From positions 496,001-560,000 of the forward strand of contig NZ_RAQK01000001.1 in the NCBI RefSeq assembly GCF_003610455.1: a DNA stretch of 64,000 nt, given 5' to 3'. The stretch is from Sulfitobacter guttiformis (GTDB taxonomy: Bacteria; Pseudomonadota; Alphaproteobacteria; Rhodobacterales; Rhodobacteraceae). Positions within the stretch are counted from its first letter, which is position 1. Every line of letters begins with the position of its first letter. A program made the translations under genes and the position numbers. The notes beneath the pieces are model-generated. The model was not told the origin of the DNA, did no database searches, and saw nothing but the letters and a program-made list of their open reading frames with translations. This document shows positions 1 through 64,000 of this stretch, one piece after another.

Positions 1-311
1 TCGTTGATGGCACTGCCTTTAATAATGAGCAAGGCAACCGTGCCCGTAAACTGTTTGCAGCGGTAGTACTGGCCGCATTGGATGACGCAATAGCTGACGA
101 CAAGAAATATGGAAACGGTCCAGAGCAGATTGCCCGTTGGGCGCGCTCACGTGATGGCCGCGAAGTACTAAGCTGTGCGGGCATTGACCCGAACGAGCGT
201 GTTGTGACCGGTCTTATGGACTTTGTTGGTAAAGGTGTACGTACGTCCGTCGCCCTTTCCCGCGAAGAATCAGAGCGCCGCAACGCTGCGCAGCAGGCCG
301 AAGCCGCTTAA
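1..311 (+). CDS. Small conserved alphaproteobacterial protein, 5'-truncated
   Basis: The reading frame is open from base 3 to the stop at 309-311, so the gene begins before the window. About 102 residues are visible. The protein is soluble, has no signal peptide or membrane segment, and is helical and charged, ending in an Ala/Glu-rich tail (RRNAAQQAEAA). I recall near-identical small proteins in Rhodobacterales, possibly filed as DUF6280, but cannot verify this. No catalytic motif is visible and no function is assigned. A strong intrinsic terminator follows 30 bases after the stop, so this is the last gene of its transcript. Confidence 0.75.
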   Translation, partial: VDGTAFNNEQGNRARKLFAAVVLAALDDAIADDKKYGNGPEQIARWARSRDGREVLSCAGIDPNERVVTGLMDFVGKGVRTSVALSREESERRNAAQQAEAA

Positions 312-341
312 ACGCGCTGTAGGTTCTGCAAGGTAAAAAAG

Positions 342-367
342 ACGCAGCTTTAGAGCTGCGTTTTTTT
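342..367 (+). terminator. Rho-independent terminator
   Basis: A perfect 8-bp stem (ACGCAGCT / AGCTGCGT) with a TTAG loop runs directly into seven T residues. An A-run precedes it at 335-340, so it could also act on the minus strand for the convergent membrane-protein gene, whose stop lies at 366. Confidence 0.9.
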
Positions 368-941
368 ATGTTCTGAACACGAAAACCCAGATCCATGTAA
401 CCGACAGCTCCGCAACCAGAAGGGCTGCAACGGTCACTCCTATCCTCCACCCCGGCCGCCACAGCCATAACCTGACAGCCGCCGCAGCTGCGAGCGCCCC
501 TTCAAGCGGAGCAATCCATGCTGCCCCGTGCCCATGATCCCAATAACTGAGCGGGCTTTCAAAGACCCAACTGCTGATTGGCCAGAAATGGGCGCGCCCG
601 TCGTCATGATGCAATGGAAAATCAAGAGCCAGATGGATCAGACCCGCACCGGCGAAGGCCACCGCCCATGCCCTGCGCCGCCAACACGCGATTCCAAAAA
701 GCGCGCCCCAAACGATAAATGAGTTATCAACTGCAAAGATTGCCTGCCACGCATCCGAGAAATAGAGCTGGTTGAATACAATATCAGGCGGCGTACCAAG
801 CACATAGAGCGCGCCTGCCGCTAGCACATAAAGTGACACGTCAGGCGTCAATGCCCCCGCTACCGCAGCCCAGATCACGGCGGGTTGGCCACGCTTGCCC
901 ATCGCGGCTGCACCGATCAGAAGATGTGCAGGTGTGTTCAT
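366..941 (-). CDS. Inner-membrane YdjM-like metal-dependent hydrolase family protein
   Basis: The protein has 191 residues from the ATG at 941, which has a purine-rich ribosome site (AAGAGGA) just upstream. A longer in-frame start at 1022 would run into cobQ and is unlikely. About five hydrophobic segments are visible. The N-terminus [10 protein letters not shown] and the later [12 protein letters not shown] contain spaced His and Asp residues typical of the YdjM/PF04307 group of membrane-bound predicted hydrolases. The last segments flank Arg-rich loops. The gene diverges from cobQ with only 64 bp between starts, so the promoters overlap. No role in cobalamin synthesis can be read from the sequence, and the family's biochemical activity is not established. 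Confidence 0.65.
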
Positions 942-1005
942 CTTATCCTCTTTTCCTTCCGCCCTGTTTAAGCCAACTTGCCGTAATAAAACAAAGGGGC
1001 ACACA

Positions 1006-2466
1006 ATGGCAAAAGCGATCATGATTCAAGGGACTGGCAGCAATGTCGGCAAGTCGATGATCGTCGCCGGCATTCTACGCGCCCTGCGCAATCGTGGCCT
1101 GACTGTGCGCCCTTTCAAGCCACAAAATATGTCCAACAATGCTGCCGTCACCTCTGACGGTGGCGAAATAGGTCGCGCGCAAGCGCTTCAGGCACGGGCC
1201 TGCGGCGTTGCCCCCCACACCGACATGAACCCTATCCTGCTAAAGCCGCAAACCGCCACTGGCGCGCAGGTCATCGTACAGGGACAGGTTGCGGGCCATC
1301 AGGAGGCGCGCGATTTTGGCCGTAATAAGAAAACGCTACTGCCCGCAGTGCTGGAGAGTTTTTCGCGCCTTGCCGCGTCGTGTGATTTGATTGTGATCGA
1401 GGGAGCAGGATCACCCGCCGAAACGAACCTACGCGCGGGCGACATTGCCAACATGGGGTTTGCACGTGCCGCAGGCGTGCCTGTGATCCTGATGGGCGAT
1501 ATTGATCGCGGCGGTGTCATTGCCCAGATCGTCGGAACACAGGCAGTGCTGAGCGATGCCGATAACGCGCTTATAAAAGGGTTTTGTGTCAACAAGTTCC
1601 GCGGTGACCGCAGCCTGTTTGATGGCGGCCGCGATGATATTGCGGCGCGCACGGGATGGCCTTCGTTGGGGGTGCTACCATGGTTCGACCGCGCATCACG
1701 CCTTCCCGCAGAGGACGTGATGGACCTGCCAGCGCGGGCGCGCTCGGGCGGTGCGGGACTTGTTGTGGCGGTACCGCAATTGCCGCGCATCGCAAATTTC
1801 GACGATTTGGACCCGCTGGCGGCGGAACCGGCGGTAGACCTCCAAATGATTACACCCGGCATGGCAATCCCTGCGAACACTGATCTGGTTCTATTAGTGG
1901 GTAGTAAATCAACCATCGCCGATCTGGCAGCTCTGCGTGATGCAGGCTGGGACATCGACATTGCCGCCCATATCCGGCGTGGCGGACATGTCATGGGCCT
2001 GTGCGGCGGTTACCAAATGTTGGGTAAAACAATAAGTGACCCTAGCGGAATCGAAGGACCAGCCGGAACTGTCGACGGGTTGGGCCACCTCGACGTGCAC
2101 ACCGTCCTTGAACCGGTCAAAAACCTGTTGCTCCGCGAAGGACAGCACTTAGACAGCGGTAGTGACCTGAGCGGATACGAGATCCACATGGGCCGAACCG
2201 ACGGACCCGACTGTGCGCACCCGTGGCTACGCCTTGGAAACAGTGATGATGGCGCTGCGAGCCGCAATGGCCGCATTCTAGGCTGCTATCTGCATGGCAT
2301 ATTCGCATCAGATAGCTTTCGTGGGGCGTTTCTTGAAGCGCTCGGCGCACCAACGTCTGTCATATTCGAAGACCAAATCGAAGAAACACTGGACGCGCTT
2401 GCCGCACATATCGAAGCTTATTTCGACCTCGATGCCCTTATCGCAGCCGCCGCCGAGGTCACCTAG
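1006..2466 (+). CDS. cobQ: Adenosylcobyric acid synthase (glutamine-hydrolysing)
   Basis: CobQ amidates side chains b, d, e and g of adenosylcobyrinate a,c-diamide, using glutamine and ATP, in the late cytoplasmic part of cobalamin synthesis. The 486-residue product has a P-loop-like motif GTGSNVGKS at residues 9-17 in an N-terminal dethiobiotin-synthetase-like domain. A C-terminal class I glutamine amidotransferase domain carries the nucleophile Cys333 (GLCGG) and His430 (YLHGIF). The ATG at 1006 is chosen because family members begin with [14 protein letters not shown] sequence; an earlier in-frame start adds unrelated residues. No cobalamin riboswitch fits in the 64 bp upstream. It ends 3 bp from the convergent PopZ-like gene. 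Confidence 0.96.
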
Positions 2467-2469
2467 ACA

Positions 2470-3657
2470 TTATTCCAGTTCTTGCGCGGTCAGCGCACGG
2501 TGGATTTCGCGTCGCACCAGTTTGCGCACGTTGCGCGTAATCCGCTCACCCAAGGCGCCTTGTAATTCTGCACGCACAATTTCGCTCACCAGATCACGAA
2601 GAGCCTCTTCATCCATCAGCTGATCTTCTGCAGATAAGCCTGCCGTAGCGGCGGCGTCATCCTGCGCTTCGGGGGTGTGGGCCATCTCGCCCTGCGCCAT
2701 CTCTTCGGGCGCTGAGACAAGCGGTTCACCTCTGGCGTCAAGCTCGACATCATCCTCCCATGCCATTGGCTGGGTTCCACCGGCGATGATCTCGTCCGCA
2801 TCCTCGGCTTCAGGCTCCCAAGCTTGGCGTGTGCCTCCCATTGCCGCACCCAATGCCGCAATTTTGGAAACTAGAGGCGTGACAGAGGCGCTTTTTCTCG
2901 CCCCTTCAATTATCTCTTCAGAGTGGCTGCTTTCAGCTGCACCATCGAAAAACGGTGCTTCGTCGATCTGGTCTTCTGGCGCTGGATCGATGTGGTACGA
3001 GCTGGGGGCTTGACCGTCGAATCCGTCCTCGCCAAGGTCCCATTTGTCGCCCCCCGCGGTCGATACTTCAGTCTCGATTAGACTGTTGCCATCCTGACCG
3101 CCCGCTTGCGCCGAGGCAGCATCGTCTTCATCTTTTTCCCAAAATCCTTCGTCGGTGTAATCACCGTCTTCATGGGCTTTCTCGACGGCTTTCATTTCAC
3201 TCTCAATCGCATCGTGCACCAACGCGTCAAGTGCGTCCATCGCCAGATCAGGAGTGTCCGTGTCATTCGCAGTTCTCGCGGCAGGGAACAAAACCATCGG
3301 AGAATCGTGGCCTTTATCGGCAGAAACATCATCAGGCAAAACGGCTGCGCGATCATCCGCACCCCAAGTTTGACGCGCAACAGATCCAAGATCGAGTGGG
3401 CGGTCAGCTTCTTCGGCCTGTGGACGGTGCAGCGGCTCAGGCTCGGATGGCGCTACGCGTAGGGCGGGGGTCAATACCAAACGGTCAACCTCAGCGACAG
3501 GACGCTCCGGCTGTTTGTCAGGTTCGAACTCGTCAGCGTCGTTTTGCGGCGCCAGTGCGCTGCGCAGACCTGCGAGGGGGCGCTTGTCTTCGGAAACCAA
3601 TCTGCGGATTGAAGAAAGTACATCTTCAACCTCTTCGTTTGTTACGGCTTTTGACAT
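2470..3657 (-). CDS. PopZ-like acidic polar scaffold protein (DUF2497-like)
   Basis: The product has 395 residues in three parts. Residues 7-24 (EEVEDVLSSIRRLVSED) match the short N-terminal helix of PopZ proteins, in which EEILASIRRIISED is typical. Residues about 40-340 are a low-complexity acidic linker rich in Asp, Glu, Ala and Gly. Residues about 353-390 are a basic amphipathic region (SEIVRAELQ, RKLVRREIHRAL) like the PopZ oligomerisation end. PopZ forms condensates at cell poles and anchors the chromosome centromere complex in Caulobacter. The linker here is several times longer than in Caulobacter PopZ (177 residues in total). It lies downstream of a pcm-tolC pair on the same strand. 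Assignment rests on end motifs only. Confidence 0.6.
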   Translation of the reverse strand: MSKAVTNEEVEDVLSSIRRLVSEDKRPLAGLRSALAPQNDADEFEPDKQPERPVAEVDRLVLTPALRVAPSEPEPLHRPQAEEADRPLDLGSVARQTWGADDRAAVLPDDVSADKGHDSPMVLFPAARTANDTDTPDLAMDALDALVHDAIESEMKAVEKAHEDGDYTDEGFWEKDEDDAASAQAGGQDGNSLIETEVSTAGGDKWDLGEDGFDGQAPSSYHIDPAPEDQIDEAPFFDGAAESSHSEEIIEGARKSASVTPLVSKIAALGAAMGGTRQAWEPEAEDADEIIAGGTQPMAWEDDVELDARGEPLVSAPEEMAQGEMAHTPEAQDDAAATAGLSAEDQLMDEEALRDLVSEIVRAELQGALGERITRNVRKLVRREIHRALTAQELE

Positions 3658-3778
3658 TTTTTACCACTCTCTGCTCAGGAGCAAAGATAACCCGCATAAC
3701 CGATTCCCACAATGGTGCGAAAAATCTTTAAAAATATAAAATTAGCTCGTTACCTTAATGCTTGTTCTACCGAGAAAT

Positions 3779-3806
3779 AAAAATGGCCGCCCCATATGGA
3801 GCGGCC
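3779..3806 (-). terminator. Terminator downstream of the TolC-family gene
   Basis: On the minus strand a 6-bp GGCCGC/GCGGCC stem, extended by further G-C pairs around an ATAT loop, is followed by five T residues. It lies 34 bp after the stop of the TolC-family gene and separates it from the PopZ-like gene. Confidence 0.75.
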
Positions 3807-3839
3807 CTTTCCAATCGGTATGAAAGACCAGCTTCCGGA

Positions 3840-5267
3840 TTATTTTTGTAATTTCTGTAGAACACGGTCCAGTTGCTTGCCCTGCTTAGATTGCGAGGTG
3901 GGGCTGTTCTTGACCAGATTATAATACTCGTTCACGTCATATTGCTGAACTGGCAACCGCAGTTCACGCGCAGTCAATTGGCCGGTCGACGCCAAGACTG
4001 CATATGCTGCGTTGTAGATCAGTGATTGCGCAGAAATCCGCGCCGCTTCGGCATCCAGAAGGGCCTGTTCTGCATCCAAAACATCCAGAGTGGTTCGTGC
4101 TCCCAGCGTCGCCTCCTCACGTACACCGCGGAAAGCGATCCGCGCCGCCGTGATCTGGCGGTCTGAGGCGTCAATCGTGGCCCGCGCGGAGCTGAGCTGT
4201 GCATAGGCGATACCGACGTTTTGCTGGATGTTGTGCCGCACAACGTGCAGGTTGCCACGCTGTGCATCACGCTGCGCCTGTGCCTTACGCACTCCAGAGG
4301 ACCGCGCACCACCGGCGTACAACGTACCGCCAGCATTGAGGCCGATGCTGGCACCTCTGTTAAAATTACTACTATCTAGGTTCTCGCTCAGCGACAGGAT
4401 ACCCTGTGCACTGATTGTCGGACGCTTGCTCGCTTCCGCTGCCTTTATTGCAAGCTCCGCTGCGGAAACCTGATATTGCACGGCACGCATATTCGGGTGG
4501 TTGCGTACGGCAACAGCTTTCGCCGCCTCGATATCACTCCCGATCCTTGGCAGGCTCGGTGGTGGAGACAAGCGGCCAGGCGCACGCCCGATCACATTGC
4601 GATACTCCTCGACGGCGATGGCATAATTACCCTGGGCGCCGGCCAGACCGCTTCGCGCCTGCGCCAGCTGTGCCTCGGCTAGTGCAACATCTGTACGCGT
4701 GACTTCGCCCACTTCAAAGCGATTGCGCGCAGCACTCAGCTCCTGCGTGAGTACCCGAACGTTGTTTTGGCGCAGTGTCACGAATTCAGCCGCCTCGATG
4801 ACGCCCATATAGGCCTGCACACCCCGTTGCAGAACCTGCTGCTCGATCCCGATGAGGGACTGTCGCGTGGCCAGTACCGTTTCCTTGGCAACCTCGATAC
4901 CAAATGCCGTCGCACCGAAATCATACAGCAGAACATCCGCAATCAACTGACCGCTTGCCACTAGACTGTCAGAATTCAGTGCGCCTAGTGCGCTTGAGCC
5001 CTGCCCCCGCCCGATGCTTTCGGTAATGCTTGCTGTCCAGCGCAGTACGGGTTCGAGTGCGGCACCCGCTGCTGCAACATCTTCGTCGGCAGCACGCAAT
5101 AGCGCGCGATTTTGATCAAGAAGTCCTGAATGATTATAAGCACTTACCAGCGCGTCAGCTAATGTCTCCGCCCGTGCGGTCGTGCCGGTTATTACGGCAG
5201 CGGTCGTTATCACAGCAGCCACGCGAGCGAAGCGTGCTGCGCCCTTCCTGATCTCACCAAATACCAT
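3840..5267 (-). CDS. TolC-family outer-membrane channel protein
   Basis: This is the outer-membrane channel of type I secretion or multidrug efflux. The 475-residue precursor has a basic N-terminus, a hydrophobic stretch and a likely signal-peptidase site after ARA at residue 33. The mature part shows the internal duplication of the family: long Ala/Gln-rich helices, a repeated ALAEAQLAQAR / VLDAEQALLDAEAAR pattern, and short beta segments such as GGTLYAGG. Length is normal. No inner-membrane ABC protein or membrane-fusion partner is adjacent, so it may serve several exporters. It follows the Pcm gene by 77 bp on the same strand and is followed by its own terminator. Confidence 0.92.
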   Translation of the reverse strand: MVFGEIRKGAARFARVAAVITTAAVITGTTARAETLADALVSAYNHSGLLDQNRALLRAADEDVAAAGAALEPVLRWTASITESIGRGQGSSALGALNSDSLVASGQLIADVLLYDFGATAFGIEVAKETVLATRQSLIGIEQQVLQRGVQAYMGVIEAAEFVTLRQNNVRVLTQELSAARNRFEVGEVTRTDVALAEAQLAQARSGLAGAQGNYAIAVEEYRNVIGRAPGRLSPPPSLPRIGSDIEAAKAVAVRNHPNMRAVQYQVSAAELAIKAAEASKRPTISAQGILSLSENLDSSNFNRGASIGLNAGGTLYAGGARSSGVRKAQAQRDAQRGNLHVVRHNIQQNVGIAYAQLSSARATIDASDRQITAARIAFRGVREEATLGARTTLDVLDAEQALLDAEAARISAQSLIYNAAYAVLASTGQLTARELRLPVQQYDVNEYYNLVKNSPTSQSKQGKQLDRVLQKLQK

Positions 5268-5294
5268 TCGATATGCCTCCGAGCATGTTTTTAT

Positions 5295-5331
5295 TTGTAC
5301 ATATCAACGGTGAACCGACGTATGTATACAA
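5295..5331. promoter_or_regulatory. Near-palindromic operator-like site upstream of the TolC-family gene
   Basis: TTGTACATA at 5295-5303 and TATGTATACAA at 5321-5331 form an imperfect inverted repeat (arm TTGTA(TA)CATA) with a 17-bp centre, ending 27 bp upstream of the tolC-type start codon. The arrangement resembles operators bound by TetR-type efflux regulators, but no such regulator gene is adjacent. Confidence 0.35.
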
Positions 5332-5344
5332 GTTATTTGCCCAC

Positions 5345-5998
5345 TCAAAAACTGAACGTTTTTTCTTTGTCAAAGCCCGGCAGGATCGGCGCGGTAGCGT
5401 TAAAGGCAAGCCGCCAGCTTACCTGGCCTGCGCGTTTGTGCCCCACGCGAACCTCGCCGAGCGGGCCGGACATAAACATCGCTGCAATTCGGCCACCCTC
5501 TTTGAGCTGCTCAAGCAAGGACGCGGGCACTTCCGCCACACCGCCCTGAAGCACGATCACATCATAGGGTCCGTGTTGCGGGGCACCATCCACCAGCGCG
5601 CCGGTATGCACGACCGCGTTGTCAGCGCCGGCCGCCACCAGCGCATCCTGCGCCTCACGGGCCATGGATTCGTCCTCTTCGACCGCAACTACAGCTTGCG
5701 CCATCCGCGCGATTACCGCAGTCGAGTAGCCCATCGCGCAGCCGACATCGAGGACCAGTTCGTCACCGCCAATCGCCAGCACATCAAGGATTTTTGCAAG
5801 ACTGCGTGGCTCCAGAAGGACACGTCCCTGCCCCAGATTGAGGTTTTCCCCCACATAAGCAGCCTCCCGCTGGGTGGCAGGCACGAAGTCTTCGCGCGCG
5901 ACACTGAGCATGGCATCAATGATCGGAAATTTGGTCACATCAGAGGGCCGCACCTGCGTGTCGACCATCATCGTGCGGCGTTTGGAGAAATCGGTCAT
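5345..5998 (-). CDS. pcm: Protein-L-isoaspartate O-methyltransferase family protein
   Basis: The 217-residue SAM-dependent methyltransferase would repair isoaspartyl residues in damaged proteins in the cytoplasm. Residues 12-29 (VDTQVRPSDVTKFPIIDA) are the family's N-terminal signature in alphaproteobacteria. SAM motif I is LDVGCAMGYS at residues 83-92. The start at 5998 (MTDFSKRR) is chosen over an upstream in-frame ATG that would add 38 Cys/Arg-rich residues atypical of the family. The next gene on the strand encodes a TolC-family channel, a pairing I know from other Rhodobacterales. Confidence 0.88.
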   Translation of the reverse strand: MTDFSKRRTMMVDTQVRPSDVTKFPIIDAMLSVAREDFVPATQREAAYVGENLNLGQGRVLLEPRSLAKILDVLAIGGDELVLDVGCAMGYSTAVIARMAQAVVAVEEDESMAREAQDALVAAGADNAVVHTGALVDGAPQHGPYDVIVLQGGVAEVPASLLEQLKEGGRIAAMFMSGPLGEVRVGHKRAGQVSWRLAFNATAPILPGFDKEKTFSF

Positions 5999-6163
5999 GA
6001 AAGTTGCCCGCCTGTCAGAATCCTGTTTGATGCAATGTGCCACAACCCGCAGCGCGCAGCAACGGCACAACAAGCAGCCCCCGAACCCCGTCAAATCAAC
6101 CCTGCGCGGCAACCATGTTCGCCCTTGCAGCGCTTAAAGTCCCAGTTTATAGCAGCAAAAGGC

Positions 6164-6237
6164 GGCGAGTTGGCGGAGTGGTTACGCAGCGGATTGCAAA
6201 TCCGTGTACAGGAGTTCGATTCTCCTACTCGCCTCCA
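6164..6237 (+). tRNA. tRNA-Cys (anticodon GCA)
   Basis: A 7-bp acceptor stem pairs GGCGAGT (6164-6170) with ACTCGCC (6227-6233), followed by discriminator U and an encoded CCA (6235-6237). The anticodon loop TTGCAAA holds GCA at 6196-6198. The T arm has the GTTCGATTC motif. U73 is the usual cysteine identity element. The 3' 47 bases are duplicated at 17063-17109, so this gene is the integration site of the adjacent mobile element; the intact copy is on the integrase side. Confidence 0.97.
6191..6237 (+). repeat. attL core within tRNA-Cys
   Basis: This is the left copy of the 47-bp direct repeat, starting GGATTGCAAATCC and ending CTCGCCTCCA. It covers the anticodon arm, variable loop, T arm, acceptor 3' strand and CCA. 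Flanking bases differ from the right copy on both sides (C before, A after). Confidence 0.93.
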
Positions 6238-6282
6238 AGCCTTTTCAATCACTTAGCAGTCCTTTCAGTTTGCGCGCAGTGC

Positions 6283-6305
6283 GCGGTTTACAGGTGCGTT
6301 TACAG
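6283..6305 (+). repeat. Candidate integrase arm-type sites, left end
   Basis: Two copies of a short direct repeat, GCGGTTTACAG (6283-6293) and GCGTTTACAG (6296-6305), lie between the attL core and the integrase stop. Matching copies occur near the right end of the element. Tyrosine integrases of phages bind such arm-type repeats beside the core. Confidence 0.5.
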
Positions 6306-6311
6306 TTTTGT

Positions 6312-7364
6312 TCACTGTGCGCCCCCTTTGGCCCGTGCCAGCTTCACCAGCACAGCATCGGTTTCGTCGGGTGATACGCGGGCGTAATGCTCGATCACGT
6401 TCGCCGCATTGCGAATTGACCAGCCCATATGGTTGGCAATCTCCGACAGGCTCAGGCCAGCGTCCAAGAGCCGCGTTGCCGCTGTACCTCTGCAATCCTG
6501 CAATCTCAGATCACGGTTCAATCCGGCCTTGTCACGCCATTGGCGCAGACCCTCAGACGCGCGATGCTCAGTCAGTTGCGCGCCGCTGGCATTGGTCAGA
6601 ATCAGCAGTTGCCCGGTGGGTATGGCGTCGATCACTTTTGCGAGTACGGGCGTAATCGGGATATGTGCCAGCTTCTTGCGCTTGTTTGTGCGGACACGCA
6701 GACGCCGCCCGGCTGGCGTGTTCTCCACCGCCGCGCGGGTCAGCTTGATCAGATCGCCCGGACGCAGGCCGGTTTCACAGGCTACGCACAAGATCCGCTG
6801 CACCCACTCCGGCGCGATTGCGTTGATCGCGTCACGGTCGGAACGGGTCCAAACCACGCCGGAACGGTCCACTTCGTACAGGCGGCGCAATTTGTGGCAA
6901 TGATGCTCAGACAGTAAGCCCTCCTCAACAGCCCAGTTCAATACCCGCACCGCGTGAGTGCCAGCCATATCGTGCTGTTTTGGTGAGTGCTTCCAAACCG
7001 CGCGCCATTTGTTTAACTCGCCGCGCGCGCGGCGATCCTCAAAGATAGCGGCGGGCGCAGTCGAAAAGTGCTGAGCAAATCTCCATGCCCACTTCTTCGC
7101 ATCTTCGCGTGATCGCTTCGCTTGCGGCATCGAACTGCTGGACAAGAAATCATCCACCATTTGGGGAACCATGTAATCGGCGGATTTCGGGCGAGCTGTA
7201 GCTTCGGAAAATGCGTGAAAAAAGGCTTTATCTTCCGGAACCTTTTTATCATCTGTCCAGAACCTTGGGCCACCGCGCCAAGCATAGAAATGCCAGCGGC
7301 TCAGGCCATTGGCTAAACGACGGCGAACGCGATGAACATTCTTGGGCAAACTAACTTGCTTCAT
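6312..7364 (-). CDS. Tyrosine-type site-specific integrase
   Basis: The 350-residue phage-type integrase catalyses insertion into tRNA-Cys. Catalytic residues are visible in order: Arg201 in ETGLRPGD, a Lys in TNKRKK (226-231), Asp290-Cys-Arg292 in place of the usual HxxR, His312 in HMGW, and Tyr327 in EHYARV. Residues 60-170 form the helical core-binding domain. The gene points toward the attL junction and is the last gene of the leftward block. Its start overlaps the preceding 67-codon gene by 14 bases. The Asp in place of the first catalytic His is a known variation. The enzyme looks intact. Confidence 0.95.
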   Translation of the reverse strand: MKQVSLPKNVHRVRRRLANGLSRWHFYAWRGGPRFWTDDKKVPEDKAFFHAFSEATARPKSADYMVPQMVDDFLSSSSMPQAKRSREDAKKWAWRFAQHFSTAPAAIFEDRRARGELNKWRAVWKHSPKQHDMAGTHAVRVLNWAVEEGLLSEHHCHKLRRLYEVDRSGVVWTRSDRDAINAIAPEWVQRILCVACETGLRPGDLIKLTRAAVENTPAGRRLRVRTNKRKKLAHIPITPVLAKVIDAIPTGQLLILTNASGAQLTEHRASEGLRQWRDKAGLNRDLRLQDCRGTAATRLLDAGLSLSEIANHMGWSIRNAANVIEHYARVSPDETDAVLVKLARAKGGAQ

Positions 7365-7554
7365 TATCCGACTTCCATTTATCGAATGGGGTAATGTCCG
7401 CTTGATTTACTTCAGCACTGGCATCCGAGGGCATCATAACAACTGTACCGTCAGGCTGGACATGAACGGCAGGCGGCGTTCCCCACGCCGCCTTCCATGC
7501 CTTCAACATGCGGGTCAGGTCCGTTTGCCTCACTGTTGCCTTGATCGCTGACAC
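7351..7554 (-). CDS. Small basic protein next to the integrase, possible excisionase-like factor
   Basis: The 67-residue protein begins MSAIKATVRQTDLTRMLKAWKAAWG, a short helical segment, and continues with VHVQPDGTVVMMPSD, a beta hairpin-like segment. Small proteins with this helix plus PDGT hairpin pattern are common beside integrases in alphaproteobacterial prophages and may act as recombination directionality factors; that role is inferred from position only. It overlaps the integrase start by 14 bases, which indicates translational coupling, and begins 16 bp after the decoration-protein stop. Confidence 0.6.
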   Translation of the reverse strand: MSAIKATVRQTDLTRMLKAWKAAWGTPPAVHVQPDGTVVMMPSDASAEVNQADITPFDKWKSDNEAS

Positions 7555-7570
7555 CGTCTAATCCCCCTCG

Positions 7571-7900
7571 CTACACCGCCGCGCCGTTCAAGCGGACGCG
7601 AACCAAATTTGCGCCGTCAGTCGCGGCCTCAGTGGCAGCGCCGATCAGCTTATTCCCGGATGCGGTGGTGGTGACGTCGGCTGTGTCTGCCTTCCAATAT
7701 ACCTTTGCACCGGGCGTGATCGCGCCCGCAGTCTTCGGCAGCTCGAACACGCCAACCACGGCGGCTTCGAAGGGGTCACCGGCGGCGGCGGCGCTTGCTG
7801 CTACCCCGAAGAGGGAGTTCATCATAACGCCTTGACCGGAGTTAACCGGATCGGAGCTGGTGAAGGTGAGCGTGTCACCGGGCTGTATGAAATTGCGCAT
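7571..7900 (-). CDS. DUF2190-like capsid decoration (cement) protein
   Basis: The 109-residue product starts MRNFIQPGDTLTFT, followed by GVMMNSLFGVAA, GVFELPKTAG and a C-terminal VRVRLNGAAV. This is the small beta-rich DUF2190 pattern of proteins that bind the outer face of HK97-type capsids. Members usually lie beside the major capsid gene, as here with one small connector gene between. The start codon shares a base with the stop of the upstream gene (TGATG), so the two are coupled. No signal peptide is present. Confidence 0.8.
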   Translation of the reverse strand: MRNFIQPGDTLTFTSSDPVNSGQGVMMNSLFGVAASAAAAGDPFEAAVVGVFELPKTAGAITPGAKVYWKADTADVTTTASGNKLIGAATEAATDGANLVRVRLNGAAV

Positions 7901-8133
7901 CAGATCAGTCCTTTCGATGTCTGTGGATAAGTGGTGCGCGGGCGTGGCCCGCGCGTAAGTTTCGAGATTTCGACTTCAATCGCCGCCAAGGCGGCCGCCA
8001 TCTGGGCGTCCGACTTGTAGGTGACGGTATCTTCCCCAAAGGCGACTGTCAGAAGCCCCGAGAAGCGGGCAAGTTGAAGCTCTTTGCGGCGCGCTTTTAG
8101 CTGAAACAAATGGTCTTGATCTTCCTGGGTCAT
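7900..8133 (-). CDS. gpW-like head-tail connector protein
   Basis: The 77-residue protein has an N-terminal helix rich in Lys/Arg (LKARRKELQLARFS), a beta hairpin (LTVAFGEDTVTYKS), a second helix (AALAAIEVEISKL) and a C-terminal tail with PRTTYPQTSKGL. This is the helix-hairpin-helix layout of lambda gpW-type proteins that stabilise packaged DNA and prepare the head for tail binding. It overlaps the capsid fusion gene by four bases (ATGA). Its presence in an element with no tail genes suggests that tails are supplied in trans. Confidence 0.75.
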   Translation of the reverse strand: MTQEDQDHLFQLKARRKELQLARFSGLLTVAFGEDTVTYKSDAQMAAALAAIEVEISKLTRGPRPRTTYPQTSKGLI

Positions 8134-9893
8134 TCCGCTGGAACCTTATGAGCGCCACGCCAATCCAGCCAACCGCATCCGAAGTCGAGAAATGCCCGGA
8201 ATTTCAGCCCCAGTGTATCCCACGCTTCGGTCCGCTGGATCTGGACCCCTTGAGCGGCGGAGAGATAGGCATATTGCATCGCTGCCAGCCGCGCCGGATC
8301 TGCGAATACAAAGCCGGTGCTGTCCGTAATGCGGGGTTCGACCAGCAGGACGAGCTTGCCTGCCATTGTGTTCACGTCGGCAGAGGTCGCGGGATATATC
8401 TCCGCCAAGGCCTTTTCCGCTTCATCCTCGATATCGGGCCCCACCAGCAAGTACCGTGGACTGACGTTGATCAGGGTTTTCCCGTCTAGGCCGGTGCGCT
8501 TGCGCATAGCCTTGCGTGCCGCAGCTATTGCGAGCTGCGCGCCCCCTGAGGTCTCGAAAGCATTTGCCACATCGTGCACATTGCCCCGACTATCGTCGAA
8601 GACAGTAATGCCGTCTGACATGGCCGGGTTATCAATGAGCAGCTTCACCAGTTCATCAGCTTCGGTCTGCGCGGCGGCTTCACCAAGGGCTGCGGTCATA
8701 TCACCCAACATGTTGAGGTCATCATTGATAAGCAATTCACGGGTGACAGTCAGACCGCGCGCAAAGGTCTTCAGACGCATGGATTCGCCGTTCTCCGCGC
8801 GGCTGGTTGCCTTGATCTCGCCATCTTCATTCAGCGGCTCCAAGCGCCCCATTTCACCCAAGCGAATGGCGATGCTTTCCTTGAAGTTCGCCAGCGTTTT
8901 CTGGCGACACAGGGATTTCAAAGGGCTTTCCGCCGCCTTGTAGGTATCGAGCGCCACCTTGTTTGCGGCGTTGGAAACAACCAGGGGAAAATCGCTGGAT
9001 GTATGAGCTGCGCGGGTGAACACTTCATCGGCGGACATGCCACGTGTCGAGATACCTTCGCGTGCAAGGCTTTCAGATGCCATGTCGCGCAGGCTCAAAT
9101 TCACATACTGGCGCGCATCCTCGGGCAGTTCACCACCGGCCATGCGATAGGCAACCGCGTCCGTCTGGCGGCGCGTGATGACCGCCGGATCATCGTTTGC
9201 GGGGGCGTGGCTACGGATGATCGGGGCGCTACGCTGGCGGTTCTGTTGCGCGTCAAAGATTTCGGCCTTGGCGCGGGTCAGGTCCGCACCTGCATCGATC
9301 AGATCATCTGCAATCGCAGGCTCAAGGCCAGCAAATCGCACCAGCGACCTTATTTCTGTGCGGCGGGTCGTTTCGGCTTCATCTGCCGGGGTCGTGTCAA
9401 TCACATCATTGGGCACGGTGGCCTCCTTTTGTCTTAGTGTTGCTGCCGGATCGGCGGGGTTCGAAGTCAGGGTGATTTCAGTAAGCTCCCATTCCATGGG
9501 GCGGCGGGTGCGGGTGCCTCCGCTGGATTGCTCAGACCACCGCTTCACGCGGTACCCGATGGAAACACCGCGAATGGTGCCGTCTGCGATCCGTTGCAAA
9601 ACCGGTGCCACATCATCGGCGGCGCTCAACCGAAGTTTGGCAATCAGCTTGTCGCCCTCTACGCGAACCGCTTCTACTGTGCCCATTGCGTCCCGGACGC
9701 TCGCAGTGCGGTGGCTGTCGAGAACACGCAAATTGGTGGCATTGCTCAAGTCCAGGGTGGAAAAGTCCAGCACTTCGGAGTATATGCCGCGCGCATCCCG
9801 ACGCATGACGGGGTATGTGGTAGCAATGACGGCCTCTACCGTGCGGGTCTCCGGGTCAAAGCTGGCCGGGGCCATTGTAGCATCAAGCGGCAT
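8130..9893 (-). CDS. Prohead protease / HK97-type major capsid protein fusion
   Basis: This is a 587-residue two-domain protein. Residues 1-160 are an HK97-type serine prohead protease: His61 in LDSHR and Ser111 in RGVSIGY are the likely catalytic pair, and the LTSNPADPAA motif follows. Residues 160-250 form a charged, helical scaffold-like linker. From about 255 to the end is an HK97-fold capsid subunit (YKAAESPLKSL, GLTVTRELLINDD, a C-terminal FRAFLDFGCGW). Such single-chain fusions are known in alphaproteobacterial phages, where the protease releases itself during maturation. A strong AAGGAG site precedes the ATG at 9893. The frame is intact, so the head could assemble. Confidence 0.9.
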   Translation of the reverse strand: MPLDATMAPASFDPETRTVEAVIATTYPVMRRDARGIYSEVLDFSTLDLSNATNLRVLDSHRTASVRDAMGTVEAVRVEGDKLIAKLRLSAADDVAPVLQRIADGTIRGVSIGYRVKRWSEQSSGGTRTRRPMEWELTEITLTSNPADPAATLRQKEATVPNDVIDTTPADEAETTRRTEIRSLVRFAGLEPAIADDLIDAGADLTRAKAEIFDAQQNRQRSAPIIRSHAPANDDPAVITRRQTDAVAYRMAGGELPEDARQYVNLSLRDMASESLAREGISTRGMSADEVFTRAAHTSSDFPLVVSNAANKVALDTYKAAESPLKSLCRQKTLANFKESIAIRLGEMGRLEPLNEDGEIKATSRAENGESMRLKTFARGLTVTRELLINDDLNMLGDMTAALGEAAAQTEADELVKLLIDNPAMSDGITVFDDSRGNVHDVANAFETSGGAQLAIAAARKAMRKRTGLDGKTLINVSPRYLLVGPDIEDEAEKALAEIYPATSADVNTMAGKLVLLVEPRITDSTGFVFADPARLAAMQYAYLSAAQGVQIQRTEAWDTLGLKFRAFLDFGCGWLDWRGAHKVPAE

Positions 9894-9921
9894 CTTTGCG
9901 CTCCTTAGTTGATGAAGGTGC

Positions 9922-10221
9922 CTAATGGCACTTCGGGATCACGCGGCGAATACATCCCTTGGGGTAACTTTCACCCGGAAAGCGACGTTCGACTTCCAAA
10001 ATGAAATCATCTCTAAAAGCATGTTCCTTGCTGGTCTTTGGTTGGCAAAGCCCCATTGCAAGGTTCCACGCCAAAGAGAAATTAGTCCGGCCGTCTTTTC
10101 GAAAAAAGGAATAATAAGGAATAATCAAGGCAAAATTGATCTGTCCAATCCAGGAGTTTTTCGTAGATTTCTTCCTGTGTATGCGGCCTTGTTCCATTGG
10201 GGGAAGGTATTCAGTCGGCAT
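9922..10221 (-). CDS. Hypothetical protein between portal and capsid genes
   Basis: The frame of 99 codons starts inside the last codons of the portal gene (ATGCCGACTGA overlap), which suggests coupled translation. The sequence is Lys/Arg and aromatic rich (NSWIGQINFALIIPYYSFF) with no recognisable fold. Composition is noticeably more AT-rich than its neighbours around 10080-10150. It may be an acquired gene or an untranslated spacer left by decay of a separate protease gene. I cannot decide, and no function is proposed. Confidence 0.4.
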   Translation of the reverse strand: MPTEYLPPMEQGRIHRKKSTKNSWIGQINFALIIPYYSFFRKDGRTNFSLAWNLAMGLCQPKTSKEHAFRDDFILEVERRFPGESYPKGCIRRVIPKCH

Positions 10222-11629
10222 CGGCGCTCTCCTTTGGTTTGGTTGTGGCGAAGTTCAGGCCCAGCTCGGCTTCACGGGCGCGATCTGACTGAATTTCTTC
10301 ATCGATATCGTCGGCGTTCCACCCCAGCTCATTGATCGCGTGGGTGCGGCTGGTCAGGCCAAGGGCAATCGCCTTTTCGGTCGCTTCCAGATCCTTGGCG
10401 GGGTCTACCTGTTGCGGGCGCGGCATGATCCAATCGCAGGGCGTATCGGCGGAAGCATCGATGCGGCCCGCGAGAATTTCCAACGCCAGCCAGCGCCGCC
10501 AGACAGGGCGAAGAATTTGAGGCACAAGCGTATTGTGCTGCACCTGGTCGATGCGCGCCCGGAAGGGTATCAGGCCAGCCCGGAGGCTCGAATAATTCGC
10601 ACCGGTCAGGTCACCGGAAAGCAGGAATTCTGGCACCCCAAGCGCCGCAGCCAAGGCTTGCAGGTTCATCCGCATCAGAGCGGGTGCGTCCTTCAGCTGT
10701 TCAGGTGAACTGAATGTGACATCGGTGCCAAGCGGCAAGCGGGTCATTGCCCCCGGCTCCCAAACCGGATCAGAAAACAGCTCTTCGTCACCACCTGTGT
10801 CAGTCGCGTCAGTGATAAATGCCGCGTTCATAGCAGCCATCTTTGCGGCCAACAGTAGAGCATCCCGGTACTGGTCGAATTCGTTGGCGGTCAGGACCGC
10901 AGCGGCCAGCCATGAAAGGCCGCGCACTTGACCGGCGCCGATCGGGTGGAAGACGTGCAGCACATCCCCAGCATCCACCCGAACGGCGGGTTCATGACCA
11001 ATGAACACAGAATCGGGACGTTCAGGAAAAATCCAGTAGGCTGCCCGCCGCCCTCTCGCGTCGAATTCCACGCCCTGGACGATCTGCCGTCCGTCGCTAA
11101 GGATTACAGTCTTTGCCGCGTCCAGGTGATCCGGCGGGATGACTTGGATTTGCAGCCCCTCAGCCGTGTTGTGCATCAATGCCAGTGCTTCCCCACGCAC
11201 CACGATATCTCTGGCCATCTGCTCCATCAGCCCGCCAAGGTCGGTTCTTTCCGCGAAGTCTGCTGTCTCGCAGAAACGGTCAAAAGCGAAGTGCAGCCCC
11301 CGGCGTTGTTCGCGATCAATCCCGCGAACATTCGGGCGCGGCCCTGTGCCAACCAGGAAGGCGACAAGGTTTGCCACCGCATTGGAGATATAGGGATTGT
11401 TGACCGCCTGATATGCGGCCCGACTGCCAACCAGAGACAGCCCCGCCGCAACCTCGCCGTTGATCGGTCCGAAGGTACCCATACCACCGCCGCGCCGTCC
11501 GCCGGTTGCGGCGTCGAGGCTGCGACGATGGTTGCCACCCGCACTTTCATCTTGACCCATAAGCAAGGTGATAGCGCGGGTGACGAGGCCGCGGACCAAA
11601 TTTGGAGAAACCATCCGCGGCCTATTCAT
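10211..11629 (-). CDS. Phage portal protein, lambda gpB family
   Basis: The 472-residue product forms the dodecameric ring at the head vertex through which DNA is packaged. Family features include SRAAYQAVNNPYISNAVANLVAFLVGTGP-type text after residue 70, a VRGEALALM segment, DAGDVLHVFHP, and a C-terminal LTGANYSSLRAGLIPF motif, all seen in lambda-type portals of alphaproteobacterial phages. The start at 11629 is chosen because ATGAATAG overlaps the stop of the preceding gene; an ATG ten codons earlier is possible. Length is close to the family norm and the frame is intact. Confidence 0.93.
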   Translation of the reverse strand: MNRPRMVSPNLVRGLVTRAITLLMGQDESAGGNHRRSLDAATGGRRGGGMGTFGPINGEVAAGLSLVGSRAAYQAVNNPYISNAVANLVAFLVGTGPRPNVRGIDREQRRGLHFAFDRFCETADFAERTDLGGLMEQMARDIVVRGEALALMHNTAEGLQIQVIPPDHLDAAKTVILSDGRQIVQGVEFDARGRRAAYWIFPERPDSVFIGHEPAVRVDAGDVLHVFHPIGAGQVRGLSWLAAAVLTANEFDQYRDALLLAAKMAAMNAAFITDATDTGGDEELFSDPVWEPGAMTRLPLGTDVTFSSPEQLKDAPALMRMNLQALAAALGVPEFLLSGDLTGANYSSLRAGLIPFRARIDQVQHNTLVPQILRPVWRRWLALEILAGRIDASADTPCDWIMPRPQQVDPAKDLEATEKAIALGLTSRTHAINELGWNADDIDEEIQSDRAREAELGLNFATTKPKESADAD

Positions 11630-12236
11630 GTTCGTCGTCCATGTGGTGGCCGTCCGCAAAGACTTGCTTGAAGATCATGTGAGGTTGAAAAAACAGCGCC
11701 GTGGCCGGAAGAAATTCCGGCCCCATCATTCCTCGGCGAGTATTCCACCCTCGCTCAGCGCGCCATTCTTCATCTTCTTTCCAAGCGAAGAAGCACTCCA
11801 GATCGCCCGTTTGACGATCATCATCAGGATCGTTGTTCTCCAAGATTTGCTCGATGTCGCGAATTAGCAGCTCTAGAATTTCTGTGGCGTCCGTAACGGA
11901 AACCCGAACGTCAGATGAGATTGACGCTAAGCTAGCGATACGCACAGCGTCTCGATAGCTGAACAATCGCCATTTCGATTCACTGTGATTTTGATCTGCG
12001 TCCAGCGAAAGCTGTTTGCGGGTAAGCCATGTTCGAAGGGTTGCAGGTTTCACGTTCGTAAGAAGAACCAGCTTACCGAAGCCAAACCTTGGGCGCGAAA
12101 GGAACGCGCGATTCCTCTCAATATTGAGAAATCGCTTCTTACGGTCGGCTTCGAAAAGCTCGGACGCGCCGCTGATAGCGGACTCTCTCACCCGCTGCAC
12201 TTCGTAATCGCCTTTTTCTCCATCTTCGTCAGCCAT
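11622..12236 (-). CDS. MerR-like helix-turn-helix protein in the head operon
   Basis: The 204-residue protein carries a MerR-type winged-helix segment (LVLLTNVKPATLRTWLTRKQL, then RLFSYRDAVRIASL). An acidic stretch (NNDPDDDR) and a C-terminal DGHHMDDEHE tail follow. The ATG at 12236 has a GAGAG site at good spacing; an ATG ten codons upstream (12266) lacks one. The gene overlaps the portal start. A DNA-binding protein here is unexpected: it could regulate the element or a helper phage, or act in packaging. It is not a typical small terminase, since a better candidate is present elsewhere in the element. Confidence 0.65.
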   Translation of the reverse strand: MADEDGEKGDYEVQRVRESAISGASELFEADRKKRFLNIERNRAFLSRPRFGFGKLVLLTNVKPATLRTWLTRKQLSLDADQNHSESKWRLFSYRDAVRIASLASISSDVRVSVTDATEILELLIRDIEQILENNDPDDDRQTGDLECFFAWKEDEEWRAERGWNTRRGMMGPEFLPATALFFQPHMIFKQVFADGHHMDDEHE

Positions 12237-12340
12237 AGGTGCACTCTCAAAGTCAAAACGCTTCATTGACTTTTTTTGCCACGCTGCTCCTAGAATTGCA
12301 AGACAAATTCAACGCATCGCTTTTAGCGCCTGCGACCCGC

Positions 12341-12721
12341 TCATTTCAAGGTCCCCGTCAGGGCGCGGGCTTCCTTCCAGAGCGCGCCGGTTTCCCAGTC
12401 GGAGAAAGTGTCGCCACTGCAGGTATCCACTACTAGCTTTGCCGCGAAGTCTGCGGCGCAGGTAGAGGGCAGCGCCATCAACTCACTTTCGATCTCGTCA
12501 GAGCGACGATAGAAAAGGCGCTCAAGATCTTCGTCCACGTCCTTCCCGTTGGCTGCGCGGACGTGCACTGAAGCAGCACTTAGGATCGCCTGATGTTGAC
12601 TGAAGAGGCGCAGGATCGGCGTGTCATCTTCGGCCCTCGCCATAGCGGGCGAGGAAGCCGTCGATCCCACTGCAATGGTCGATGCGGGCAAGGACGCAAT
12701 CATGGCGCGACGGGTCATCAT
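12341..12721 (-). CDS. Prophage-associated protein with a Tat-like N-terminus
   Basis: The 126-residue protein begins MMTRRAMIASLPAS, followed by an Ala/Ser-rich hydrophobic stretch ending in PAMARAED, resembling a twin-arginine leader. The rest is helical (DTPILRLFSQHQAIL, DEDLERLFYRRSDEIE). Similar short proteins with an RR-leader recur in rhodobacteral prophages, but I know of no assigned function. It overlaps the preceding 60-codon gene by four bases (ATGA). An exported product from a head-only element would be unusual; the leader may equally be a structural mimic. Confidence 0.6.
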   Translation of the reverse strand: MMTRRAMIASLPASTIAVGSTASSPAMARAEDDTPILRLFSQHQAILSAASVHVRAANGKDVDEDLERLFYRRSDEIESELMALPSTCAADFAAKLVVDTCSGDTFSDWETGALWKEARALTGTLK

Positions 12722-12900
12722 TGTGAACCCCCCTCGATCAAGATCATTGCTTCCGTAAGTGCAGAGTGAGCCTCCAAGCGGTTGCGCTCCGATAAATCTG
12801 GTGCTTCGGTCGCGTCCAGGGCGATAAGGATCATATCGCGGATGACTTGAGAACTTGCATCAGGCAAGGTGGCGCTGTTCGCGCAGGCGCGTTTTTTCAT
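12718..12900 (-). CDS. Small hypothetical protein, first gene of the leftward head operon
   Basis: The 60-residue protein begins MKKRACANSATLPDASSQ and is mainly helical (MILIALDATE, HSALTEAMILIEGG). A good ribosome site (GGAGAAAA) precedes the ATG. It is the first gene leftward from the divergent control region at 12901-12981 and is coupled to the next gene through ATGA. Its place directly beside the repressor is where phages often keep a Cro- or antirepressor-like function, but no helix-turn-helix is visible. Confidence 0.55.
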   Translation of the reverse strand: MKKRACANSATLPDASSQVIRDMILIALDATEAPDLSERNRLEAHSALTEAMILIEGGSQ

Positions 12901-12922
12901 TGTGATTTTCTCCGATCATGGT

Positions 12923-12979
12923 ATCAATGATTTACGTTGATAATCCTCGGCAGACGTGCCGTCAATGAAAAACGTTGAT
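12923..12979. promoter_or_regulatory. Two operator-like repeats in the divergent repressor region
   Basis: Two 19-bp copies, at 12923-12941 and 12961-12979, share TCAATGA-N3-ACGTTGAT (15 of 19 bases identical, 38 bp apart). Each is an imperfect dyad with TCAA/TTGA ends. They fill the 81-bp gap between the leftward head operon and the rightward XRE gene. The second copy ends two bases before the XRE start codon, as expected for an autoregulated repressor. Confidence 0.65.
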
Positions 12980-12981
12980 TA

Positions 12982-13209
12982 ATGAAACCAGCACAATCCC
13001 GCGCGGCCCGAGGCCTACTCTCAATGACCCAAACTGATCTCGCAAAAGCGGCGGGTCTCGGTCAGTCAACAGTCATAGATTTTGAGAAAGAACGCAGAGT
13101 TGTTTCCGACGCTGCCGTCACCGCAATGCGCTTCGCACTCGAAGAGGCTGGTGTAGACTTCATCCAAGAAAATGGCGGGGGCGCTGGCGTCCGCCTGAAA
13201 AGACGATAG
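12982..13209 (+). CDS. XRE-family HTH repressor of the element
   Basis: The 75-residue protein is a minimal Cro/CI-type helix-turn-helix: MTQTDLAKAAGLGQSTVIDFEKERR covers the two helices and turn, and a short C-terminal FIQENGGGAGVRLKRR hairpin follows. Proteins of this size often act as transcription regulators. An in-frame stop lies two codons upstream, so the ATG at 12982 is the first possible start. It has no visible ribosome site, and the transcript may be leaderless. The second operator-like repeat abuts the start. It probably represses the leftward head operon and itself. Confidence 0.88.
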   Translation: MKPAQSRAARGLLSMTQTDLAKAAGLGQSTVIDFEKERRVVSDAAVTAMRFALEEAGVDFIQENGGGAGVRLKRR

Positions 13210-13215
13210 GAAACA

Positions 13216-13497
13216 ATGATCATGCGGAATAGTTGGACCGGTAGCGAACTTGACCAGCTCGAAAAGCAAGTTTCGAATTTTGAATTCGTCGCGTTTAAGA
13301 AGAAATTTGATAGGTCAAGTGATCGAAAGAAAGCAATCAAAGCCGCCGCGCGCGTTGCCGACGATCAAAACATACGATTCATCCTTGGCGGCTCGATAGA
13401 TTATCTTTTGTCACGGCCAGAGCTTGTTAACGCGGCTATCAGCAAGGCGAGAGATCACATCGCAACCCTTCGCGCCAACGGTCCAAGGCTCAATTGA
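13216..13497 (+). CDS. Hypothetical partner of the XRE repressor
   Basis: The 93-residue, Lys-rich protein starts six bases after the XRE stop with a fair ribosome site (AGGA), so the two genes form one transcript. It has an N-terminal helix (GSELDQLEKQVSNFEFVAFKKKF) and a later segment FILGGSIDYLLSRPELVNAAISKAR. No family is recognised. Position suggests a modulator of the repressor, an immunity factor or an antitoxin/toxin-like partner; none is supported by motifs. It ends 15 bp from the convergent terminase gene. Confidence 0.6.
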   Translation: MIMRNSWTGSELDQLEKQVSNFEFVAFKKKFDRSSDRKKAIKAAARVADDQNIRFILGGSIDYLLSRPELVNAAISKARDHIATLRANGPRLN

Positions 13498-13512
13498 GCA
13501 CAGGCCGTCGAT

Positions 13513-15297
13513 CTATCCGGTCAACCATTTCGAGCGATAGACGTTCTTAGGCTTAACCTGATCTTGAAGCCCACCGGCGCGCAGCTGCGCTTCACGCTCT
13601 TCGAAATTCACGTGAACCACCTGTCGCGCCGCAATGGCATAAACAACACAATCGAGCGCCTCAGCTCTACGCCCTGGCACCCGCTCAAATCTCCTTTGCG
13701 GCTGCCCCCGCACATAGCGCGTCACTGCCCTTTCGCTGGTCAGTTGCTCATACCACACAGGCGGAAGATCACCTGAAAAGCGGATCGATCCAGCCCGCGT
13801 CAACCGGGCCATGATTGCGGTCTTGATCCCGTCCACGCCGATCAGCCAAAGACGCGCAACCGACTTCTTGCGGGATTGTGAAGGTTCAATGAATGGGCGG
13901 GTTCCCGAAACTCCCTTTCCAGCCATGATCCGGCGGCGCTGGCGGGGGCCGCAAAATGACATGACTGCCTCCATGGTCACACCGTCGCCTGCATCGATCA
14001 CCGCTGCATCGATACCAAGCGAACCGCCCAGGGGGTGTTTCCAGCGTGTCTTTAGCAAGCCGTCAAGCTCTGACCAAGTTTCATCATGATCCCAATTCCC
14101 CCATATGACCTTATGCCCAAGGATGAATGCCGTTTCGTCCTTTGCGGAGCCGATGAAAGTGCATTCAAGCCGGTCGTGTTGTGTGTCGATTCCGGCAGCA
14201 ATCGTAAGGACTTCTTCCGGCAACGATTCCAGACCGAAAGCCTCATTGCGCCCGGCCAGCTCCGCTTCGTCAAGCTCATCACCCGCACCGCTCCAACCTT
14301 GACCCAAGATGGTATTGACGAAGGTCTGCAATGTGACCGGGTCTTTTCTGGCTGAGAGGAATTCCCGGACCAACTGTGGCCAAGATGCATTTGCATGAAG
14401 CGATACCAAGGCGTTCAACTGGAAGCCTGCATGGCCCTTTACTTCAGGACGGGTTGCGCGCCATTGCCCCTGAGCTACCATCTTGAGCTTGTGGCGTTCT
14501 GCGATCTCTTCACTGCAATGCGGGCACTGCCAGCGCGCGGTTTCCGGCTTGCCTTCGTCCCAACGGATAGCCCCCCACAGAATTTCAGAGAAAGCGCCAC
14601 ATTCTGGACAGGGCACCTCGAAAATGCGCGCGTCTGACTCGGCGAAGGCGCGCAGCACATTACTGCTTTCACTGTGAACGGGGGTGCTGCCCATGACGAT
14701 CTTTCGATCAGGGAAGGACAAGGTGCGCTTTTCCGCAAGAAGAATGGGAGATCCCTCGCTTGTCGGGTCCATGCCATCCACCTCATCCATGAACAGCACC
14801 CGGACGTTGTGCCGGCGCAAGTTGCGGGCGGCTTTCGCAGCGACCACCTTGAGCGATCCACCCGGAAACCGTCGAGACATGAGCGTGTTTCTGTCATCGC
14901 CGTCGACTTCATAGGCCAGCGCCTTCGCCACCGCTGGTGATGATGCAAAGATAGGCTCAACGTCCGACACCATGTAATCCCGACAGTCAGCTTCAGCGGG
15001 CAAAAGGCAAAGGATCGGGGCGGGTTCATTGGCAACAAAAGACGCGACCGCCGATGTAAGGAGCGTTGTAAACCCTACCCGCACCGGCTTGACCAGCGTC
15101 ACCCGTTCAATGCTCGCGTCTCCGATAGCGTCCGCGATTTCCCGTTGGAAGGGCCAAAGCTGGACTGGCCCTGGCTGAGCACTGACTCCCTCGGGAAGAA
15201 CAATCTCTGATTCAATCCATTCGGAAAGCCGGAGGCGGGGCGGTGGAATAAGGGCGCGCAAGGCGCTGGCCAGAACCTGTTCAATTTCCATTGCCAA
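13513..15297 (-). CDS. Phage terminase large subunit, GpA family
   Basis: The 594-residue packaging motor has an N-terminal ATPase and a C-terminal nuclease. The Walker A position reads KPVRVGFTT (residues 70-78), the deviant form usual in GpA terminases. Walker B is VLFMDE (167-172). A zinc-ribbon-like pair CPEC (230-233) and CPHC (258-261) follows. GIDTQHDRL and VIDAGDG supply nuclease acidic residues. Length is normal and the frame is unbroken. The start overlaps the end of the small subunit by 17 bases. GpA enzymes commonly act at cos sites. Confidence 0.95.
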   Translation of the reverse strand: MAMEIEQVLASALRALIPPPRLRLSEWIESEIVLPEGVSAQPGPVQLWPFQREIADAIGDASIERVTLVKPVRVGFTTLLTSAVASFVANEPAPILCLLPAEADCRDYMVSDVEPIFASSPAVAKALAYEVDGDDRNTLMSRRFPGGSLKVVAAKAARNLRRHNVRVLFMDEVDGMDPTSEGSPILLAEKRTLSFPDRKIVMGSTPVHSESSNVLRAFAESDARIFEVPCPECGAFSEILWGAIRWDEGKPETARWQCPHCSEEIAERHKLKMVAQGQWRATRPEVKGHAGFQLNALVSLHANASWPQLVREFLSARKDPVTLQTFVNTILGQGWSGAGDELDEAELAGRNEAFGLESLPEEVLTIAAGIDTQHDRLECTFIGSAKDETAFILGHKVIWGNWDHDETWSELDGLLKTRWKHPLGGSLGIDAAVIDAGDGVTMEAVMSFCGPRQRRRIMAGKGVSGTRPFIEPSQSRKKSVARLWLIGVDGIKTAIMARLTRAGSIRFSGDLPPVWYEQLTSERAVTRYVRGQPQRRFERVPGRRAEALDCVVYAIAARQVVHVNFEEREAQLRAGGLQDQVKPKNVYRSKWLTG

Positions 15298-15772
15298 CCT
15301 CGGTCAAAATGCTGCGCAGAGCGCGATCTATGGCGTCGATAGTTTGCGGATCAATATCGGGCAGATCAGACCGCATACGGGAGGGGACAGCCAAGATACG
15401 GGCGCGAAGCTGGCGCAGAGCATCTCCCCAGGTGCGCTCAACATCGGATGCTTCGACCAGCTCGCCGCGTAGCTTGGCGTTCTTGATCGCTTGCGCGTCC
15501 GCCTGTTCTTTGGCAAGCCGTGCCCGTTCGTTAGTCAGGGTCACCGCCTGGTCACCCGTGCCCCACCCTGCCGCCATGCTGCGAAGATGCTGGACGTACG
15601 CGCGCGTTGTAGCGGTCAGATCATAGCAGTCATGCGATAGATGAACCGCAAGGCCGCGTTTCTTCAGATCGGTCAGGGCGGCGGGTGAAATGTCGAAGAG
15701 CGCGCAAAGATCCTTGCCGCCTACGGTGTGCAAAGGCTCTTCCCCAAGGGCCAATTCTGACAATATCTTCAT
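15281..15772 (-). CDS. Phage terminase small subunit, Nu1-like
   Basis: The 163-residue protein has an N-terminal winged-helix-type segment (TVGGKDLCALFDISPAALTDLKKRGL), a central helical region rich in Ala, Lys and Glu (LTNERARLAKEQADAQAIKNAKLRGELV) and a C-terminal oligomerisation-like helix. This is the Nu1 layout: it recognises the packaging site and recruits the large subunit. The ATG at 15772 has an AAGGGG site. It overlaps the large-subunit gene, giving a normal small-then-large order. The packaging site would be expected nearby, probably in the structured non-coding stretch at 16080-16363. Confidence 0.85.
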   Translation of the reverse strand: MKILSELALGEEPLHTVGGKDLCALFDISPAALTDLKKRGLAVHLSHDCYDLTATTRAYVQHLRSMAAGWGTGDQAVTLTNERARLAKEQADAQAIKNAKLRGELVEASDVERTWGDALRQLRARILAVPSRMRSDLPDIDPQTIDAIDRALRSILTEVGNGN

Positions 15773-15875
15773 GTATTTAACCCCTTAGTAATTTCTAAAG
15801 CGGCTGGTATCTCGGGAGTCGCTATACCCGCATGGGGGAAAGATAGGAGGGACCCGCAACAGGCTATGAATGAGG

Positions 15876-16073
15876 TCACGCGATCGACCTCGCTATCTTT
15901 GACAGCTCATAAGCGATCTCGCTCTTCTCTTCGTGGAAGCGGTGCGGGTCGCGGTGGCATACACTGAGGCGCTGCACACGAGTGACAATCACGCGGATGT
16001 GCTCGCCAATGTGCTCGAAATCCTCTCTCTTCTTTTCTTTCATCTCGCGTATCTTTCTATCTATGAGCTTCAT
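15876..16073 (-). CDS. Small charged hypothetical protein
   Basis: The product has 65 residues from the ATG at 16073; a TTG two codons earlier is also possible. It is very rich in Lys, Arg, Glu and His (RKIREMKEKKREDFEHIGEH; SVCHRDPHRFHEEKSEIAYE) and predicted to be one or two long helices. No family is recognised. It lies 103 bp upstream of the terminase small subunit on the same strand. A nucleic-acid-binding or small regulatory role would fit the composition but is not shown. Confidence 0.45.
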   Translation of the reverse strand: MKLIDRKIREMKEKKREDFEHIGEHIRVIVTRVQRLSVCHRDPHRFHEEKSEIAYELSKIARSIA

Positions 16074-16079
16074 GCTCAA

Positions 16080-16363
16080 TGGTGAGGGTCTGAGCTGAGG
16101 GCATAGGGCGACTAAGGCCGGGCAATGCCCAACCCGTCCCTAGCCCTCAACGTGAAGTCCTTGCTCAACGGAGCCGGGCCATCGCATTGGGCGCACAGGT
16201 CGCAGCGTTCGCGCCTGTGCTTGCTCACTTCTTCACCGTTGAACGCGACGGCAGGGCCTCAGGGATTGAGCTTTAGGGCTCCCTTTGCGCTTTGACCCAC
16301 TCAAGATAACGCAGATACATGTGGTGCCTCTCCAGTCGTCCGAAAACACCCCACGGACGCGGA
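16080..16363. other. Structured non-coding stretch, candidate packaging (cos) region
   Basis: No supported gene lies here. Two strong inverted repeats are present: 16097-16108 pairs with 16138-16148 (GAGGGC/GCCCTC plus AGGG/CCCT, with a bulge) around an inner GGGCAATGCCC, and GCACAGG (16193-16199) pairs with CCTGTGC (16214-16220). No T-run follows either repeat, so they are poor terminators. The region is upstream of the terminase genes, where lambdoid packaging sites often lie. Confidence 0.4.
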
Positions 16364-16618
16364 TTAGACGGCGTCAGACCCTTTCTCTGTCTCAATCAAT
16401 TCAATGTTGTCTGGCGTACTGTCGGCACTGCCCCCGAAGCGGCTCTCATTGATCAGCTTTTCAATGATAGGCTGCTGCCGTGCTGTCGGTTTCCATTTGG
16501 GGTTCTTGGCTTGACGCAAGATCGAGCGCGCAAAGTTCACGCTCCACTGGTCACCGTGGCCGCGTGTCACTCGTTTGAGGTGGTAGAGCTGCTCTTCAAG
16601 CTGGGCTTCGGTGATCAT
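16364..16618 (-). CDS. Hypothetical phage protein
   Basis: The 84-residue protein starts MITEAQLEEQLYHLKRVTRGHG and contains WSVNFARSILRQAKNPKWKPTARQ, a pattern I recognise from small proteins in rhodobacteral prophages and plasmids, with a conserved W-F-S-I-Q-K-W-K-P spacing. No function is assigned to it. The start overlaps the stop of the preceding gene (ATGA), so both are in one translational unit. The tail (ELIETEKGSDAV) is acidic. Confidence 0.6.
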   Translation of the reverse strand: MITEAQLEEQLYHLKRVTRGHGDQWSVNFARSILRQAKNPKWKPTARQQPIIEKLINESRFGGSADSTPDNIELIETEKGSDAV

Positions 16619-16851
16619 CGGACCAACTCCCCCTTGTAAACGCCGTACAGGGCAGCATTGGCGATTTGGTAGGCTTGATCATCTTCGAGGGTCATCAGGC
16701 TGGCATATGCCAGCTTTGCGCGCTCCTCTGGCTTCAACCGCGCCAGTAAGACGATGATTAGACCGCTCCAAGCCTCAGATGTGCCAAGGGTAAGGACAAA
16801 CCCTAAAGCCTTTGCCGCGCGCTTATGGCGGTCTTTTGCATACAAAGACAT
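16615..16851 (-). CDS. Hypothetical protein at the right end of the element
   Basis: The 78-residue protein begins MSLYAKDRHKRAAKALGFVL and is helical, with a hydrophobic centre (SGLIIVLLARL) and a C-terminal ANAALYGVYKGELVR. The frame stays open through the right attachment site as far as 17214, so the true start must lie inside the element. ATG 16851 best fits the compact fold; ATG 16929 would add a basic 26-residue extension. The gene is coupled to the next one by ATGA. No family is recognised. As the first gene from the right boundary it could be an early function, such as replication or induction control. Confidence 0.5.
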   Translation of the reverse strand: MSLYAKDRHKRAAKALGFVLTLGTSEAWSGLIIVLLARLKPEERAKLAYASLMTLEDDQAYQIANAALYGVYKGELVR

Positions 16852-16969
16852 TGCATTCCGGCGCGGCTTCGGTTTACCTGTGCCAAGAGATTTTTGATGG
16901 GTCTCTGTATTTCTAGCGCCGTGTTCCATGTCAGTGGACGCGGCGTTTTCTTTTTCCGCACTCGTTTGA

Positions 16970-17033
16970 GCGTTTACACTTGTCGTGCAACCCATTGATA
17001 TCCCGTCGTGAACAGATCGGGTACGTTTACACA
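16970..17033 (+). repeat. Candidate integrase arm-type sites, right end
   Basis: GCGTTTACAC (16970-16979) and ACGTTTACACA (17023-17033) repeat the GTTTACA core found in two copies beside attL, in the same orientation. The right pair lies 30-93 bp inside the attR core. After excision these sites would lie on the two arms of attP. Confidence 0.5.
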
Positions 17034-17062
17034 GTTTTTGTTTTGAATCAGCACCATGATCT

Positions 17063-17109
17063 GGATTGCAAATCCGTGTACAGGAGTTCGATTCTCCTAC
17101 TCGCCTCCA
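17063..17109 (+). repeat. attR core (tRNA-Cys 3' fragment)
   Basis: This is the right copy of the 47-bp direct repeat, identical to 6191-6237. It lacks the 5' acceptor strand and D arm and is therefore not a functional tRNA gene. Confidence 0.93.
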
Positions 17110-17819
17110 TATGCTCCAATGACCTAATTGTTTTTGCTTTGGAGTGGGCACCGCCGCGAATTGGTTTGATTCTGCGGACGGACGCCGAGGCGTAGTGTGC
17201 TGGAGACGCATCAAGATCTAGCAGGAAACTATGCGTTTTCGACCGGATCAGTCACGCCTACAGATGAGCGCATTGTAGTGACATCAGTGACTGAACTGTT
17301 TTCCGGCCTACTTGAATATAATTTGGGCTACTAACCGCGATGCCCTGACTTTAGTTGTCCAATGGGAAACTGCATCGCATCATCACTGAAACAGCCAATT
17401 ATGTATCAATCAGCATTTCGACCGGGCAGGTGACAATTGTGCCAGACTTAGCGGACAGTTGTCGCATTTGCTGCTTTGAACGATGTGAGTGGCGGTTACG
17501 CGCGGAGACCCAATCCGCTTCAGACGCGGCATTGAATCACCCACCTGAACCCGCTGATGCTGCCGTCTATTATCAACGCTTGCTGCTTTTGGTTGCATAT
17601 TTGCAGTTTCGACGACACGCCACGGTCTCGGTATTTCACCTTGATTGCGCCCTGCCGGACTTGGGCGGCGTTGCGCCAATCCAAACCTTCCTGGCGCGCA
17701 GCGACCGACATTTGATATGAACACATCCTCTAGATCCGAGGCTTTAACATGCTTGTCTCATGTCGCGTCAGCGGGTACTCAGTGAACTCTGAATTGGGGG
17801 AAAAATCATCGATCAGATC
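17110..17819. other. Gene-poor stretch outside the right attachment site
   Basis: I see no supported gene here. Opposing frames at 17355-17720 (+) and 17410-17724 (-) overlap each other, lack ribosome sites and match no family I know. The stretch may hold decayed genes from earlier integrations next to the tRNA site. Confidence 0.6.
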
Positions 17820-18020
17820 GTGAAAAAACGGCAACAGCGCGGCAGGGCCATCTGGCTTGCAGCTATGGCGATAACAGTGCTGGCAGGCGTCGCTGTGCCT
17901 TATGGGGTGTTGTCAGACAGCCCGATGATCATGGCCGTGCCGCTGTTTTGGTTGCTTTTCGGAGTGGTGGTGATCGGCCTGATCGTCATAGGCGTAACGC
18001 GTTGGAGTGACGAGGCGTGA
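17820..18020 (+). CDS. Small membrane protein of a symporter pair (DUF3311-like)
   Basis: The 66-residue protein begins at a GTG after a GGGGGAAAA stretch that is rather far upstream. It has a basic N-terminus (KKRQQRGR) and two hydrophobic segments (WLAAMAITVLAGVAV; AVPLFWLLFGVVVIGLIVIGV). Small two-helix proteins of this type are routinely encoded just before SSS-family sodium symporters and are thought to be accessory subunits. Its stop overlaps the symporter GTG start (GTGA), which indicates translational coupling. Confidence 0.75.
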   Translation: MKKRQQRGRAIWLAAMAITVLAGVAVPYGVLSDSPMIMAVPLFWLLFGVVVIGLIVIGVTRWSDEA

Positions 18021-19492
18021 TCGCGCCGGGCCTTATATGGGCGGTCATTGCGATTTTTGCGGCGTTCGGCTTTGTCATTGCCGTGCGCGCGGCGCGCGCG
18101 AATTCTGGGTCGGCGGGTGATTACTATATCGGAGGACGGGACATCGGCGGCATGGTAGCCGGACTATCTTATGCCGCTACGACTTATTCCGCCTTCATGC
18201 TCGTCGTTCTGACAGGCCTCACCTACCGCGGCGGGATCGGCGCGCTCGGCTTCGAGTTAATCTATTTCGCTGGTCTGTCCTTGTTAGTTATCTTTGCACC
18301 GCGGTTTTGGCTGGTGGGGAAGCGTTGGGGATTCATTTCACCTGCCGAGATGATCGGTGCGCGCTACGGCAGCAGGGGTGTCGCCCGTGCGATGGCCGTT
18401 GTAAGTATTGTGTTTCTTCTGCCCTATTGCACGACGCAGATGGCCGGGATCGGGCTGTTGCTGTCAGGTGTGACGGGCGGAGGAATCAGCCTCTTTCAAG
18501 CGGTCGCGACAGGTGCAGCACTTGCAATGTTCTGGGCCTTGCTCGCGGGTCTACGCTCCGTGGCTTGGACCGATGCTGCGATGTCGGTTGTTATGTTCGT
18601 CTCAGGGCTGCTGGCGGTGGCGTTTGCAATCGCGGCGTTGGGCGGTCCGGCCAAGTTCATTGGTACCCTGCAGGCGGATCATGCCGAATGGCTAACGGTT
18701 CCGGGGCCCGGACTCTGGAGCCTTCCGACCTTCATCGCGCTGTCGCTTCCGTGGTTCTTCTTCACCCTCTCCAACCCACAGGTCAGCCAGCGGTTGTTCA
18801 TCCTGCGGGATTTTAGGGCCATGCGCCGGATGATCCTCTGGGTCCTCGGGTTCGGCTTTATCTTTACGCTCGTTGCCGTGATCTGGGGGCTGGCCGCGCT
18901 TCAACTTGCGCCAAATATCGCAAACACTTCGATGGCGACACCTGCCCTTCTTTCCTCGGGGGTCATCCCGACATGGGTGGTGCTGCTCTTAATCATCGGC
19001 ATTCTGTCGGCAGCGATATCAACACTGGATTCAATCGCGCTGACCGTCGGCGCGATGATCGCCCGCGACGTTGTGCCAAGCGTGGAAACCCAAAGCGATG
19101 CGCGACAGATATTTTCCGGTCGCCTTGTCATCGTTGCAGTAGTTTTATTCGCCAGCTATTTTGCGCTAGAGCAGGCTGCCATTGTGGATCAACTCGCGGC
19201 GCTTTCTGCGGCGGGTCTTATGGTCTCTGTACCACCAATCGTCGGAGCCTTTTTCTGGCATCGCGGTACAGCCGCGGGCGCCTTTGCGGCCATCATCGGC
19301 GGCGCGGCCGTCGCTGTCTGTCTCGCCATATTTCTGAAGGTCAGTGTATTCAATCCGGTTCTCCCCTTCACTGTCGGGGGATTGAGTGCGGCACTTTTCA
19401 TTGTTGTGAGCCTTTTAACAAAGCCACGGGCAAATGCGCTGGATTTCCAGAGCGAGATTGCCGACCAACTCACCTATCACCGTGTCTGGTGA
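18017..19492 (+). CDS. Sodium:solute symporter family permease
   Basis: The 491-residue inner-membrane protein has about 13 hydrophobic segments. Family marks of the SSS (sodium:solute symporter) superfamily are GDYYIGGRDIGG near residue 35, AATTYSAFMLVVLTG in the next helix, GFISPAEMIGARYGS, and STLDSIALTVGAMIARD in the later sodium-binding region. The start is a GTG coupled to the upstream small membrane protein. Substrate cannot be read from sequence; carboxylates, amino acids and solutes such as pantothenate or proline are all carried by relatives. No catabolic gene is adjacent to suggest one. Confidence 0.9.
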   Translation: MIAPGLIWAVIAIFAAFGFVIAVRAARANSGSAGDYYIGGRDIGGMVAGLSYAATTYSAFMLVVLTGLTYRGGIGALGFELIYFAGLSLLVIFAPRFWLVGKRWGFISPAEMIGARYGSRGVARAMAVVSIVFLLPYCTTQMAGIGLLLSGVTGGGISLFQAVATGAALAMFWALLAGLRSVAWTDAAMSVVMFVSGLLAVAFAIAALGGPAKFIGTLQADHAEWLTVPGPGLWSLPTFIALSLPWFFFTLSNPQVSQRLFILRDFRAMRRMILWVLGFGFIFTLVAVIWGLAALQLAPNIANTSMATPALLSSGVIPTWVVLLLIIGILSAAISTLDSIALTVGAMIARDVVPSVETQSDARQIFSGRLVIVAVVLFASYFALEQAAIVDQLAALSAAGLMVSVPPIVGAFFWHRGTAAGAFAAIIGGAAVAVCLAIFLKVSVFNPVLPFTVGGLSAALFIVVSLLTKPRANALDFQSEIADQLTYHRVW

Positions 19493-19837
19493 TATGGATG
19501 TGATCATTTGTCGGAGATGTGCCGCATTTGACCCGCCTTGCCATATAAGGTCTCTTGCCTGACTTGATCTCGTCCGTGCCCCACAGAACTAAACTTGGTA
19601 TAAGTCGCAGTGAGTGAACACCTTCTGATCCCAGTGGTTGATGGCGCGACCGGCCCAAACCGGAGGTCGACCGATGGTTGCAACGTTAAACAGTGTCTTT
19701 CCGAAGAATTGAGTTTCATGCATGGTTCAGGAATTCGAGCCGTCTTAAAGTGACATCCTTCTCTTGCGCAGCATTGCCAATGGTCGGAATTCTGGCAATC
19801 CGGTACAATACGCCAATGCGATACTTAGGAAGCACAC
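19493..19837. other. Intergenic stretch without a supported gene
   Basis: About 345 bp. Short frames on the minus strand are interrupted and have no recognisable family. I see no terminator or tRNA. The stretch may contain gene remnants, but no parent family can be named. Confidence 0.6.
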
Positions 19838-20497
19838 ATGAGTTATAAGCTGTACTACGCACCAGCAAGCGCATCATTGGGTGTGCGGGTTATACTCGAA
19901 GAGATTGGAGCGGATTACGAGCTCATTCCAGCCAACATAGAAATGAACAAACCTCGGTCTCAAAGCCATATGGCATTAAATCCGAATGGATGGTTGCCAG
20001 TACTCATCTGGGGTGACAACGCAATGTACGAGTGCGCTGCTATTACAGTCTTTCTTTGTGATCGACATCCCGAAGCAAAACTCGCACCGGCGTTTCATGA
20101 ACCTGAACGCGGGTTATTTCTTCAGACGCTAGTCTATTTTTCCAGCACTGTGCAAAATGCGTTCCAGCTGGACTATTACCCAGATCGATTTGCTGACACG
20201 CCTGCCACAGAACCGAGTGCGCGACGCCGTGGACTTCGCCGATTGCGCGAGACTTGGGCGATCGTTGACGATCAGATTGGCAACAACAATTGGATGATTG
20301 GTGATCGCTTCAGCGCTGCTGACATCTATCTCTTCATGTTGACAACGTGGCTACAACCCGCGCGGGGACAGCCATCGACGCAGGAGTTTCCAAACGTAAA
20401 GCGTATCTCTGATGCTGTGATGAAAAGACCAAGTGTACAACTGGTGTACGAAAAATGGATATCAGAACAAAAGATTGTTAGCCAGTTTGCAAAGTAA
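19838..20497 (+). CDS. Glutathione S-transferase family protein
   Basis: The 219-residue cytosolic protein has a thioredoxin-like N-terminal domain (MSYKLYYAPASASLGVRVIL, with Ser residues at the catalytic start of helix 1) and the conserved glutathione-binding turn NPNGWLPVL; the next helix has YECAAITVFL in place of the usual ESxAI. The C-terminal helical domain includes the family motif GDRFSAADIYLFML. Length is typical. It stands alone, with gene-poor DNA on both sides, and is somewhat less GC-rich than its neighbours. The specific substrate is unknown. Confidence 0.9.
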   Translation: MSYKLYYAPASASLGVRVILEEIGADYELIPANIEMNKPRSQSHMALNPNGWLPVLIWGDNAMYECAAITVFLCDRHPEAKLAPAFHEPERGLFLQTLVYFSSTVQNAFQLDYYPDRFADTPATEPSARRRGLRRLRETWAIVDDQIGNNNWMIGDRFSAADIYLFMLTTWLQPARGQPSTQEFPNVKRISDAVMKRPSVQLVYEKWISEQKIVSQFAK

Positions 20498-21089
20498 GGA
20501 CTGAACGACCCAAACCGGACAACTATCCTATCAGGGCCACCGAATGGCGCTTCAATACGCGCATCGGTTAGCTTCGTCACACGGTTGACCACGTTGTTAT
20601 TTCCTTACTTGATGGTTTCTCGAAGCTGACCTCACAGACGGCGGGCATATTAAAGCTAGAATGCAAAATGCTGTGCTAAACTTCCGCAAAATCGGTGTCT
20701 GACACGATGTCATCAACGACAATGATTTTGGATGCTCATTTGTTGGGGTGGCGCTCTTCAAATACAGCTGCAAAGAAAATGTATTAGCTTAGCCTTTTCG
20801 CAGAATTGAATGCGGAGCTGACCTTGAATGCGGCTCAGCACGACGTGCTATGACGCATTCAAGATTGGGTTGTCGGCATAGGAGGCGGCTGGCAGAGGAC
20901 CGTCTCAGCCAGATCAAGTTTGAAACCTGTCGCCGATGGTTGCCGTTTGACGACGGAGCGTCTTGCCCTGACCGGTACGGCACCGCTATGCCAGATGGGC
21001 GTTGAAGCTCTCGAAGTCAGGGAAACACAAAGCCGGCACTATGTGGTTGCGACGGCAGAGCCCAACAGGCTCTCGACAAAGCTACATCG
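20498..21089. other. Gene-free stretch of about 590 bp
   Basis: No frame with a ribosome site or family pattern is present. A short partial repeat (TGAATGCGG at 20808-20816 and 20826-20834) is seen. The stretch is probably a graveyard of decayed sequence between the glutathione transferase gene and the LysR gene. Confidence 0.6.
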
Positions 21090-21989
21090 TCAAAATCGTG
21101 TGGCGAGAAAGGCTTCGTTAAAATACTCAAGCACGGATTGAGCCGCGTGCGACAAATCCGTTCCCTTTCGCCAGGCAAGGCCCACGTCCATTGACGGGAT
21201 CGGCCGGTCAGTCTCTGTCACACCTATTCGCTTACCCTCCAACGACCAGGGGCGGTATACCATATCCGATAGGATCGTTACCCCCTGCCCGTTCCCAACC
21301 ATCGAGCGTACCGCCTCAACCGACGAAGTCCGCAGTGTGACGCGAGGCTGGGCATTGCTGAGGCCCCAGTAGTTCATGGTCGTATGGGCGGCCTCATCCA
21401 CGGTAAGCATGATATAGCCCTGCTCTGCAATCTGCTCGAATGTAACTGCCTTTCCCTGACGAATAAACTCATGCGAATTGGCGGCCCACAATCGCCTCTC
21501 AGAACGGAGGAGAGTTTTCGTCTCGATCTCGACATTCTTTAAATTCGAGGTCAGCACGACCGCTAGATCGAAACGGTTGGATAGTAACCCCTCCTCGATG
21601 CTTTCACGATTTAACTCGCTCAGCCGTATCTCAAGATTTGGGAACAATTGATTAAGGCGATCCAGATGGGGCGGCAGAAAATACCCGATCACAGTATAGG
21701 TTGCCGCTATGGAGATACGACCTTTTACGGGGGATTGTTTCTGGCGCACTTTCTTGGCCTGCTCGACTTTTTCAAGGATCTCCCGCGCCGAGGAAAGGAA
21801 ATCGCGCCCTGCCTCTGTCATCTCCATCCCGTGGGCCGAACGCATAAACAAGGGCGTTCCCAATTCTGCCTCAAGCTCTTTGACTGCGTTGGTTACAGCA
21901 GATTGAGAGATTGAAAGCTGCGCTGCCGCTCGGCTGACCTGACCGGATTCGGCGGTAGCCACAAAGAATTTAAGATGCCGGAAGTTCAT
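21090..21989 (-). CDS. LysR-family regulator, divergent from the pxp operon
   Basis: The 299-residue protein has the LysR winged helix at residues 1-60 (FFVATAESGQVSRAAAQLSISQSAVTNAVKELEAELGTPLF) and a two-lobed periplasmic-binding-protein-like effector domain from about residue 90. The gene is divergent from pxpA with about 209 bp between, which holds two inverted copies of a TTATCTGAT motif. LysR regulators usually control the divergent operon in response to a pathway metabolite, here plausibly 5-oxoproline or a related lactam (inference). Confidence 0.93.
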   Translation of the reverse strand: MNFRHLKFFVATAESGQVSRAAAQLSISQSAVTNAVKELEAELGTPLFMRSAHGMEMTEAGRDFLSSAREILEKVEQAKKVRQKQSPVKGRISIAATYTVIGYFLPPHLDRLNQLFPNLEIRLSELNRESIEEGLLSNRFDLAVVLTSNLKNVEIETKTLLRSERRLWAANSHEFIRQGKAVTFEQIAEQGYIMLTVDEAAHTTMNYWGLSNAQPRVTLRTSSVEAVRSMVGNGQGVTILSDMVYRPWSLEGKRIGVTETDRPIPSMDVGLAWRKGTDLSHAAQSVLEYFNEAFLATRF

Positions 21990-22021
21990 GAAGCCCCAAT
22001 CTCATAATATATAAATTAGCA

Positions 22022-22117
22022 TTATCTGATTATCGAATACACGCTAGACACGAACTTTGCAAAATTAGTTTGTTCTAGTTATTCCAACGCCCCAAGCATT
22101 ATCAATTTATCAGATAA
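22022..22117. promoter_or_regulatory. Paired LysR-site candidates in the LysR-pxpA intergenic region
   Basis: TTATCTGATTA (22022-22032) and the inverted copy TTATCAGATAA (22107-22117) match at 10 of 11 bases when one is reversed. They lie 75 bp apart in an AT-rich region between divergent starts, as expected for recognition and activation sites of a LysR protein. Confidence 0.45.
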
Positions 22118-22198
22118 CTCAACCCCCATAATTAATATTGTACATACCTCATAGCCTTCGCCAAGCTTTTTCCATGCTAACAAAGAAGGTCGTTGCGG

Positions 22199-22981
22199 AT
22201 GCGGGAACTAGTGGATCTGAACTGTGACATGGGCGAAGGTTTCGGCCAGTGGGTGCTTGGCGACGCACCCGATGAAGAAATCATGGCGCTGATAAGTTCT
22301 GCCAACATCGCTGCCGGATTTCATGCCGGTGATCCAAATACAATGGACCGCGTCGTCAAGCTTGCTCATTCGCACGGTGTCGGTCTCGGCGCGCATCCCG
22401 GCTACAATGACCTCCAAGGCTTTGGCCGCCGAATGATCAAGACAACACCTGAAGAGTTGGTCAACGACATCATCTACCAGATCGGCGCGATCCGCGAATT
22501 CGGCCGCAAGCATGGTATTGGCCTCCAGCACGTAAAACCCCACGGCGCGCTCTACATGGAGGCTGCGGTCAACGCAGAGCTTTCACAGCTTCTTGTCGAT
22601 ACACTGGGCAAGATGAGCAGCGACACCATTTTGTTTTGCATGGAGGCGTCAGAGACCTACCGCATCGCCAAACGCTCCGGTCATCCGGTCGTGCGCGAAT
22701 TCTACGCTGACCGCGACTATGGCAACTCCGGCTCGATTGTCTTCACCCGCAAGGTAGGCCGCCCCGACCCCGAAGCCATCGCCGCAAAATGTGTAAAAGC
22801 CTGTAAAACAGGCAAAGTGACCACAGTCGAGGGCGACGAGATCGAGATCGGCTTTGAATCGATATGCTTTCACTCCGACACACCCGGGGCGCTGGATATG
22901 GGCCGCGCCATTCGACAGGGTTTGATCGACGCGGGCATCACAATCGCATCCGCCGCAACCGTTCTGGCGCAATCCAAGTAA
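22199..22981 (+). CDS. pxpA: 5-oxoprolinase subunit A (LamB/YcsF family)
   Basis: The 260-residue protein belongs to the YcsF family. With PxpB and PxpC it forms the ATP-dependent prokaryotic 5-oxoprolinase that opens pyroglutamate to glutamate. The N-terminus [12 protein letters not shown] carries the family's first acidic/His metal-site motif; [18 protein letters not shown] and KPHGALY follow, and FHSDTPGA is near the end. The ATG at 22199 has a GAAGGT site at correct spacing; a TTG two codons upstream is too close to it. First gene of a tightly packed operon. Confidence 0.95.
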
Positions 22982-23000
22982 TCAAAAGAGAGATATAATC

Positions 23001-23237
23001 ATGGCAGACATCCAATCCCCTCTCCCCGGTACCTTCTATACTAAACCTTCCCCCGAAGAACCCGCGTTCAAATCTGCGGGTGATGCAGTCGCGGTGGGCG
23101 ATACCATCGGTCTGGTCGAAGTGATGAAGACATTTATCGAGGTCAAGGCCGAGACGGCAGGCACTTTTGGCGGCTATGTCACCGAAGATGCTGCACCCGT
23201 GACGGCAGGTGCGGTTCTGGCAACGCTGGACGCGTGA
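23001..23237 (+). CDS. Biotin carboxyl carrier protein, minimal biotinyl domain
   Basis: The 78-residue protein is a bare biotinyl/lipoyl domain (AccB type). The biotin attachment Lys43 sits in EVMKT, where EAMKM is more usual. SPLPGTFYTKPSP is the conserved beginning of bacterial AccB biotin domains, and the usual long N-terminal part is absent. It would carry carboxyl groups for the biotin carboxylase encoded one base downstream. The pair sits inside the oxoprolinase operon, 19 bp after pxpA. This implies that the PxpB/PxpC-type subunits work here with a biotin-dependent carboxylation step (inference). Confidence 0.9.
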   Translation: MADIQSPLPGTFYTKPSPEEPAFKSAGDAVAVGDTIGLVEVMKTFIEVKAETAGTFGGYVTEDAAPVTAGAVLATLDA

Positions 23238-23238
23238 T

Positions 23239-24624
23239 ATGACAATTTCCCGCCTGTTCATCGCAAACCGGGGCGAAATTGCCGTACGCATAATCCATGC
23301 AGCAAAGGCACTCGGGATCACCACGATTCAGGGCTACTCAGAGGCTGATGCCGACATGCTTGCGGTCAAGCTCGCAGATGAATCAATCTGTATAGGACCG
23401 GCACCCGCCAAGGAAAGCTACCTCAAGATCGACAGCCTGATGGCGGCAATCAAGAGCAGCAATGCGGACGCCGTTCACCCCGGTTACGGTTTCCTGTCCG
23501 AGAGTCCAGCGTTCGTGCGGGCGGTCGAAGCGGCGGCTGTCACCTTCATCGGTCCGAGCGCCGCAACGATCGAGCGGATGGGTGACAAGGTCGAGGCGCG
23601 CAAGGCCGCAGAAGCAGCCGGAGTCCCTGTGGTGCCCGGCTCCAAGGGCCGTGTGGAAACCGTGGACGAAGCGGCGCGAATTGCGGCCGAAATTGGCTAT
23701 CCGGTGATGATCAAGGCCGCCGCCGGGGGTGGCGGGCGCGGTATCCGCGTGGCGGATAATGAAGCGGAGTTGCGCAAACTCGCCCCCCAAGCCCAACAGG
23801 AGGCAGCTGCTGCTTTTGGGGATGGCGGGCTCTATCTCGAACGCGCCGTTCGCTCTCCTCGCCATATAGAAGTACAAATTGTGGGCGATGGCACAAACGC
23901 CATACATTGCTTCGAGCGAGAATGCTCGCTCCAGCGTCGCCGCCAGAAGGTGTGGGAAGAAGCTGGTGCCGACTGTTTGGATGCCAAGACCCGCGATGAT
24001 CTCTGCGCCTCTGCCGTGGCACTTGCGAAAGACGTAAACTACCGCGGCGCAGGTACATTGGAATACCTCTATGACGAGGCCACGAAGGAGTTTTTCTTCA
24101 TCGAGATGAACACCCGCATTCAGGTTGAACACCCCGTAAGCGAGATGATCACCGGCATTGATTTGGTGCAAGAAATGATCCGCGTATGCGGAGGCCAGAA
24201 GCTAAATATTACCCAAGACCAGATCACCCGCAACGGGCACGCCATCGAAGTGCGCATAAATGCCGAAGACCCCTACAAGCAGTTTATGCCATGGCCCGGC
24301 AAGCTGGAGTCGATGCACCTGCCAGAAGGTGACGGCATCCGCATCGATCACTTTTTATATGAGGGCTACCAGATCCCGCCCTTCTACGACTCCCTTCTGG
24401 GCAAGGTGATCGTACATGCGCCGACCCGTGCCGAGGCGATAAAAAAGCTCAAAACCGTTTTGCAACAAATCGAGCTGAAAGGGCTAAAAACCACCATCCC
24501 GCTGCATCTGGCGCTGGCCGATGATCCGGACGTACAGGCCAGGAAGTTCCACACTCAATGGCTTGAGCCTTGGCTTGCCGCGGGCAATCTCAAACAAACC
24601 AGTACAACAGGAGGTGCATCGTGA
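23239..24624 (+). CDS. Biotin carboxylase (AccC-like ATP-grasp enzyme)
   Basis: The 461-residue enzyme would carboxylate biotin on the adjacent carrier with ATP and bicarbonate. It shows the AccC order: FIANRGEIAVRI at the start, HPGYGFLSE, the glycine-rich ATP loop KAAAGGGGRGIRV, ERAVRSPRHIEVQ, ECSLQRRRQKVWEEA, and FFIEMNTRIQVEHPVSE. Length fits stand-alone biotin carboxylases (about 450). The start is one base after the carrier gene; the end overlaps pxpB through GTGA. It is probably a second, pathway-specific copy rather than the fatty-acid enzyme. Confidence 0.94.
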   Translation: MTISRLFIANRGEIAVRIIHAAKALGITTIQGYSEADADMLAVKLADESICIGPAPAKESYLKIDSLMAAIKSSNADAVHPGYGFLSESPAFVRAVEAAAVTFIGPSAATIERMGDKVEARKAAEAAGVPVVPGSKGRVETVDEAARIAAEIGYPVMIKAAAGGGGRGIRVADNEAELRKLAPQAQQEAAAAFGDGGLYLERAVRSPRHIEVQIVGDGTNAIHCFERECSLQRRRQKVWEEAGADCLDAKTRDDLCASAVALAKDVNYRGAGTLEYLYDEATKEFFFIEMNTRIQVEHPVSEMITGIDLVQEMIRVCGGQKLNITQDQITRNGHAIEVRINAEDPYKQFMPWPGKLESMHLPEGDGIRIDHFLYEGYQIPPFYDSLLGKVIVHAPTRAEAIKKLKTVLQQIELKGLKTTIPLHLALADDPDVQARKFHTQWLEPWLAAGNLKQTSTTGGAS

Positions 24625-25496
24625 AAACACGTTACACATTTGGGGGTGACGAGCATATCTACGTCGAAATGGATGAAGAGATGTCTTTGGACGCTTTCTT
24701 CAAATCCCTCTCGATGAGCAATGCGGTTCGGGACGCCGACATCCCCGGCGTGACCGAGATCTGCCCTGCCAATGCATCCTTTCAGGTCAAGTTCGACCCC
24801 GACGTGACCCATCCCGACGACATGCTCAAACGCGTGCAGGAACTGGAGAATAAGGCAGACAGCGCGGAAAAGCGACTGTCCACGCGGATCATCGAGATCC
24901 CTGTTTTCTATCAGGACCCATGGACCCAGGAATGCGTTATGCGCTTCCGCGAACGGCATCAGGACCCGTCGGGCACCGATCTGGACTATGCCGCGCGCAT
25001 TAACGGCTTTGACAGCGTCGAGGCCTTCATCGAAGCGCATCACTCGCAGCCATGGTTCGTCTCCATGGTCGGATTTGTGGCGGGCCTGCCGTTTCTTTAC
25101 CAACTGGTCGAGCGCGACAAGCAGTTGCAGGTACCAAAATATCTACGCCCACGCACGGACACTCCCAAACTGACCGTCGGCTACGGCGGATGCTTCTCGT
25201 GTGTTTATTCGGTGCGCGGTGCTGGCGGCTATCAGATGTTCGGCATCACACCAATGCCCATCTATGACCCTGAGCAAAAGACAAGCTACCTCAAAGACTT
25301 CATGGTCTTCTTTAAGCCAGGTGACATCGTCAAATGGAAACCCATCGACCGCGCCGAATACGACCGCATCGTGACCGCTGTCGAGGAAGGCACCTATACC
25401 CCGCGCATCGCCGTAGTCGATTTCGACCTTGAAGAGTTCAACGCCGATATGACGGGCACAAACGCGAAATTGATGGAGGCTCTCGATGGCGCTTAA
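24621..25496 (+). CDS. pxpB: 5-oxoprolinase subunit B (KipI / allophanate hydrolase subunit 1 family)
   Basis: The 291-residue protein has the family marks SMSNAVRDADIPGVTEICPANASFQVKF in the first half and, in the second half, TPKLTVGYGGCFSCVYSVRGAGGYQMFG and FKPGDIVKWKPI. Canonical PxpB proteins are about 220 residues, so this is a longer variant with an inserted segment around residues 90-150. The GTG at 24621 follows an excellent GGAGGT site and overlaps the stop of the biotin carboxylase gene. It pairs with PxpC in the ATP-dependent opening of 5-oxoproline. Confidence 0.9.
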   Translation: MKTRYTFGGDEHIYVEMDEEMSLDAFFKSLSMSNAVRDADIPGVTEICPANASFQVKFDPDVTHPDDMLKRVQELENKADSAEKRLSTRIIEIPVFYQDPWTQECVMRFRERHQDPSGTDLDYAARINGFDSVEAFIEAHHSQPWFVSMVGFVAGLPFLYQLVERDKQLQVPKYLRPRTDTPKLTVGYGGCFSCVYSVRGAGGYQMFGITPMPIYDPEQKTSYLKDFMVFFKPGDIVKWKPIDRAEYDRIVTAVEEGTYTPRIAVVDFDLEEFNADMTGTNAKLMEALDGA

Positions 25497-26457
25497 AATC
25501 AACAAACCCGGCCTTTCCACCTCTGTTCAGGACCTCGGACGCCCCGGGTACTTCCACCTCGGCATCCCGATCAGCGGTGCAATGGACCGGTTCGCCTTAC
25601 GCGCTGCCAATATGCTGGTGGGAAATCCCGAGGACGCCGCAGGTCTTGAGGCAGTGTTCATGGGCCCCGAGATTGAGTTTACCGAAGACGCTGTCGTGGC
25701 GGTGACAGGCGCAGATATGCCAATGATGCTTGACGGAAGTCCGGTCGAGGGCTGGACATCGTTCGACGTCAAGGCAGGCCAGACACTAAGCTTTGGTTTC
25801 CTCAAAACCGGCGCTCGGGTCTATATTGCGATCAGCGGCGGCATCGCCACCGATCCCGATCTGGGCAGCCGCTCTACCTACCCCATCGGCGCATTGGGCG
25901 GGATCGAAGGACGCGCTATTGCGGCGGGCGATCTGGTGCCTGTGGCCAAGGGCGATCTATCCAAATCCGGGCGCAGCGTTTCCCCTGCCCTTCGCCGTGG
26001 TCCTGATAACCCAGCCTCCTTGCGTGTGCTGCCGGGCCTCTACTGGAACCGCTTAACAGAGGCGGCAGGCAAGGGCTTTTTCGAGGACACATGGACTGTC
26101 GCTGCCGAAGCAGACCGCATGGGCTACCGCTTTAAGGGTGGGCGCGCACTGGAGTTCGTTGACCGCGAGCAACCCTTCGGCGCAGGCGCTGATCCATCCA
26201 ACATCGTCGATGGCTGCTATTCTTACGGCTCCATTCAAGTCCCCGGCGGGACAGAACCAATCGTGCTTCACCGCGATGCCGTCTCTGGCGGTGGGTATTT
26301 CACCCTCGGCGCGATCATTTCTGCCGATATGGATCTAATTGGCCAATTGCAGCCCAATACCCCCGTTAACTTCGTGAAGGTTGATATGGAACAGGCCCTT
26401 GAGGCGCGAAGAGCCCGCCGCAAGATGCTGCAACAAATCCGAGAAGAGCTCAACTAA
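25486..26457 (+). CDS. pxpC: 5-oxoprolinase subunit C (KipA / biotin-dependent carboxyltransferase family)
   Basis: The 323-residue protein shows LSTSVQDLGRPGYFHLGIPISGAMD at the start, the hallmark of the KipA/urea-amidolyase-related family, then GPEIEF, YIAISGGIATDPDLGSRSTY, and PVNFVKVDMEQAL at the end. It overlaps pxpB by 11 bases, so the two are co-translated. The family is formally named biotin-dependent carboxyltransferase, which makes the carrier and carboxylase in the same operon notable. Length is normal. Confidence 0.93.
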   Translation: MALKINKPGLSTSVQDLGRPGYFHLGIPISGAMDRFALRAANMLVGNPEDAAGLEAVFMGPEIEFTEDAVVAVTGADMPMMLDGSPVEGWTSFDVKAGQTLSFGFLKTGARVYIAISGGIATDPDLGSRSTYPIGALGGIEGRAIAAGDLVPVAKGDLSKSGRSVSPALRRGPDNPASLRVLPGLYWNRLTEAAGKGFFEDTWTVAAEADRMGYRFKGGRALEFVDREQPFGAGADPSNIVDGCYSYGSIQVPGGTEPIVLHRDAVSGGGYFTLGAIISADMDLIGQLQPNTPVNFVKVDMEQALEARRARRKMLQQIREELN

Positions 26458-26518
26458 GAGCCACAAATCTAACCAGCGGGCACGCCCCGCCAACAACACC
26501 GACAAGGAGAAGATCACG

Positions 26519-27592
26519 ATGAAACATTTTCTGAGAGCAACTGCAGCTCTGGCACTTGCCACGGCGATCCCGGCGGGCGCTTTTGCGCAGGACGCATGGT
26601 TCCCTTATGAGGCCGAGGAGGTCACACCTGCCTTTGCCGCGGATGGTACGGTATCGGCGGTGACCTACACGCCACTGGAAAAAGCCGAGAAGGCGTGGAA
26701 CATTTGCGTGTCCTTCCCGCATATGAAAGACGCCTACTGGCTGGGCGTGAACTATGGCGTGGCAGACGAAGCCAAGCGCCTTGGGGTAAAGATGAACAAC
26801 GTCGAGGCCGGCGGCTATACCGAACTGGCCAAGCAAATCACCCAGATCGAGGATTGCGTCTCCGCCGGTGCGGATGCGGTTGTCATTGGGGCGATATCTT
26901 ATGACGGCCTGAACAACGTGATCAAGGAAGTCGCAGCAAAGGGTATTCCGGTAATTGACGTGATAAACGGCGTATCTTCGCCCGACATCTCCGGCAAGTC
27001 GCTGGTGTCTTTCCAGACAATGGGCGCCGAAACCGGCCGCTATCTGGCTGCAAAACATCCCGCAGGCTCCGAGCCGGTGAAGGTGGGTTGGTTCCCCGGT
27101 CCCGCCGGTGCAGGTTGGGTCGAGGCGGCCAATACTGGGTTTATGGAAGCGATCAAGGGGTCTGCAGTCGAAGTGCTGGAGCCGCGCTTTGGCGACACCG
27201 GCAAAGAAGCACAACTCAAGCTGGTTGAGGATGTACTGCAAGCCAACCCGGAAGTGCGCTATCTTGCAGGGACAGCCGTGACAGCAGAAGCTGCCCAAGG
27301 CCTCATCCGCGAGCGCGGATTGCAAGGCAAGGTAGACCTGCTGGCCTTCTACATGACACCCGGTGTCTACACCGGCATCCAGCGTGGCTTTATTTTGGCG
27401 GCCCCGGCAGATTCCATGGTCGTTCAGGGCCGTATCGCTATCGATCAAGCGGTTCGTATTCTTGAAGGCAAGGAATACGTTAAACACGTAGGCCCCAAAA
27501 TCTTCGTCGTTGATCCCGATAACATCGAAAGCGTGTCGCGCACCAACATCCTGCCACCGGATGGCTACAGCCCCGTGTTCTCGGTCGAGTAA
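26519..27592 (+). CDS. TorT-like periplasmic binding protein of an ABC transporter
   Basis: The 357-residue precursor has a signal peptide (MKHFLRATAALALATAIPAGAFA, cleavage after AFA). The mature part resembles TorT, the periplasmic TMAO sensor partner: WNICVSFPHMKDAYWLGVNYGVADEAKRLGV matches the TorT pattern, followed by VEAGGYTELAKQITQIEDC and LAGTAVTAEAAQGL. There is no torS/torR nearby; instead ribose-type ATPase and permease genes follow, so it most likely acts as the transport receptor. A strong AAGGAGAA site precedes the ATG. The ligand is presumably delivered to the oxoprolinase enzymes. Confidence 0.88.
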   Translation: MKHFLRATAALALATAIPAGAFAQDAWFPYEAEEVTPAFAADGTVSAVTYTPLEKAEKAWNICVSFPHMKDAYWLGVNYGVADEAKRLGVKMNNVEAGGYTELAKQITQIEDCVSAGADAVVIGAISYDGLNNVIKEVAAKGIPVIDVINGVSSPDISGKSLVSFQTMGAETGRYLAAKHPAGSEPVKVGWFPGPAGAGWVEAANTGFMEAIKGSAVEVLEPRFGDTGKEAQLKLVEDVLQANPEVRYLAGTAVTAEAAQGLIRERGLQGKVDLLAFYMTPGVYTGIQRGFILAAPADSMVVQGRIAIDQAVRILEGKEYVKHVGPKIFVVDPDNIESVSRTNILPPDGYSPVFSVE

Positions 27593-27613
27593 AACCTTAC
27601 GGACCTGAAACCT

Positions 27614-27643
27614 CATGGGCCGGATGTTTCCGTCCGGCCCATG
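27614..27643 (+). promoter_or_regulatory. Intercistronic hairpin after the TorT-like binding-protein gene
   Basis: A perfect 11-bp stem (CATGGGCCGGA / TCCGGCCCATG) with an 8-base loop lies 21 bp after the binding-protein stop and 15 bp before the ATPase start. There is no T-run, so it is more likely an mRNA-stabilising or decay-barrier element that raises binding-protein yield than a full terminator. Confidence 0.75.
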
Positions 27644-27658
27644 CATATGGAGCCTCCC

Positions 27659-29167
27659 ATGACCCACCCCCCACTGATCCAAACCACAGCCCTGTCCAAG
27701 TCGTATCCAGGCGTTCTGGCATTAGACGCGGTCGATCTTGATCTACGCGCAGGTGAGGTGCATGTTCTCTTCGGTGAGAACGGTGCGGGGAAATCCACAC
27801 TGATTTCGATGCTGGCAGGCTCTAACACGCCGAGTGCAGGCAACATCCAACTGAACGGCGAAACAGTGTCTTTCAAAAGCGTGGCAGATGCGCAGAAAGT
27901 CGGCATCTACACGGTATTTCAAGAATTCTCGTTGATCCCGACGCTGACGGTGGCGCAGAATATATTCCTAGGCAAAGAACCCAAGCGCGGCCCTTTCATA
28001 GATCACCGCGCTATGCGCACTAAGGCCGCAGCAGTGTTTGCCGAGCTGGATTTTGACATCGACCCACAGGCTTTGACCGCCGGTCTATCGCGCGCGCAGC
28101 AACAAATGGTCGAGATTGCCAAAGCATTCCACGGCGATCTGTCGGTTCTCATTCTGGACGAACCGACCGCCTCGCTCACTGACCGGGAGGTAGATCACCT
28201 CTTTGATTTCATTAAAAGGCTAAAGGCCGATGGTGTGGGCATCCTCTATATCTCCCACCGCATGCAGGAATTCGCGCGCATTGCCGACCGGATCACCGTG
28301 CTGCGCGACGGAGCCAAGATCGGCACCGTCAATATGGCAGATACGAATGATGCGGCGCTGGTGGAGATGATGACCGGCCGCAGCATCTCCGAGATATATC
28401 CCAAGATCGCCAAGCGCGACGGCGAGGTCGTGATGCAAGTAAAAGACCTGCGCGCGCCACGCCTACATCCCGCTAGTTTCGAGATCCGGGCCGGTGAAGT
28501 CCTCGGCGTGGCAGGGCTGGTCGGTTCCGGAAAGTCGCGTCTGTTTCGCACAATCATGGACCTCTATCCGCGCACTTCCGGCAGCGTCACCTTTCGCGGG
28601 CGCGACATCAGCCGTGCCCCTACCCGCGAGATCATTCAGGCGGGGGTCTATTACCTATCGCCCGACCGCAAACACGAAGGTCTCGACCTTGCCAAATCCT
28701 CCAACGATAACCTTGCTGTAAACCCGATGATGGCCCGGCTGGATGAGCGGCTGCGAGGGTTCGTGAACTGGTCCGCCGTGCGTGCGGCCACCGATGTGAC
28801 CGCCGACAAGGTAGAACTGCCACAAGGCTACCGTCCCAAGCTCGTCTCGCAACTGTCGGGGGGTAACCAGCAGAAGGTGCTGTTTGGCAAAGCCTTTGGC
28901 CAGCCCGTGGATCTATATATCTTCGACGAGCCTACGGTGGGCGTGGATATGGGCACCCGTGCCGCACTTTATATGATGATCAAGGAGTTGGCCGAGGCGG
29001 GTAAGGCGGTGGTGTTGATTTCCTCCGATCTGCCCGAAGTCCTGAACCTGTCGCACAGGGCGTTGGTGTTCGCACATGGCCGCATCTCGGCGGAGCTCGA
29101 TGGAGAGTCCATGACTGAAGAACTGATTTTAAAACACTTTTTTGATGAAACAGGAGCCACCGCATGA
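27659..29167 (+). CDS. Ribose-type ABC transporter ATP-binding protein (two nucleotide-binding domains)
   Basis: The 502-residue cytoplasmic ATPase contains two fused nucleotide-binding domains, as in RbsA/MglA. The first has Walker A GENGAGKST and a Walker B/D-loop ILDEPTASLTDREV. The second begins after residue 250 (GLVGSGKSR as degenerate Walker A), with the signature LSGGNQQKVLFGK and FDEPTVGVDMG. The ATG at 27659 follows a GGAG site; two upstream in-frame ATGs are within the hairpin stem. The stop overlaps the permease start (ATGA). Confidence 0.95.
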   Translation: MTHPPLIQTTALSKSYPGVLALDAVDLDLRAGEVHVLFGENGAGKSTLISMLAGSNTPSAGNIQLNGETVSFKSVADAQKVGIYTVFQEFSLIPTLTVAQNIFLGKEPKRGPFIDHRAMRTKAAAVFAELDFDIDPQALTAGLSRAQQQMVEIAKAFHGDLSVLILDEPTASLTDREVDHLFDFIKRLKADGVGILYISHRMQEFARIADRITVLRDGAKIGTVNMADTNDAALVEMMTGRSISEIYPKIAKRDGEVVMQVKDLRAPRLHPASFEIRAGEVLGVAGLVGSGKSRLFRTIMDLYPRTSGSVTFRGRDISRAPTREIIQAGVYYLSPDRKHEGLDLAKSSNDNLAVNPMMARLDERLRGFVNWSAVRAATDVTADKVELPQGYRPKLVSQLSGGNQQKVLFGKAFGQPVDLYIFDEPTVGVDMGTRAALYMMIKELAEAGKAVVLISSDLPEVLNLSHRALVFAHGRISAELDGESMTEELILKHFFDETGATA

Positions 29168-30174
29168 GCCCCCAAACCGAGACCCAGGCCGCGTCGAACA
29201 TCTTCAAGCAGCTGTTTATCAAGGTTGGCGTACTGCCCTTTTTCCTTGGCATCGCGCTGGTGGTGTTCACCGCCCTGTCGGACAAGTTTCTGACAGGCCA
29301 AAATTTGTTAAATGTAGCGCGCCAGTCGGTCTATCTGGTGCTGGTGTCCATGGGGCAAATGCTGGTGCTGATCTCGGGCGGGTTCGATCTGTCCGTCGGG
29401 ACGGCAATTGCTCTGACCTCGGTGGTGTCTGCTACCGGAATGGTCGCTATGGCAGGTATTTTTCCTGATATGATCTGGCTTGCGATTATACTTGGCGCCT
29501 TTATGGGCTTTGGGGCGGCACTTTTGATCGGGGCGGTAAACGGCATCGGTGTTGCTTATTTCGAGGTCTCTCCCTTTATTATGACCCTTGGTGTATCCTC
29601 TGTGGGTGCGGGTCTGGCGCTGTTCCTGACGGGTGGCGTACCGGTCAGTGGTATGCCATTCGCCTTCGGCGATACCTTCGGATTTGGCCGCCTCTGGGGT
29701 ATTCCTGTGCCCGTAATCGTCGCATTGATCTGTATTGTTATCATGTGGGTGTTCATGTCACGCACGCGGCTGGGCACGCAGGTCTATGCCGTAGGTGGCA
29801 ACATCAAGGCAGCCCATCTGTCGGCTATAAACACCAAACAGACGCTGATGCTGGCCTACATCATTTGCGCATTGATCGCCTCGCTGACGGGTTTACTACT
29901 CACCGCGCGTGTCGAATCCGGCGAGGCAAACCTTGGCGGTACCATCGCTCTTGAATCGATTGCCGCCTGCGTTATCGCAGGTGTCTCCCTGCGCGGCGGG
30001 ATCGGACGGGTTGAGAATGTAGTTTTGGGCGCGTTCTTTATCGTTCTCGTGCAAAATGGTATGAACCTTGCTCAGGTTAGCTCCTATATGCAAATGGTTT
30101 TGTTGGGTATGTTACTGATCCTCGCCGTAATCTTCGATCAATTGCGCTACCGAATGATTTTAAGTGGCAATTAA
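29164..30174 (+). CDS. Ribose-type ABC transporter permease (RbsC-like)
   Basis: The 336-residue inner-membrane permease has about nine or ten hydrophobic segments and the BPD_transp_2 pattern: LVLISGGFDLSVGTAIALTSV in the third segment, SPFIMTLGVSS, and later TRLGTQVYAVGGNIKAAHLSAINTKQTLM, the cytoplasmic loop contacting the ATPase. SLRGGIGRVENVVLGAFFIVLVQNGMNL is near the end. Only one permease gene is present, so a homodimer is expected. It is the last gene of the pxp operon; the IS5 remnant begins just after it. Confidence 0.94.
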   Translation: MSPQTETQAASNIFKQLFIKVGVLPFFLGIALVVFTALSDKFLTGQNLLNVARQSVYLVLVSMGQMLVLISGGFDLSVGTAIALTSVVSATGMVAMAGIFPDMIWLAIILGAFMGFGAALLIGAVNGIGVAYFEVSPFIMTLGVSSVGAGLALFLTGGVPVSGMPFAFGDTFGFGRLWGIPVPVIVALICIVIMWVFMSRTRLGTQVYAVGGNIKAAHLSAINTKQTLMLAYIICALIASLTGLLLTARVESGEANLGGTIALESIAACVIAGVSLRGGIGRVENVVLGAFFIVLVQNGMNLAQVSSYMQMVLLGMLLILAVIFDQLRYRMILSGN

Positions 30175-30200
30175 GATCCCGTTCCGCATGGGTAAAAGCC

Positions 30201-30560
30201 GGGCTTTGTTGCGCTAATCTGATCCCGACAGGATATACTGCATCAATCCAGCGTAATAGCTGGCGATTATGAGCAACTGTACACTGACGACATACCAGAC
30301 GTGGAACCGCGCAGAGTATAAAACCCTCCACTGAGGCGGTGCGGATCATTATCAATCCCTCTGCCGACAGCACATGCGTGCATGAGTTAGAGGTTGGTTT
30401 GATCCTGAGGCAGGCGACCGGTTTATGGAGAGCCTTATGAAACGGGTTAGGCAAGACTGGCATTTGGCGGATTTCGCCACCCTGTGTCGGCGTCAGAACA
30501 CGTTGCCCGTCTCCATACCTTACAAGGGACCAACAGGTGCGAACGTGCGCAACGAAGCTC
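30201..30560 (+). pseudogene. Decayed IS5-family transposase
   Basis: Fragments in shifting frames match an IS5-type transposase in order: TTYQTWNRAEYK (from the ATG at 30269, stopped after 21 codons), then VHELEVGLILRQATG (about 30376-30423), then in another frame MESLMKRVRQDWHLADFATLCRRQNTLPVSIPYKG (from 30425). The last two match the family's LRQTTG, VPDFSTLCRRQ and PYRG motifs. GGGCTTTGTTGCG at 30201 looks like a typical IS5 terminal repeat end. At least one stop and one frameshift disrupt it, and the rest of the catalytic domain is missing. It is not mobile. Confidence 0.8.
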
Positions 30561-30824
30561 CACCATCCTCAACGGCTTCGCAACTCTTGGTATACCTGGT
30601 ACCGTGGCCGTGAGCTAAATCCGTCCGGGGTAAGGGAAATACCGTCCGCAAGCGGGATTTGTTCGACACAGCCCGTTGACACTCAACACAGGGAAACCCG
30701 TGGCTATTGGCGAGTACATCAGGTACTTTTCAGGTCGAAATCAAATCTTCGCTTCACTACTGAAAGCCGGAAAACAGATGCTTATAATGCAGATATCATC
30801 AGTTTCACTAAAATATTCTTTTCT
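30561..30824. other. Spacer between the IS remnant and davA
   Basis: No gene is supported. It probably contains the davA promoter. The in-frame open stretch upstream of davA (from 30537) encodes low-complexity text unlike the nitrilase family and is not part of the protein. Confidence 0.6.
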
Positions 30825-31613
30825 ATGAAAATCGCTCTTTGGCAAACAACACCCGATGATGACATCGGTAACAGCCTCAAGCGTCTGGCAGCAGCCGTTG
30901 AAGCAGCGGTACGCGCCCAAGCTGATCTGCTTGTGTCACCTGAAATGTTCATAGGCGGATATAACATTGGGGAAACGGCAGTTCGGAAACACTCCGAAGT
31001 TTATGAGGATGTGAAACGTCAACTCTGTGATCTTGCGGCACATCATAAGATTGCGCTTATAATCGGATTACCAGCACCTCATGGGACCCTGCCATTCAAC
31101 AGTTGTATTGCTATTGATGAAATGGGTATTCAGCAGGCACTTTATCACAAAACCCATCTTTACGGCGATGTTGATCGCAAACAGTTTTCCCCCGGCGCCA
31201 TGCTTTCCCCCATATTCGAGCTTGGCGGTTGGCAGATCGGACTTGCGATTTGTTATGATATCGAGTTTCCGGAAGTCGCACGCGATCTTGCCCTGCGCGG
31301 TGCTGACCTCATAATCACACCAACAGCGAATATGGCACCATTCGACAGCGTCGCAACTCGGCTCGTCCCTGCGCGCGCCGAGGAAAACGCGGTTTACGTG
31401 GCTTATTGCAACTATCTGGGAACTGAAGGCGCGTTTCACTACAACGGGTTATCTTGCCTTTGCGGCCCTGATGGAAAAGATCTGGTCCGCGCGGGCGTAG
31501 ACGATATCGGCCTGTTTTTTGGAACACTTACCCGCGACGCGTTGCAGACTGCACGTGGCAAACAATGTCATCTGCGAGACCGCAGACCTGACCTTTATGG
31601 AAAGTCTGAATGA
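30825..31613 (+). CDS. davA: 5-aminovaleramidase (nitrilase superfamily)
   Basis: The 262-residue enzyme hydrolyses 5-aminovaleramide to 5-aminovalerate, the second step of the lysine monooxygenase pathway. The nitrilase catalytic triad is visible: Glu40 (SPEMF), Lys109 (YHKTHLYG) and Cys143 (AICYDIEFPE). Length and motifs (FSPGA, TPTANMAPFD, PARAEEN) match Pseudomonas DavA closely. The start at 30825 matches the family N-terminus MKIALWQ; no strong ribosome site is visible. The stop overlaps davB (ATGA), so both enzymes are co-translated. Confidence 0.92.
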   Translation: MKIALWQTTPDDDIGNSLKRLAAAVEAAVRAQADLLVSPEMFIGGYNIGETAVRKHSEVYEDVKRQLCDLAAHHKIALIIGLPAPHGTLPFNSCIAIDEMGIQQALYHKTHLYGDVDRKQFSPGAMLSPIFELGGWQIGLAICYDIEFPEVARDLALRGADLIITPTANMAPFDSVATRLVPARAEENAVYVAYCNYLGTEGAFHYNGLSCLCGPDGKDLVRAGVDDIGLFFGTLTRDALQTARGKQCHLRDRRPDLYGKSE

Positions 31614-33259
31614 AACCTGTAACTGTTTTTGGCCCCGACTTCCCCTTTGCCTATGACGATTGGATCAGCCATCCGTCGGGGATTGGATCCTTGCCAGCAA
31701 GTGCTCTGGGCTCAAAGGTGGCGATCATCGGCTCGGGTGCGGCGGGCGTCATAGCTGGATATGAATTAATGAAGCTCGGCCTTCAGCCCATCCTCTTCGA
31801 ATCCGGCCAGTTTGGCGGGCGGCTGCGGTCCCAACCATTCGAGGGTGTAGAAGGGGTCATCGCTGAACTGGGCGGCATGCGTTTTCCTGTCTCGTCAACC
31901 GGATTTTACCACTACGTCAACTTGCTGGGACTTGAGAGTGCACCCTTCCCCAATCCACTAACCCCTGCTGCCGGATCTACCGTGATCGATCTGCTCGGGA
32001 AGACGCATTATGCGAAAACACTTGCCGACCTGCCCCCCCTTTTTTCCGAAGTTGCTCATGCCTACGCCACAGCACTGGAGGAGGGCGCAAACTTTGGCGC
32101 ACTAAAGCAGGCTATCAGACATCGGGATATCCCCCGTATCAAGGAAATTTGGGATCCCCTTGTCAAGGCATGGGACGAACGGACCTTCTACGATTTCGTC
32201 GCTTCCTCCGAGGCGTTTCAAAAACTTTCGTTCCATCATCGTGAGGTATTCGGACAGGTGGGGTTCGGGACTGGCGGCTGGGATTCCGACTTTCCCAACT
32301 CAATGCTCGAGATACTGCGGGTTAATGTAACCGAATGCGATGACCATCAACGCTACATTATCGGAGGCGTTGAACAGGTGCCCCGCAAACTGTGGACCCA
32401 TTGCCCCGAAAAAATTGCCCATTGGCCGTCAGCCACCAGCCTTGCCGGTCTTAATGGCGGTGCGACACGAAGTGGGGCTTCCCGCATACGCCGCAAATCG
32501 GAGACGACAATCGAAGTTACGGACAAGTGGGGCCGCGCCGATGATTTTGAAGCGGTTTTGGTGACGTGCCAGAGCCATCTTTTATCCACCCAGATCGACA
32601 CCGAAGAAACGCTCTTTTCACAAGATTTATGGATGGCACTGGACCGCACGCGTTTTATGCAATCCGCAAAGACCTTCGTGATGGTTGACCGTCCGTTTTG
32701 GAAGGACAAGGATCCAGAAACCGGCCGGGACATCATGTCGATGACATTGACCGACCGCATGACGCGCGGCACGTATCTTTTCGACAACGGGCCGGACAAA
32801 CCATCTGTTATATGCCTTAGCTATTCTTGGATGACCGATGCCCTGAAGGTTCTTCCCTTGCCAACAGACAAACGTGTGGAATTAGCGCTGTCAGCACTAA
32901 ACAAGATCTATCCGACTTTAGATATCCGCAGCCATATCCTCGGTGATCCGATCACAGTCAGCTGGGAAGCGGATGAGAACTTCCTTGGCGCTTTCAAAGG
33001 CGCCCTACCTGGTCACTACCGCTATAACCACCGGATGTTTGGCCATTTCATGCAGCAGAACATGCCACCCGAGCAACAAGGAATTTTCATCGCCGGAGAT
33101 GGCGTAAGCTGGACGCCTGCGTGGGTAGAAGGCGCCGTGCAGACCTCATTGAACGCGGTATCGGGTATCATCCATCATTTCGGAGGATCGTCCCATGCCG
33201 ACAACCCGTCGCCTCGCGATGCATATCATGCGTATGGACCAGTCACGTTGCTTAACTGA
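31610..33259 (+). CDS. davB: L-lysine 2-monooxygenase (flavin amine-oxidase family)
   Basis: The 549-residue flavoenzyme converts L-lysine, oxygen and FAD-bound reducing power to 5-aminovaleramide and CO2. The N-terminus VTVFGPDFPFAYDDWISHP and the FAD Rossmann motif GSGAAG (41-46) are followed by AELGGMRFPVSS, GQVGFGTGGWDSDFPNS, RPFWKDKDPETGRD and a C-terminal GIFIAGDGVSWTPAWVEGAVQTSLNA. This matches Pseudomonas DavB along its full length. DavA is encoded immediately upstream. The next enzymes, DavT and DavD, are not in the window. Tryptophan monooxygenases are the nearest alternative but fit less well. Confidence 0.94.
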   Translation: MKPVTVFGPDFPFAYDDWISHPSGIGSLPASALGSKVAIIGSGAAGVIAGYELMKLGLQPILFESGQFGGRLRSQPFEGVEGVIAELGGMRFPVSSTGFYHYVNLLGLESAPFPNPLTPAAGSTVIDLLGKTHYAKTLADLPPLFSEVAHAYATALEEGANFGALKQAIRHRDIPRIKEIWDPLVKAWDERTFYDFVASSEAFQKLSFHHREVFGQVGFGTGGWDSDFPNSMLEILRVNVTECDDHQRYIIGGVEQVPRKLWTHCPEKIAHWPSATSLAGLNGGATRSGASRIRRKSETTIEVTDKWGRADDFEAVLVTCQSHLLSTQIDTEETLFSQDLWMALDRTRFMQSAKTFVMVDRPFWKDKDPETGRDIMSMTLTDRMTRGTYLFDNGPDKPSVICLSYSWMTDALKVLPLPTDKRVELALSALNKIYPTLDIRSHILGDPITVSWEADENFLGAFKGALPGHYRYNHRMFGHFMQQNMPPEQQGIFIAGDGVSWTPAWVEGAVQTSLNAVSGIIHHFGGSSHADNPSPRDAYHAYGPVTLLN

Positions 33260-33344
33260 TGCGCAAGTCTCGGCATCTTGTCCAACGTGTCGGGGTCGGA
33301 CCGAGCGAGAAGGACCAAGAACCTAGCACAACAAATCCGTTTAA

Positions 33345-33374
33345 CTGACGCGGCGCCACTATAAGCCGCGTCAG
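33345..33374. terminator. Bidirectional terminator-like hairpin between davB and the SDR gene
   Basis: A perfect 10-bp stem (CTGACGCGGC / GCCGCGTCAG) with a 10-base loop lies between the convergent davB and SDR genes, 85 bp after the davB stop and 19 bp after the SDR stop. Short A/T tracts flank both sides (TTTAA before, ACTAAAA after) but no long T-run is present. Confidence 0.65.
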
Positions 33375-33393
33375 ACTAAAACCAGTTTGATGC

Positions 33394-34164
33394 CTAGATC
33401 GACTTGATCGCGCCACCATCGATGCGGATGCGCGAGCCTGTGACATAGGAAGCCCGAGCGGACGCAAGGAATGTCACAACATCAGCGAATTCTTCGGGTT
33501 TTCCGTACCGACCAACGGGAATCGCTGCACGCGAATTTGCAGCAACTTCGGCCACATCTTTTTGCGTTCGCTTCGCTGCCGCTGCGTCCAGTTCATCAAC
33601 ACGTTGTGTGTGAATGCGCCCGGGCATTACGACATTCACGGTGATCCCATCAGCAGCTACTTCGCCTGCCAGCGTTTTGGACCAACCGACCAAGGCCGCA
33701 CGAATACCGTTCGAGAGCGCGAGGTTCGGGATCGGCTGCTCCACGCCGGATGACGTGACAGAAATCACTCGGCCCCAACCGCGTTCTTTCATCGGCGGTA
33801 AAAGGCGTGTCGTCAAATGAAACAGGTTCGCCGCCATCGCTTCAAAATTGGTAATCCAAGCAGCCCGCTCTGTCGCCTCTGCTGTACCGGGGGGTGGCCC
33901 ACCGCCGTTATTCACAACAATATCAACTCCGCCTTCGGTCAGAAGCCTGTCTATGACGGTATCCACCGCTTGAATAGCTGACAGATCCAGCTCGATAGGG
34001 TGCACGTTGCCCATCCCGTTCGCCCAGCCTTCGATCTTGTCGATACTGCGCGCTGCCGCGAATACCACAGCACCCTCGGCAGCCAAGGATTTGGCAATTG
34101 CCATGCCAATGCCACGGCTGGCCCCCAGCACAAGTGCGCGTTTCCCACCTAGTTCCAGATCCAT
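33394..34164 (-). CDS. Atypical short-chain dehydrogenase/reductase family protein
   Basis: The 256-residue protein has the NAD(P) motif GASRGIG (14-20), NNGGG (85-89) and the catalytic-type Ser138/139. The normal Tyr-x-x-x-Lys position, 13 residues on, reads Ser151-Asn-Gly-Ile-Arg155. The catalytic Tyr and Lys are therefore both replaced. A small SDR subgroup with SNxxR is known to me, and its chemistry is unclear. The C-terminus (SYVTGSRIRIDGG) is normal. Last gene of the long transporter/amidohydrolase operon, with a TAATG junction to the lyase gene. It could act on an aldehyde or imine product. Confidence 0.85.
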   Translation of the reverse strand: MDLELGGKRALVLGASRGIGMAIAKSLAAEGAVVFAAARSIDKIEGWANGMGNVHPIELDLSAIQAVDTVIDRLLTEGGVDIVVNNGGGPPPGTAEATERAAWITNFEAMAANLFHLTTRLLPPMKERGWGRVISVTSSGVEQPIPNLALSNGIRAALVGWSKTLAGEVAADGITVNVVMPGRIHTQRVDELDAAAAKRTQKDVAEVAANSRAAIPVGRYGKPEEFADVVTFLASARASYVTGSRIRIDGGAIKSI

Positions 34165-35087
34165 TAATTCAGCTCCTTAAGTCTTTGCTCTTGTCGTATA
34201 ATCAACTGATCAACCTCCCGGCGGCTCGCTTCCGACAAAGCCGCCCCTGGCCTGCGCAACGCGTCATGCGCAATAATTCCGCGCTTCGCTAGGGTGTATT
34301 TGCGGATAGCGAGACCCATACCGGGCTGCTGTTCGAACCGTGCCAAGGGGAGATAAGCGTCAAAGAGATCACGTGCACGGTCGGGCTCGCCACGTGTATA
34401 ATGCTCCACAACCGTTACCATCATCTCTGGGTATGCAAATCCGGTCATGGCACCGTCAGCACCGCGCGCCATCTCCTCTGGCAGGAAAAGGCCCCCGTTG
34501 CCGCACAGGATCGAGATGCGTTTGTTCAGGACGCCTTCGCGGCGCAGATAGCTGATCTTTTCCAGCCCCGGCCAATCTTCGTGTTTCAGACAAACACATG
34601 ACGGCAGATCGTTGACGATACGCGCGATGATCCCCGACGACATCTGAACGCCAGTCGCGAGCGGAAAATCCTGCAAGACAAATGGCACATCGCCGATCAA
34701 CTCTGCCACTTGGGTGTAATAGCCTATAATCTGGTCGTCGGTGCGCAAACTTCCGGGTGGGGCTACCATAACACCGGCCGCACCCAGATCCATAACCATT
34801 GTAGTGAGTGCATCTATCTGCGCAAACCCGGGAGCAGAAACACCGACGACGACCGGCACTCGCCCATCCACCCTTTTCAGGATGCGCGCGACGACATCAC
34901 GCGATTCCTCTACCGTGAGCTTGGGTGCCTCGCCCATCATGCCAAGAACCGTTAGTCCTGTCGCTCCGGCGTCCAGATAAAAATCGACCATCCGGTCGCA
35001 GCTTTCCATATCGATCCGGCCATCGGGGTGAAAGGGTGTCACCGCGATCACGAAAACGCCCTGCGCGTCAGTTGTCAGTTGTTTCAT
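34164..35087 (-). CDS. DapA-family (dihydrodipicolinate synthase/N-acetylneuraminate lyase) aldolase
   Basis: The 307-residue TIM-barrel protein has the Schiff-base Lys168 in CLKHED and GMMGEA (49-54) in the place of the usual G(T/S)TGE. The region where DapA has its catalytic Tyr reads VLQDFPLATG, with no Tyr. It probably splits or condenses a 2-oxo acid, but not as a classical dihydrodipicolinate synthase. It is coupled to the racemase (ATGA) upstream and to the SDR gene downstream. Substrate is unknown. Confidence 0.85.
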   Translation of the reverse strand: MKQLTTDAQGVFVIAVTPFHPDGRIDMESCDRMVDFYLDAGATGLTVLGMMGEAPKLTVEESRDVVARILKRVDGRVPVVVGVSAPGFAQIDALTTMVMDLGAAGVMVAPPGSLRTDDQIIGYYTQVAELIGDVPFVLQDFPLATGVQMSSGIIARIVNDLPSCVCLKHEDWPGLEKISYLRREGVLNKRISILCGNGGLFLPEEMARGADGAMTGFAYPEMMVTVVEHYTRGEPDRARDLFDAYLPLARFEQQPGMGLAIRKYTLAKRGIIAHDALRRPGAALSEASRREVDQLIIRQEQRLKELN

Positions 35088-35755
35088 ACTTTGTCCAATC
35101 GTGTCTTTTGTAACGCAACGCGCCCGATTGCCATGGCGGCAGCCGCCTGACAGGGTTCGACCACGGGCACGCCGAGGTGATTTTCGAGATTAGTGCGAAA
35201 GGCTGTCATGCCTGCGCAGCCCAGAATAAGCACATCCGCCATAGCAGCGTCGCGCAGGCGTGTTCCCACGACTTTAAGACGGTCAAAGGTCTTTTCTTCG
35301 TCCGCCAGCTCCAACACCCCAAGCTCGAGCGGCATGTCGGCGGCCAACCGGTCCATCACTCCCATCGCACCGACATAGCGCATGTGTCGCGGGATACTTT
35401 TCGACAGGATCGAGATTATCCCAAAGCGCTGCCCCATCGTCATTGCTGTCAGAATGGATGCCTCGGCGATGCCAATGACGGGACGTGAGGATTGTTCGCG
35501 CAATGCGGCCAAACCGGGATCAGAGTAGCAGGCAATCACAAACGCGCTTGCGCTGTCTTCGAGTGCTGCGCAGTGCGTCAACAATGGACCAACCACCCCA
35601 TCAACATGCGCTTGGGTTTCAATACCGGGCGGGCCCTCGGCCAGAGTGCGCGCAGCGATACTGACGGAGCTCGCTGTGCGCATAGGCTCAACCGCGCGGT
35701 CAATTCCATCGGTAACGTGTTGGCTGCTATTGGGGTTAATTATGTAGATCGTCAT
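35084..35755 (-). CDS. Asp/Glu/hydantoin racemase family protein
   Basis: The 223-residue protein has the paired catalytic cysteines of cofactor-independent racemases: Cys76 (IACYSDPG) and Cys180 (ILGCAGM). The N-terminus IYIINPNSSQHVTDGI is typical of hydantoin racemases (HyuE/HyuA type). Together with the divergent hydantoinase this suggests racemisation of 5-substituted hydantoins or similar cyclic ureides. It starts five bases after the amidohydrolase stop and overlaps the lyase gene. Confidence 0.88.
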   Translation of the reverse strand: MTIYIINPNSSQHVTDGIDRAVEPMRTASSVSIAARTLAEGPPGIETQAHVDGVVGPLLTHCAALEDSASAFVIACYSDPGLAALREQSSRPVIGIAEASILTAMTMGQRFGIISILSKSIPRHMRYVGAMGVMDRLAADMPLELGVLELADEEKTFDRLKVVGTRLRDAAMADVLILGCAGMTAFRTNLENHLGVPVVEPCQAAAAMAIGRVALQKTRLDKV

Positions 35756-35760
35756 TTCAT

Positions 35761-37197
35761 TTATCCTTCCTGTCCCCAGAAATCTGACGGTAGTTCCAGA
35801 TCATTCTGCCCGCCGATACGCGTAATCATTTGCGCCGCTTGTGCGTTGGCGTCGTCAAGAATTTCGGCCTCGTCTACGCGCGTTGGTCGGCCCATCCGCA
35901 AAACAACCTGCCCCCCAACCAGAACGGTGTCGACATCATTGCCGTTAGCAAAACACACCAGCCGGTGAACTGGCATATTGAGCGGGTAAAGATGCGCGCG
36001 CCGCAAATCGACCACCGTCAGATCAGCATCCTTGCCCACCTCCACCGAGCCTATGCGACCTTCCATTCCAAGAGCTCTCGCACTTGCAATAGTACACATT
36101 TCCAGCGCCTTGCCGATCGGCAGAACTGATGCATCGCGAAAATGGGTACGATGATAATGCATTGCCTGCTGCATGTGACGGAACATGTCACTCGAACGAT
36201 CAGGTGCTGTCGCATCCGACCCCAGCGCAACAGTAGCACCCGCCGCCATTAGCTCAATCGCGGGACAACGGCCCAAAATCGACGCATTCGCGGATGGATT
36301 ATGGGCGATCTTCGTATCACTGGCCGCGACCAGGGTGATTTCATCCTCGTGCAGATCAATACAGTGTGACAGCAGGGTTTCCGGCCCCAAAAGGCCCAGT
36401 TTTTCAGCCCTACGGATGGAACCACGCCAATGGCCGTCTTGAGTAAAGATCAAACCACGCTCGCGGGCAAATGCGCGCACAATCCGCACCTGCTGGCAGG
36501 CTACGGCATAGGCTTCCGGCGGCATATCTTTCTCGTGCTCATCGCGCAAAACGGGATAGAGCATTGCAATCTGAATACGTCCCTCATTGGTGTTATGCCA
36601 CACTTCCGCAATCTCACGAGACGTCTGCATTTGTTGTTCAAAGCTAACTTCGTATTGCCGCCGTTCGCCGGTATACCAATCGGCGTAGAGGCGCGGATGT
36701 GGCGCACGCGTGGGACCAACGGCCACCATGCTGCGTGTGCCCACCTCTACCACCCCGCGACAATGCGCAGCGGCGTAGGCAGGATTATCCGTTCGCATAA
36801 TTGTATCGCCACCACCCAAAAGGGAAACGCCAGTTGTCACGCCAAAACGCAACCGCTCCAACGCGGCCAACCGTGCCTCGGCATACCAGAATTCGGGCGG
36901 CGACGCTTGAGTGTAAACCTCACCGCAGATGTCCTCCCACCGATCGCCCCCGTGCATTCCCATTGATTTGATCAATCCATGCCCTGCATGGGCATGGACG
37001 TCGATCAAACCGGGGATGATGATCTTACCCGTGCAATCAATAATCTCAGTGGTTTCAATCTGCGCCCGAAGATCATGGGCAGTGCCTACAGCAGCGATCT
37101 TGCCACCAGCGACAGCGACGGCGCCTTCTTCTATCACGCGGCGCTCCGGATCCATCGTCACCACAGTACCGCCAGCCAAAATTATATCAGCTTGCAT
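35761..37197 (-). CDS. Amidohydrolase family protein (chlorohydrolase/deaminase type)
   Basis: The 478-residue metal-dependent hydrolase has the entry motif GLIDVHAHAGHG (His68, His70), a later HWRG, SHCIDLHEDE and HNPSANASILG, and GSDATAPDRSSD near residue 340. This is the layout of the AtzB/TrzN/SsnA/guanine-deaminase branch, which removes amino groups or halogens from rings. The C-terminal DLRRAHLYPLNMP...VGGQVVLRMGRP beta sandwich is intact. It starts two bases after the leaderless binding-protein gene. Substrate is not determined. Confidence 0.9.
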   Translation of the reverse strand: MQADIILAGGTVVTMDPERRVIEEGAVAVAGGKIAAVGTAHDLRAQIETTEIIDCTGKIIIPGLIDVHAHAGHGLIKSMGMHGGDRWEDICGEVYTQASPPEFWYAEARLAALERLRFGVTTGVSLLGGGDTIMRTDNPAYAAAHCRGVVEVGTRSMVAVGPTRAPHPRLYADWYTGERRQYEVSFEQQMQTSREIAEVWHNTNEGRIQIAMLYPVLRDEHEKDMPPEAYAVACQQVRIVRAFARERGLIFTQDGHWRGSIRRAEKLGLLGPETLLSHCIDLHEDEITLVAASDTKIAHNPSANASILGRCPAIELMAAGATVALGSDATAPDRSSDMFRHMQQAMHYHRTHFRDASVLPIGKALEMCTIASARALGMEGRIGSVEVGKDADLTVVDLRRAHLYPLNMPVHRLVCFANGNDVDTVLVGGQVVLRMGRPTRVDEAEILDDANAQAAQMITRIGGQNDLELPSDFWGQEG

Positions 37198-37199
37198 CG

Positions 37200-38627
37200 T
37201 TATGCCCCGCTCAGCTTGGGAAGACGGGCGACATCAATCACGCCGTCGGCGGGCATTTTGAAATCAGGGTGTTTTCCTGCCAGACCAATAACGCGCAAAG
37301 GATTGTAAAGCGTCAGCCAAGCCGGATCATCTTGAAGCATTTTATAGGCCTCACGCCAGATTTCGGCGCGCGCGAAGCGTTTGGTCGTGACACGCCCTGC
37401 GTCGATCAGCGCTTCAACTTTGGGGTTCGCGTACCCCTGCCACCATGAACCTGCCACGCGTGAATCGATTTTTTCGAAAAGCACGCGGTATGTACTCATC
37501 GGACTTGAATCAAACACGCACAGATCACGGATTTCCTTAAGCCGCACCATATGCGCGTAGTCCTCCCTTTCGGGATGGATGAACACCTGTAACTTGATAC
37601 CTACCTGCGCCAATTGATCCCCCAGCGCAGCGGTCAATCGCTCCGCCTCATCCGGAAGGCGCGTTGGGCAGTCCACGTTCAATGTGAGGCCCTCGGCGTA
37701 GCCTGCTTCGGCCAAAAGGGCCATCGCGCGGTCGCGGTCCACCACGGCACCATTACCCTGCCCCGCACCGAAATGGTTCGGACTGACAAATCCGCGCAAG
37801 GGGTGGGCAGCCCCCTGCATGACTGTCGTGATCAGAGCCTCTCTGTCGACGGCAAGGCTTAGCGCAAGACGGACGTTTGCGTCAGCCAAAGGTCCACGGG
37901 CCGCGTTCAGCAAATATATGATCGCAACGGGCGACAGAAATTCGTGGCGCATCTCGCCAAGACGCCGCGATTTTTCGAAATCAAGGCCAATGGCAGCCTG
38001 CACCTTGCCCTGTTCCAGCAGTTCCAGACGCTGTTGCGGATCAGCTTCCAGTTGCCATGTTACACGCGCGTTTGCAGCCTCACCGGCAAAGTGGCCTGCT
38101 ATCCGCTCTGCGGTGATTTGGGTCTGAGTGATCTTGATCAACCTATAGGGACCCGATCCGATTTGAACGCTGAAATCCTCCGCGTCCAGTGCTGCAAAAG
38201 CCGAAGGTGCGACGACAAAACCCTGCTCCAGCACATCAAGAAGATCCGCCATCGGGGCAGCAAGCGTCAACTGCAACGTTCGCTCGTCCAATACGTCGAT
38301 CTGTGCGCCGCCTAAAAACTGGCGCCAGACAGCAGGCGCACCAAGCGTATACCCCTTATCCTCCCGTGCCATACGGGTCAGACAAGCGGAAACCGCGCCT
38401 GCATCACAGCGTGTCCCATCGTGAAACGTGACATCAGGCTGCAAATAGAACGTCCATTGGCGCGCGTCGGTCGAGACCTCCCAGCGCTGCGCAAGATGTG
38501 GCACGAAATCCTGCCCAACACGGCGCACAAGCGTATCATAAATCGCGTGCAGTATCGTCAGTTCATCCGTCGCATCGGTGCAGTCATGGGGATCGTGCAG
38601 GCCCAGCCTTGGTTGCGCAATGATCAT
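37200..38627 (-). CDS. Solute-binding protein family 5 homologue lacking a signal peptide
   Basis: The 475-residue protein is a full-length SBP_bac_5 (oligopeptide/nickel-binding) domain: YDTLVRRVGQDFVPHLAQRW near the start, FHDGTRCDAGAV, DANVRLALSLAVDREALI, LAEAGYAEGLTLN and WWQGYANPKVEALIDAG. The start at 38627 overlaps the stop of the ATPase gene (ATGA) and the protein begins MIIAQPRLGLHDPHD, directly in the fold. No hydrophobic leader exists, and the frame cannot extend upstream without entering the coupled gene. A second binding protein with a normal signal peptide opens the same operon. The product may be cytoplasmic or wrongly truncated; both are possible. Confidence 0.88.
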   Translation of the reverse strand: MIIAQPRLGLHDPHDCTDATDELTILHAIYDTLVRRVGQDFVPHLAQRWEVSTDARQWTFYLQPDVTFHDGTRCDAGAVSACLTRMAREDKGYTLGAPAVWRQFLGGAQIDVLDERTLQLTLAAPMADLLDVLEQGFVVAPSAFAALDAEDFSVQIGSGPYRLIKITQTQITAERIAGHFAGEAANARVTWQLEADPQQRLELLEQGKVQAAIGLDFEKSRRLGEMRHEFLSPVAIIYLLNAARGPLADANVRLALSLAVDREALITTVMQGAAHPLRGFVSPNHFGAGQGNGAVVDRDRAMALLAEAGYAEGLTLNVDCPTRLPDEAERLTAALGDQLAQVGIKLQVFIHPEREDYAHMVRLKEIRDLCVFDSSPMSTYRVLFEKIDSRVAGSWWQGYANPKVEALIDAGRVTTKRFARAEIWREAYKMLQDDPAWLTLYNPLRVIGLAGKHPDFKMPADGVIDVARLPKLSGA

Positions 38628-39658
38628 CTTATCTTATCCCTTTCAGGTTCATCGACCAAATGGCACGCCACAGTCTGGTCATCGCCAACGTCCCTCAAAA
38701 GCGGACGTTCTCTGGCGCAGCGTTCCCACGCAAAAGGGCAACGGGTCCTGAAGCAGCATCCAGAAGGCAACTCCAACGCCGAGGGCACTTCGCCACTAAG
38801 AGTAATCTCTTCAACGTCGCGCTTTTCTTTTATGCTCGGGGCTGCCGAAAGGAGCGCGCGCGTGTAGGGGTGGCGCGGTTTGGCGAACAGCACATCACGC
38901 GGTGCGTTTTCGACCATGAACCCGAGGTACATGACCCCTACCCGATCCGCGATGTGGTTCACTACCGACAAGTCATGGCTGATAAAAAGGTATGCCAGAC
39001 CGAACTCATCACGCAGGTCCATCATAAGATTGAGAATCTGCGCCTGAATGGACACGTCGAGCGCAGAAACCGGCTCATCTGCAATGATCAATCCAGGCGT
39101 CACCGACAATGCACGCGCAATTCCAATGCGCTGTCTCTGCCCACCGGAAAACTGGTGCGGGTAGCGCCCCGCATGCTCTGCATTCAGGCCGACCTTGGCC
39201 AACAGCGCTTCGGTCTTTGCCGCTACGCCTTTGCGATCAGCAGCATTTTTGGTCTGCTCCAACAGCGGTTCGGCCACGATATCGCGTACGCGTTGCCGTG
39301 GATTAAGCGAGGCGTAGGGATCCTGAAAAATCATCTGCATCTTTGCCCGTACCGGCAACATTTCTGCAAATCCGTGGTTGGCAATATCCTCGCCATCGAC
39401 CTTCACCGCCCCCCGCGTAGGCTTATAAATCCGTGCAATCGTTTTTGCGACTGTGGACTTGCCACAACCACTTTCGCCAACAAGGGCCATGATTTCGCCG
39501 CGCGCGATCTTAAAGCTGACCCCGTTCACCGCATGGACAACGGGGCGGTCAAGCTTGAACCCCTTCGCGCTCAGCCTGAGGCGGTCAAGCACACCGCCCC
39601 CGATGGAGAAATGCATTTCAAGATCACGCACTTCGAGCATGGGTGTCGCATCGTTCAT
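38624..39658 (-). CDS. Oligopeptide-type ABC transporter ATP-binding protein, OppF/DppF-like
   Basis: The 344-residue ATPase has Walker A GESGCGKST, Q-loop MIFQDPYASLNPR, signature FSGGQRQRIGIARAL and Walker B LIIADEPVSALDVS. Its C-terminal oligopeptide-family extension ends in a Cys cluster (SGCCFRTRCPFAWERC). The ATG at 39658 overlaps the OppD-like stop and fits the family start; a longer in-frame start at 39784 lies inside oppD. It is one of a DF-type pair working with the two permeases of this operon. Confidence 0.95.
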   Translation of the reverse strand: MNDATPMLEVRDLEMHFSIGGGVLDRLRLSAKGFKLDRPVVHAVNGVSFKIARGEIMALVGESGCGKSTVAKTIARIYKPTRGAVKVDGEDIANHGFAEMLPVRAKMQMIFQDPYASLNPRQRVRDIVAEPLLEQTKNAADRKGVAAKTEALLAKVGLNAEHAGRYPHQFSGGQRQRIGIARALSVTPGLIIADEPVSALDVSIQAQILNLMMDLRDEFGLAYLFISHDLSVVNHIADRVGVMYLGFMVENAPRDVLFAKPRHPYTRALLSAAPSIKEKRDVEEITLSGEVPSALELPSGCCFRTRCPFAWERCARERPLLRDVGDDQTVACHLVDEPERDKIR

Positions 39659-40644
39659 GCGCTTTCTCCCGGAACCAGTGGAAAGTGGCACGCCGCCTCT
39701 AGCGACATATGTTGTGCGCGTAGAACCGGCTCTTCTTCGGCACAGCGGGCCTGCGCACGCGGGCAACGGTCCCGAAAATTGCACCCTTCAGGCAGGTTTC
39801 GGATATCGGGCACCGAGCCGGGGATCTGCTTGAGCCGCGCATGACGGTTCAGCGGATCAGGGATACTGTCGATCAATCCTCGGGTATATGGATGCGCCGG
39901 CGACGAAATCAGATCGCGGGTGCGCCCCCGCTCGACGACTTTGCCACAGTAAAGAACGGTAATATGATCCGCCATTTCAGACACGACAGCCAGATCATGG
40001 GTTATCAGGATCATTGACGCGCCCTTTTCAGCGATCTGGGCGCGCATCAGCTTCAATATCTGGCTTTGGATTGTTACATCCAAAGCCGTCGTTGGCTCAT
40101 CCGCGATTATCAGACGCGGCCGCGCAAGCATGGCGATGGCAATCACAACGCGCTGACGCATACCGCCGGAAAACTGGTGGGGATAGGCGTTGAGGCGCTC
40201 TGCAGCGCGGCTGATACCGACGCTTTCGAGCATATCGATGCAAGCCTGCTTGCGCGCTGCTGCGTCCAGATCGGTATGCAAGCAGAGCATTTCGTCCATT
40301 TGACGACCAACCGTATGCAGTGGATTCAGCGAGGTCATGGGATCCTGAAAAACCATAGCGATGTCGCGCCCGCGTATCTCGCGCAGCCGTTTTTCGCCGG
40401 CCTGAACAAGGTTCTCACCCTCCAGCAAGATTTCCCCACCTTCAATTTTTCCCGGGCTGTCGATCAAGCCGAGGATCGAAAAGCCAACGACTGATTTACC
40501 GCCACCGCTCTCGCCGACGAGCCCCATCACCTCACCTTTGCCGATGGAGAAACTTACGCCGTTGACAGCCTTAACCGTGCCGGAAAACGTGTGGAAATAA
40601 GTGCGCAAATCACGCACATCGAGCAAAGTATCAGGCACAGTCAT
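39655..40644 (-). CDS. Oligopeptide-type ABC transporter ATP-binding protein, OppD/DppD-like
   Basis: The 329-residue ATPase has Walker A GESGGGKSV, Q-loop MVFQDPMTSLNP, signature [14 protein letters not shown] and Walker [15 protein letters not shown], plus the OppD C-terminal iron-sulphur-like Cys cluster (EGCNFRDRCPRAQARC). It overlaps the OppC-like gene by four bases on one side and the OppF-like gene on the other. Length is normal. Confidence 0.95.
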   Translation of the reverse strand: MTVPDTLLDVRDLRTYFHTFSGTVKAVNGVSFSIGKGEVMGLVGESGGGKSVVGFSILGLIDSPGKIEGGEILLEGENLVQAGEKRLREIRGRDIAMVFQDPMTSLNPLHTVGRQMDEMLCLHTDLDAAARKQACIDMLESVGISRAAERLNAYPHQFSGGMRQRVVIAIAMLARPRLIIADEPTTALDVTIQSQILKLMRAQIAEKGASMILITHDLAVVSEMADHITVLYCGKVVERGRTRDLISSPAHPYTRGLIDSIPDPLNRHARLKQIPGSVPDIRNLPEGCNFRDRCPRAQARCAEEEPVLRAQHMSLEAACHFPLVPGESA

Positions 40645-41513
40645 TTCAACCTCGGATTCAATTCGTCACGCAAGAAATCACCGAACAGGTTGATCCCGAA
40701 GACCAGCATCATAATCGCAAGTCCGGGGAAAACCGATGTCCACCACAGCCCCGAAAATAGAACGTCGAATCCGTTCTTGATCAGCAGGCCCAGCGACGGT
40801 TGGGTGATCGGCACACCCACACCTAAGAAGCTGAGCGATGCTTCGATGAGGACAAAGGTTCCGACCTGTATTGTCGCAATAACGATGAGTGGTGTCAGCA
40901 CGTTGGGCAAAACATGTTTGCGGATAATTTTAGCATTAGACAGCCCTGCAACTTTCGCAGCCTGAACGTATTCTTTTTCGATTTCGGACAAGGTGGATCC
41001 GCGCACAGTGCGGGCGTAAACGACCCAACCAACAGCCGTCAAAGCGATCAAGACCTTATCCACGCCTGTTCCCACTGCCGACATCAAAAACAGGGCGATC
41101 AAAATAGACGGAAACGAAAGCTGGATGTCAGCGATCCGCATGATGACCGCATCGGCGATGCCGCCGTAGAACCCTGCGATTAGGCCCAGTATTGTCCCGA
41201 TGGTACAAGACGCGATCATCGCCACCAGACCGATAAAAACTGAAATACGCGCACCATACAAGATCGATGCCCAGACATCGCGGCCCTGCCCGTCCGTGCC
41301 CAGCACGAATTGCGCATCGCCTCCTTCAAGCCAAACGGGTGGCTTGTAGCTGTCCATCAGGTTCAAAGAAGCAATGTCATATGGGTTTTGTGCCACCAGA
41401 AACGGACCGGCGATTACCGCAAAAGCGAAAAGAGCCATAAACGTACTGCCGATAACGGCCGATGTGCTGCGCGTGTAGTTGTGGAAGAACTCCGAGCGGA
41501 GGAAAGAAGTCAT
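40641..41513 (-). CDS. Oligopeptide-type ABC transporter permease, OppC/DppC-like
   Basis: The 290-residue inner-membrane protein has six hydrophobic segments and a DppC-type N-terminal part (YTRSTSAVIGSTFMALFAFAVIAG). The EAA-type cytoplasmic loop AAKVAGLSNAKIIRKHVLPNV contacts the ATPases. LGTDGQGRDVWASILYGARIS is a strong family mark of DppC proteins. It starts seven bases after the OppB-like gene and overlaps the OppD-like gene. Confidence 0.95.
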   Translation of the reverse strand: MTSFLRSEFFHNYTRSTSAVIGSTFMALFAFAVIAGPFLVAQNPYDIASLNLMDSYKPPVWLEGGDAQFVLGTDGQGRDVWASILYGARISVFIGLVAMIASCTIGTILGLIAGFYGGIADAVIMRIADIQLSFPSILIALFLMSAVGTGVDKVLIALTAVGWVVYARTVRGSTLSEIEKEYVQAAKVAGLSNAKIIRKHVLPNVLTPLIVIATIQVGTFVLIEASLSFLGVGVPITQPSLGLLIKNGFDVLFSGLWWTSVFPGLAIMMLVFGINLFGDFLRDELNPRLK

Positions 41514-41520
41514 GATGCCC

Positions 41521-42486
41521 TCATTTCAGCGTAATGCGCGGGTCGATCAGCGTATAGACAAGATCGACCAGAAAATTGATGACAACAAAGATCACCGCAA
41601 CCAGCATCAGATAGACAACGATCACGGGCCGGTCGGCACGGTAAATTGAATCGATAAGCAGCTTGCCCATGCCGGGCCAGGAAAAAATCGTTTCGGTAAT
41701 AGTAGCAAAAGCGATGAGGTCGCCCAGTTGCAGGCCGAATATTGTGACAACGGGGATCAATGCATTTTTCAGACCGTGCTTATACAAAACGTCTCGACGC
41801 GTAGCTCCTTTGGCCCGCGCGAATTTCATATAGTCTTGGCGCCCGACCTCCATCATTCCCGCGCGTGTCATACGCAACAAAATGGCCATTGTTCCCAGCG
41901 ACAGAGTTACCGCGGGCAGGATAATGTGATGCCAGCCGTCCCATGTCACAAGGCTCAGCCGCAAGCCGAATACCTCTGCGGTGTCGCCCCGCCCGGATGA
42001 CGGGAATATCCCCCAGTTGACTGCAAACAAATAGATCAGAACCATGCCGACCCAAAAACCGGGCAGCGAAATCCCAAGCAACGACCCTGACATGATCGTA
42101 CGGCTCAGCCGGCCGTTCGGGTTCGCGCCAGCATAAACGCCCAGAGGGATCGCAATGACGATTGCCAGAACCATCGCGACAAGCACCATTTCAACAGTCG
42201 CGGGCAAGCGTTCCAGGATCAGTGTCATCGCGGGCTGGCGAAAAACATAAGAGTGACCGAAGTCACCCTGCAACAGGCTGGTGAGAAATTTCCAGTACTG
42301 GACAATCAAAGACTGGTCGAGCCCGAGAATACGGCGCGCCTGCGCGATTTCAGAGTCTGTAGCGTCAATCGGCACGATCATGAAAACCGGATCACCGGTA
42401 AAGCTCATCATCATGAAAACCACGACAGAGACAACCCACAGCACGAGCAGCATCTGTATCAGCCGTTTGAGAAGATATCCAAACAT
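41521..42486 (-). CDS. Oligopeptide-type ABC transporter permease, OppB/DppB-like
   Basis: The 321-residue permease begins MFGYLLKRLIQMLLVLWVVSV, the standard DppB N-terminal helix. The ATG at 42486 is preferred over an upstream in-frame ATG at 42537, which adds an Arg/Pro-rich piece. TLGTMAILLRMTRAGMMEVGRQDYMKFARAKGATRRDVLYKHGLKNALIPV is the DppB cytoplasmic loop. Six hydrophobic segments are present. It follows the binding-protein gene after an imperfect hairpin. Confidence 0.95.
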   Translation of the reverse strand: MFGYLLKRLIQMLLVLWVVSVVVFMMMSFTGDPVFMIVPIDATDSEIAQARRILGLDQSLIVQYWKFLTSLLQGDFGHSYVFRQPAMTLILERLPATVEMVLVAMVLAIVIAIPLGVYAGANPNGRLSRTIMSGSLLGISLPGFWVGMVLIYLFAVNWGIFPSSGRGDTAEVFGLRLSLVTWDGWHHIILPAVTLSLGTMAILLRMTRAGMMEVGRQDYMKFARAKGATRRDVLYKHGLKNALIPVVTIFGLQLGDLIAFATITETIFSWPGMGKLLIDSIYRADRPVIVVYLMLVAVIFVVINFLVDLVYTLIDPRITLK

Positions 42487-42522
42487 CGGAACGGGCCGTC
42501 TTTCATTGAAGGGAAATAAACG

Positions 42523-42554
42523 CGCGCCCCACAGCATCTGAGCTGCGGGACGCG
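42523..42554 (-). promoter_or_regulatory. Intercistronic hairpin after the family 5 binding-protein gene
   Basis: An imperfect 13-bp stem (CGCGCCCCACAGC with GCTGCGGGACGCG, 11 pairs) closes a six-base loop between the binding-protein stop and the OppB-like start. No T-run follows on the minus strand. It probably sets a higher level for the binding protein by protecting the upstream mRNA. Confidence 0.6.
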
Positions 42555-42567
42555 CAAATTATCAGGA

Positions 42568-44127
42568 TCAGTCGACGTCCATTTCGAAGGCCGAGATAAA
42601 TTTGTCCACGCGCGGTTTAAGCGTAATACCTTTGCGTACTGCATAAATATCCTGCTCATAGTGCATCGGGATCATCGGAATATCAGCCATCAGGATTTTG
42701 GTCGCTTCCTGCAGGTATTCGTCACGCTTGGCGAGGTCGGGCGTGGAGTCCGCCTTGTCGATCAGCGCATCCAGTTCAGCGTTGGAATAGGAACCGCGGT
42801 TAACCTGCCCATAGCCTTCTTTTTTGTCACGGCTATAGAATAGCGCGCCATACATCGAACCGGCATCTCCCGAGGGAACATCCCAGCCGCTCATGATAAA
42901 GCTGGAGTTTTCAGTTGGGACGCGGATGTAGCCCCAGAAGTTGGACTTGGGCATGATATTCAGTTCAAGATTAACGTTGATCTTGGCGAGCATCGATGCG
43001 AGCGCCTGAGCGATTTGCGCATCGTTGACATAACGGTTGTTCGTCGCATCCAATGTCATCGTAAAGCCGTCAGGATACCCTGCTTCCGCAAGCAAATCCT
43101 TGGCTTTTTCAGTATCTACAGGATACATTTCGCGGAAATCCATCCCGTCAACAAAGCCTAAGTGAGCTTCGGGCACGAACTGTGCCGATGGTGAGGCAAG
43201 CCCGTTCATGACGATCTTGTTGATCGCATCCACGTCAATGGCGCGGGCAATCGCTTCGCGCACGCGCTGGTCAGTCATCGGGTTCTTGCCCTCGATGGTC
43301 GGCGACTGCTCGCGGGTGTCCATCGCAAGAACAACGTTCAACAGGCTTGGTCGTGTAATAACCTCAAATGCGTCCTCGGACTTTACGCGATCGACATCAC
43401 GTACCGCGAGATCCTGAATAACATCGACCTCACCCGTCAGAAGCGCTGCAGTGCGGGTCGCAGGATTGGTGATCGGGCGAAACGTGACGGTCTGGATCGC
43501 GGGCGCACCGCCCCAATAATCGCCGAAGGCCGTCAGCACCAACTTCTCTTCCTTGATCCACTCATCCAGCATGTAGGGACCTGTGCCCATAGGCTTGAGG
43601 TCCATCTGCTCATCACCGGTCTGGGTCGTGTACTCCTCATCAAGGATCAGCAATTCTGCCAGATCATTGGGAAGCACAGCATATGGCTTCGGCGTCGTGA
43701 TCTCGACCGTCAGATCGTCGATAGCAGTAACAGAAGCGACATTCGCAACAAGATCAGGGCGGATCGATGCGCGCGCCTTCTCAACGGTGTAGACAACATC
43801 GGCTGCCGTGAATGCGTTGCCGTTATGGAACGTCACACCGTCGCGCAGCTTGAACCGCCATGTCAGATCATCCACGTTCTCCCAGCTTTCTGCCAGACCG
43901 GGACCGAATTCCAGTTCGGGGCTTCGCGAAACAAGCGGGTCGTACAGGTGGTAGTACATGATGTTCGACGAAAGCTCTTCTCCAGCAAGCGGAAACAGAT
44001 GGCTAGGGTCAGACGTCAGCCCGATCGTCACGGATTTCTCCTGGGCCAGCGTAACACCTACACTGGCGACGACAAATGTCGCGCCAAGAATCCCAATGCG
44101 CCACGCATTTTGACTTAGATTTTTCAT
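42568..44127 (-). CDS. ABC transporter substrate-binding protein, family 5, with signal peptide
   Basis: The 519-residue precursor has a basic start, a hydrophobic stretch (IGILGATFVVASVGVTLA) and likely cleavage before QEKSV at about residue 30. The mature protein shows SBP_bac_5 marks: YHLYDPLVSRSPELEFGPGLAESW, GVTFHNGNAFTAADVVYTVEKA, DQRVREAIARAIDVDAIN and LLAEAGYPDGFTM. It is the periplasmic receptor of the oligopeptide-type transporter encoded downstream. Relatives bind peptides, glutathione, nickel chelates or opines. The ligand here is not determined, but the enzyme context points to cyclic amides or ureides. Confidence 0.94.
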   Translation of the reverse strand: MKNLSQNAWRIGILGATFVVASVGVTLAQEKSVTIGLTSDPSHLFPLAGEELSSNIMYYHLYDPLVSRSPELEFGPGLAESWENVDDLTWRFKLRDGVTFHNGNAFTAADVVYTVEKARASIRPDLVANVASVTAIDDLTVEITTPKPYAVLPNDLAELLILDEEYTTQTGDEQMDLKPMGTGPYMLDEWIKEEKLVLTAFGDYWGGAPAIQTVTFRPITNPATRTAALLTGEVDVIQDLAVRDVDRVKSEDAFEVITRPSLLNVVLAMDTREQSPTIEGKNPMTDQRVREAIARAIDVDAINKIVMNGLASPSAQFVPEAHLGFVDGMDFREMYPVDTEKAKDLLAEAGYPDGFTMTLDATNNRYVNDAQIAQALASMLAKINVNLELNIMPKSNFWGYIRVPTENSSFIMSGWDVPSGDAGSMYGALFYSRDKKEGYGQVNRGSYSNAELDALIDKADSTPDLAKRDEYLQEATKILMADIPMIPMHYEQDIYAVRKGITLKPRVDKFISAFEMDVD

Positions 44128-44203
44128 GATAACTCCTTTGTTGGTCGCTTTCGCGTGAGGTCGTTCGGGCGGTGTGCCGCCTCTTTAGGTTATACTTTGA
44201 TTA

Positions 44204-44605
44204 TCAGTGGCCCGGCTTCGCGGTTTGCACCTCGATCTGATATCCTTCAGGATCGTTCATGGCGAAGGAACGTATGCCCAGCTCCTCACTGTCACGCAGC
44301 TCGGTCATTCCCGGAACGCCTTGCGACTGGGCCCAAGCGTACCATGCATCCACATCCGGCACGCGCAGGCAAATCTGAACCGTCTTGTCCTCGGCCCAGT
44401 TTTGCATTCCGCGCGCCTCATCGACCAGACCAAGATGCGCCTGACCGTCTATCCGGTAGATTTTCGACCAACCCTGATCAATGGCCAACTCGAATCCCAA
44501 CACATCTTCGTAGAATGCCATCGCGGTCGGCAGATCGCGATAATACTGAAACGTAATCGCAAGGATGATTCCGCCAGTGGGTCTTTGAGGGGCTATTTGT
44601 GACAT
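44204..44605 (-). CDS. VOC-superfamily (glyoxalase/bleomycin resistance-like) protein
   Basis: The 133-residue protein has the VOC beta-alpha-beta repeat: ILAITFQYYRDLPTAMAFYEDVLGF at the start, a central metal-site-like HLGLVDEA, and FAMNDPEGYQIEVQT near the end with the Glu that often binds the metal. The ATG at 44605 has a GGAAG site; an upstream in-frame ATG at 44665 would extend across the putative GntR operator. First gene of the leftward operon. It may isomerise or hydrolyse a pathway intermediate. Confidence 0.85.
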   Translation of the reverse strand: MSQIAPQRPTGGIILAITFQYYRDLPTAMAFYEDVLGFELAIDQGWSKIYRIDGQAHLGLVDEARGMQNWAEDKTVQICLRVPDVDAWYAWAQSQGVPGMTELRDSEELGIRSFAMNDPEGYQIEVQTAKPGH

Positions 44606-44625
44606 GCAGCTTCCTGAATTTCTGA

Positions 44626-44645
44626 TTTGGTATGCAGACGGTATA
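44626..44645. promoter_or_regulatory. Putative GntR operator upstream of the VOC/transporter operon
   Basis: The motif TTTGGTAT-GCA-GAC-GGTAT lies 20 bp upstream of the VOC start. An almost identical copy is at 45420-45439. Both contain two direct GGTAT units nine bases apart. Confidence 0.55.
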
Positions 44646-44706
44646 CAAGAAAAAAACCGAGTCAACGCCTGTCAGAAAAAATGCGGTCGCAGTGCAGCTT
44701 ATTAGG

Positions 44707-45354
44707 TCAGAATGGGTGATTAATGTGCGAGATGATCGATTCGCGAACTTTTTTGAGATGAAACCTCATCGCTTCAGCGGCATTTTCAGGCTCGCCGCTC
44801 ACGATCGCGTCGATGATCGCCAGATGCTCATGGCAGCCCGGCTCGAACCTTTCAGGTATAGACCCTTGGCCATACATGCGGGTTTTGACCTTCAATCCTT
44901 CGATCAATTCGGCCAGCAACCGTGACCCTGCATTGCGGGCAATCGCGAGGTGAAGCTGGACGTCGAGCGCAAAATGCGCTTCGGAATTAGGGCGAATGCC
45001 ATCCAAAAACCCTACAATTTTTGCCCTCAACTCCAACAAATCATCCTTTTTTCCATTGGAAAGAGCCGCTTTGCGCGCAGCTTCGCACTCCAGCAGACTG
45101 CGGACATGCAGGATCTCCATAATGTCCGCCAGCGATATACTGCTGACCACAGGTGTGCCGGAGGTTGCACGTTCAGCAAACCCCTCACTGACCAATTGGC
45201 TGATAGCCTCACGCACGGGCGTGCGAGATACACCAAGACGGTCGGCAAAGTTTTTTTCCCGCAACGGAGCGCCCGGCTCCAACGTCCCATCAAGGATCAT
45301 CGCCTTCATCCGCTCGAACGTCGAGGTGCCCAAAGTTTGTGCAGCGTCGCCCAT
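44707..45354 (-). CDS. GntR-family (FadR/FCD) transcription regulator
   Basis: The 215-residue protein has an N-terminal winged helix (AQTLGTSTFERMKAMILDGTLEPGAPLREKNFADRLGVSRTPVREAISQLVSEGF) and an FCD effector domain with the Asp/His metal site (ALDVQLHLAIARNAG, CHEHLAIIDAIVSG, MRFHLKKVRE). The ATG at 45354 follows a good AGGAGGG site; the frame further upstream is not family-like. The gene is divergent from the hydantoinase gene, and matching motifs at 44626 and 45420 suggest it controls itself, the hydantoinase and the transporter operon. Confidence 0.92.
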   Translation of the reverse strand: MGDAAQTLGTSTFERMKAMILDGTLEPGAPLREKNFADRLGVSRTPVREAISQLVSEGFAERATSGTPVVSSISLADIMEILHVRSLLECEAARKAALSNGKKDDLLELRAKIVGFLDGIRPNSEAHFALDVQLHLAIARNAGSRLLAELIEGLKVKTRMYGQGSIPERFEPGCHEHLAIIDAIVSGEPENAAEAMRFHLKKVRESIISHINHPF

Positions 45355-45419
45355 GTAGTCCCTCCTGATAGCATGCAATTCTCTACACCAGAGCACGCAA
45401 TGTATTCCAAGTTGTAGGA

Positions 45420-45439
45420 TTTGGTATACACTTGGTATT
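45420..45439. promoter_or_regulatory. Putative GntR operator in the GntR-hydantoinase divergent region
   Basis: The motif TTTGGTAT-ACA-CTT-GGTAT lies 33 bp upstream of the hydantoinase start and 66 bp from the GntR start. It matches the copy at 44626-44645 in every position except the central spacer, one base at R, and the last flanks. Confidence 0.55.
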
Positions 45440-45471
45440 TCATAGTACAAAATCTAGGCGGCGGAAACCAT

Positions 45472-46866
45472 ATGAAAGAAGCAGATTTCGACACACTGAT
45501 CCGAGGGGCCACCGTTGTGTACCCGAATGGCGCTGATGAGGCCGACATCGGCATTCGAGACGGTGTCATCGCTGCGGTCGGACCCGACCTGCGAAACGGG
45601 GCAAAAACAACGATCAATGCACGCGGACTGATCGCGCTTCCCGGCGGTGTTGATACGCACTGCCATATAGAACAAGTTTCAGGTGCGGGCCTGTTAAACG
45701 CCGATACGTTTGAGACTGCTACACGCTCTGCCGCGATGGGTGGTACCACGACCGTAATATCCTTTGCTGCGCAACACCCCGGCAACAAAATCACAGATGT
45801 CGTAGACGCTTATGCCAAACTGGCGCGCAAGGGCTCGCTGATTGACTATGCGTTTCACATGATCGTCGCCGAAACCGCACATGGCAATCTTGAAGATGAT
45901 ATTCCTGCAATGATCGCGAAGGGCCACCGCTCAATCAAGATATTCACGACCTATGACAAAGTGAGGCAGGACGATAAATCGATCCTAGACATTTTGGCTG
46001 TGGCGAAACGCGACGGAGCGCTGGTTTGCTTCCACGCGGAGAACGACGGCTTAATCCGCCACATGACCGAAAAGCTTTTGGCCGAGGGAAAAACCGCGCC
46101 GAAATACCACGCAAAGTCCCATCCTCGTATGGCCGAGATAGAAGCAATTGAGCGCATGTGCCGCTTTGCCGAGTTCACGGACTCGCGCATCATGATCTTC
46201 CACGTCTCAACACGTGAAGGCGCCCAGATTGTTCGCGCATCCCAAAAGCGCGGCGTAAAAGTATTGGCGGAAACCTGTCCTCACTACCTGTTCATGACCG
46301 AGGATATTTTGGAACAAGACAACCCTGCCCGCTTCATGTGTTCACCTCCGCAGCGAACCTCCGACGATCAAGACGCTCTGTGGGATGCAATTGCCGACGG
46401 GACGATCAGCTTGGTAACATCGGATCACGCCCCTTACCGAATGGATGAAAGTGGGAAGTTTGCCCATGGCAACGACGCTCCATTCAACAAGATCGCCAAC
46501 GGCATGCCCGGTCTCGAAACGCGATTGCCCCTAATGTTCAATGAATTGGTCAGTAAAGGGCGCATGGACTTGAACGCATTTGCCCGACTAACAGCAACAG
46601 CGCCTGCGGATGCCTTTGGCCTAACGCGGAAAGGACGCATTGCCGAGGGTTATGATGCCGACATCGTCCTCTGGAATCCCGACCTATCACACACATACGG
46701 CGCTAATGATCTGCACGACAATGTAGGCTACAACCCGTTTGAAGGCACCACGGTTCGCGGGCTGCCCGTAAGAACCTTATCACATGGCCGCATCGTTGTG
46801 AATGAGCGCGCGATTGAAGGGCTGCCCGGTGAAGGCGAATGGCAGCCCATGCTGCTGCCGGAGTAA
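45472..46866 (+). CDS. Dihydropyrimidinase / D-hydantoinase family amidohydrolase
   Basis: The 464-residue cyclic-imide hydrolase opens dihydropyrimidines, hydantoins or related rings. Binuclear metal ligands are visible: His63 and His65 in GGVDTHCHIEQ, Lys156 (carbamylated in the family) in RSIKIFTTY, His188 in CFHAEND, and the Asp in TSDHAPY. Length is normal. The ATG at 45472 matches the family start. The gene is transcribed away from the GntR gene and is probably its direct target. With the racemase and the uptake system it suggests stereo-inverting use of cyclic ureides (inference). Confidence 0.93.
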   Translation: MKEADFDTLIRGATVVYPNGADEADIGIRDGVIAAVGPDLRNGAKTTINARGLIALPGGVDTHCHIEQVSGAGLLNADTFETATRSAAMGGTTTVISFAAQHPGNKITDVVDAYAKLARKGSLIDYAFHMIVAETAHGNLEDDIPAMIAKGHRSIKIFTTYDKVRQDDKSILDILAVAKRDGALVCFHAENDGLIRHMTEKLLAEGKTAPKYHAKSHPRMAEIEAIERMCRFAEFTDSRIMIFHVSTREGAQIVRASQKRGVKVLAETCPHYLFMTEDILEQDNPARFMCSPPQRTSDDQDALWDAIADGTISLVTSDHAPYRMDESGKFAHGNDAPFNKIANGMPGLETRLPLMFNELVSKGRMDLNAFARLTATAPADAFGLTRKGRIAEGYDADIVLWNPDLSHTYGANDLHDNVGYNPFEGTTVRGLPVRTLSHGRIVVNERAIEGLPGEGEWQPMLLPE

Positions 46867-46989
46867 AAAAGTCCCAACAACTAACCTTAGAGCATTGTAA
46901 AAGCTTAATTTTCAAACAACGCGCGCTGGTCCGCTCGCAGCTTTCATCATCTCTCACAGGTGCGTGGTCAAAAAAACCTAAGTCAAAGG

Positions 46990-47004
46990 TAGACGACCAG
47001 TCTA
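46990..47004. promoter_or_regulatory. TetR operator candidate upstream of the TetR gene
   Basis: TAGAC-GACCA-GTCTA is an inverted repeat with a 5-bp centre, ending 21 bp upstream of the TetR start. The same TAGAC...GTCTA core occurs upstream of the Ohr gene. It resembles boxes bound by NemR/AcuR-type TetR repressors. Confidence 0.7.
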
Positions 47005-47025
47005 ATGGGACCTAAGTAATGTCTC

Positions 47026-47613
47026 ATGGAACAACAAAACGACACCCGCTCTCTGATACTGACGACAGGACGCCGCCTGACAGCCCAACAGGGTTATACA
47101 GGCGTCGGCCTGAGTTCTCTCTTAAAGGAAGCCGGTGTTCCAAAGGGATCGTTCTATCATTACTTCGCCTCCAAGGAAGCCTACGGTTGTGCCCTGCTGG
47201 ATGAATTTGTGACCCAGTATGGCATCGTGCTAAAGGCATCTCTGTTGCATCCCGACATGGATGCGCGCGCTCGGGTTTTTGCCTACTTTGAAGGCTGGAA
47301 AGAAAAGCAACTGAGTGGAAACCCCGAAGATCGGTGTCTGGTCGTAAAGTTATCGGCGGAGGTTGCTGACCTCTCCGGAGACATGAGCAACATCTTGCAG
47401 AAGGGTGTATCCGAAATCGTGACGCATCTGGTGCAAACACTTGAACAGGGTGTGAAAGATGGCACGATCGCGCCTCTTGAAGACCCCTTAGCAACAGCGG
47501 AAACGCTCTATCACATGTGGCTTGGCGCCAGCCTGATTGCGAGCGTTTCGCACAGTGATGCGCCGTTCAACTCCGCGATGAATGCTACAAACATGCTGGT
47601 TCCAGCGCCCTAA
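47026..47613 (+). CDS. TetR-family repressor (NemR/AcuR-like)
   Basis: The 195-residue protein has an N-terminal TetR helix-turn-helix (LILTTGRRLTAQQGYTGVGLSSLLKEAGVPKGSFYHYFASKEAYG) and a helical ligand domain with Cys104 in DRCLVVKLSAEVADLS. A Cys at about this place is used for electrophile sensing in NemR-type proteins. It is encoded immediately before a set of detoxification genes and is flanked on both sides by the same TAGAC/GTCTA operator. It is therefore likely autoregulated and inactivated by electrophiles or peroxides (inference). Confidence 0.9.
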   Translation: MEQQNDTRSLILTTGRRLTAQQGYTGVGLSSLLKEAGVPKGSFYHYFASKEAYGCALLDEFVTQYGIVLKASLLHPDMDARARVFAYFEGWKEKQLSGNPEDRCLVVKLSAEVADLSGDMSNILQKGVSEIVTHLVQTLEQGVKDGTIAPLEDPLATAETLYHMWLGASLIASVSHSDAPFNSAMNATNMLVPAP

Positions 47614-47633
47614 CACTAAAAAAATTTACACGC

Positions 47634-47656
47634 TTAATAGACGACCGGTCTATTAA
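47634..47656. promoter_or_regulatory. TetR operator candidate upstream of the Ohr operon
   Basis: This is a perfect palindrome with 9-bp arms (TTAATAGAC / GTCTATTAA) and a 5-bp centre GACCG. It lies 14 bp upstream of the Ohr-gene start and contains the same TAGAC-N5-GTCTA core as the site before the TetR gene. Confidence 0.8.
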
Positions 47657-47670
47657 ATAAAGGACATTAC

Positions 47671-48087
47671 ATGAAGATTTTTTACAAAACCGCCGCTAGC
47701 GCAACCGGAGGCCGTTCGGGGACCGCAGCACTTGATGATGGCAGCTTTTCGGTACATATGGTGCGCCCTGACAGCGGGGAAGCTGGGGTAAATCCCGAAC
47801 AGCTTTTCGCACTTGGCTACGCCGCGTGTTTCGATAGCGCAATGGAGTTGACGGCCAAACGCCTAAATCTGGACGCGGCAGGTTCCATGACGACAATCGA
47901 CGTTGGCATCGGCCAGACCTCGGAGGGAGGCTACGCTCTTGATCTGGATATCACAGCTCATTTGCCCGGCATGGCCCGCGACGATGCACAGCGACTGGTC
48001 GAAGCCACACATCAGGTTTGCCCGTATTCCAACGCAACCCGCGGCAACATCGACGTGCGCCTGCACATAAAGACCGAAGAGGTATAG
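47671..48087 (+). CDS. ohr: Organic hydroperoxide resistance protein (Ohr/OsmC family)
   Basis: The 138-residue thiol peroxidase reduces organic hydroperoxides. The two redox cysteines are Cys53 (GYAACFDSAME) and Cys117 (THQVCPYSNATRGN), both with standard family contexts. The N-terminus begins with the Ohr pattern FYKTAASATGGRSGTA. Length is typical. It is the first gene after a strong TetR-type palindrome and leads an operon with an iron alcohol dehydrogenase, a CurA-like reductase and a DJ-1-like protein. Confidence 0.96.
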   Translation: MKIFYKTAASATGGRSGTAALDDGSFSVHMVRPDSGEAGVNPEQLFALGYAACFDSAMELTAKRLNLDAAGSMTTIDVGIGQTSEGGYALDLDITAHLPGMARDDAQRLVEATHQVCPYSNATRGNIDVRLHIKTEEV

Positions 48088-48090
48088 CCG

Positions 48091-49248
48091 ATGAACAATT
48101 TTGATTTTCGCAATCCGACCCGTATCCTGTTTGGTAAAGGCCGCATTGCGGACCTTAAAGATCAGGTTCCAAAGGGGGCTAAGGTTCTCGTCATCTATGG
48201 CGGAGGAAGTGCTGAGCGTACCGGCGTATTGTCACAAGTGCGCGAGGCACTCTCGTGTCACACCCTCATTGAATTCGGCGGGATCGAGCCGAACCCGCGC
48301 TTTGAGACCGCCCTCAACGCAGTTGAGCTGGTCCGCGAGGAAAGTATCACCTTCCTACTTGCCGTTGGCGGCGGGTCCGTCATCGACGCCACAAAATTCA
48401 TCGCTGCTGCCGCAACGGACAAGGGGGACGCATGGGACATCCTGACCTCGCGCGGTTCGGTCGTAAAAGGTGCCCTGCCGTTTGGTACCGTGCTGACGCT
48501 GCCTGCAACGGGATCAGAGATGAATCCAGCCTCGGTGATTACTCACGCAGAAAAGGGTGCAAAGCTCCCCTTCATGAGCTCGCACTGCTATCCGCAATTT
48601 TCGGTGCTGGATCCTGAGATCACATTCTCGCTGCCACCACGGCAGATCGCGAACGGTGTCGCCGATGCATTTGTTCACATCATCGAGCAATATCTGACTT
48701 ACCCCGTTGCTGCGCGTGTTCAGGACGGCTTTGCCGAAACGCTGCTGCGGACCCTGATCGAGCTGGGGCCCAAAGCGCTGGAGACACCGGGCGACTACGA
48801 CATCCGTGCCAACCTGATGTGGACCGCCACGCTGGCCCTGAACGGTCTGATCGGCGCGGGCGTGCCGCAAGACTGGGCAAGCCATATGATCGGTCACGAG
48901 ATTACCGCGCTCAACGATACAGATCACGCGCGTACGCTGGCCGTTGTGCTGCCATCGCTAATGCACGATCAGCGTGGCCCGAAGCGAGAGAAACTGCTCC
49001 AATATGCCGCTAACGTTTGGGATCTACGCGACGGATCCGACGACGCCCGCATCGACGCCGCAATCGACGCCACCCGCCGCTTCTTTGAGACAATGGGGAT
49101 GAAAACACGGCTGGGCGATTATGATATCTCCGCACCCGAAATCGAGCGCATCGTCAACGCTCTAAAAGATCACAACATGACCGCAATCGGCGAGCATGGC
49201 GTCATCACACCCGAGGACGCCCGCCGCATTCTCGAAGCGGCGCTATAG
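48091..49248 (+). CDS. Iron-containing alcohol dehydrogenase (YqhD/BDH-like aldehyde reductase)
   Basis: The 385-residue protein has the family N-terminus FDFRNPTRILFGKGRI, the nucleotide motif GGGSVIDATKFIA, TLPATGSEMN and metal ligands in VADAFVHIIEQYLTY, DWASHMIGHEITAL and TDHARTLAVVLPS. It resembles NADPH-dependent YqhD, which reduces short-chain aldehydes such as acrolein and methylglyoxal. It begins 3 bp after ohr, so the genes share one transcript. Confidence 0.94.
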   Translation: MNNFDFRNPTRILFGKGRIADLKDQVPKGAKVLVIYGGGSAERTGVLSQVREALSCHTLIEFGGIEPNPRFETALNAVELVREESITFLLAVGGGSVIDATKFIAAAATDKGDAWDILTSRGSVVKGALPFGTVLTLPATGSEMNPASVITHAEKGAKLPFMSSHCYPQFSVLDPEITFSLPPRQIANGVADAFVHIIEQYLTYPVAARVQDGFAETLLRTLIELGPKALETPGDYDIRANLMWTATLALNGLIGAGVPQDWASHMIGHEITALNDTDHARTLAVVLPSLMHDQRGPKREKLLQYAANVWDLRDGSDDARIDAAIDATRRFFETMGMKTRLGDYDISAPEIERIVNALKDHNMTAIGEHGVITPEDARRILEAAL

Positions 49249-49260
49249 GGAGCTTCGAAC

Positions 49261-50295
49261 ATGGCACAGACCGACACCACAAACCGCCAACTCGTGCTCG
49301 CTGAACGCCCTGAAGGAGAGCCGACCAAGGATACGCTTCGTCTGGTGGAGGGAACGGTTCCCGCCGCGGCCACAGGCCAGATGTTGCTACGCACGCAGTT
49401 CTTATCGCTTGACCCTTATATGCGCGGCCATATGAGTGACGCCCCTTCCTATGCAGCTCCGGTTCCAATCGACGGTGTCATGCAGGGAGGCACTGTTGCA
49501 CAGGTCGTCACCTCGCGGGTCGATGGCTTTTCGACAGGCGACTACGTTCTCAGCTTCAGTGGTTGGCAGGACTATGCTCTCAGCGATGGTGCAGGTGTCA
49601 CAAATCTGGGAAAAACGCCTTCCCATCCGTCCTGGGCGCTTGGGATCATGGGCATGCCCGGCTTCACCGCTTGGGCCGGTCTTACAAAAATCGGCGCGCC
49701 AAAACCACACGACACAATCGCCGTGGCCGCGGCAACTGGTCCGGTCGGGGCCACTGTGGGGCAGATCGGTAAAATCCTTGGTTGCCGCGTCGTTGGCATC
49801 GCGGGCGGACCTGAGAAGTGCGCCTATGCGGTAGATGAACTAGGATTTGACGCCTGTATCGATCACAAGGCGGATGACTTTGTTGAACAGCTCTCCGAGG
49901 CAAGTCCCGATGGAATTGACGTCTACTTTGAAAATGTCGGCGGTAAGGTTCTGGACGCAATTATCCCGCTGCTGAATCCCAACGCACGCATGCCTGTTTG
50001 CGGATTAATATCGCAATACAACGCAACTGCACTGCCGAAGGGGCCGGACAGGATGAACTGGCTCATGGGTCAAATTCTTCGCAAAAAGATTAAAATGCAG
50101 GGATTCATTGTCTTTGACGATTTCGGCCACCTCTATCCTGAATTTGCAAAGGAAATGGGTGCTTGGGTCGAAAGCGGAAAAATCAAATACCGCGAAGAGA
50201 TTATTGATGGCCTCGAAAATGCGCCCGAAGCGTTCATCGGGTTGCTTCGCGGCGAAAACTTTGGCAAGCGCGTCATTCGCGTCGGCCGCAATTGA
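49261..50295 (+). CDS. NADP-dependent oxidoreductase (CurA/YncB-like medium-chain reductase)
   Basis: The 344-residue zinc-free medium-chain reductase has FLSLDPYMRGHMSD near residue 50, SFSGWQDYALSDG, and GMPGFTAWAGL in the middle. The nucleotide region reads VAAATGPVGATVGQIGKILGCRVVGIAGG, followed by VYFENVGGKVLDAI. These are marks of alkenal/one reductases. It would reduce reactive enones with NADPH, fitting the aldehyde and peroxide enzymes around it. A GGGAG ribosome site lies at 12 bp or less upstream. Confidence 0.94.
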   Translation: MAQTDTTNRQLVLAERPEGEPTKDTLRLVEGTVPAAATGQMLLRTQFLSLDPYMRGHMSDAPSYAAPVPIDGVMQGGTVAQVVTSRVDGFSTGDYVLSFSGWQDYALSDGAGVTNLGKTPSHPSWALGIMGMPGFTAWAGLTKIGAPKPHDTIAVAAATGPVGATVGQIGKILGCRVVGIAGGPEKCAYAVDELGFDACIDHKADDFVEQLSEASPDGIDVYFENVGGKVLDAIIPLLNPNARMPVCGLISQYNATALPKGPDRMNWLMGQILRKKIKMQGFIVFDDFGHLYPEFAKEMGAWVESGKIKYREEIIDGLENAPEAFIGLLRGENFGKRVIRVGRN

Positions 50296-50306
50296 AAGGT
50301 ACGAAC

Positions 50307-50987
50307 ATGAAAATTCTAATGGTTCTCACATCTCACGACACACTCGGGGACACTGGCAAGAAAACCGGCTTCTGGCTGGAGGAATTTGCGGCCCCCTATT
50401 ACGTATTCAAAGATGCGGGCGCAGAGATCATGCTGGCATCACCAAAAGGCGGTCAACCTCCGATTGATCCGTCTAGTGATAGTGACGATGCACAGACGGA
50501 TGACACACGTCGCTTCAAAAACGACAAAGAGGCGCAAAAACACCTCGCGGACACGCTGACGCTCTCGGACGTGACAGAAGGCGGATTTGACGCTATATTC
50601 TATCCAGGTGGCCATGGCCCATTGTGGGATCTGGCCGAAGACGCGGACAGTAAGCGCCTGATTGAAGCGTTTGCCGCCGCTAACTTGCCTGTCGGGGCAG
50701 TTTGCCATGCCCCTGCCGTTTTCCGTCACACGCAGGGGGCAGACGGCAAGCCGCTGGTTTCTGGCCGTCGCGTGACAGGCTTTACCAATACCGAAGAAGA
50801 GGCTGTGGCCCTCACCGAGGTTGTGCCGTTTCTGATCGAAGACATGCTGAAAGAAAATGGCGGTCACTACGAAAAAGGAGCAGACTGGAGCAGCTTTGTA
50901 CTGACTGATGGCAATCTTGTGACGGGACAAAACCCCGCTTCATCCGCGGCTGCTGCGCAAGAGATTCTTGCACTGCTCAAATCGTAA
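50307..50987 (+). CDS. DJ-1/PfpI-superfamily protein, Hsp31-like (possible glyoxalase III)
   Basis: The 226-residue protein has the nucleophile elbow GAVCHAPAVF (Cys133, His134), the family Glu in the first part (WLEEFAAPYY) and the DAIFYPGGHGPLWDL motif of Hsp31-type DJ-1 proteins. Such enzymes convert methylglyoxal to lactate without cofactor, or act as chaperones. The ATG at 50307 follows AAAGGT; an in-frame ATG five codons earlier overlaps the reductase stop. Last gene of the TetR-linked operon, with hairpins following. Confidence 0.92.
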   Translation: MKILMVLTSHDTLGDTGKKTGFWLEEFAAPYYVFKDAGAEIMLASPKGGQPPIDPSSDSDDAQTDDTRRFKNDKEAQKHLADTLTLSDVTEGGFDAIFYPGGHGPLWDLAEDADSKRLIEAFAAANLPVGAVCHAPAVFRHTQGADGKPLVSGRRVTGFTNTEEEAVALTEVVPFLIEDMLKENGGHYEKGADWSSFVLTDGNLVTGQNPASSAAAAQEILALLKS

Positions 50988-50994
50988 GAACACT

Positions 50995-51068
50995 GCCGGC
51001 AGATCATAGCCGGCACCCTGATAAAGCCCGCCGTGATGCTCTGTTAGAGTAATCAGGACGGGCTTTAT
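50995..51068 (+). terminator. Terminator region after the detoxification operon
   Basis: A small GCCGGC/GCCGGC hairpin (50995-51014) is followed by a larger one in which ATAAAGCCCG (51021-51030) pairs with CGGGCTTTAT (51059-51068) around a 28-base loop that can fold further. The downstream T content is low. It separates the operon from the molybdenum hydroxylase genes. Confidence 0.6.
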
Positions 51069-51111
51069 TATCCCAACTTCTGCAGATCATACGCAAAGGA
51101 AAAAACATCCA

Positions 51112-51582
51112 ATGATAGAATTCGAATTGAACGGACGGCAGGTCTCTGTCGACGCCGACCCAAACACGCCGCTGCTTTGGGCGCTCCGCGATGAGGTAGG
51201 TCTGACCGGCACAAAGTTCGGCTGCGGCATCGGTGCCTGCGGTGCCTGTACCGTACATATCGACGGCTCGGCTGCGCGGTCGTGCATTACCTATCTGTCG
51301 GATGTCGAGGGCCTGAAAGTTACAACCATCGAAGGCCTTGACGAAAACGGAAACCATCCCGTGCAGGAAGCATGGCGAAATTTGCGGGTCCCGCAATGCG
51401 GCTACTGCCAGTCAGGTCAAATCATGCAAGCAGCTTCATTGCTGAAAGACACACCAAACCCAAGCGATGAAGACATCGACGCGGTAATGACCGGCAACCT
51501 GTGCCGCTGCATGACCTACTCGCGCATCCGTCAGGCCGTGCGTACGGCAGCAACATCAATGGGAGCTTCCAACAATGACTAA
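51112..51582 (+). CDS. [2Fe-2S] subunit of a molybdenum hydroxylase (IorA-like)
   Basis: The 156-residue electron-transfer subunit carries a plant-type ferredoxin cluster (Cys38, 43, 46, 58 in [15 protein letters not shown]...RSC) and a second cluster (Cys96, 99 in QCGYCQ; Cys131, 133 in LCRC). This is the small subunit pattern of the xanthine oxidase family. It overlaps the large-subunit start by eight bases. The electron acceptor is unknown; no cytochrome subunit follows. Confidence 0.95.
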
Positions 51583-53887
51583 TCTGATGTCCCGCCTTTC
51601 AGGCTCCGACACCAAGCCACAGCTTACCCGCCGCGGGTTTCTGGTCTCCATGACCGCCGCTGGCGTTGCTTTCGGCTTTCCGCAGGCCGCTCAGGCAGCA
51701 ATGAACCCCGCAGTACCAAGCGGCACACCGGTCACGCCGAACGGCCAGACCTTCGAGCCTTCGATGTGGTATTGGATCGACGCGGACAATCAGGTCAACG
51801 TCAACATTATACGTGCCGAGATGGGCCAGCACGTTGGCACCGCAATCGCCCGCATCCTTGCCGATGAGTTGGAAGTAGCATGGGAAAACGTTCACATCAC
51901 CCATGTAGACACGGATGAAAAATGGGGCCTCATGGTTACCGGCGGCAGCTGGTCTATCTGGCAAAGCTGGCCGGTTTACCGTCAGGCGGGGGCCGCTGGC
52001 CGTACTGCCCTGATCGAAGCTGCTGCCGCAAAATGGGGCGTTGACGCATCGAAGTTGACTGTACGCGACGGCATGATAACCGACGGCACCCAGACCATCA
52101 GCTACGGTGATCTCGTAGCGGAAGGCATCGACCGCTCCTTCTCCGAGGATGAGCTGGCGGCGCTTCCGTTGAAGCCGCATGCTGACCTGCGCCTTGTCGG
52201 ACAGGACGTGCATCCGCTCGATCTTGACATGAAAACAACTGGCCAAGCGATCTACGGCCTTGATGCCAAAATCGACGGCATGGTCTACGGCGTCCCGATG
52301 CTCCCGCCAACGCGCTACGGCTCATCCGTGAACTCTGTTGACGACAGCGCAGCAAAAGAGATCAAAGGTTACCTCGAAACAGTCGTTCTCGAAGATCCGT
52401 CTGGTACGGTCCCCGGTTGGGTCGTCGTTCTGGGTGAATCCCTCTATGCCGCGCGCACTGCATCGCTCGAAATTAGCGTCGACTGGACAGCAGGCGAAAC
52501 CGCCAATGTGTCCGAGGACGATATTCAGGCCCGGGGCCGTGAACTCATTCAGGGTGAAACAGGCTCTATTCTGCACACCGAGCAGCCTGATACTTCTGCG
52601 GTCTTCGATGCCGCCTCCGATACACTGGAAGCCGAATACACGACACAGTCCGTGCTGCATTTCCAAATGGAGCCGGTGAACGCTACCGTGTTCCAGAACG
52701 CCGATGGCATCTGGGAAACCCACGCAGGAAACCAGTGGCAGTCTCTCATACTGCCTACATTGGCAACCGCACTTGAGGTACCCGCAGACAAGATCATCAT
52801 GCGCAGCTATATGTTGGGCGGGGGTTTTGGCCGTCGTCTCAACGGCGACTACATCGTACCTGCCGCACTGGCGTCAAAAGCTGCGGGCAAGCCGGTCAAG
52901 CTGGTCTTCTCCCGCGAGGAAGACGCCCAGTTCGACAGCATCCGCTCCCCTTCTGTGCAAAAGCTACGGATGTCTTTTGACGATGCAAAAGCAGTTACAG
53001 GTATGGAGCATCACGCCAGCGCGGGTTGGCCCACCCAGGTAATGGCACCAGGCTTTATGCCCAAAGGTTCGAACGACGAGCCATACGATCCTTTCGCGAT
53101 CGACGGGGCCGATCACTGGTACACCGTAGGGGCGCACCGCGTGCGTGCCATTTCAAACGATCTGGCGAACCAGACATTCCGCCCGGGCTGGCTGCGGTCG
53201 GTTGGACCCGGTTGGACCAACTTTGCCGTTGAAAGCTTCATGGACGAAGCAGCGCATAGGGTCGGTGCCGATCCACTGCAATTCCGTCTCGATCATCTCA
53301 AAGCCGAGGGAATAAATGCAGGGTCCGCCCCCAACGCAGTTGGCGGCGCATCACGGCAGGCGGCCGTCTTGCAACGCGTCGCCGCAATGTCGGGATATGG
53401 CAAAGCCGAACTGCCCGAAGGCACAGCAATTGGTATTGCCACTACCTTTGGCCAATCGCGCAGCATGCCGACATGGTCAGCCGCCGCTGTGCAAGTGGCT
53501 GTGGATGCCGAAAGCGGTGAGGTCAGTGTCCAGAAGATGTGGCTGGCCTTTGACTGCGGGACAGTCGTCGATCCCGATGGCGCACGCGCACAATGTGAGG
53601 GTGCCGCACTTTGGGGCCTTTCCATGGCACTCCATGAGGGTACCCGCATTGAAAACGGCAATGTCGTTGATCTCAATCTAGGCGCCTACACGCCCCTGCG
53701 TCTGGCTGACGTGCCGGAAATGGAGATTGAATTCCTCGAAAGCACCGAAGTGCCGGTAGGTCTTGGAGAGCCGGGCACTACGGTCATCGCGCCCGCCATC
53801 GCCAACGCCATTTTCAGCGCGACAGGCGCACGTGTCCGCCATCTGCCGATCACCGGTGACGCGGTCCTCGCCGCACTTAAGGCCTAA
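51575..53887 (+). CDS. Molybdopterin-binding subunit of a xanthine-dehydrogenase-family enzyme (IorB-like), Tat-exported
   Basis: The 770-residue subunit has a twin-arginine leader ([15 protein letters not shown], Arg19-Arg20, cleavage after AQA) and therefore acts in the periplasm. It follows the isoquinoline 1-oxidoreductase/aldehyde oxidase layout without FAD domain: [47 protein letters not shown] and the catalytic Glu region [18 protein letters not shown]. The leader is on the large subunit only, so the small subunit would be exported in complex. Substrate is likely an aldehyde or N-heterocycle. Confidence 0.94.
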
Positions 53888-53892
53888 AACCA

Positions 53893-53924
53893 AAACGCGG
53901 GCGCATTCGAGTGCGCCCGCGTTT
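53893..53924 (+). terminator. Strong rho-independent terminator after the molybdenum hydroxylase genes
   Basis: A perfect 13-bp stem (53893-53905 with 53912-53924, core ACGCGGGCGCA / TGCGCCCGCGT) closes a TTCGAG loop and is followed by TTCCATTTTT-like sequence. It starts six bases after the stop codon. Confidence 0.92.
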
Positions 53925-54148
53925 CCATTTTTCTTGCCGATGTTCATTTTGGATTTTACCTTGAAAAACAGAGGCATTTAAACGGCCCCTTTTTCCAAGC
54001 GTTTCTTTAATCTTGTTCAGGCCATTTCCCAATTTCGCCGTTTTTGAATTCCGCCAATGCTGTACACAGCGCCGGCGAGGCGTTCTCACCCCGCTAAGTG
54101 GGCATATGAAGGGACTTTTTCATACATGCAGGGCGGTGGCTAATATAT

Positions 54149-54646
54149 CTACTCAGTATCCATTTCGGTTTCATCTTCTGTGATCGTGGCACGCGCTGAA
54201 ATTACATTGCCGTCGATCATATAATATGAATGATCATTGCTGCTGAGGCTTACAGAGACTTCATGATCGCCTACCGGCAACCGTGGCAGATGAAAGTGAA
54301 GGCTATAAAGTCGCGCTATCTTTATTCCATCAACATACAGGTGCGCGTGTCCGGTGTTATCGACATTTTCACTTCCAACCCTTTCCGGCGTAAAAGTGAA
54401 GTTATTGGTCATTACCGTTACGTTCCAGCCGTTCATCGCGTCTTTTTCGACAGCAATATCAACCTGCGGTGCACCAAGTGCGGGAATTTCGAGCATCCCG
54501 TGCTCCATCTCGTGCGCCATCATATCCGCCGCCCCGCCCTGAACGGGAAGATCGCGAAAAAGCGGTGCTGCGATAACACCGATCAAAATTGACGCTATGC
54601 TGAGATATATAAGGTAGGGGAAGCGTAGAGAAATATTAGACATCAC
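54149..54646 (-). CDS. Periplasmic His/Met-rich protein, unknown function
   Basis: The 165-residue protein has a basic start and one hydrophobic segment (YLIYLSIASILIGVIAAPLF), an uncleaved anchor or signal peptide. The periplasmic part begins with MMAHEMEHGMLEIP, a His/Met/Glu stretch that could bind copper or another metal. A beta-sandwich-like region follows (GHAHLYVDGIKIARLYSLHFHLPRLPVGDHEVSVSLSSNDHSYY). No family is recognised with confidence. It overlaps the DoxX-like membrane protein gene by 11 bases and is presumably its partner. Confidence 0.7.
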   Translation of the reverse strand: MMSNISLRFPYLIYLSIASILIGVIAAPLFRDLPVQGGAADMMAHEMEHGMLEIPALGAPQVDIAVEKDAMNGWNVTVMTNNFTFTPERVGSENVDNTGHAHLYVDGIKIARLYSLHFHLPRLPVGDHEVSVSLSSNDHSYYMIDGNVISARATITEDETEMDTE

Positions 54647-55688
54647 TGGGGACCCGAATTGTTTTCAAATTTGTATTTTTACGCCAATCGGGGAGAAGCT
54701 TGCGCAGCTTCCAACGCTGCCCTGCCCCCAGAAGAAGAAGCACGAGAGCAACGCCGATGACGGGCATATGTCCGACAAACTCAACCAGCGCGGCCTCATT
54801 ATTGCCCTCAATGAGAAACAGGATGTTAGAGGACAATAGCACGACAGATAGCGCAAGAACATTTAGGCGCGTGGTCGTGCCTAGAACGAGGATTATACCG
54901 AAAATAACTTCCGTAAATCCGGCCGACAGTGCAAACAGGCGGTCGGTAAAGAAATCAAACCCAAGCGCAGGCAAGAAATTCCATGGGTTTGCTGCGAGGA
55001 AGCTCTCGGCCAAAATTGCCCCGAACAGTTTTTCGGCAAGGCCGAGCGTGATCAGCGATATACCTGCGAGAATACGCATAATCGCGACCGAGAACGGCTT
55101 GTACTGTTGGCGCAATTCGACGGTCGGTAAGTTGTTGATCAACAGAAAAATCGCAATACCGATCATGATTACGTATTCAAGCGCTGCGAGTATCCCGAAT
55201 TGAACCGTCAGCCCTAGGTGAAGAATAATCAACAAAATCGCCGCATGACGTACGAAGCGGTTGGCAATGAACAATATTCCGATAATGGCCTGCAGAAAGA
55301 TCAGCTTTGTTCCGAACGCTCCGTAAGCAATCAAATGAGGAGCAACAATCGCGCCCTCATACGCCGTCAGAAGCAGCGACATCCCTGTAAATATCCGGAG
55401 TATTTCAATGAAATCATGACGGGTTTCACTTCCGACGATCCGGACATTCGGTAGCTTTGCATCCAAAATGATGGACGTACCCACCAACGCGAAGGTGACC
55501 GCGATCCAGACCAAGACCTCAATATCGGTAATGCTGTAAGCTACAAAATTATCAATTGTGACATTGGTATCGACAAACCATCGGACATGAGCAGATGCCC
55601 CTGTTGCCTGAAGACCAAGGATTAGCGTCAGAAGTGCGCCCGCCATAAAAAACGGCGAGGAAAGCAGCTTGGGTCCGGTACTTCGCAT
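54636..55688 (-). CDS. DoxX-like polytopic membrane protein
   Basis: The 350-residue protein has a signal-like N-terminus (MAGALLTLILGLQATGASA) followed by HVRWFVDTN and about eight hydrophobic segments. The later half (RILAGISLITLGLAEKLFG, then FTEVIFGIILVLGTTTRLN) shows the four-helix DoxX/DoxD pattern, and the earlier half looks like a second copy (RIFTGMSLLLTAYEGAIVAPH). It is probably a duplicated DoxX domain. It is encoded upstream of, and overlaps, a His/Met-rich periplasmic protein gene. Function is unknown; relatives act in thiosulphate or redox membrane complexes. Confidence 0.8.
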   Translation of the reverse strand: MRSTGPKLLSSPFFMAGALLTLILGLQATGASAHVRWFVDTNVTIDNFVAYSITDIEVLVWIAVTFALVGTSIILDAKLPNVRIVGSETRHDFIEILRIFTGMSLLLTAYEGAIVAPHLIAYGAFGTKLIFLQAIIGILFIANRFVRHAAILLIILHLGLTVQFGILAALEYVIMIGIAIFLLINNLPTVELRQQYKPFSVAIMRILAGISLITLGLAEKLFGAILAESFLAANPWNFLPALGFDFFTDRLFALSAGFTEVIFGIILVLGTTTRLNVLALSVVLLSSNILFLIEGNNEAALVEFVGHMPVIGVALVLLLLGAGQRWKLRKLLPDWRKNTNLKTIRVPSDV

Positions 55689-56316
55689 GGGCCATCCTCA
55701 AAATCTCAATACACAGTAGGTTAGCGTGATACTCAGTAGGTTAGCGTGATGCTAAGACCAATCCAGCTATCCCTCGTCACTTACGGGGTTTCAACAAAAC
55801 CCAAGCGGACGCAAAATAGCTCAATTTGGTATCTCACGGGAAAAAAAAGTGAAGGCTTGCACTATCGTCAAATGCCCCCCCCCCGAGCCGGTCTCCTCCT
55901 GATTTTAAAAAGAAATTATAAGACCGGATACGATTGGGTGCCCTTTGAATAGCACTCAAAAGCCGAAAACAACGTTAGGCCAACCAAAACCCTTTCGGAC
56001 AAATTACCGCACCTCATTAGGCATAACCGCAGATCATCGAACGGGTAAAAACTGGTGATCCAAAAGACCAACAAGGGCCACCCTGAAGCCTAACAAACAT
56101 GCGAAAACTCCATTATAACCAAGACCGAATTATCGATCCGGCTAATGGGTCTTTGGGGTAGCACCTTATACTCCGCCCGCTCATTTCCAGCGCGCAGCAC
56201 TTCGCAAATCGTGCCTCGTCGGCGCGCAGAGGCTGAAGACCAATCCATCTAAAATAGAACCAATTGGCGGTTCGAGACGTAATATTAGCACCTAGACCAT
56301 TCCCAAGGAGGCCCAA
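55689..56316. other. Intergenic stretch of about 630 bp
   Basis: It contains a tandem 20-bp repeat (55711-55750) beside the DoxX-like start, a run of eight C residues near 55877, and the ribosome site AAGGAGG at 56305-56311 for a small gene. A 68-codon frame at 55746 has no ribosome site and crosses the C-run; I do not accept it. Nothing else is supported. Confidence 0.6.
55711..55750 (-). repeat. Tandem 20-bp repeat upstream of the DoxX-like gene
   Basis: Two adjacent 20-bp units, ACACAGTAGG-TTAGCGTGAT and ACTCAGTAGG-TTAGCGTGAT, differ at one base. They begin 23 bp upstream of the DoxX-like start. Tandem spacing of two helical turns is what direct-repeat regulators such as response regulators use. 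Confidence 0.75.
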
Positions 56317-56490
56317 ATGTCCGGCACAAAAATCAATTTTACCGACGTCAACAAGTTGGACCGCCCGTCCGAAAATCTTGCCACCATCGATACCAACAAT
56401 GCACCTTGGTATGACGGTAAAGGCCGCCATGCAAACGACAAGGCGCAGCATCGGCGTTATCATGGTCTGTTCGAAGATCTGATGAATTAA
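56317..56490 (+). CDS. Small 57-residue protein coupled to a photolyase-like gene
   Basis: The frame starts at an ATG eight bases after a near-perfect AAGGAGG ribosome site, the strongest in this region, and encodes a soluble, polar protein (MSGTKINFTDVNKLDRPSEN..., ending GLFEDLMN). Charged and aromatic residues are spaced as in a folded small domain (NNAPWYDGKGRHAND; HRRYHGLFED). It ends 14 bp before the photolyase-like start, so both share a transcript. No family is recognised. It may be a partner or regulator of the flavoprotein. Confidence 0.7.
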   Translation: MSGTKINFTDVNKLDRPSENLATIDTNNAPWYDGKGRHANDKAQHRRYHGLFEDLMN

Positions 56491-56504
56491 GGGGCTTTGC
56501 ACCA

Positions 56505-57731
56505 ATGACCGAGCATATCGCGACTCGTTCCGCAGGCAAGATGGCAATGACGTCCTTTGCCGCAAGTATGGGGACGCGTTACGAGACGGGCCGCAATTAC
56601 GATTGCGGGCCCGGTCGCCATAATGACGTATCGATGCTGTCGCCCTACATCCGTTGCCGCCTGATCACGGAAAGAGAGGTGATTATGGCTGCCCTTGCTG
56701 CGCACGGTCCCGATGATGCGTCAAAGTTTATCGAAGAAGTGATCTGGCGCGGATATTACAAAGGGTGGCTGGAACGGCGCCCGAATGTTTGGCACAGTTA
56801 CGTAACTGGACGAAATACCGATTTGGTCGCTTTGAAACGGGACCGCCGCCTGCGCCGCGATCTCGAGCTTGCCGAGACCGGCAACACAGGCCTCGCCTGC
56901 TTTGACAGCTGGGCCCAGGAACTTGTTGGGACGGGATATCTGCACAACCATGCACGAATGTGGTTTGCATCCATCTGGATTTTTACGCTTGAACTGCCTT
57001 GGCGACTGGGGGCGGATTTCTTTTATCGGCATCTGCTTGACGGTGATGCGGCGGCAAACACCCTGAACTGGCGTTGGGCGGCAGGCCTACATACCCGCGG
57101 CAAGCCTTATCCTGCCCGCCATGACAACATTGCAACATTCACCAACGGTCGCTTTACCCCTACACGTGCGGAACTGGCAACGGTGACAAGAGGCTTGGAA
57201 GCATCAGAGCCAGACGGCCTGCCTACGGTTCAGGCGATGCGGGACATCCAATCTGTCAAATCCAATGTACCCACGGCCCTTTTGGTTACTGTCGAGGATT
57301 GTCTAGTCGAGGATTTTGATACTGCGGGCATGGACATCTGTTCAACAGCCACACTGGCTACTAGTCATTTACGATCACCAAGGCCCGTTTCGGGCGCCGT
57401 TTCGCGGTTTGAAAACATGGCGCTCCAAGATGCAGCGGCACGACTGGGCAAGACTACGGATACGCTCTGCGCGACCGACCCCGCTGGTCTTGTCGCTTGG
57501 GCGGCAGCTGCTAAAGCAAAGCAGATTTTCACACCATATGTCACGCACGGCCCGCTGCGCGATTGGCTCGACGCGGCCCAGCCTATCCTTGCGGCGCATG
57601 GCATAACCCTGTGTGAGCAAAGGCGGGATTGGGACATGCTGATCTGGCCCCATGCAACAGCCGGATTCTTCAAAGTCAGAAAGCAAATCCCGCACATTCT
57701 GAAGCAAACGATGGATTACGCGCAAATATGA
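56505..57731 (+). CDS. Cryptochrome/photolyase-family protein with apparently reversed domain order
   Basis: The 408-residue protein has a photolyase FAD-binding domain in its first half: LSPYIR (45-50), EEVIWRGYY (77-85), GTGYLHNHARMW (142-153) and HLLDGDAAANTLNWRW (176-191). The alpha/beta antenna domain that normally precedes this is absent at the N-terminus. Instead residues about 265-405 look like a Rossmann-type domain ending in QIFTPYVTHGPLRDWLD and WPHATAGFFKVRKQIPHIL, text that resembles the end of a photolyase antenna domain. The order therefore seems permuted. It is flanked by two small coupled genes. Activity as DNA repair enzyme or light sensor is undetermined. Confidence 0.85.
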   Translation: MTEHIATRSAGKMAMTSFAASMGTRYETGRNYDCGPGRHNDVSMLSPYIRCRLITEREVIMAALAAHGPDDASKFIEEVIWRGYYKGWLERRPNVWHSYVTGRNTDLVALKRDRRLRRDLELAETGNTGLACFDSWAQELVGTGYLHNHARMWFASIWIFTLELPWRLGADFFYRHLLDGDAAANTLNWRWAAGLHTRGKPYPARHDNIATFTNGRFTPTRAELATVTRGLEASEPDGLPTVQAMRDIQSVKSNVPTALLVTVEDCLVEDFDTAGMDICSTATLATSHLRSPRPVSGAVSRFENMALQDAAARLGKTTDTLCATDPAGLVAWAAAAKAKQIFTPYVTHGPLRDWLDAAQPILAAHGITLCEQRRDWDMLIWPHATAGFFKVRKQIPHILKQTMDYAQI

Positions 57732-58048
57732 AAGAGAGCGAAATGCACCGCACCGCTGACCTTGTCAGCCGCTATATGATGCTGACTAAAGAAGTGATGC
57801 CAAAAATGGCGCGTGAAGGGGCGGCAAATTGGCCTGTGCGGAATGACCACTGCTTTCAGCGCATCGTTCTGGACAATGTCTGTGGCGGACCATGGTTCGA
57901 TCACATTGCGCGGCCGGCCTACAAAAACCTTTCGCGTGATCAGGCGATGCGTGCGCTGCGCTTGTGTGAATCTATTGTGGAAGGCCGTGAAAATCTTGTG
58001 AAGCTCAACAACAAATCGCTTATCTGGCGGGGAAAACCGGTGAGATAG
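57728..58048 (+). CDS. Small hypothetical protein coupled to the photolyase-like gene
   Basis: The 106-residue protein starts within the photolyase-like stop (ATGA); an ATG five codons later has a better GAGAG site and would give 101 residues. It is basic and helical (MHRTADLVSRYMMLTKEVMPKMAREG; LSRDQAMRALRLCESIVEGRENLVKLNNKSLIWRGK) with a central WPVRNDHCFQRIVLDNVCGGPWF motif containing Cys and Trp. I do not recognise a family. The tight coupling implies a shared role with the flavoprotein. Confidence 0.75.
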   Translation: MKESEMHRTADLVSRYMMLTKEVMPKMAREGAANWPVRNDHCFQRIVLDNVCGGPWFDHIARPAYKNLSRDQAMRALRLCESIVEGRENLVKLNNKSLIWRGKPVR

Positions 58049-58355
58049 GGACTGGTCGCGGGACGCAGCTGTTAGCTGATCACAGAACCGTGTGTTTATC
58101 CACGACATACTGAGGTGTCTCAACCTGTCTGTGAATTGACCGAAAGGACTGAAGCGGGACAGGTAAATATCCTCCCCGTAAGGAACCGGCGCAAAATCGC
58201 GCCGGAACAAATGCTCAATCAGGTCATCAGACCCCTGACCGACGGCATCCCGCTCAGTAGCGCATCAAACCAAGCACACTGTTTTATGTGCTTGCTTCGC
58301 CATTCTGTGCCGAGGCCTTTTCGCGGTCAGCAAAATCGGACGAGGTGCCTTTGGA
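58049..58355. other. Intergenic stretch between convergent genes
   Basis: About 307 bp without a supported gene. One hairpin, CAAGCACA (58271-58278) with TGTGCTTG (58287-58294), could end transcription of the leftward M20 amidohydrolase gene, though it lacks a clear T-run. Confidence 0.55.
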
Positions 58356-59771
58356 CTAGCTCTGAATGATCGGTGGATTGGTCTCAGGGGGAATTGGACA
58401 AGAATAGGGATGCTCGGCCAAGTGTTCTGCATGGGCTTTTTTTGCCGCCTCGCGCAACTTGCTGTCACAGATTGCTGCCCTTGCAGTTGCGGCCATCAGC
58501 TTTGCCGCATGCAGCATACCCTTATGGGCTGCCGGCACCTTTCCCTGCGCTGTTTGTTGCCAACTGTGCAACGCAGTTCCCACAGCACACGTTGTAACAC
58601 GCGCCTGAACGGTCGGCACCGCCCAACTCACATCACCGACGTCGGTAGACCCCATTCCGCCCATAAACGGCCGGTCCAACGGTGCGATAAAATCACATAG
58701 TGGCAGATCATAATCAGGCTTCATGGCCAACCGCTCAAAAGTATCGGCAATATCATCGCGGCCCAATGTTTTGCGAATGTCGCGGGCAAAGGCAATGTCC
58801 TGCGCATCAAAGGCGACAGGACCCAAAGCATCGAACTCTGCCTGCATCGCTACAGACAATGGCAGGTTGCAGGTGAGGTTGGATACCGCTGAGAACACTT
58901 TGGAAGATACTGTCGTGCCGGACATAAGCGCCGCGCCTTGAGCTACATCACGGACCCGCTGCACCAGCGCTTCCAGCCCTCCCAGACTTGGACTCCGGAT
59001 CAGATGGCGGACCGTGGCGTTGGCCTGCACCACGTTGGGCGCCTCGCCACCCGCATCCAGATAGGCATAGTGAATGCGGGCGGCGTCGGGCATATGCTCG
59101 CGCATATAGTTGACGCCAATATTCATAAGCTCGACGGAATCCAGCGCAGAGCGCCCCAATTCCGGCGCAGCAGCAGCATGAGCGGCCTTGCCGGTAAAGG
59201 TGAAATCAATTCGCGTATTGGCGAGCGAGCGCATATCGTCAACCGCATTGAAACTGGCCGGATGCCACGTAATTGCGATGTCGACATCATCGAACAATCC
59301 GTCCCGAACCATGTAGGTTTTAGCAGCGCCGCCCTCCTCTGCAGGACACCCGTAATAGCGGATGCGACCCTTGATGCCCTCCGCCTCCAGCCAATCCTTG
59401 ACCGCGGTTGCAGCAGACATCGCTGCTGACCCCAGAAGGTTATGACCGCAACCATGGCCGTAGCCTGCGTTACCAATCTGGCGTGGCTCTGCAACGCCGG
59501 GTTCCTGACTTAGCCCCGGCAGGGCATCATACTCGCCCAGAATGGCGATCACAGGCCCACCTTCGCCCGCTTCACCCATTACTGCGGTGGGGATGCCTGC
59601 GATACCTTCGTGTACTCTGAACCCCTGCTCGCGTAGCATCTCGGTGTGGGCGGCGCAGGAGCGGGTTTCGGTATAGGCTACTTCAGGCGTATCGAACACA
59701 CGATCAGCCAAGCCGATAAAGGCCGCGCGCTTCTCTTCGACAAGCGACCAGATCGGATTTTCATTCTGCAT
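58356..59771 (-). CDS. M20-family amidohydrolase, AbgB-like (aminobenzoyl-glutamate/aminoacylase type)
   Basis: The 471-residue metallopeptidase-like hydrolase has GEYDALPGLSQEP, GHGCGHNLLG (metal-binding His/Asp pair) and GCPAEEGGAAKTYM (catalytic Glu and metal Glu), then NTRIDFTFTGKAAHAAAAPELGRSALD as the dimerisation lid, and GSTDVGDVSW near the end. This is the layout of AbgB, which cleaves p-aminobenzoyl-glutamate and similar amides. It lies 44 bp downstream of the DppF-like ATPase gene, so the transported substrate is probably an N-acyl amino acid or peptide-like amide. Confidence 0.93.
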   Translation of the reverse strand: MQNENPIWSLVEEKRAAFIGLADRVFDTPEVAYTETRSCAAHTEMLREQGFRVHEGIAGIPTAVMGEAGEGGPVIAILGEYDALPGLSQEPGVAEPRQIGNAGYGHGCGHNLLGSAAMSAATAVKDWLEAEGIKGRIRYYGCPAEEGGAAKTYMVRDGLFDDVDIAITWHPASFNAVDDMRSLANTRIDFTFTGKAAHAAAAPELGRSALDSVELMNIGVNYMREHMPDAARIHYAYLDAGGEAPNVVQANATVRHLIRSPSLGGLEALVQRVRDVAQGAALMSGTTVSSKVFSAVSNLTCNLPLSVAMQAEFDALGPVAFDAQDIAFARDIRKTLGRDDIADTFERLAMKPDYDLPLCDFIAPLDRPFMGGMGSTDVGDVSWAVPTVQARVTTCAVGTALHSWQQTAQGKVPAAHKGMLHAAKLMAATARAAICDSKLREAAKKAHAEHLAEHPYSCPIPPETNPPIIQS

Positions 59772-59815
59772 TTTGGGTCTCCATGGAGGTCATGTTTTTG
59801 AAAAAGGAATGGCCG

Positions 59816-60826
59816 CTATGCCCTGCTGGTGTCATCGTTCAGGTGACATGCGGACAAGCGTCCGGGCGCCACCTCGCGCAAGGCAGGTACCTCGACGCGG
59901 CACCGCTCGTGCGCGTGCGGACATCGCGGATGGAAATGGCAGCCGGGTGGCGGACGCATCGGGGACGGTATCTCGCCCTTGATCGCAGAGTACACCTTCT
60001 TGCCCACCTCGAATGTCGGAATTTCTGCAACCAGAGCAGCGGTATAAGGATGGTTGGGGCGCGCGAGCAAATCCTCCGCATCGCCAAGTTCAACCAACCG
60101 CCCCAGATACATCACCGCAATCCTGTCGGAGATGTGTTCGACCACACCAAGGTCATGGCTAATGAACAGATAAGTCAGGTTGAAGTCTTCTCTGAGCTTC
60201 ACAAAAAGGTTCAGAACCTGCGCCTGTATAGACACATCAAGGGCCGCAACGGATTCGTCGCAAACAAGGAAATCCGGCTTGACAGCAAGAGCGCGCGCAA
60301 TGCCGATCCGCGCCCGCTGACCACCGGAAAACTGGTGCGGGTACCGCTTGCTGGTTGAGGGATCAAGCCCGACCTGCTCTAGTAACCCCTCTACATATTC
60401 CGACACCTCGGCCTTCGGGACAATGCCATGGACACGGGGAGCCTCACCAATGATATCGCGGACTCTCAGCCGAGGATTGAGCGAGGACATCGGATCTTGA
60501 AATATCATCTGGATGCGCAGCGCTGCCTGATGCGCCTCGGCGCCTTTCAGGGTGGCAACGTCACGGCCGTGGTACTCAATTTGGCCTTCGCTCGGCCTGA
60601 GGAGTCCCGCCACCATCCGGCCCAGCGTTGATTTACCGCACCCGGATTCCCCAACCAGGCCCAACACCTCGCCGGATCGGACGGACAGCTGGACGCTGTC
60701 TACCGCATGTACAGTCTGTGCCTCGATTGAAGCCCCCAGCTTGCGCGCTGTCCGCTCCGCGATATCCAGTTCTTTGACAAACCGCCGCGAGACATTGTTG
60801 ATGGTAAGGATGGGCGGCATGGTCAT
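59816..60826 (-). CDS. Dipeptide-type ABC transporter ATP-binding protein, DppF-like
   Basis: The 336-residue ATPase has Walker A GESGCGKST, Q-loop MIFQDPMSSLNPR, signature FSGGQRARIGIARAL and Walker B-like FLVCDESVAALDVS, in which Ser stands in place of the usual Pro after Glu. The oligopeptide C-terminal Cys motif GCHFHPRCPHAHERC is present. The start at 60826 overlaps the DppD-like stop; a longer in-frame start at 60874 lies within that gene. Confidence 0.94.
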   Translation of the reverse strand: MTMPPILTINNVSRRFVKELDIAERTARKLGASIEAQTVHAVDSVQLSVRSGEVLGLVGESGCGKSTLGRMVAGLLRPSEGQIEYHGRDVATLKGAEAHQAALRIQMIFQDPMSSLNPRLRVRDIIGEAPRVHGIVPKAEVSEYVEGLLEQVGLDPSTSKRYPHQFSGGQRARIGIARALAVKPDFLVCDESVAALDVSIQAQVLNLFVKLREDFNLTYLFISHDLGVVEHISDRIAVMYLGRLVELGDAEDLLARPNHPYTAALVAEIPTFEVGKKVYSAIKGEIPSPMRPPPGCHFHPRCPHAHERCRVEVPALREVAPGRLSACHLNDDTSRA

Positions 60827-61815
60827 CGAGCGGAGGCCTCCATGGTTGCGGGGGTTGTATGGGGGTGGATGCAACGGACCATCCGGCCCTCCTGCACAGT
60901 TTCCAGCGCTGGCTCAACATTACATTCGGCTGTGGCACGTGGACAGCGCGGGCTGAACTTGCATCCCTGCGGCAGACGAAGCAGCGAGGGTGTCATCCCC
61001 TTGATCTGCGAAAGCAGAGCACCGTGTTTCTTACCCTGTGGAACACTCTCGATCAGGCCTTTTGTATAGGGATGCGCAGGATTTGCGATCACGTCGGCGG
61101 TCGGCCCCTCCTCAATGATCCGGCCTGCGTACATTACTGCCAACCTGTCCGCGAGACCCGAAACAACCGCCAAATCATGAGTGATCCAAATGAGTGACGT
61201 CCCCGAATTCGCGCATAGCGACTGCACTTCGGACAGGATCTGCGCCTGAATGGTCACATCGAGGGCGGTGGTCGGCTCATCCGCAATAATCAGGTCGGGT
61301 TTGTGCAAAAGGGCAATAGCAATCGCAACACGCTGTCGCATACCCCCCGAAAACTGGTGCGGATAGGATTGCAGCCGCTCGTCCGGTGAGGAGATGCCGA
61401 CAGACACAAGCGCCTCTCTTGCGCGGCGCAGTGCCTCTTTGTAGGACACCCTGTCGTGCGCGCGCACCGCTTCAACCATTTGTGTGTCGATGCGCAAGAC
61501 GGGGTTCAACGTCATCATCGGATCCTGAAAGATCATTGCGATCCGTTTGCCGCGCAGGCTTCGCATTGCGCGCTCGCCACCGGCGACCAGATCGGAGCCG
61601 TCAAATATGACCTGCCCTGACACAACCCGCCCCGGTGCATCAACCAGTCCGAGGATCGAGAAGCCTGTCACAGATTTGCCAGAGCCGGATTCACCGACCA
61701 AGCCCAGTATCTCGCCCCGCTCCAACGTCAGGCTGACGCCATCGACCGCCTTTGCCACGCCATCACGGGTAAAGAAATGCGTATTCAGATCGCGGATTTC
61801 CAGAAGTTTTGTCAT
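60823..61815 (-). CDS. Dipeptide-type ABC transporter ATP-binding protein, DppD-like
   Basis: The 330-residue ATPase has Walker [11 protein letters not shown]-loop [12 protein letters not shown], signature [14 protein letters not shown], Walker [15 protein letters not shown], and the C-terminal [16 protein letters not shown] cluster. It overlaps the DppC-like gene by four bases at one end and the DppF-like gene at the other, completing a four-gene overlapping module. Confidence 0.95.
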
Positions 61816-62741
61816 TTTTGCAGCCGCGGATTAAGAATGTCGCGCAAACGGTCGCCGACGACATTGATTGCGATAATGGTCAGGACAAGTGCGATGCCCG
61901 GAAACAGGCTGATCCAGTAGCGCCCCGACAATAGATAATCGTAGCCGTTGGCAATCAGCAGCCCCAGCGAAGGCTCCGTAATGGGCACGCCCACTCCGAG
62001 AAACGACAATGTAGCCTCAAGTGCAATCGCCTGTGCGATCTGCACAGTCGCCACGACAATCAACGAGGGCACACAATTGGGTAGAAGGTGGCGGAACATG
62101 ATCCGCCTGCTCGACAGCGCCAAGCATTGCGCCGCATCAATGTAATCCTTGCGCCGCTCTACGATCGCGGAGCTGCGCACAGTGCGGGCGTAATACGCCC
62201 ACTGAACGATCACCAGTGCCAGAATGACTTTATCCACCCCCCGCCCCAGCAGCGCCAGCAGGATCAACGCAATCAGAATCGAGGGAAACGACAGCTGCAA
62301 ATCAACAACACGCATGATGAACGAATCCAGCCTGCCACCAAAATAGGCCGCCGTGACGCCCACGATAGTACCGACTGTGATAGCAATCCCGAGAGACACC
62401 GATGCCACCAGAAGGCTGACGCGCAAACCGTACATAATAGCAGAGACCATATCGCGCCCCTGCTGGTCAGTGCCCAATAGATAGACCTGCCCGCCAAAGC
62501 TTGTCTCGCCCGGTGGCAGACCGCCATCCATTATGTCCAGCTGCGCAAGGTCATATGGGTTCTGTGGGGCCAACCAAGGCGCGGCGAGCGCAATGAATGC
62601 AATCGCAACAAAGAGAATGAGGCCAATAACTGCAACCTTATCTTCCACGAACTCCTTGGCGACGCGCTTCAACGGGCTGTCGATGCGCGCAGGTACGGAG
62701 CCCGCGTCGGACTGTGGCTCTGAAGGGTTAATCATGCTCAT
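61812..62741 (-). CDS. Dipeptide-type ABC transporter permease, DppC-like
   Basis: The 309-residue protein has a cytoplasmic N-terminus, six hydrophobic segments (VAVIGLILFVAIAFIALAAPWLA first), the family motif LGTDQQGRDMVSAIMYGLRVS and the ATPase-contact loop DAAQCLALSSRRIMFRHLLPNC. It resembles the other DppC-like permease encoded at 40641 but is clearly not a recent copy. Confidence 0.95.
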   Translation of the reverse strand: MSMINPSEPQSDAGSVPARIDSPLKRVAKEFVEDKVAVIGLILFVAIAFIALAAPWLAPQNPYDLAQLDIMDGGLPPGETSFGGQVYLLGTDQQGRDMVSAIMYGLRVSLLVASVSLGIAITVGTIVGVTAAYFGGRLDSFIMRVVDLQLSFPSILIALILLALLGRGVDKVILALVIVQWAYYARTVRSSAIVERRKDYIDAAQCLALSSRRIMFRHLLPNCVPSLIVVATVQIAQAIALEATLSFLGVGVPITEPSLGLLIANGYDYLLSGRYWISLFPGIALVLTIIAINVVGDRLRDILNPRLQK

Positions 62742-63715
62742 CCTTTCATGTCCGACAGACGGATCCGCGGGTCGAGCAGGGAATAAATCACATCAACGAG
62801 GAAGTTGATCATGACGATGATCAGAACAGTCAGCATCAGGTATGCAACGATAACGGGCCGGTCGAGCAGGTTGATGGAGTCGATCAACAGCTTTCCCATT
62901 CCCGGCCATGCAAAAACCGTCTCAGTCACAATCGCAAAGGCCAGCATGGAGCCCAACTCCAGCCCGATAATGGTGACAACCGGTATCATGATGTTCTTGA
63001 GAATATGAACCAACACCACGCGCCGGCCTGAAAGGCCCTTAGCACGGGCGAATTTCACGTAATCCTGCATGACGACCTCGCGGGTGTTGGCACGCGTCAA
63101 CCGGATGATCAGCGACATTTTAAAAAGGGCCAGATTGACCGCAGGCAGGATCAGATGTGACAGTCCGTCGAGCGTCAAAAAACTGACCTGCATGCCCAGA
63201 AACTCTGTCGTATCGCCGCGTCCTCCGGCGGGCAGCCAGCCCAGCAAAACCGCGAAAATCAGGATCAGCAGCATTCCCTGCCAAAAGTTGGGCAGCGAAA
63301 ATCCGAGGATTGATCCCCCCATGATCGTCCGCCCCGCAATGCTGTCGGGCCGGAGGCCCGCCCACACGCCCAAAGGCACGCCTAACCCAACGGAAAGGAT
63401 CAGCGCAACAACAGCAAGCTCGAATGTGGCCGGCATACGCTCCATAATGATGTCGAGGGCGGGACGACCATATACAAAGGAAGTCCCCAGATCACCCTGC
63501 AACGCATTGCCAACAAAGATACCAAACTGCTGCCACAGTGGTTTATCCAGCCCCAGCCGCGCCATGGTCGCCGCGATGTCGGCCTGAGATGCTTCTGGGT
63601 TGATCAGAACATCAACAGGGTTGCCGATTGCATAGACCCCCAAAAACACCAGAACTGCCATAGCAACAACGGCGAGAAGACTTTGTCCAAAGCGTCGGAC
63701 GAGATAGACGATCAT
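62738..63715 (-). CDS. Dipeptide-type ABC transporter permease, DppB-like
   Basis: The 325-residue permease begins MIVYLVRRFGQSLLAVVAMAVLVFLGVY, has six hydrophobic segments and carries the contact loop TREVVMQDYVKFARAKGLSGRRVVLVHILKNIMIPV. AGRTIMGGSILGFSLPNFWQGMLLILIFAV is typical of the family. It overlaps the DppC-like gene and starts 77 bp after the binding-protein stop, past a strong hairpin. Confidence 0.95.
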   Translation of the reverse strand: MIVYLVRRFGQSLLAVVAMAVLVFLGVYAIGNPVDVLINPEASQADIAATMARLGLDKPLWQQFGIFVGNALQGDLGTSFVYGRPALDIIMERMPATFELAVVALILSVGLGVPLGVWAGLRPDSIAGRTIMGGSILGFSLPNFWQGMLLILIFAVLLGWLPAGGRGDTTEFLGMQVSFLTLDGLSHLILPAVNLALFKMSLIIRLTRANTREVVMQDYVKFARAKGLSGRRVVLVHILKNIMIPVVTIIGLELGSMLAFAIVTETVFAWPGMGKLLIDSINLLDRPVIVAYLMLTVLIIVMINFLVDVIYSLLDPRIRLSDMKG

Positions 63716-63753
63716 GCGGGCCTCCTCGGGCAGTAGATGTCAGGAGAAAAGCA

Positions 63754-63786
63754 AAGCCGGCGCAAGCAGACAGCAAGCGCCGGCTT
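63754..63786 (-). terminator. Attenuator-like hairpin between binding-protein and DppB-like genes
   Basis: A perfect 10-bp stem (AAGCCGGCGC / GCGCCGGCTT) with a 13-base loop is followed on the minus strand by TGCTTTTCTC. It lies six bases after the binding-protein stop and probably lets only part of the transcripts continue into the permease genes. Confidence 0.75.
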
Positions 63787-63792
63787 CAAATG

Positions 63793-64000
63793 TCAGTTGC
63801 CCGAAGCTTTTACTTCGGATGCCATCGTGTACTGATCGACGCGTGGCTCGTAGTCGAAGCCGGGCTTCATGGCCCAGACCGTCTGCTCGAAATGCAGTGG
63901 GATGATGCCGAAATCATCCAGCACAATCGTCCCCGCCTCTTGAAGCAATTCGTCGCGCGCAGTGTCATCAATGGTCGACATGGCACGTACCAGAACCTCG
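63793..64000 (-). CDS. ABC transporter substrate-binding protein, family 5, 3'-terminal part
   Basis: The frame is open to the window end; about 68 C-terminal residues are visible, reading from EVLVRAMSTIDDTARDELLQ through EAGTIVLDDFGIIPLHFEQTVWAMKPGFDYEPRVDQYTMAS. The IPLHFEQ...AMKPG segment matches the C-terminal end of SBP_bac_5 proteins (compare IPMHYEQDIYAVRKG in the binding protein encoded at 42568). It is the receptor gene of the transporter encoded downstream. The N-terminus and signal peptide lie outside. Confidence 0.9.
   Translation of the reverse strand, partial: EVLVRAMSTIDDTARDELLQEAGTIVLDDFGIIPLHFEQTVWAMKPGFDYEPRVDQYTMASEVKASGN

Follow-up and report, generated by a model that had tools for sequence, protein, structure and literature searches.

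A head-only element in a tRNA-Cys gene of Sulfitobacter guttiformis as a probable capsid-forming phage satellite with a gpT-like head

Is a chromosomal unit that carries phage head and packaging genes and no recognised tail gene a mobile element in its own right, or what deletion has left of a prophage? The question is raised by a locus of Sulfitobacter guttiformis, analysed here within a stretch of 64,000 nucleotides (the window). The head-only element spans 10,919 bp (6191-17109) and is flanked by perfect 47-bp repeats, whose exact copies at 6191-6237 and 17063-17109 are the only two places matched by the tRNA region in a whole-genome search. ARAGORN places tRNA-Cys, the integration target, at 6164-6237 on the plus strand, so that the left repeat covers the 3' portion of this gene; the exact repeat and this assignment confirm the 10.9-kb unit between perfect att repeats in tRNA-Cys that an earlier note on this DNA had described. 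The same stretch is already catalogued in IMG/VR as a viral contig of 10,684 bp (L033). Across 40 genomes of the genus the left flank with tRNA-Cys is kept in 39 and the right flank matches five, the element's own genome included; the two flanks could not be placed side by side as an empty site, and in G394 the right flank lies far from tRNA-Cys. Among the collected loci, metagenome contigs included, neither a circular-junction or attP contig nor a terminal repeat of 20-300 bp was found.

Gene families were assigned with Pfam (19 element ORFs) and PHROGs (20 ORFs), some small ORFs lying outside the scan; genes are on the minus strand except where noted. A tyrosine integrase (6312-7364; PF00589 2.7e-12, phrog_1 2.1e-18) is separated from a head cement or decoration protein (7571-7900; PF09956 1.6e-29, phrog_122) by a gene for a 67-aa protein (7351-7554) with relatives in L035, L037, L038, L052 and L056 and no family match. 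Next come a gpW-like head-tail adaptor, Ad1 (7900-8133; phrog_2545 4.5e-13), a fusion of prohead protease and major capsid protein (8130-9893; phrog_4523 2.3e-149, PF25209, PF04586), a 99-aa ORF of doubtful coding status (9922-10221), for which no family scored above threshold and whose sole relative among the compared loci is the window's own IMG/VR copy, and a lambda-type portal protein (10211-11659; PF05136 3.4e-73, PDB portal 8gtd 6.2e-25). Portal and terL are separated by an accessory region holding a 214-aa protein with a weak MerR-type HTH (11622-12266), for which a database search returned only its own copy and whose same-place counterparts in L054, L066 and L068 match MerR_1; a 126-aa ORF of no family (12341-12721) with an N-terminus that is Tat-signal-like as judged by eye; a 60-aa ORF (12718-12900) with a weak relative in L039/L068; and, on the plus strand, an XRE-type regulator (12982-13209; HTH_3 4e-6, phrog_7241) with an adjoining 93-aa ORF of no family (13216-13497). 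The terminase pair consists of a gpA-type large subunit, TerL, with ATPase and nuclease (13513-15297; PF05876 4.4e-84, PF20454 3.7e-83), and a small subunit, TerS (15281-15772; phrog_57 7.4e-32; PF07471 (Nu1) 5.4e-7, just below the cut-off). Beyond them lie a 67-aa ORF (15876-16079), part of which matches L054, an 84-aa ORF (16364-16618) with a relative in L039/L068, and the first gene of the element, U18 (16615-16995), which clusters with L054 and L068 and has five database proteins; since the database copies are 78 aa long, its true start may be near 16851. The integrase, XRE gene, terminase pair, portal, protease-capsid fusion, connector and decoration genes named in the earlier note were thus all recovered by Pfam and PHROGs, with open frames.

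It is probable that this gene set belongs to an intact, site-specifically integrated satellite that builds a small head and a packaging machine of its own and would take its tail from a helper siphophage. A profile of 16 element capsids matched only Mu-gpT-like chains in the PDB, and by its sequence the head module is assigned to a type combining gpA/Nu1 terminase, lambda-type portal and gpT-like protease-capsid fusion. A motif with the core GGGTCCCTCC-N-GCGGG occurs once in the window (15827-15855, minus strand), 83 bp upstream of terS; of 36 lineage A/C loci, 25 have the motif at a distance of 73-143 bp from terS on the same side, against none of 11 tailed loci, and this conserved sequence is a candidate cos site.

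In agreement with the earlier note, no tail, lysis or replication family was detected among the scanned ORFs (20 with PHROGs, 19 with Pfam). An HNH endonuclease and a primase/helicase were not found in them either; in most lineage-A relatives, unlike in this copy, a primase/helicase gene precedes terS. Seven tail profiles, each matching 9-12 of 12 tailed relatives, matched only one of 51 head-only loci, the hybrid L080, which holds tail fragments; a head-tail attachment profile matched weakly in 11 of the 51. Lysis profiles matched none of the 12 tailed loci, so that they lack a positive control and carry no information. The tail profiles detect only tails resembling those of the tailed relatives, and several accessory ORFs are without a known family, which leaves some room for a complete small virus independent of a helper, with either a tailless particle or a tail built from unrecognised genes (the 126-, 99- and 93-aa ORFs). 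Such a virus is nevertheless very unlikely: the accessory ORFs vary from element to element, no gene of tube or tape-measure size remains unassigned, and the gpW-like adaptor, whose family profile matches that of phage gpW with an hhalign probability of 99.6, is present in all but one of the 51 head-only loci, a hint that the portal has a partner joined to it.

Element-type capsids occur in 42 of 394 genomes of the family, 40 of which were read in genomic context. Gene order matches between the element and its head-only relatives, and dN/dS values of 0.06-0.15 for five head genes indicate purifying selection. Two pairs of loci, L045/L066 and L046/L047, are 93-96% identical, with alignments that stop at or within the tRNA around att; on this evidence the near-identical copies moved recently between genera. 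Among 109 accessory ORFs of the relatives, GmrSD and several PADLOC families were each found once or twice, which could point to an island resident for defence or interference, with head genes that poison phage assembly and with only passive spread. This explanation is even less probable than a helper-free virus, given that terminase, portal and candidate cos motif are retained together under selection and that copies have recently changed genus. Some relatives are damaged, with terL cut in L049, the capsid gene split in L056, and the portal gene split in L036 and, by an insert, in L059. In L162, att repeats enclose a kindred head, but tail genes are present as well. Both the damaged relatives and the tail genes of L162 are counted against a satellite.

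The derivation of the element from a tailed prophage by deletion of its tail, lysis and replication genes has in its favour that tailed prophages with kindred heads exist in the same bacterial family and that L080 retains tail fragments; it is largely refuted and ranks lower still. One compact order and an att-bounded size recur across many loci and tRNA genes, the head genes are under purifying selection, gpW lies behind the capsid gene here and before the portal gene in tailed relatives, and head-only and tailed capsids separate in a FastTree of 51 rows. In a test set beforehand, the earlier note would have taken relatives that were all full-length tailed prophages at the same site as a sign of deletion; head-only relatives were found instead. 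Three lineages, and further families of Alphaproteobacteria, show this anatomy again, att-bounded in ten tRNA families, and for this reason the element is not regarded as a decayed prophage; the comparison supports a head-only, capsid-forming type rather than a deletion product. The claim that it is intact rather than the outcome of random prophage loss is upheld by this recurrence and by the selection on its head genes. Least probable of all is a GTA-like domesticated head cluster packaging host DNA, for which a GTA-type TIM-barrel gene elsewhere in the host (G000:C2:630460) could be adduced, against the integrase, att repeats and varied tRNA sites, which are mobile-element traits, and the specific motif at terS.

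A satellite of this kind would presumably package itself, be mobilised by a helper and form particles. In the proposed cycle, a helper would lift XRE repression and the integrase would excise the element, which host or helper would have to replicate, as this copy has no primase. TerS and TerL would then cut at the motif and fill a head of about 11 kb, the gpW-like protein would close the portal, and an attachment protein, a tail terminator and a tail, all from the helper, would finish the particle; once injected, the element would re-integrate. Candidate helpers are the RcKvothe-type siphophages and prophages, whose TerL, portal, protease-capsid fusion, cement and gpW are of the kinds seen in the element. 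They differ in having complete sets of tail and lysis genes, in the place of gpW ahead of the portal and in their size of about 41 kb, and would not be the same kind of thing as the element. Their tail tube occurs in 95 of 394 family genomes, more commonly in those with the element (18/42 versus 77/352, p=0.0036, with relatedness ignored and lineage B driving the difference); for lineage A alone the co-occurrence is not significant (8/21, p=0.10). A resident helper of this type was rejected, as the query that finds the tube in 95 of 394 other genomes finds none in the element's own. The second prophage of this genome (C2, about 72-110 kb) has TerL, portal and capsid kindred to those of the element, and it is not named as a helper because ten scanned ORFs gave one weak tail match. 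The missing RcKvothe-type tube in the own genome, the single weak tail match of its second prophage and the missing replication gene in this copy are also weighed against a satellite.

The origin of these heads was approached through trees. In an IQ-TREE capsid tree of 64 rows, 13 tailed prophage/RcKvothe rows are weakly supported (83/65) as neighbours of lineage C, Psul1 is apart on a long branch, and lineage A is not resolved as one clade. A FastTree capsid tree to which six further tailed phages were added (51 rows, after dropping L107, Psul1, L057 and 17 thinned rows) places all head-only rows on one side with support 97, and a single origin of the head-only capsids is possible; the TerL FastTree (49 rows, omitting short rows and four named rows) carries a long-branch warning. 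Two IMG/VR loci, L167 and L170, have the identical 47-bp tRNA-Cys att and the element's layout of head genes followed by the integrase, PrimPol genes being counted as a further shared likeness, but their TerL, capsid, protease and portal are all of HK97 type. Their integrases match those of the relatives L054 (81%) and L066 (63%) and give no full-length match to the window's own; HK97-type heads with the same att and with integrases of lineage-A relatives suggest swapping of head modules. There is about an even chance that all these elements form an old, separate lineage of alphaproteobacterial capsid-forming satellites, whose heads would have diverged a single time from tailed-phage heads and whose lineages, at least three, would trade terminases, integrases and replication genes, and even complete heads of different type (HK97-type versus gpT-type), with their own cos site, a relocated gpW plug, and helper tails recruited at the joint of gpW and attachment protein. 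That head-tail joint, with its must-keep and borrowable parts, would become directly testable in culturable and harmless genera such as Rhodovulum and Thioclava.

Among known systems, a gene transfer agent is a chromosomally fixed cluster of head and tail genes without integrase or att, unlike the element, which has an integrase and att repeats and no tail. In the broad sense the element is a phage satellite, being mobile, integrated and incomplete for virion formation; its helper dependence is suggested by the missing tail and lysis families. PICIs carry their own replication module, and capsid-forming PICIs (cf-PICIs) have an HNH endonuclease in the packaging set; neither was found among the ORFs scanned here. 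The earlier note's comparison with cf-PICIs holds for a head-only, capsid-forming layout and is not supported for membership in the described class, given the apparently different head type and the lack of a detected primase or HNH gene. The Streptomyces satellites MulchRoom and MiniFlayer, as far as the available text of PMC10690885 describes them, likewise own terminase, portal, capsid and adaptor, and by description differ in direct terminal repeats, virulent helpers and actinobacterial hosts. The same text presents cf-PICIs as small integrated islands with capsid, protease, portal, connector, both terminase subunits and no tail (PMC10690885), and the element shares the capsid, protease, portal, head-tail connector, both terminase subunits, absence of tail genes, and an integrase with an att-bounded chromosomal island. 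Its 10.9 kb is near the cf-PICI average of 14 kb, and its hosts fall outside the cf-PICI host list (both PMC10803314). The portion of PMC12846349 available groups the cf-PICI capsid with the Rhodobacter GTA capsid. Tail-borrowing satellites with their own head have been described with an HK97/GTA-like head, another set being found in Streptomyces. A different head type in about a tenth of sampled family genomes would mean that this lifestyle arose or was rebuilt repeatedly, or is very old. With its gpA/Nu1 terminase, lambda-type portal and gpT-like fusion, set against cf-PICIs as the literature describes them, the element appears to have a head of another type and is not filed in their class; it would work like a cf-PICI, but with what seems to be a different head.

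The element under study occupies 6191-17109 of the window: 10,919 bp enclosed by two identical 47-bp repeats (6191-6237 and 17063-17109), a sequence found at exactly these two places in a search of the whole genome, with the 3' part of tRNA-Cys forming the left copy. Read leftwards from the right repeat, it holds U18 and a pair of small ORFs, then a conserved non-coding stretch ahead of TerS and TerL, followed by an accessory region with an XRE gene on the opposite strand, a 214-aa HTH-like protein and the portal, and then the protease-capsid fusion, a gpW-like adaptor, a cement protein, a 67-aa protein and the integrase. The earlier note had described a 10.9-kb unit between perfect att repeats that carries an integrase, XRE, a terminase pair, portal, protease-capsid fusion, connector and decoration genes and lacks tail, lysis and replication genes; all of the listed genes were recovered, and the scanned ORFs of the element contained no tail, lysis or replication family. 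One accessory ORF of 126 aa (12341-12721, minus strand) has an N-terminus resembling a Tat signal by eye. To the right of the element, 17110-18600 is an unusual neighbour of tRNA-Cys for the genus, matched in 5 of 40 genomes, in one of which (G394) the match lies far away from tRNA-Cys; the tRNA-Cys site may harbour older islands.

The element is genuine and intact, and it belongs to a widespread head-only family. A capsid search across 394 genomes of the bacterial family gave matches in 93 at E<=1e-30, and 42 genomes were assigned to the element type by identity and coverage of the match. Forty of these were read with at least 7.5 kb around the capsid gene; the other two (G360 and G062) were seen only as 3.5- and 4.8-kb loci holding portal, capsid, adaptor and cement, while about ten more genomes with partial or weaker capsid matches and most tailed-type matches lie outside the loci read. 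The order terS-terL-accessory-portal-capsid-adaptor-cement recurs in the loci read; the earlier note had proposed a search for such an arrangement without tail genes at tRNA-Cys, and it was found in many loci and several tRNA families. The integrase follows cement in lineage A, to which the window's element belongs, and in lineage C, whereas lineage B carries an integrase-like gene at the opposite end and, in the place of the integrase, a 455-aa protein without clear family (L084:11869-13236, minus strand, between cement and tRNA-Met). Named hosts include Rhodovulum bhavnagarense, Thioclava sp. SK-1, Thioclava atlantica and Palleronia caenipelagi. Across the class, 13 of 385 sampled genomes matched at E<=1e-50, two of them from the same family, and six loci from other families were read (L159-L164). 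L159 (11,811 bp, att-bounded in tRNA-Gly) and L161 (10,888 bp, a 20-bp repeat in tRNA-Arg, terL behind cement) gave no tail match, L160 belongs to the lineage B type, no att turned up around the head set of L163, and L164 is a full phage. L162 (G755), a 17.8-kb integrated unit with 48-bp repeats in tRNA-Gly, combines a kindred head with a tape measure and a minor tail protein and can be read as a compact tailed or intermediate form.

The absence of tails was examined with profiles built from tailed loci and searched against the ORFs of lineage A (27 loci, including two IMG/VR copies of others and several ending at contig edges), lineage B (13 loci), lineage C (11 loci) and the tailed group (12 loci). 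The tailed loci, L099-L111 except L107, are RcKvothe-type prophages in which gpW precedes the portal and tail genes follow cement. They matched two minor tail proteins (12 and 11 loci), tube, chaperone and tape measure (11 each), two distal tail proteins (9 and 11), and peptidase and TIM-barrel profiles (6 of 12). None of these profiles matched the 51 head-only loci except in L080 (G101:C1, ~2.97-2.99 Mb), a damaged lineage B locus with tube, chaperone and tape measure fragments before the portal, which is a hybrid with a tailed prophage. An attachment-protein profile matched 12/12 tailed and 11/51 head-only loci, mostly weakly in the latter. The contrast is partly built in, because the tailed label comes from tblastn with the same phage proteins, and tails of other kinds escape these profiles. 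In a second scan, of 109 hand-picked accessory ORFs from 16 elements, no tail family appeared among the best 25 of 71 PHROG or the best 25 of 31 Pfam families, one Pfam match being gpW.

Among the accessory ORFs are GmrSD, IS21-type genes and several PADLOC families, each represented by one or two ORFs. Upstream of terS, relatives carry unrelated replication genes of PrimPol-AAA, PrimPol-VapE or D5 type; none was recognised at this position in the window, L045, L066 or L068. Against L066, dN/dS is 0.06 for terS and terL, 0.15 for portal, 0.11 for capsid and 0.09 for cement, with dS near 1.

Att repeats bound the window's element and lineage A loci L045, L046, L047, L050, L051, L052, L054, L055, L056, L058, L059, L061, L062, L066 (imperfect), L068, L070 and L092, lineage C loci L087, L088, L089 and L098, and the distant L107. 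Of the seven lineage B loci that were extended, two have a 47-bp att in tRNA-Met and a third has a 17-bp match; no repeat was found in the other loci examined, some of which end at contig edges. Repeats span 14-51 bp (just 14 bp in L046, L047 and L070) and fall in tRNA-Cys, Ser, Phe, Met, Arg, Glu, Lys, Gln, Pro and Gly, that of L098 lying outside any tRNA gene. Elements measure 10.2-12.8 kb in lineage A (15.0 kb in L059, which holds an insert), 9.9-11.3 kb in C, 9.7 kb in L107, and 17.4 and 18.2 kb in B, with 19.9 kb for the third B locus if its 17-bp match is right. The pairs L045/L066 and L046/L047, each from different genera, share two blocks per pair at 93-96% identity; the outer alignment ends lie at or inside the tRNA around att, which supports both the boundaries and recent transfer.

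Both capsid trees support lineages B and C, and one of the two supports A; where more tailed phages were included, one branch (support 97) parts head-only from tailed capsids, a split less clear in the other tree. In the TerL tree A groups with C, and B (plus L089) falls on the tailed side. The integrases of the window and lineage C L090 share 75% identity, their capsids 37%. An exact att search of IMG/VR returned 11 contigs, among them L167 and L170, the latter with two copies of the 47-bp tRNA-Cys att 10,990 bp apart. Both encode PrimPol proteins together with TerL, capsid and portal of HK97 type, and L170 also has a confirmed S78 protease. The L170 integrase shares 63% identity with that of L066 and the L167 integrase 81% with that of L054; neither gives a full-length match to that of the window. 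The tRNA-Cys site and integrase kin therefore serve two unrelated head types, and L167 and L170 may be the genuine capsid-forming PICI (cf-PICI) type among these bacteria.

Seven relatives share a conserved block of ~80 bp upstream of terS. We read as a putative cos site the motif GGGTCCYTCC followed by GCGGG, which occurs once in the 64-kb window (candidate core 15827-15855, minus strand, 83 bp upstream of terS). The GGGTCCYTCC part is found 73-143 bp upstream of terS in 17/26 A and 8/10 C loci having TerS (L092, listed twice by the script, counted in A), or 23/33 after three IMG/VR copies are dropped, and 25 of its 28 occurrences in A and C loci sit there. Within 700 bp of terS it is found in 0/9 lineage B and 0/11 tailed loci, six tailed loci carrying it elsewhere; among the four other-family loci that have TerS, one contains it. 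In four tailed prophages (L099, L102, L105, L109) the same GGGTCCTTCC motif stands some kilobases ahead of terS and may be their own cos site.

The gpW-like protein is present in 50 of 51 head-only loci (missing in L054), and its family matches the phage gpW profile with probability 99.6, two of that profile's 14 members being head-only rows. The elements thus appear to retain the portal plug without a clear next layer, which predicts the attachment point of helper tails: these would join at the interface beyond the plug. Tubes of RcKvothe type were detected in 95 of the 394 family genomes, in 18/42 element genomes versus 77/352 others (p=0.0036), and by lineage in 8/21 for A (p=0.10), 10/15 for B (p=0.0004) and 5/11 for C (p=0.10), all uncorrected for relatedness and mobile-element load. 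The source genome has a second prophage (G000:C2, ~72-110 kb; L121, L112, L122) whose protease-capsid fusion, portal and TerL are distant kin of the element's; it also encodes a methyltransferase, gives a single weak major-tail match and is a possible resident helper.

The titles and abstracts searched on satellites in Rhodobacteraceae and Alphaproteobacteria and on capsid-forming satellites, most subscription papers being outside this scope, contain no description of this head-only family; the literature consulted comprised PMC10803314, PMC13345588, PMC10690885, PMC11389934, PMC12846349, PMC11295528 and PMC12324425, the last of which treats a different element. The element is probably a new variant of capsid-forming satellite, whose particles would carry helper tails. 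The proposed fit to the cf-PICI class holds in part: the presumed way of working is that of cf-PICIs, but the head appears to be of another type.
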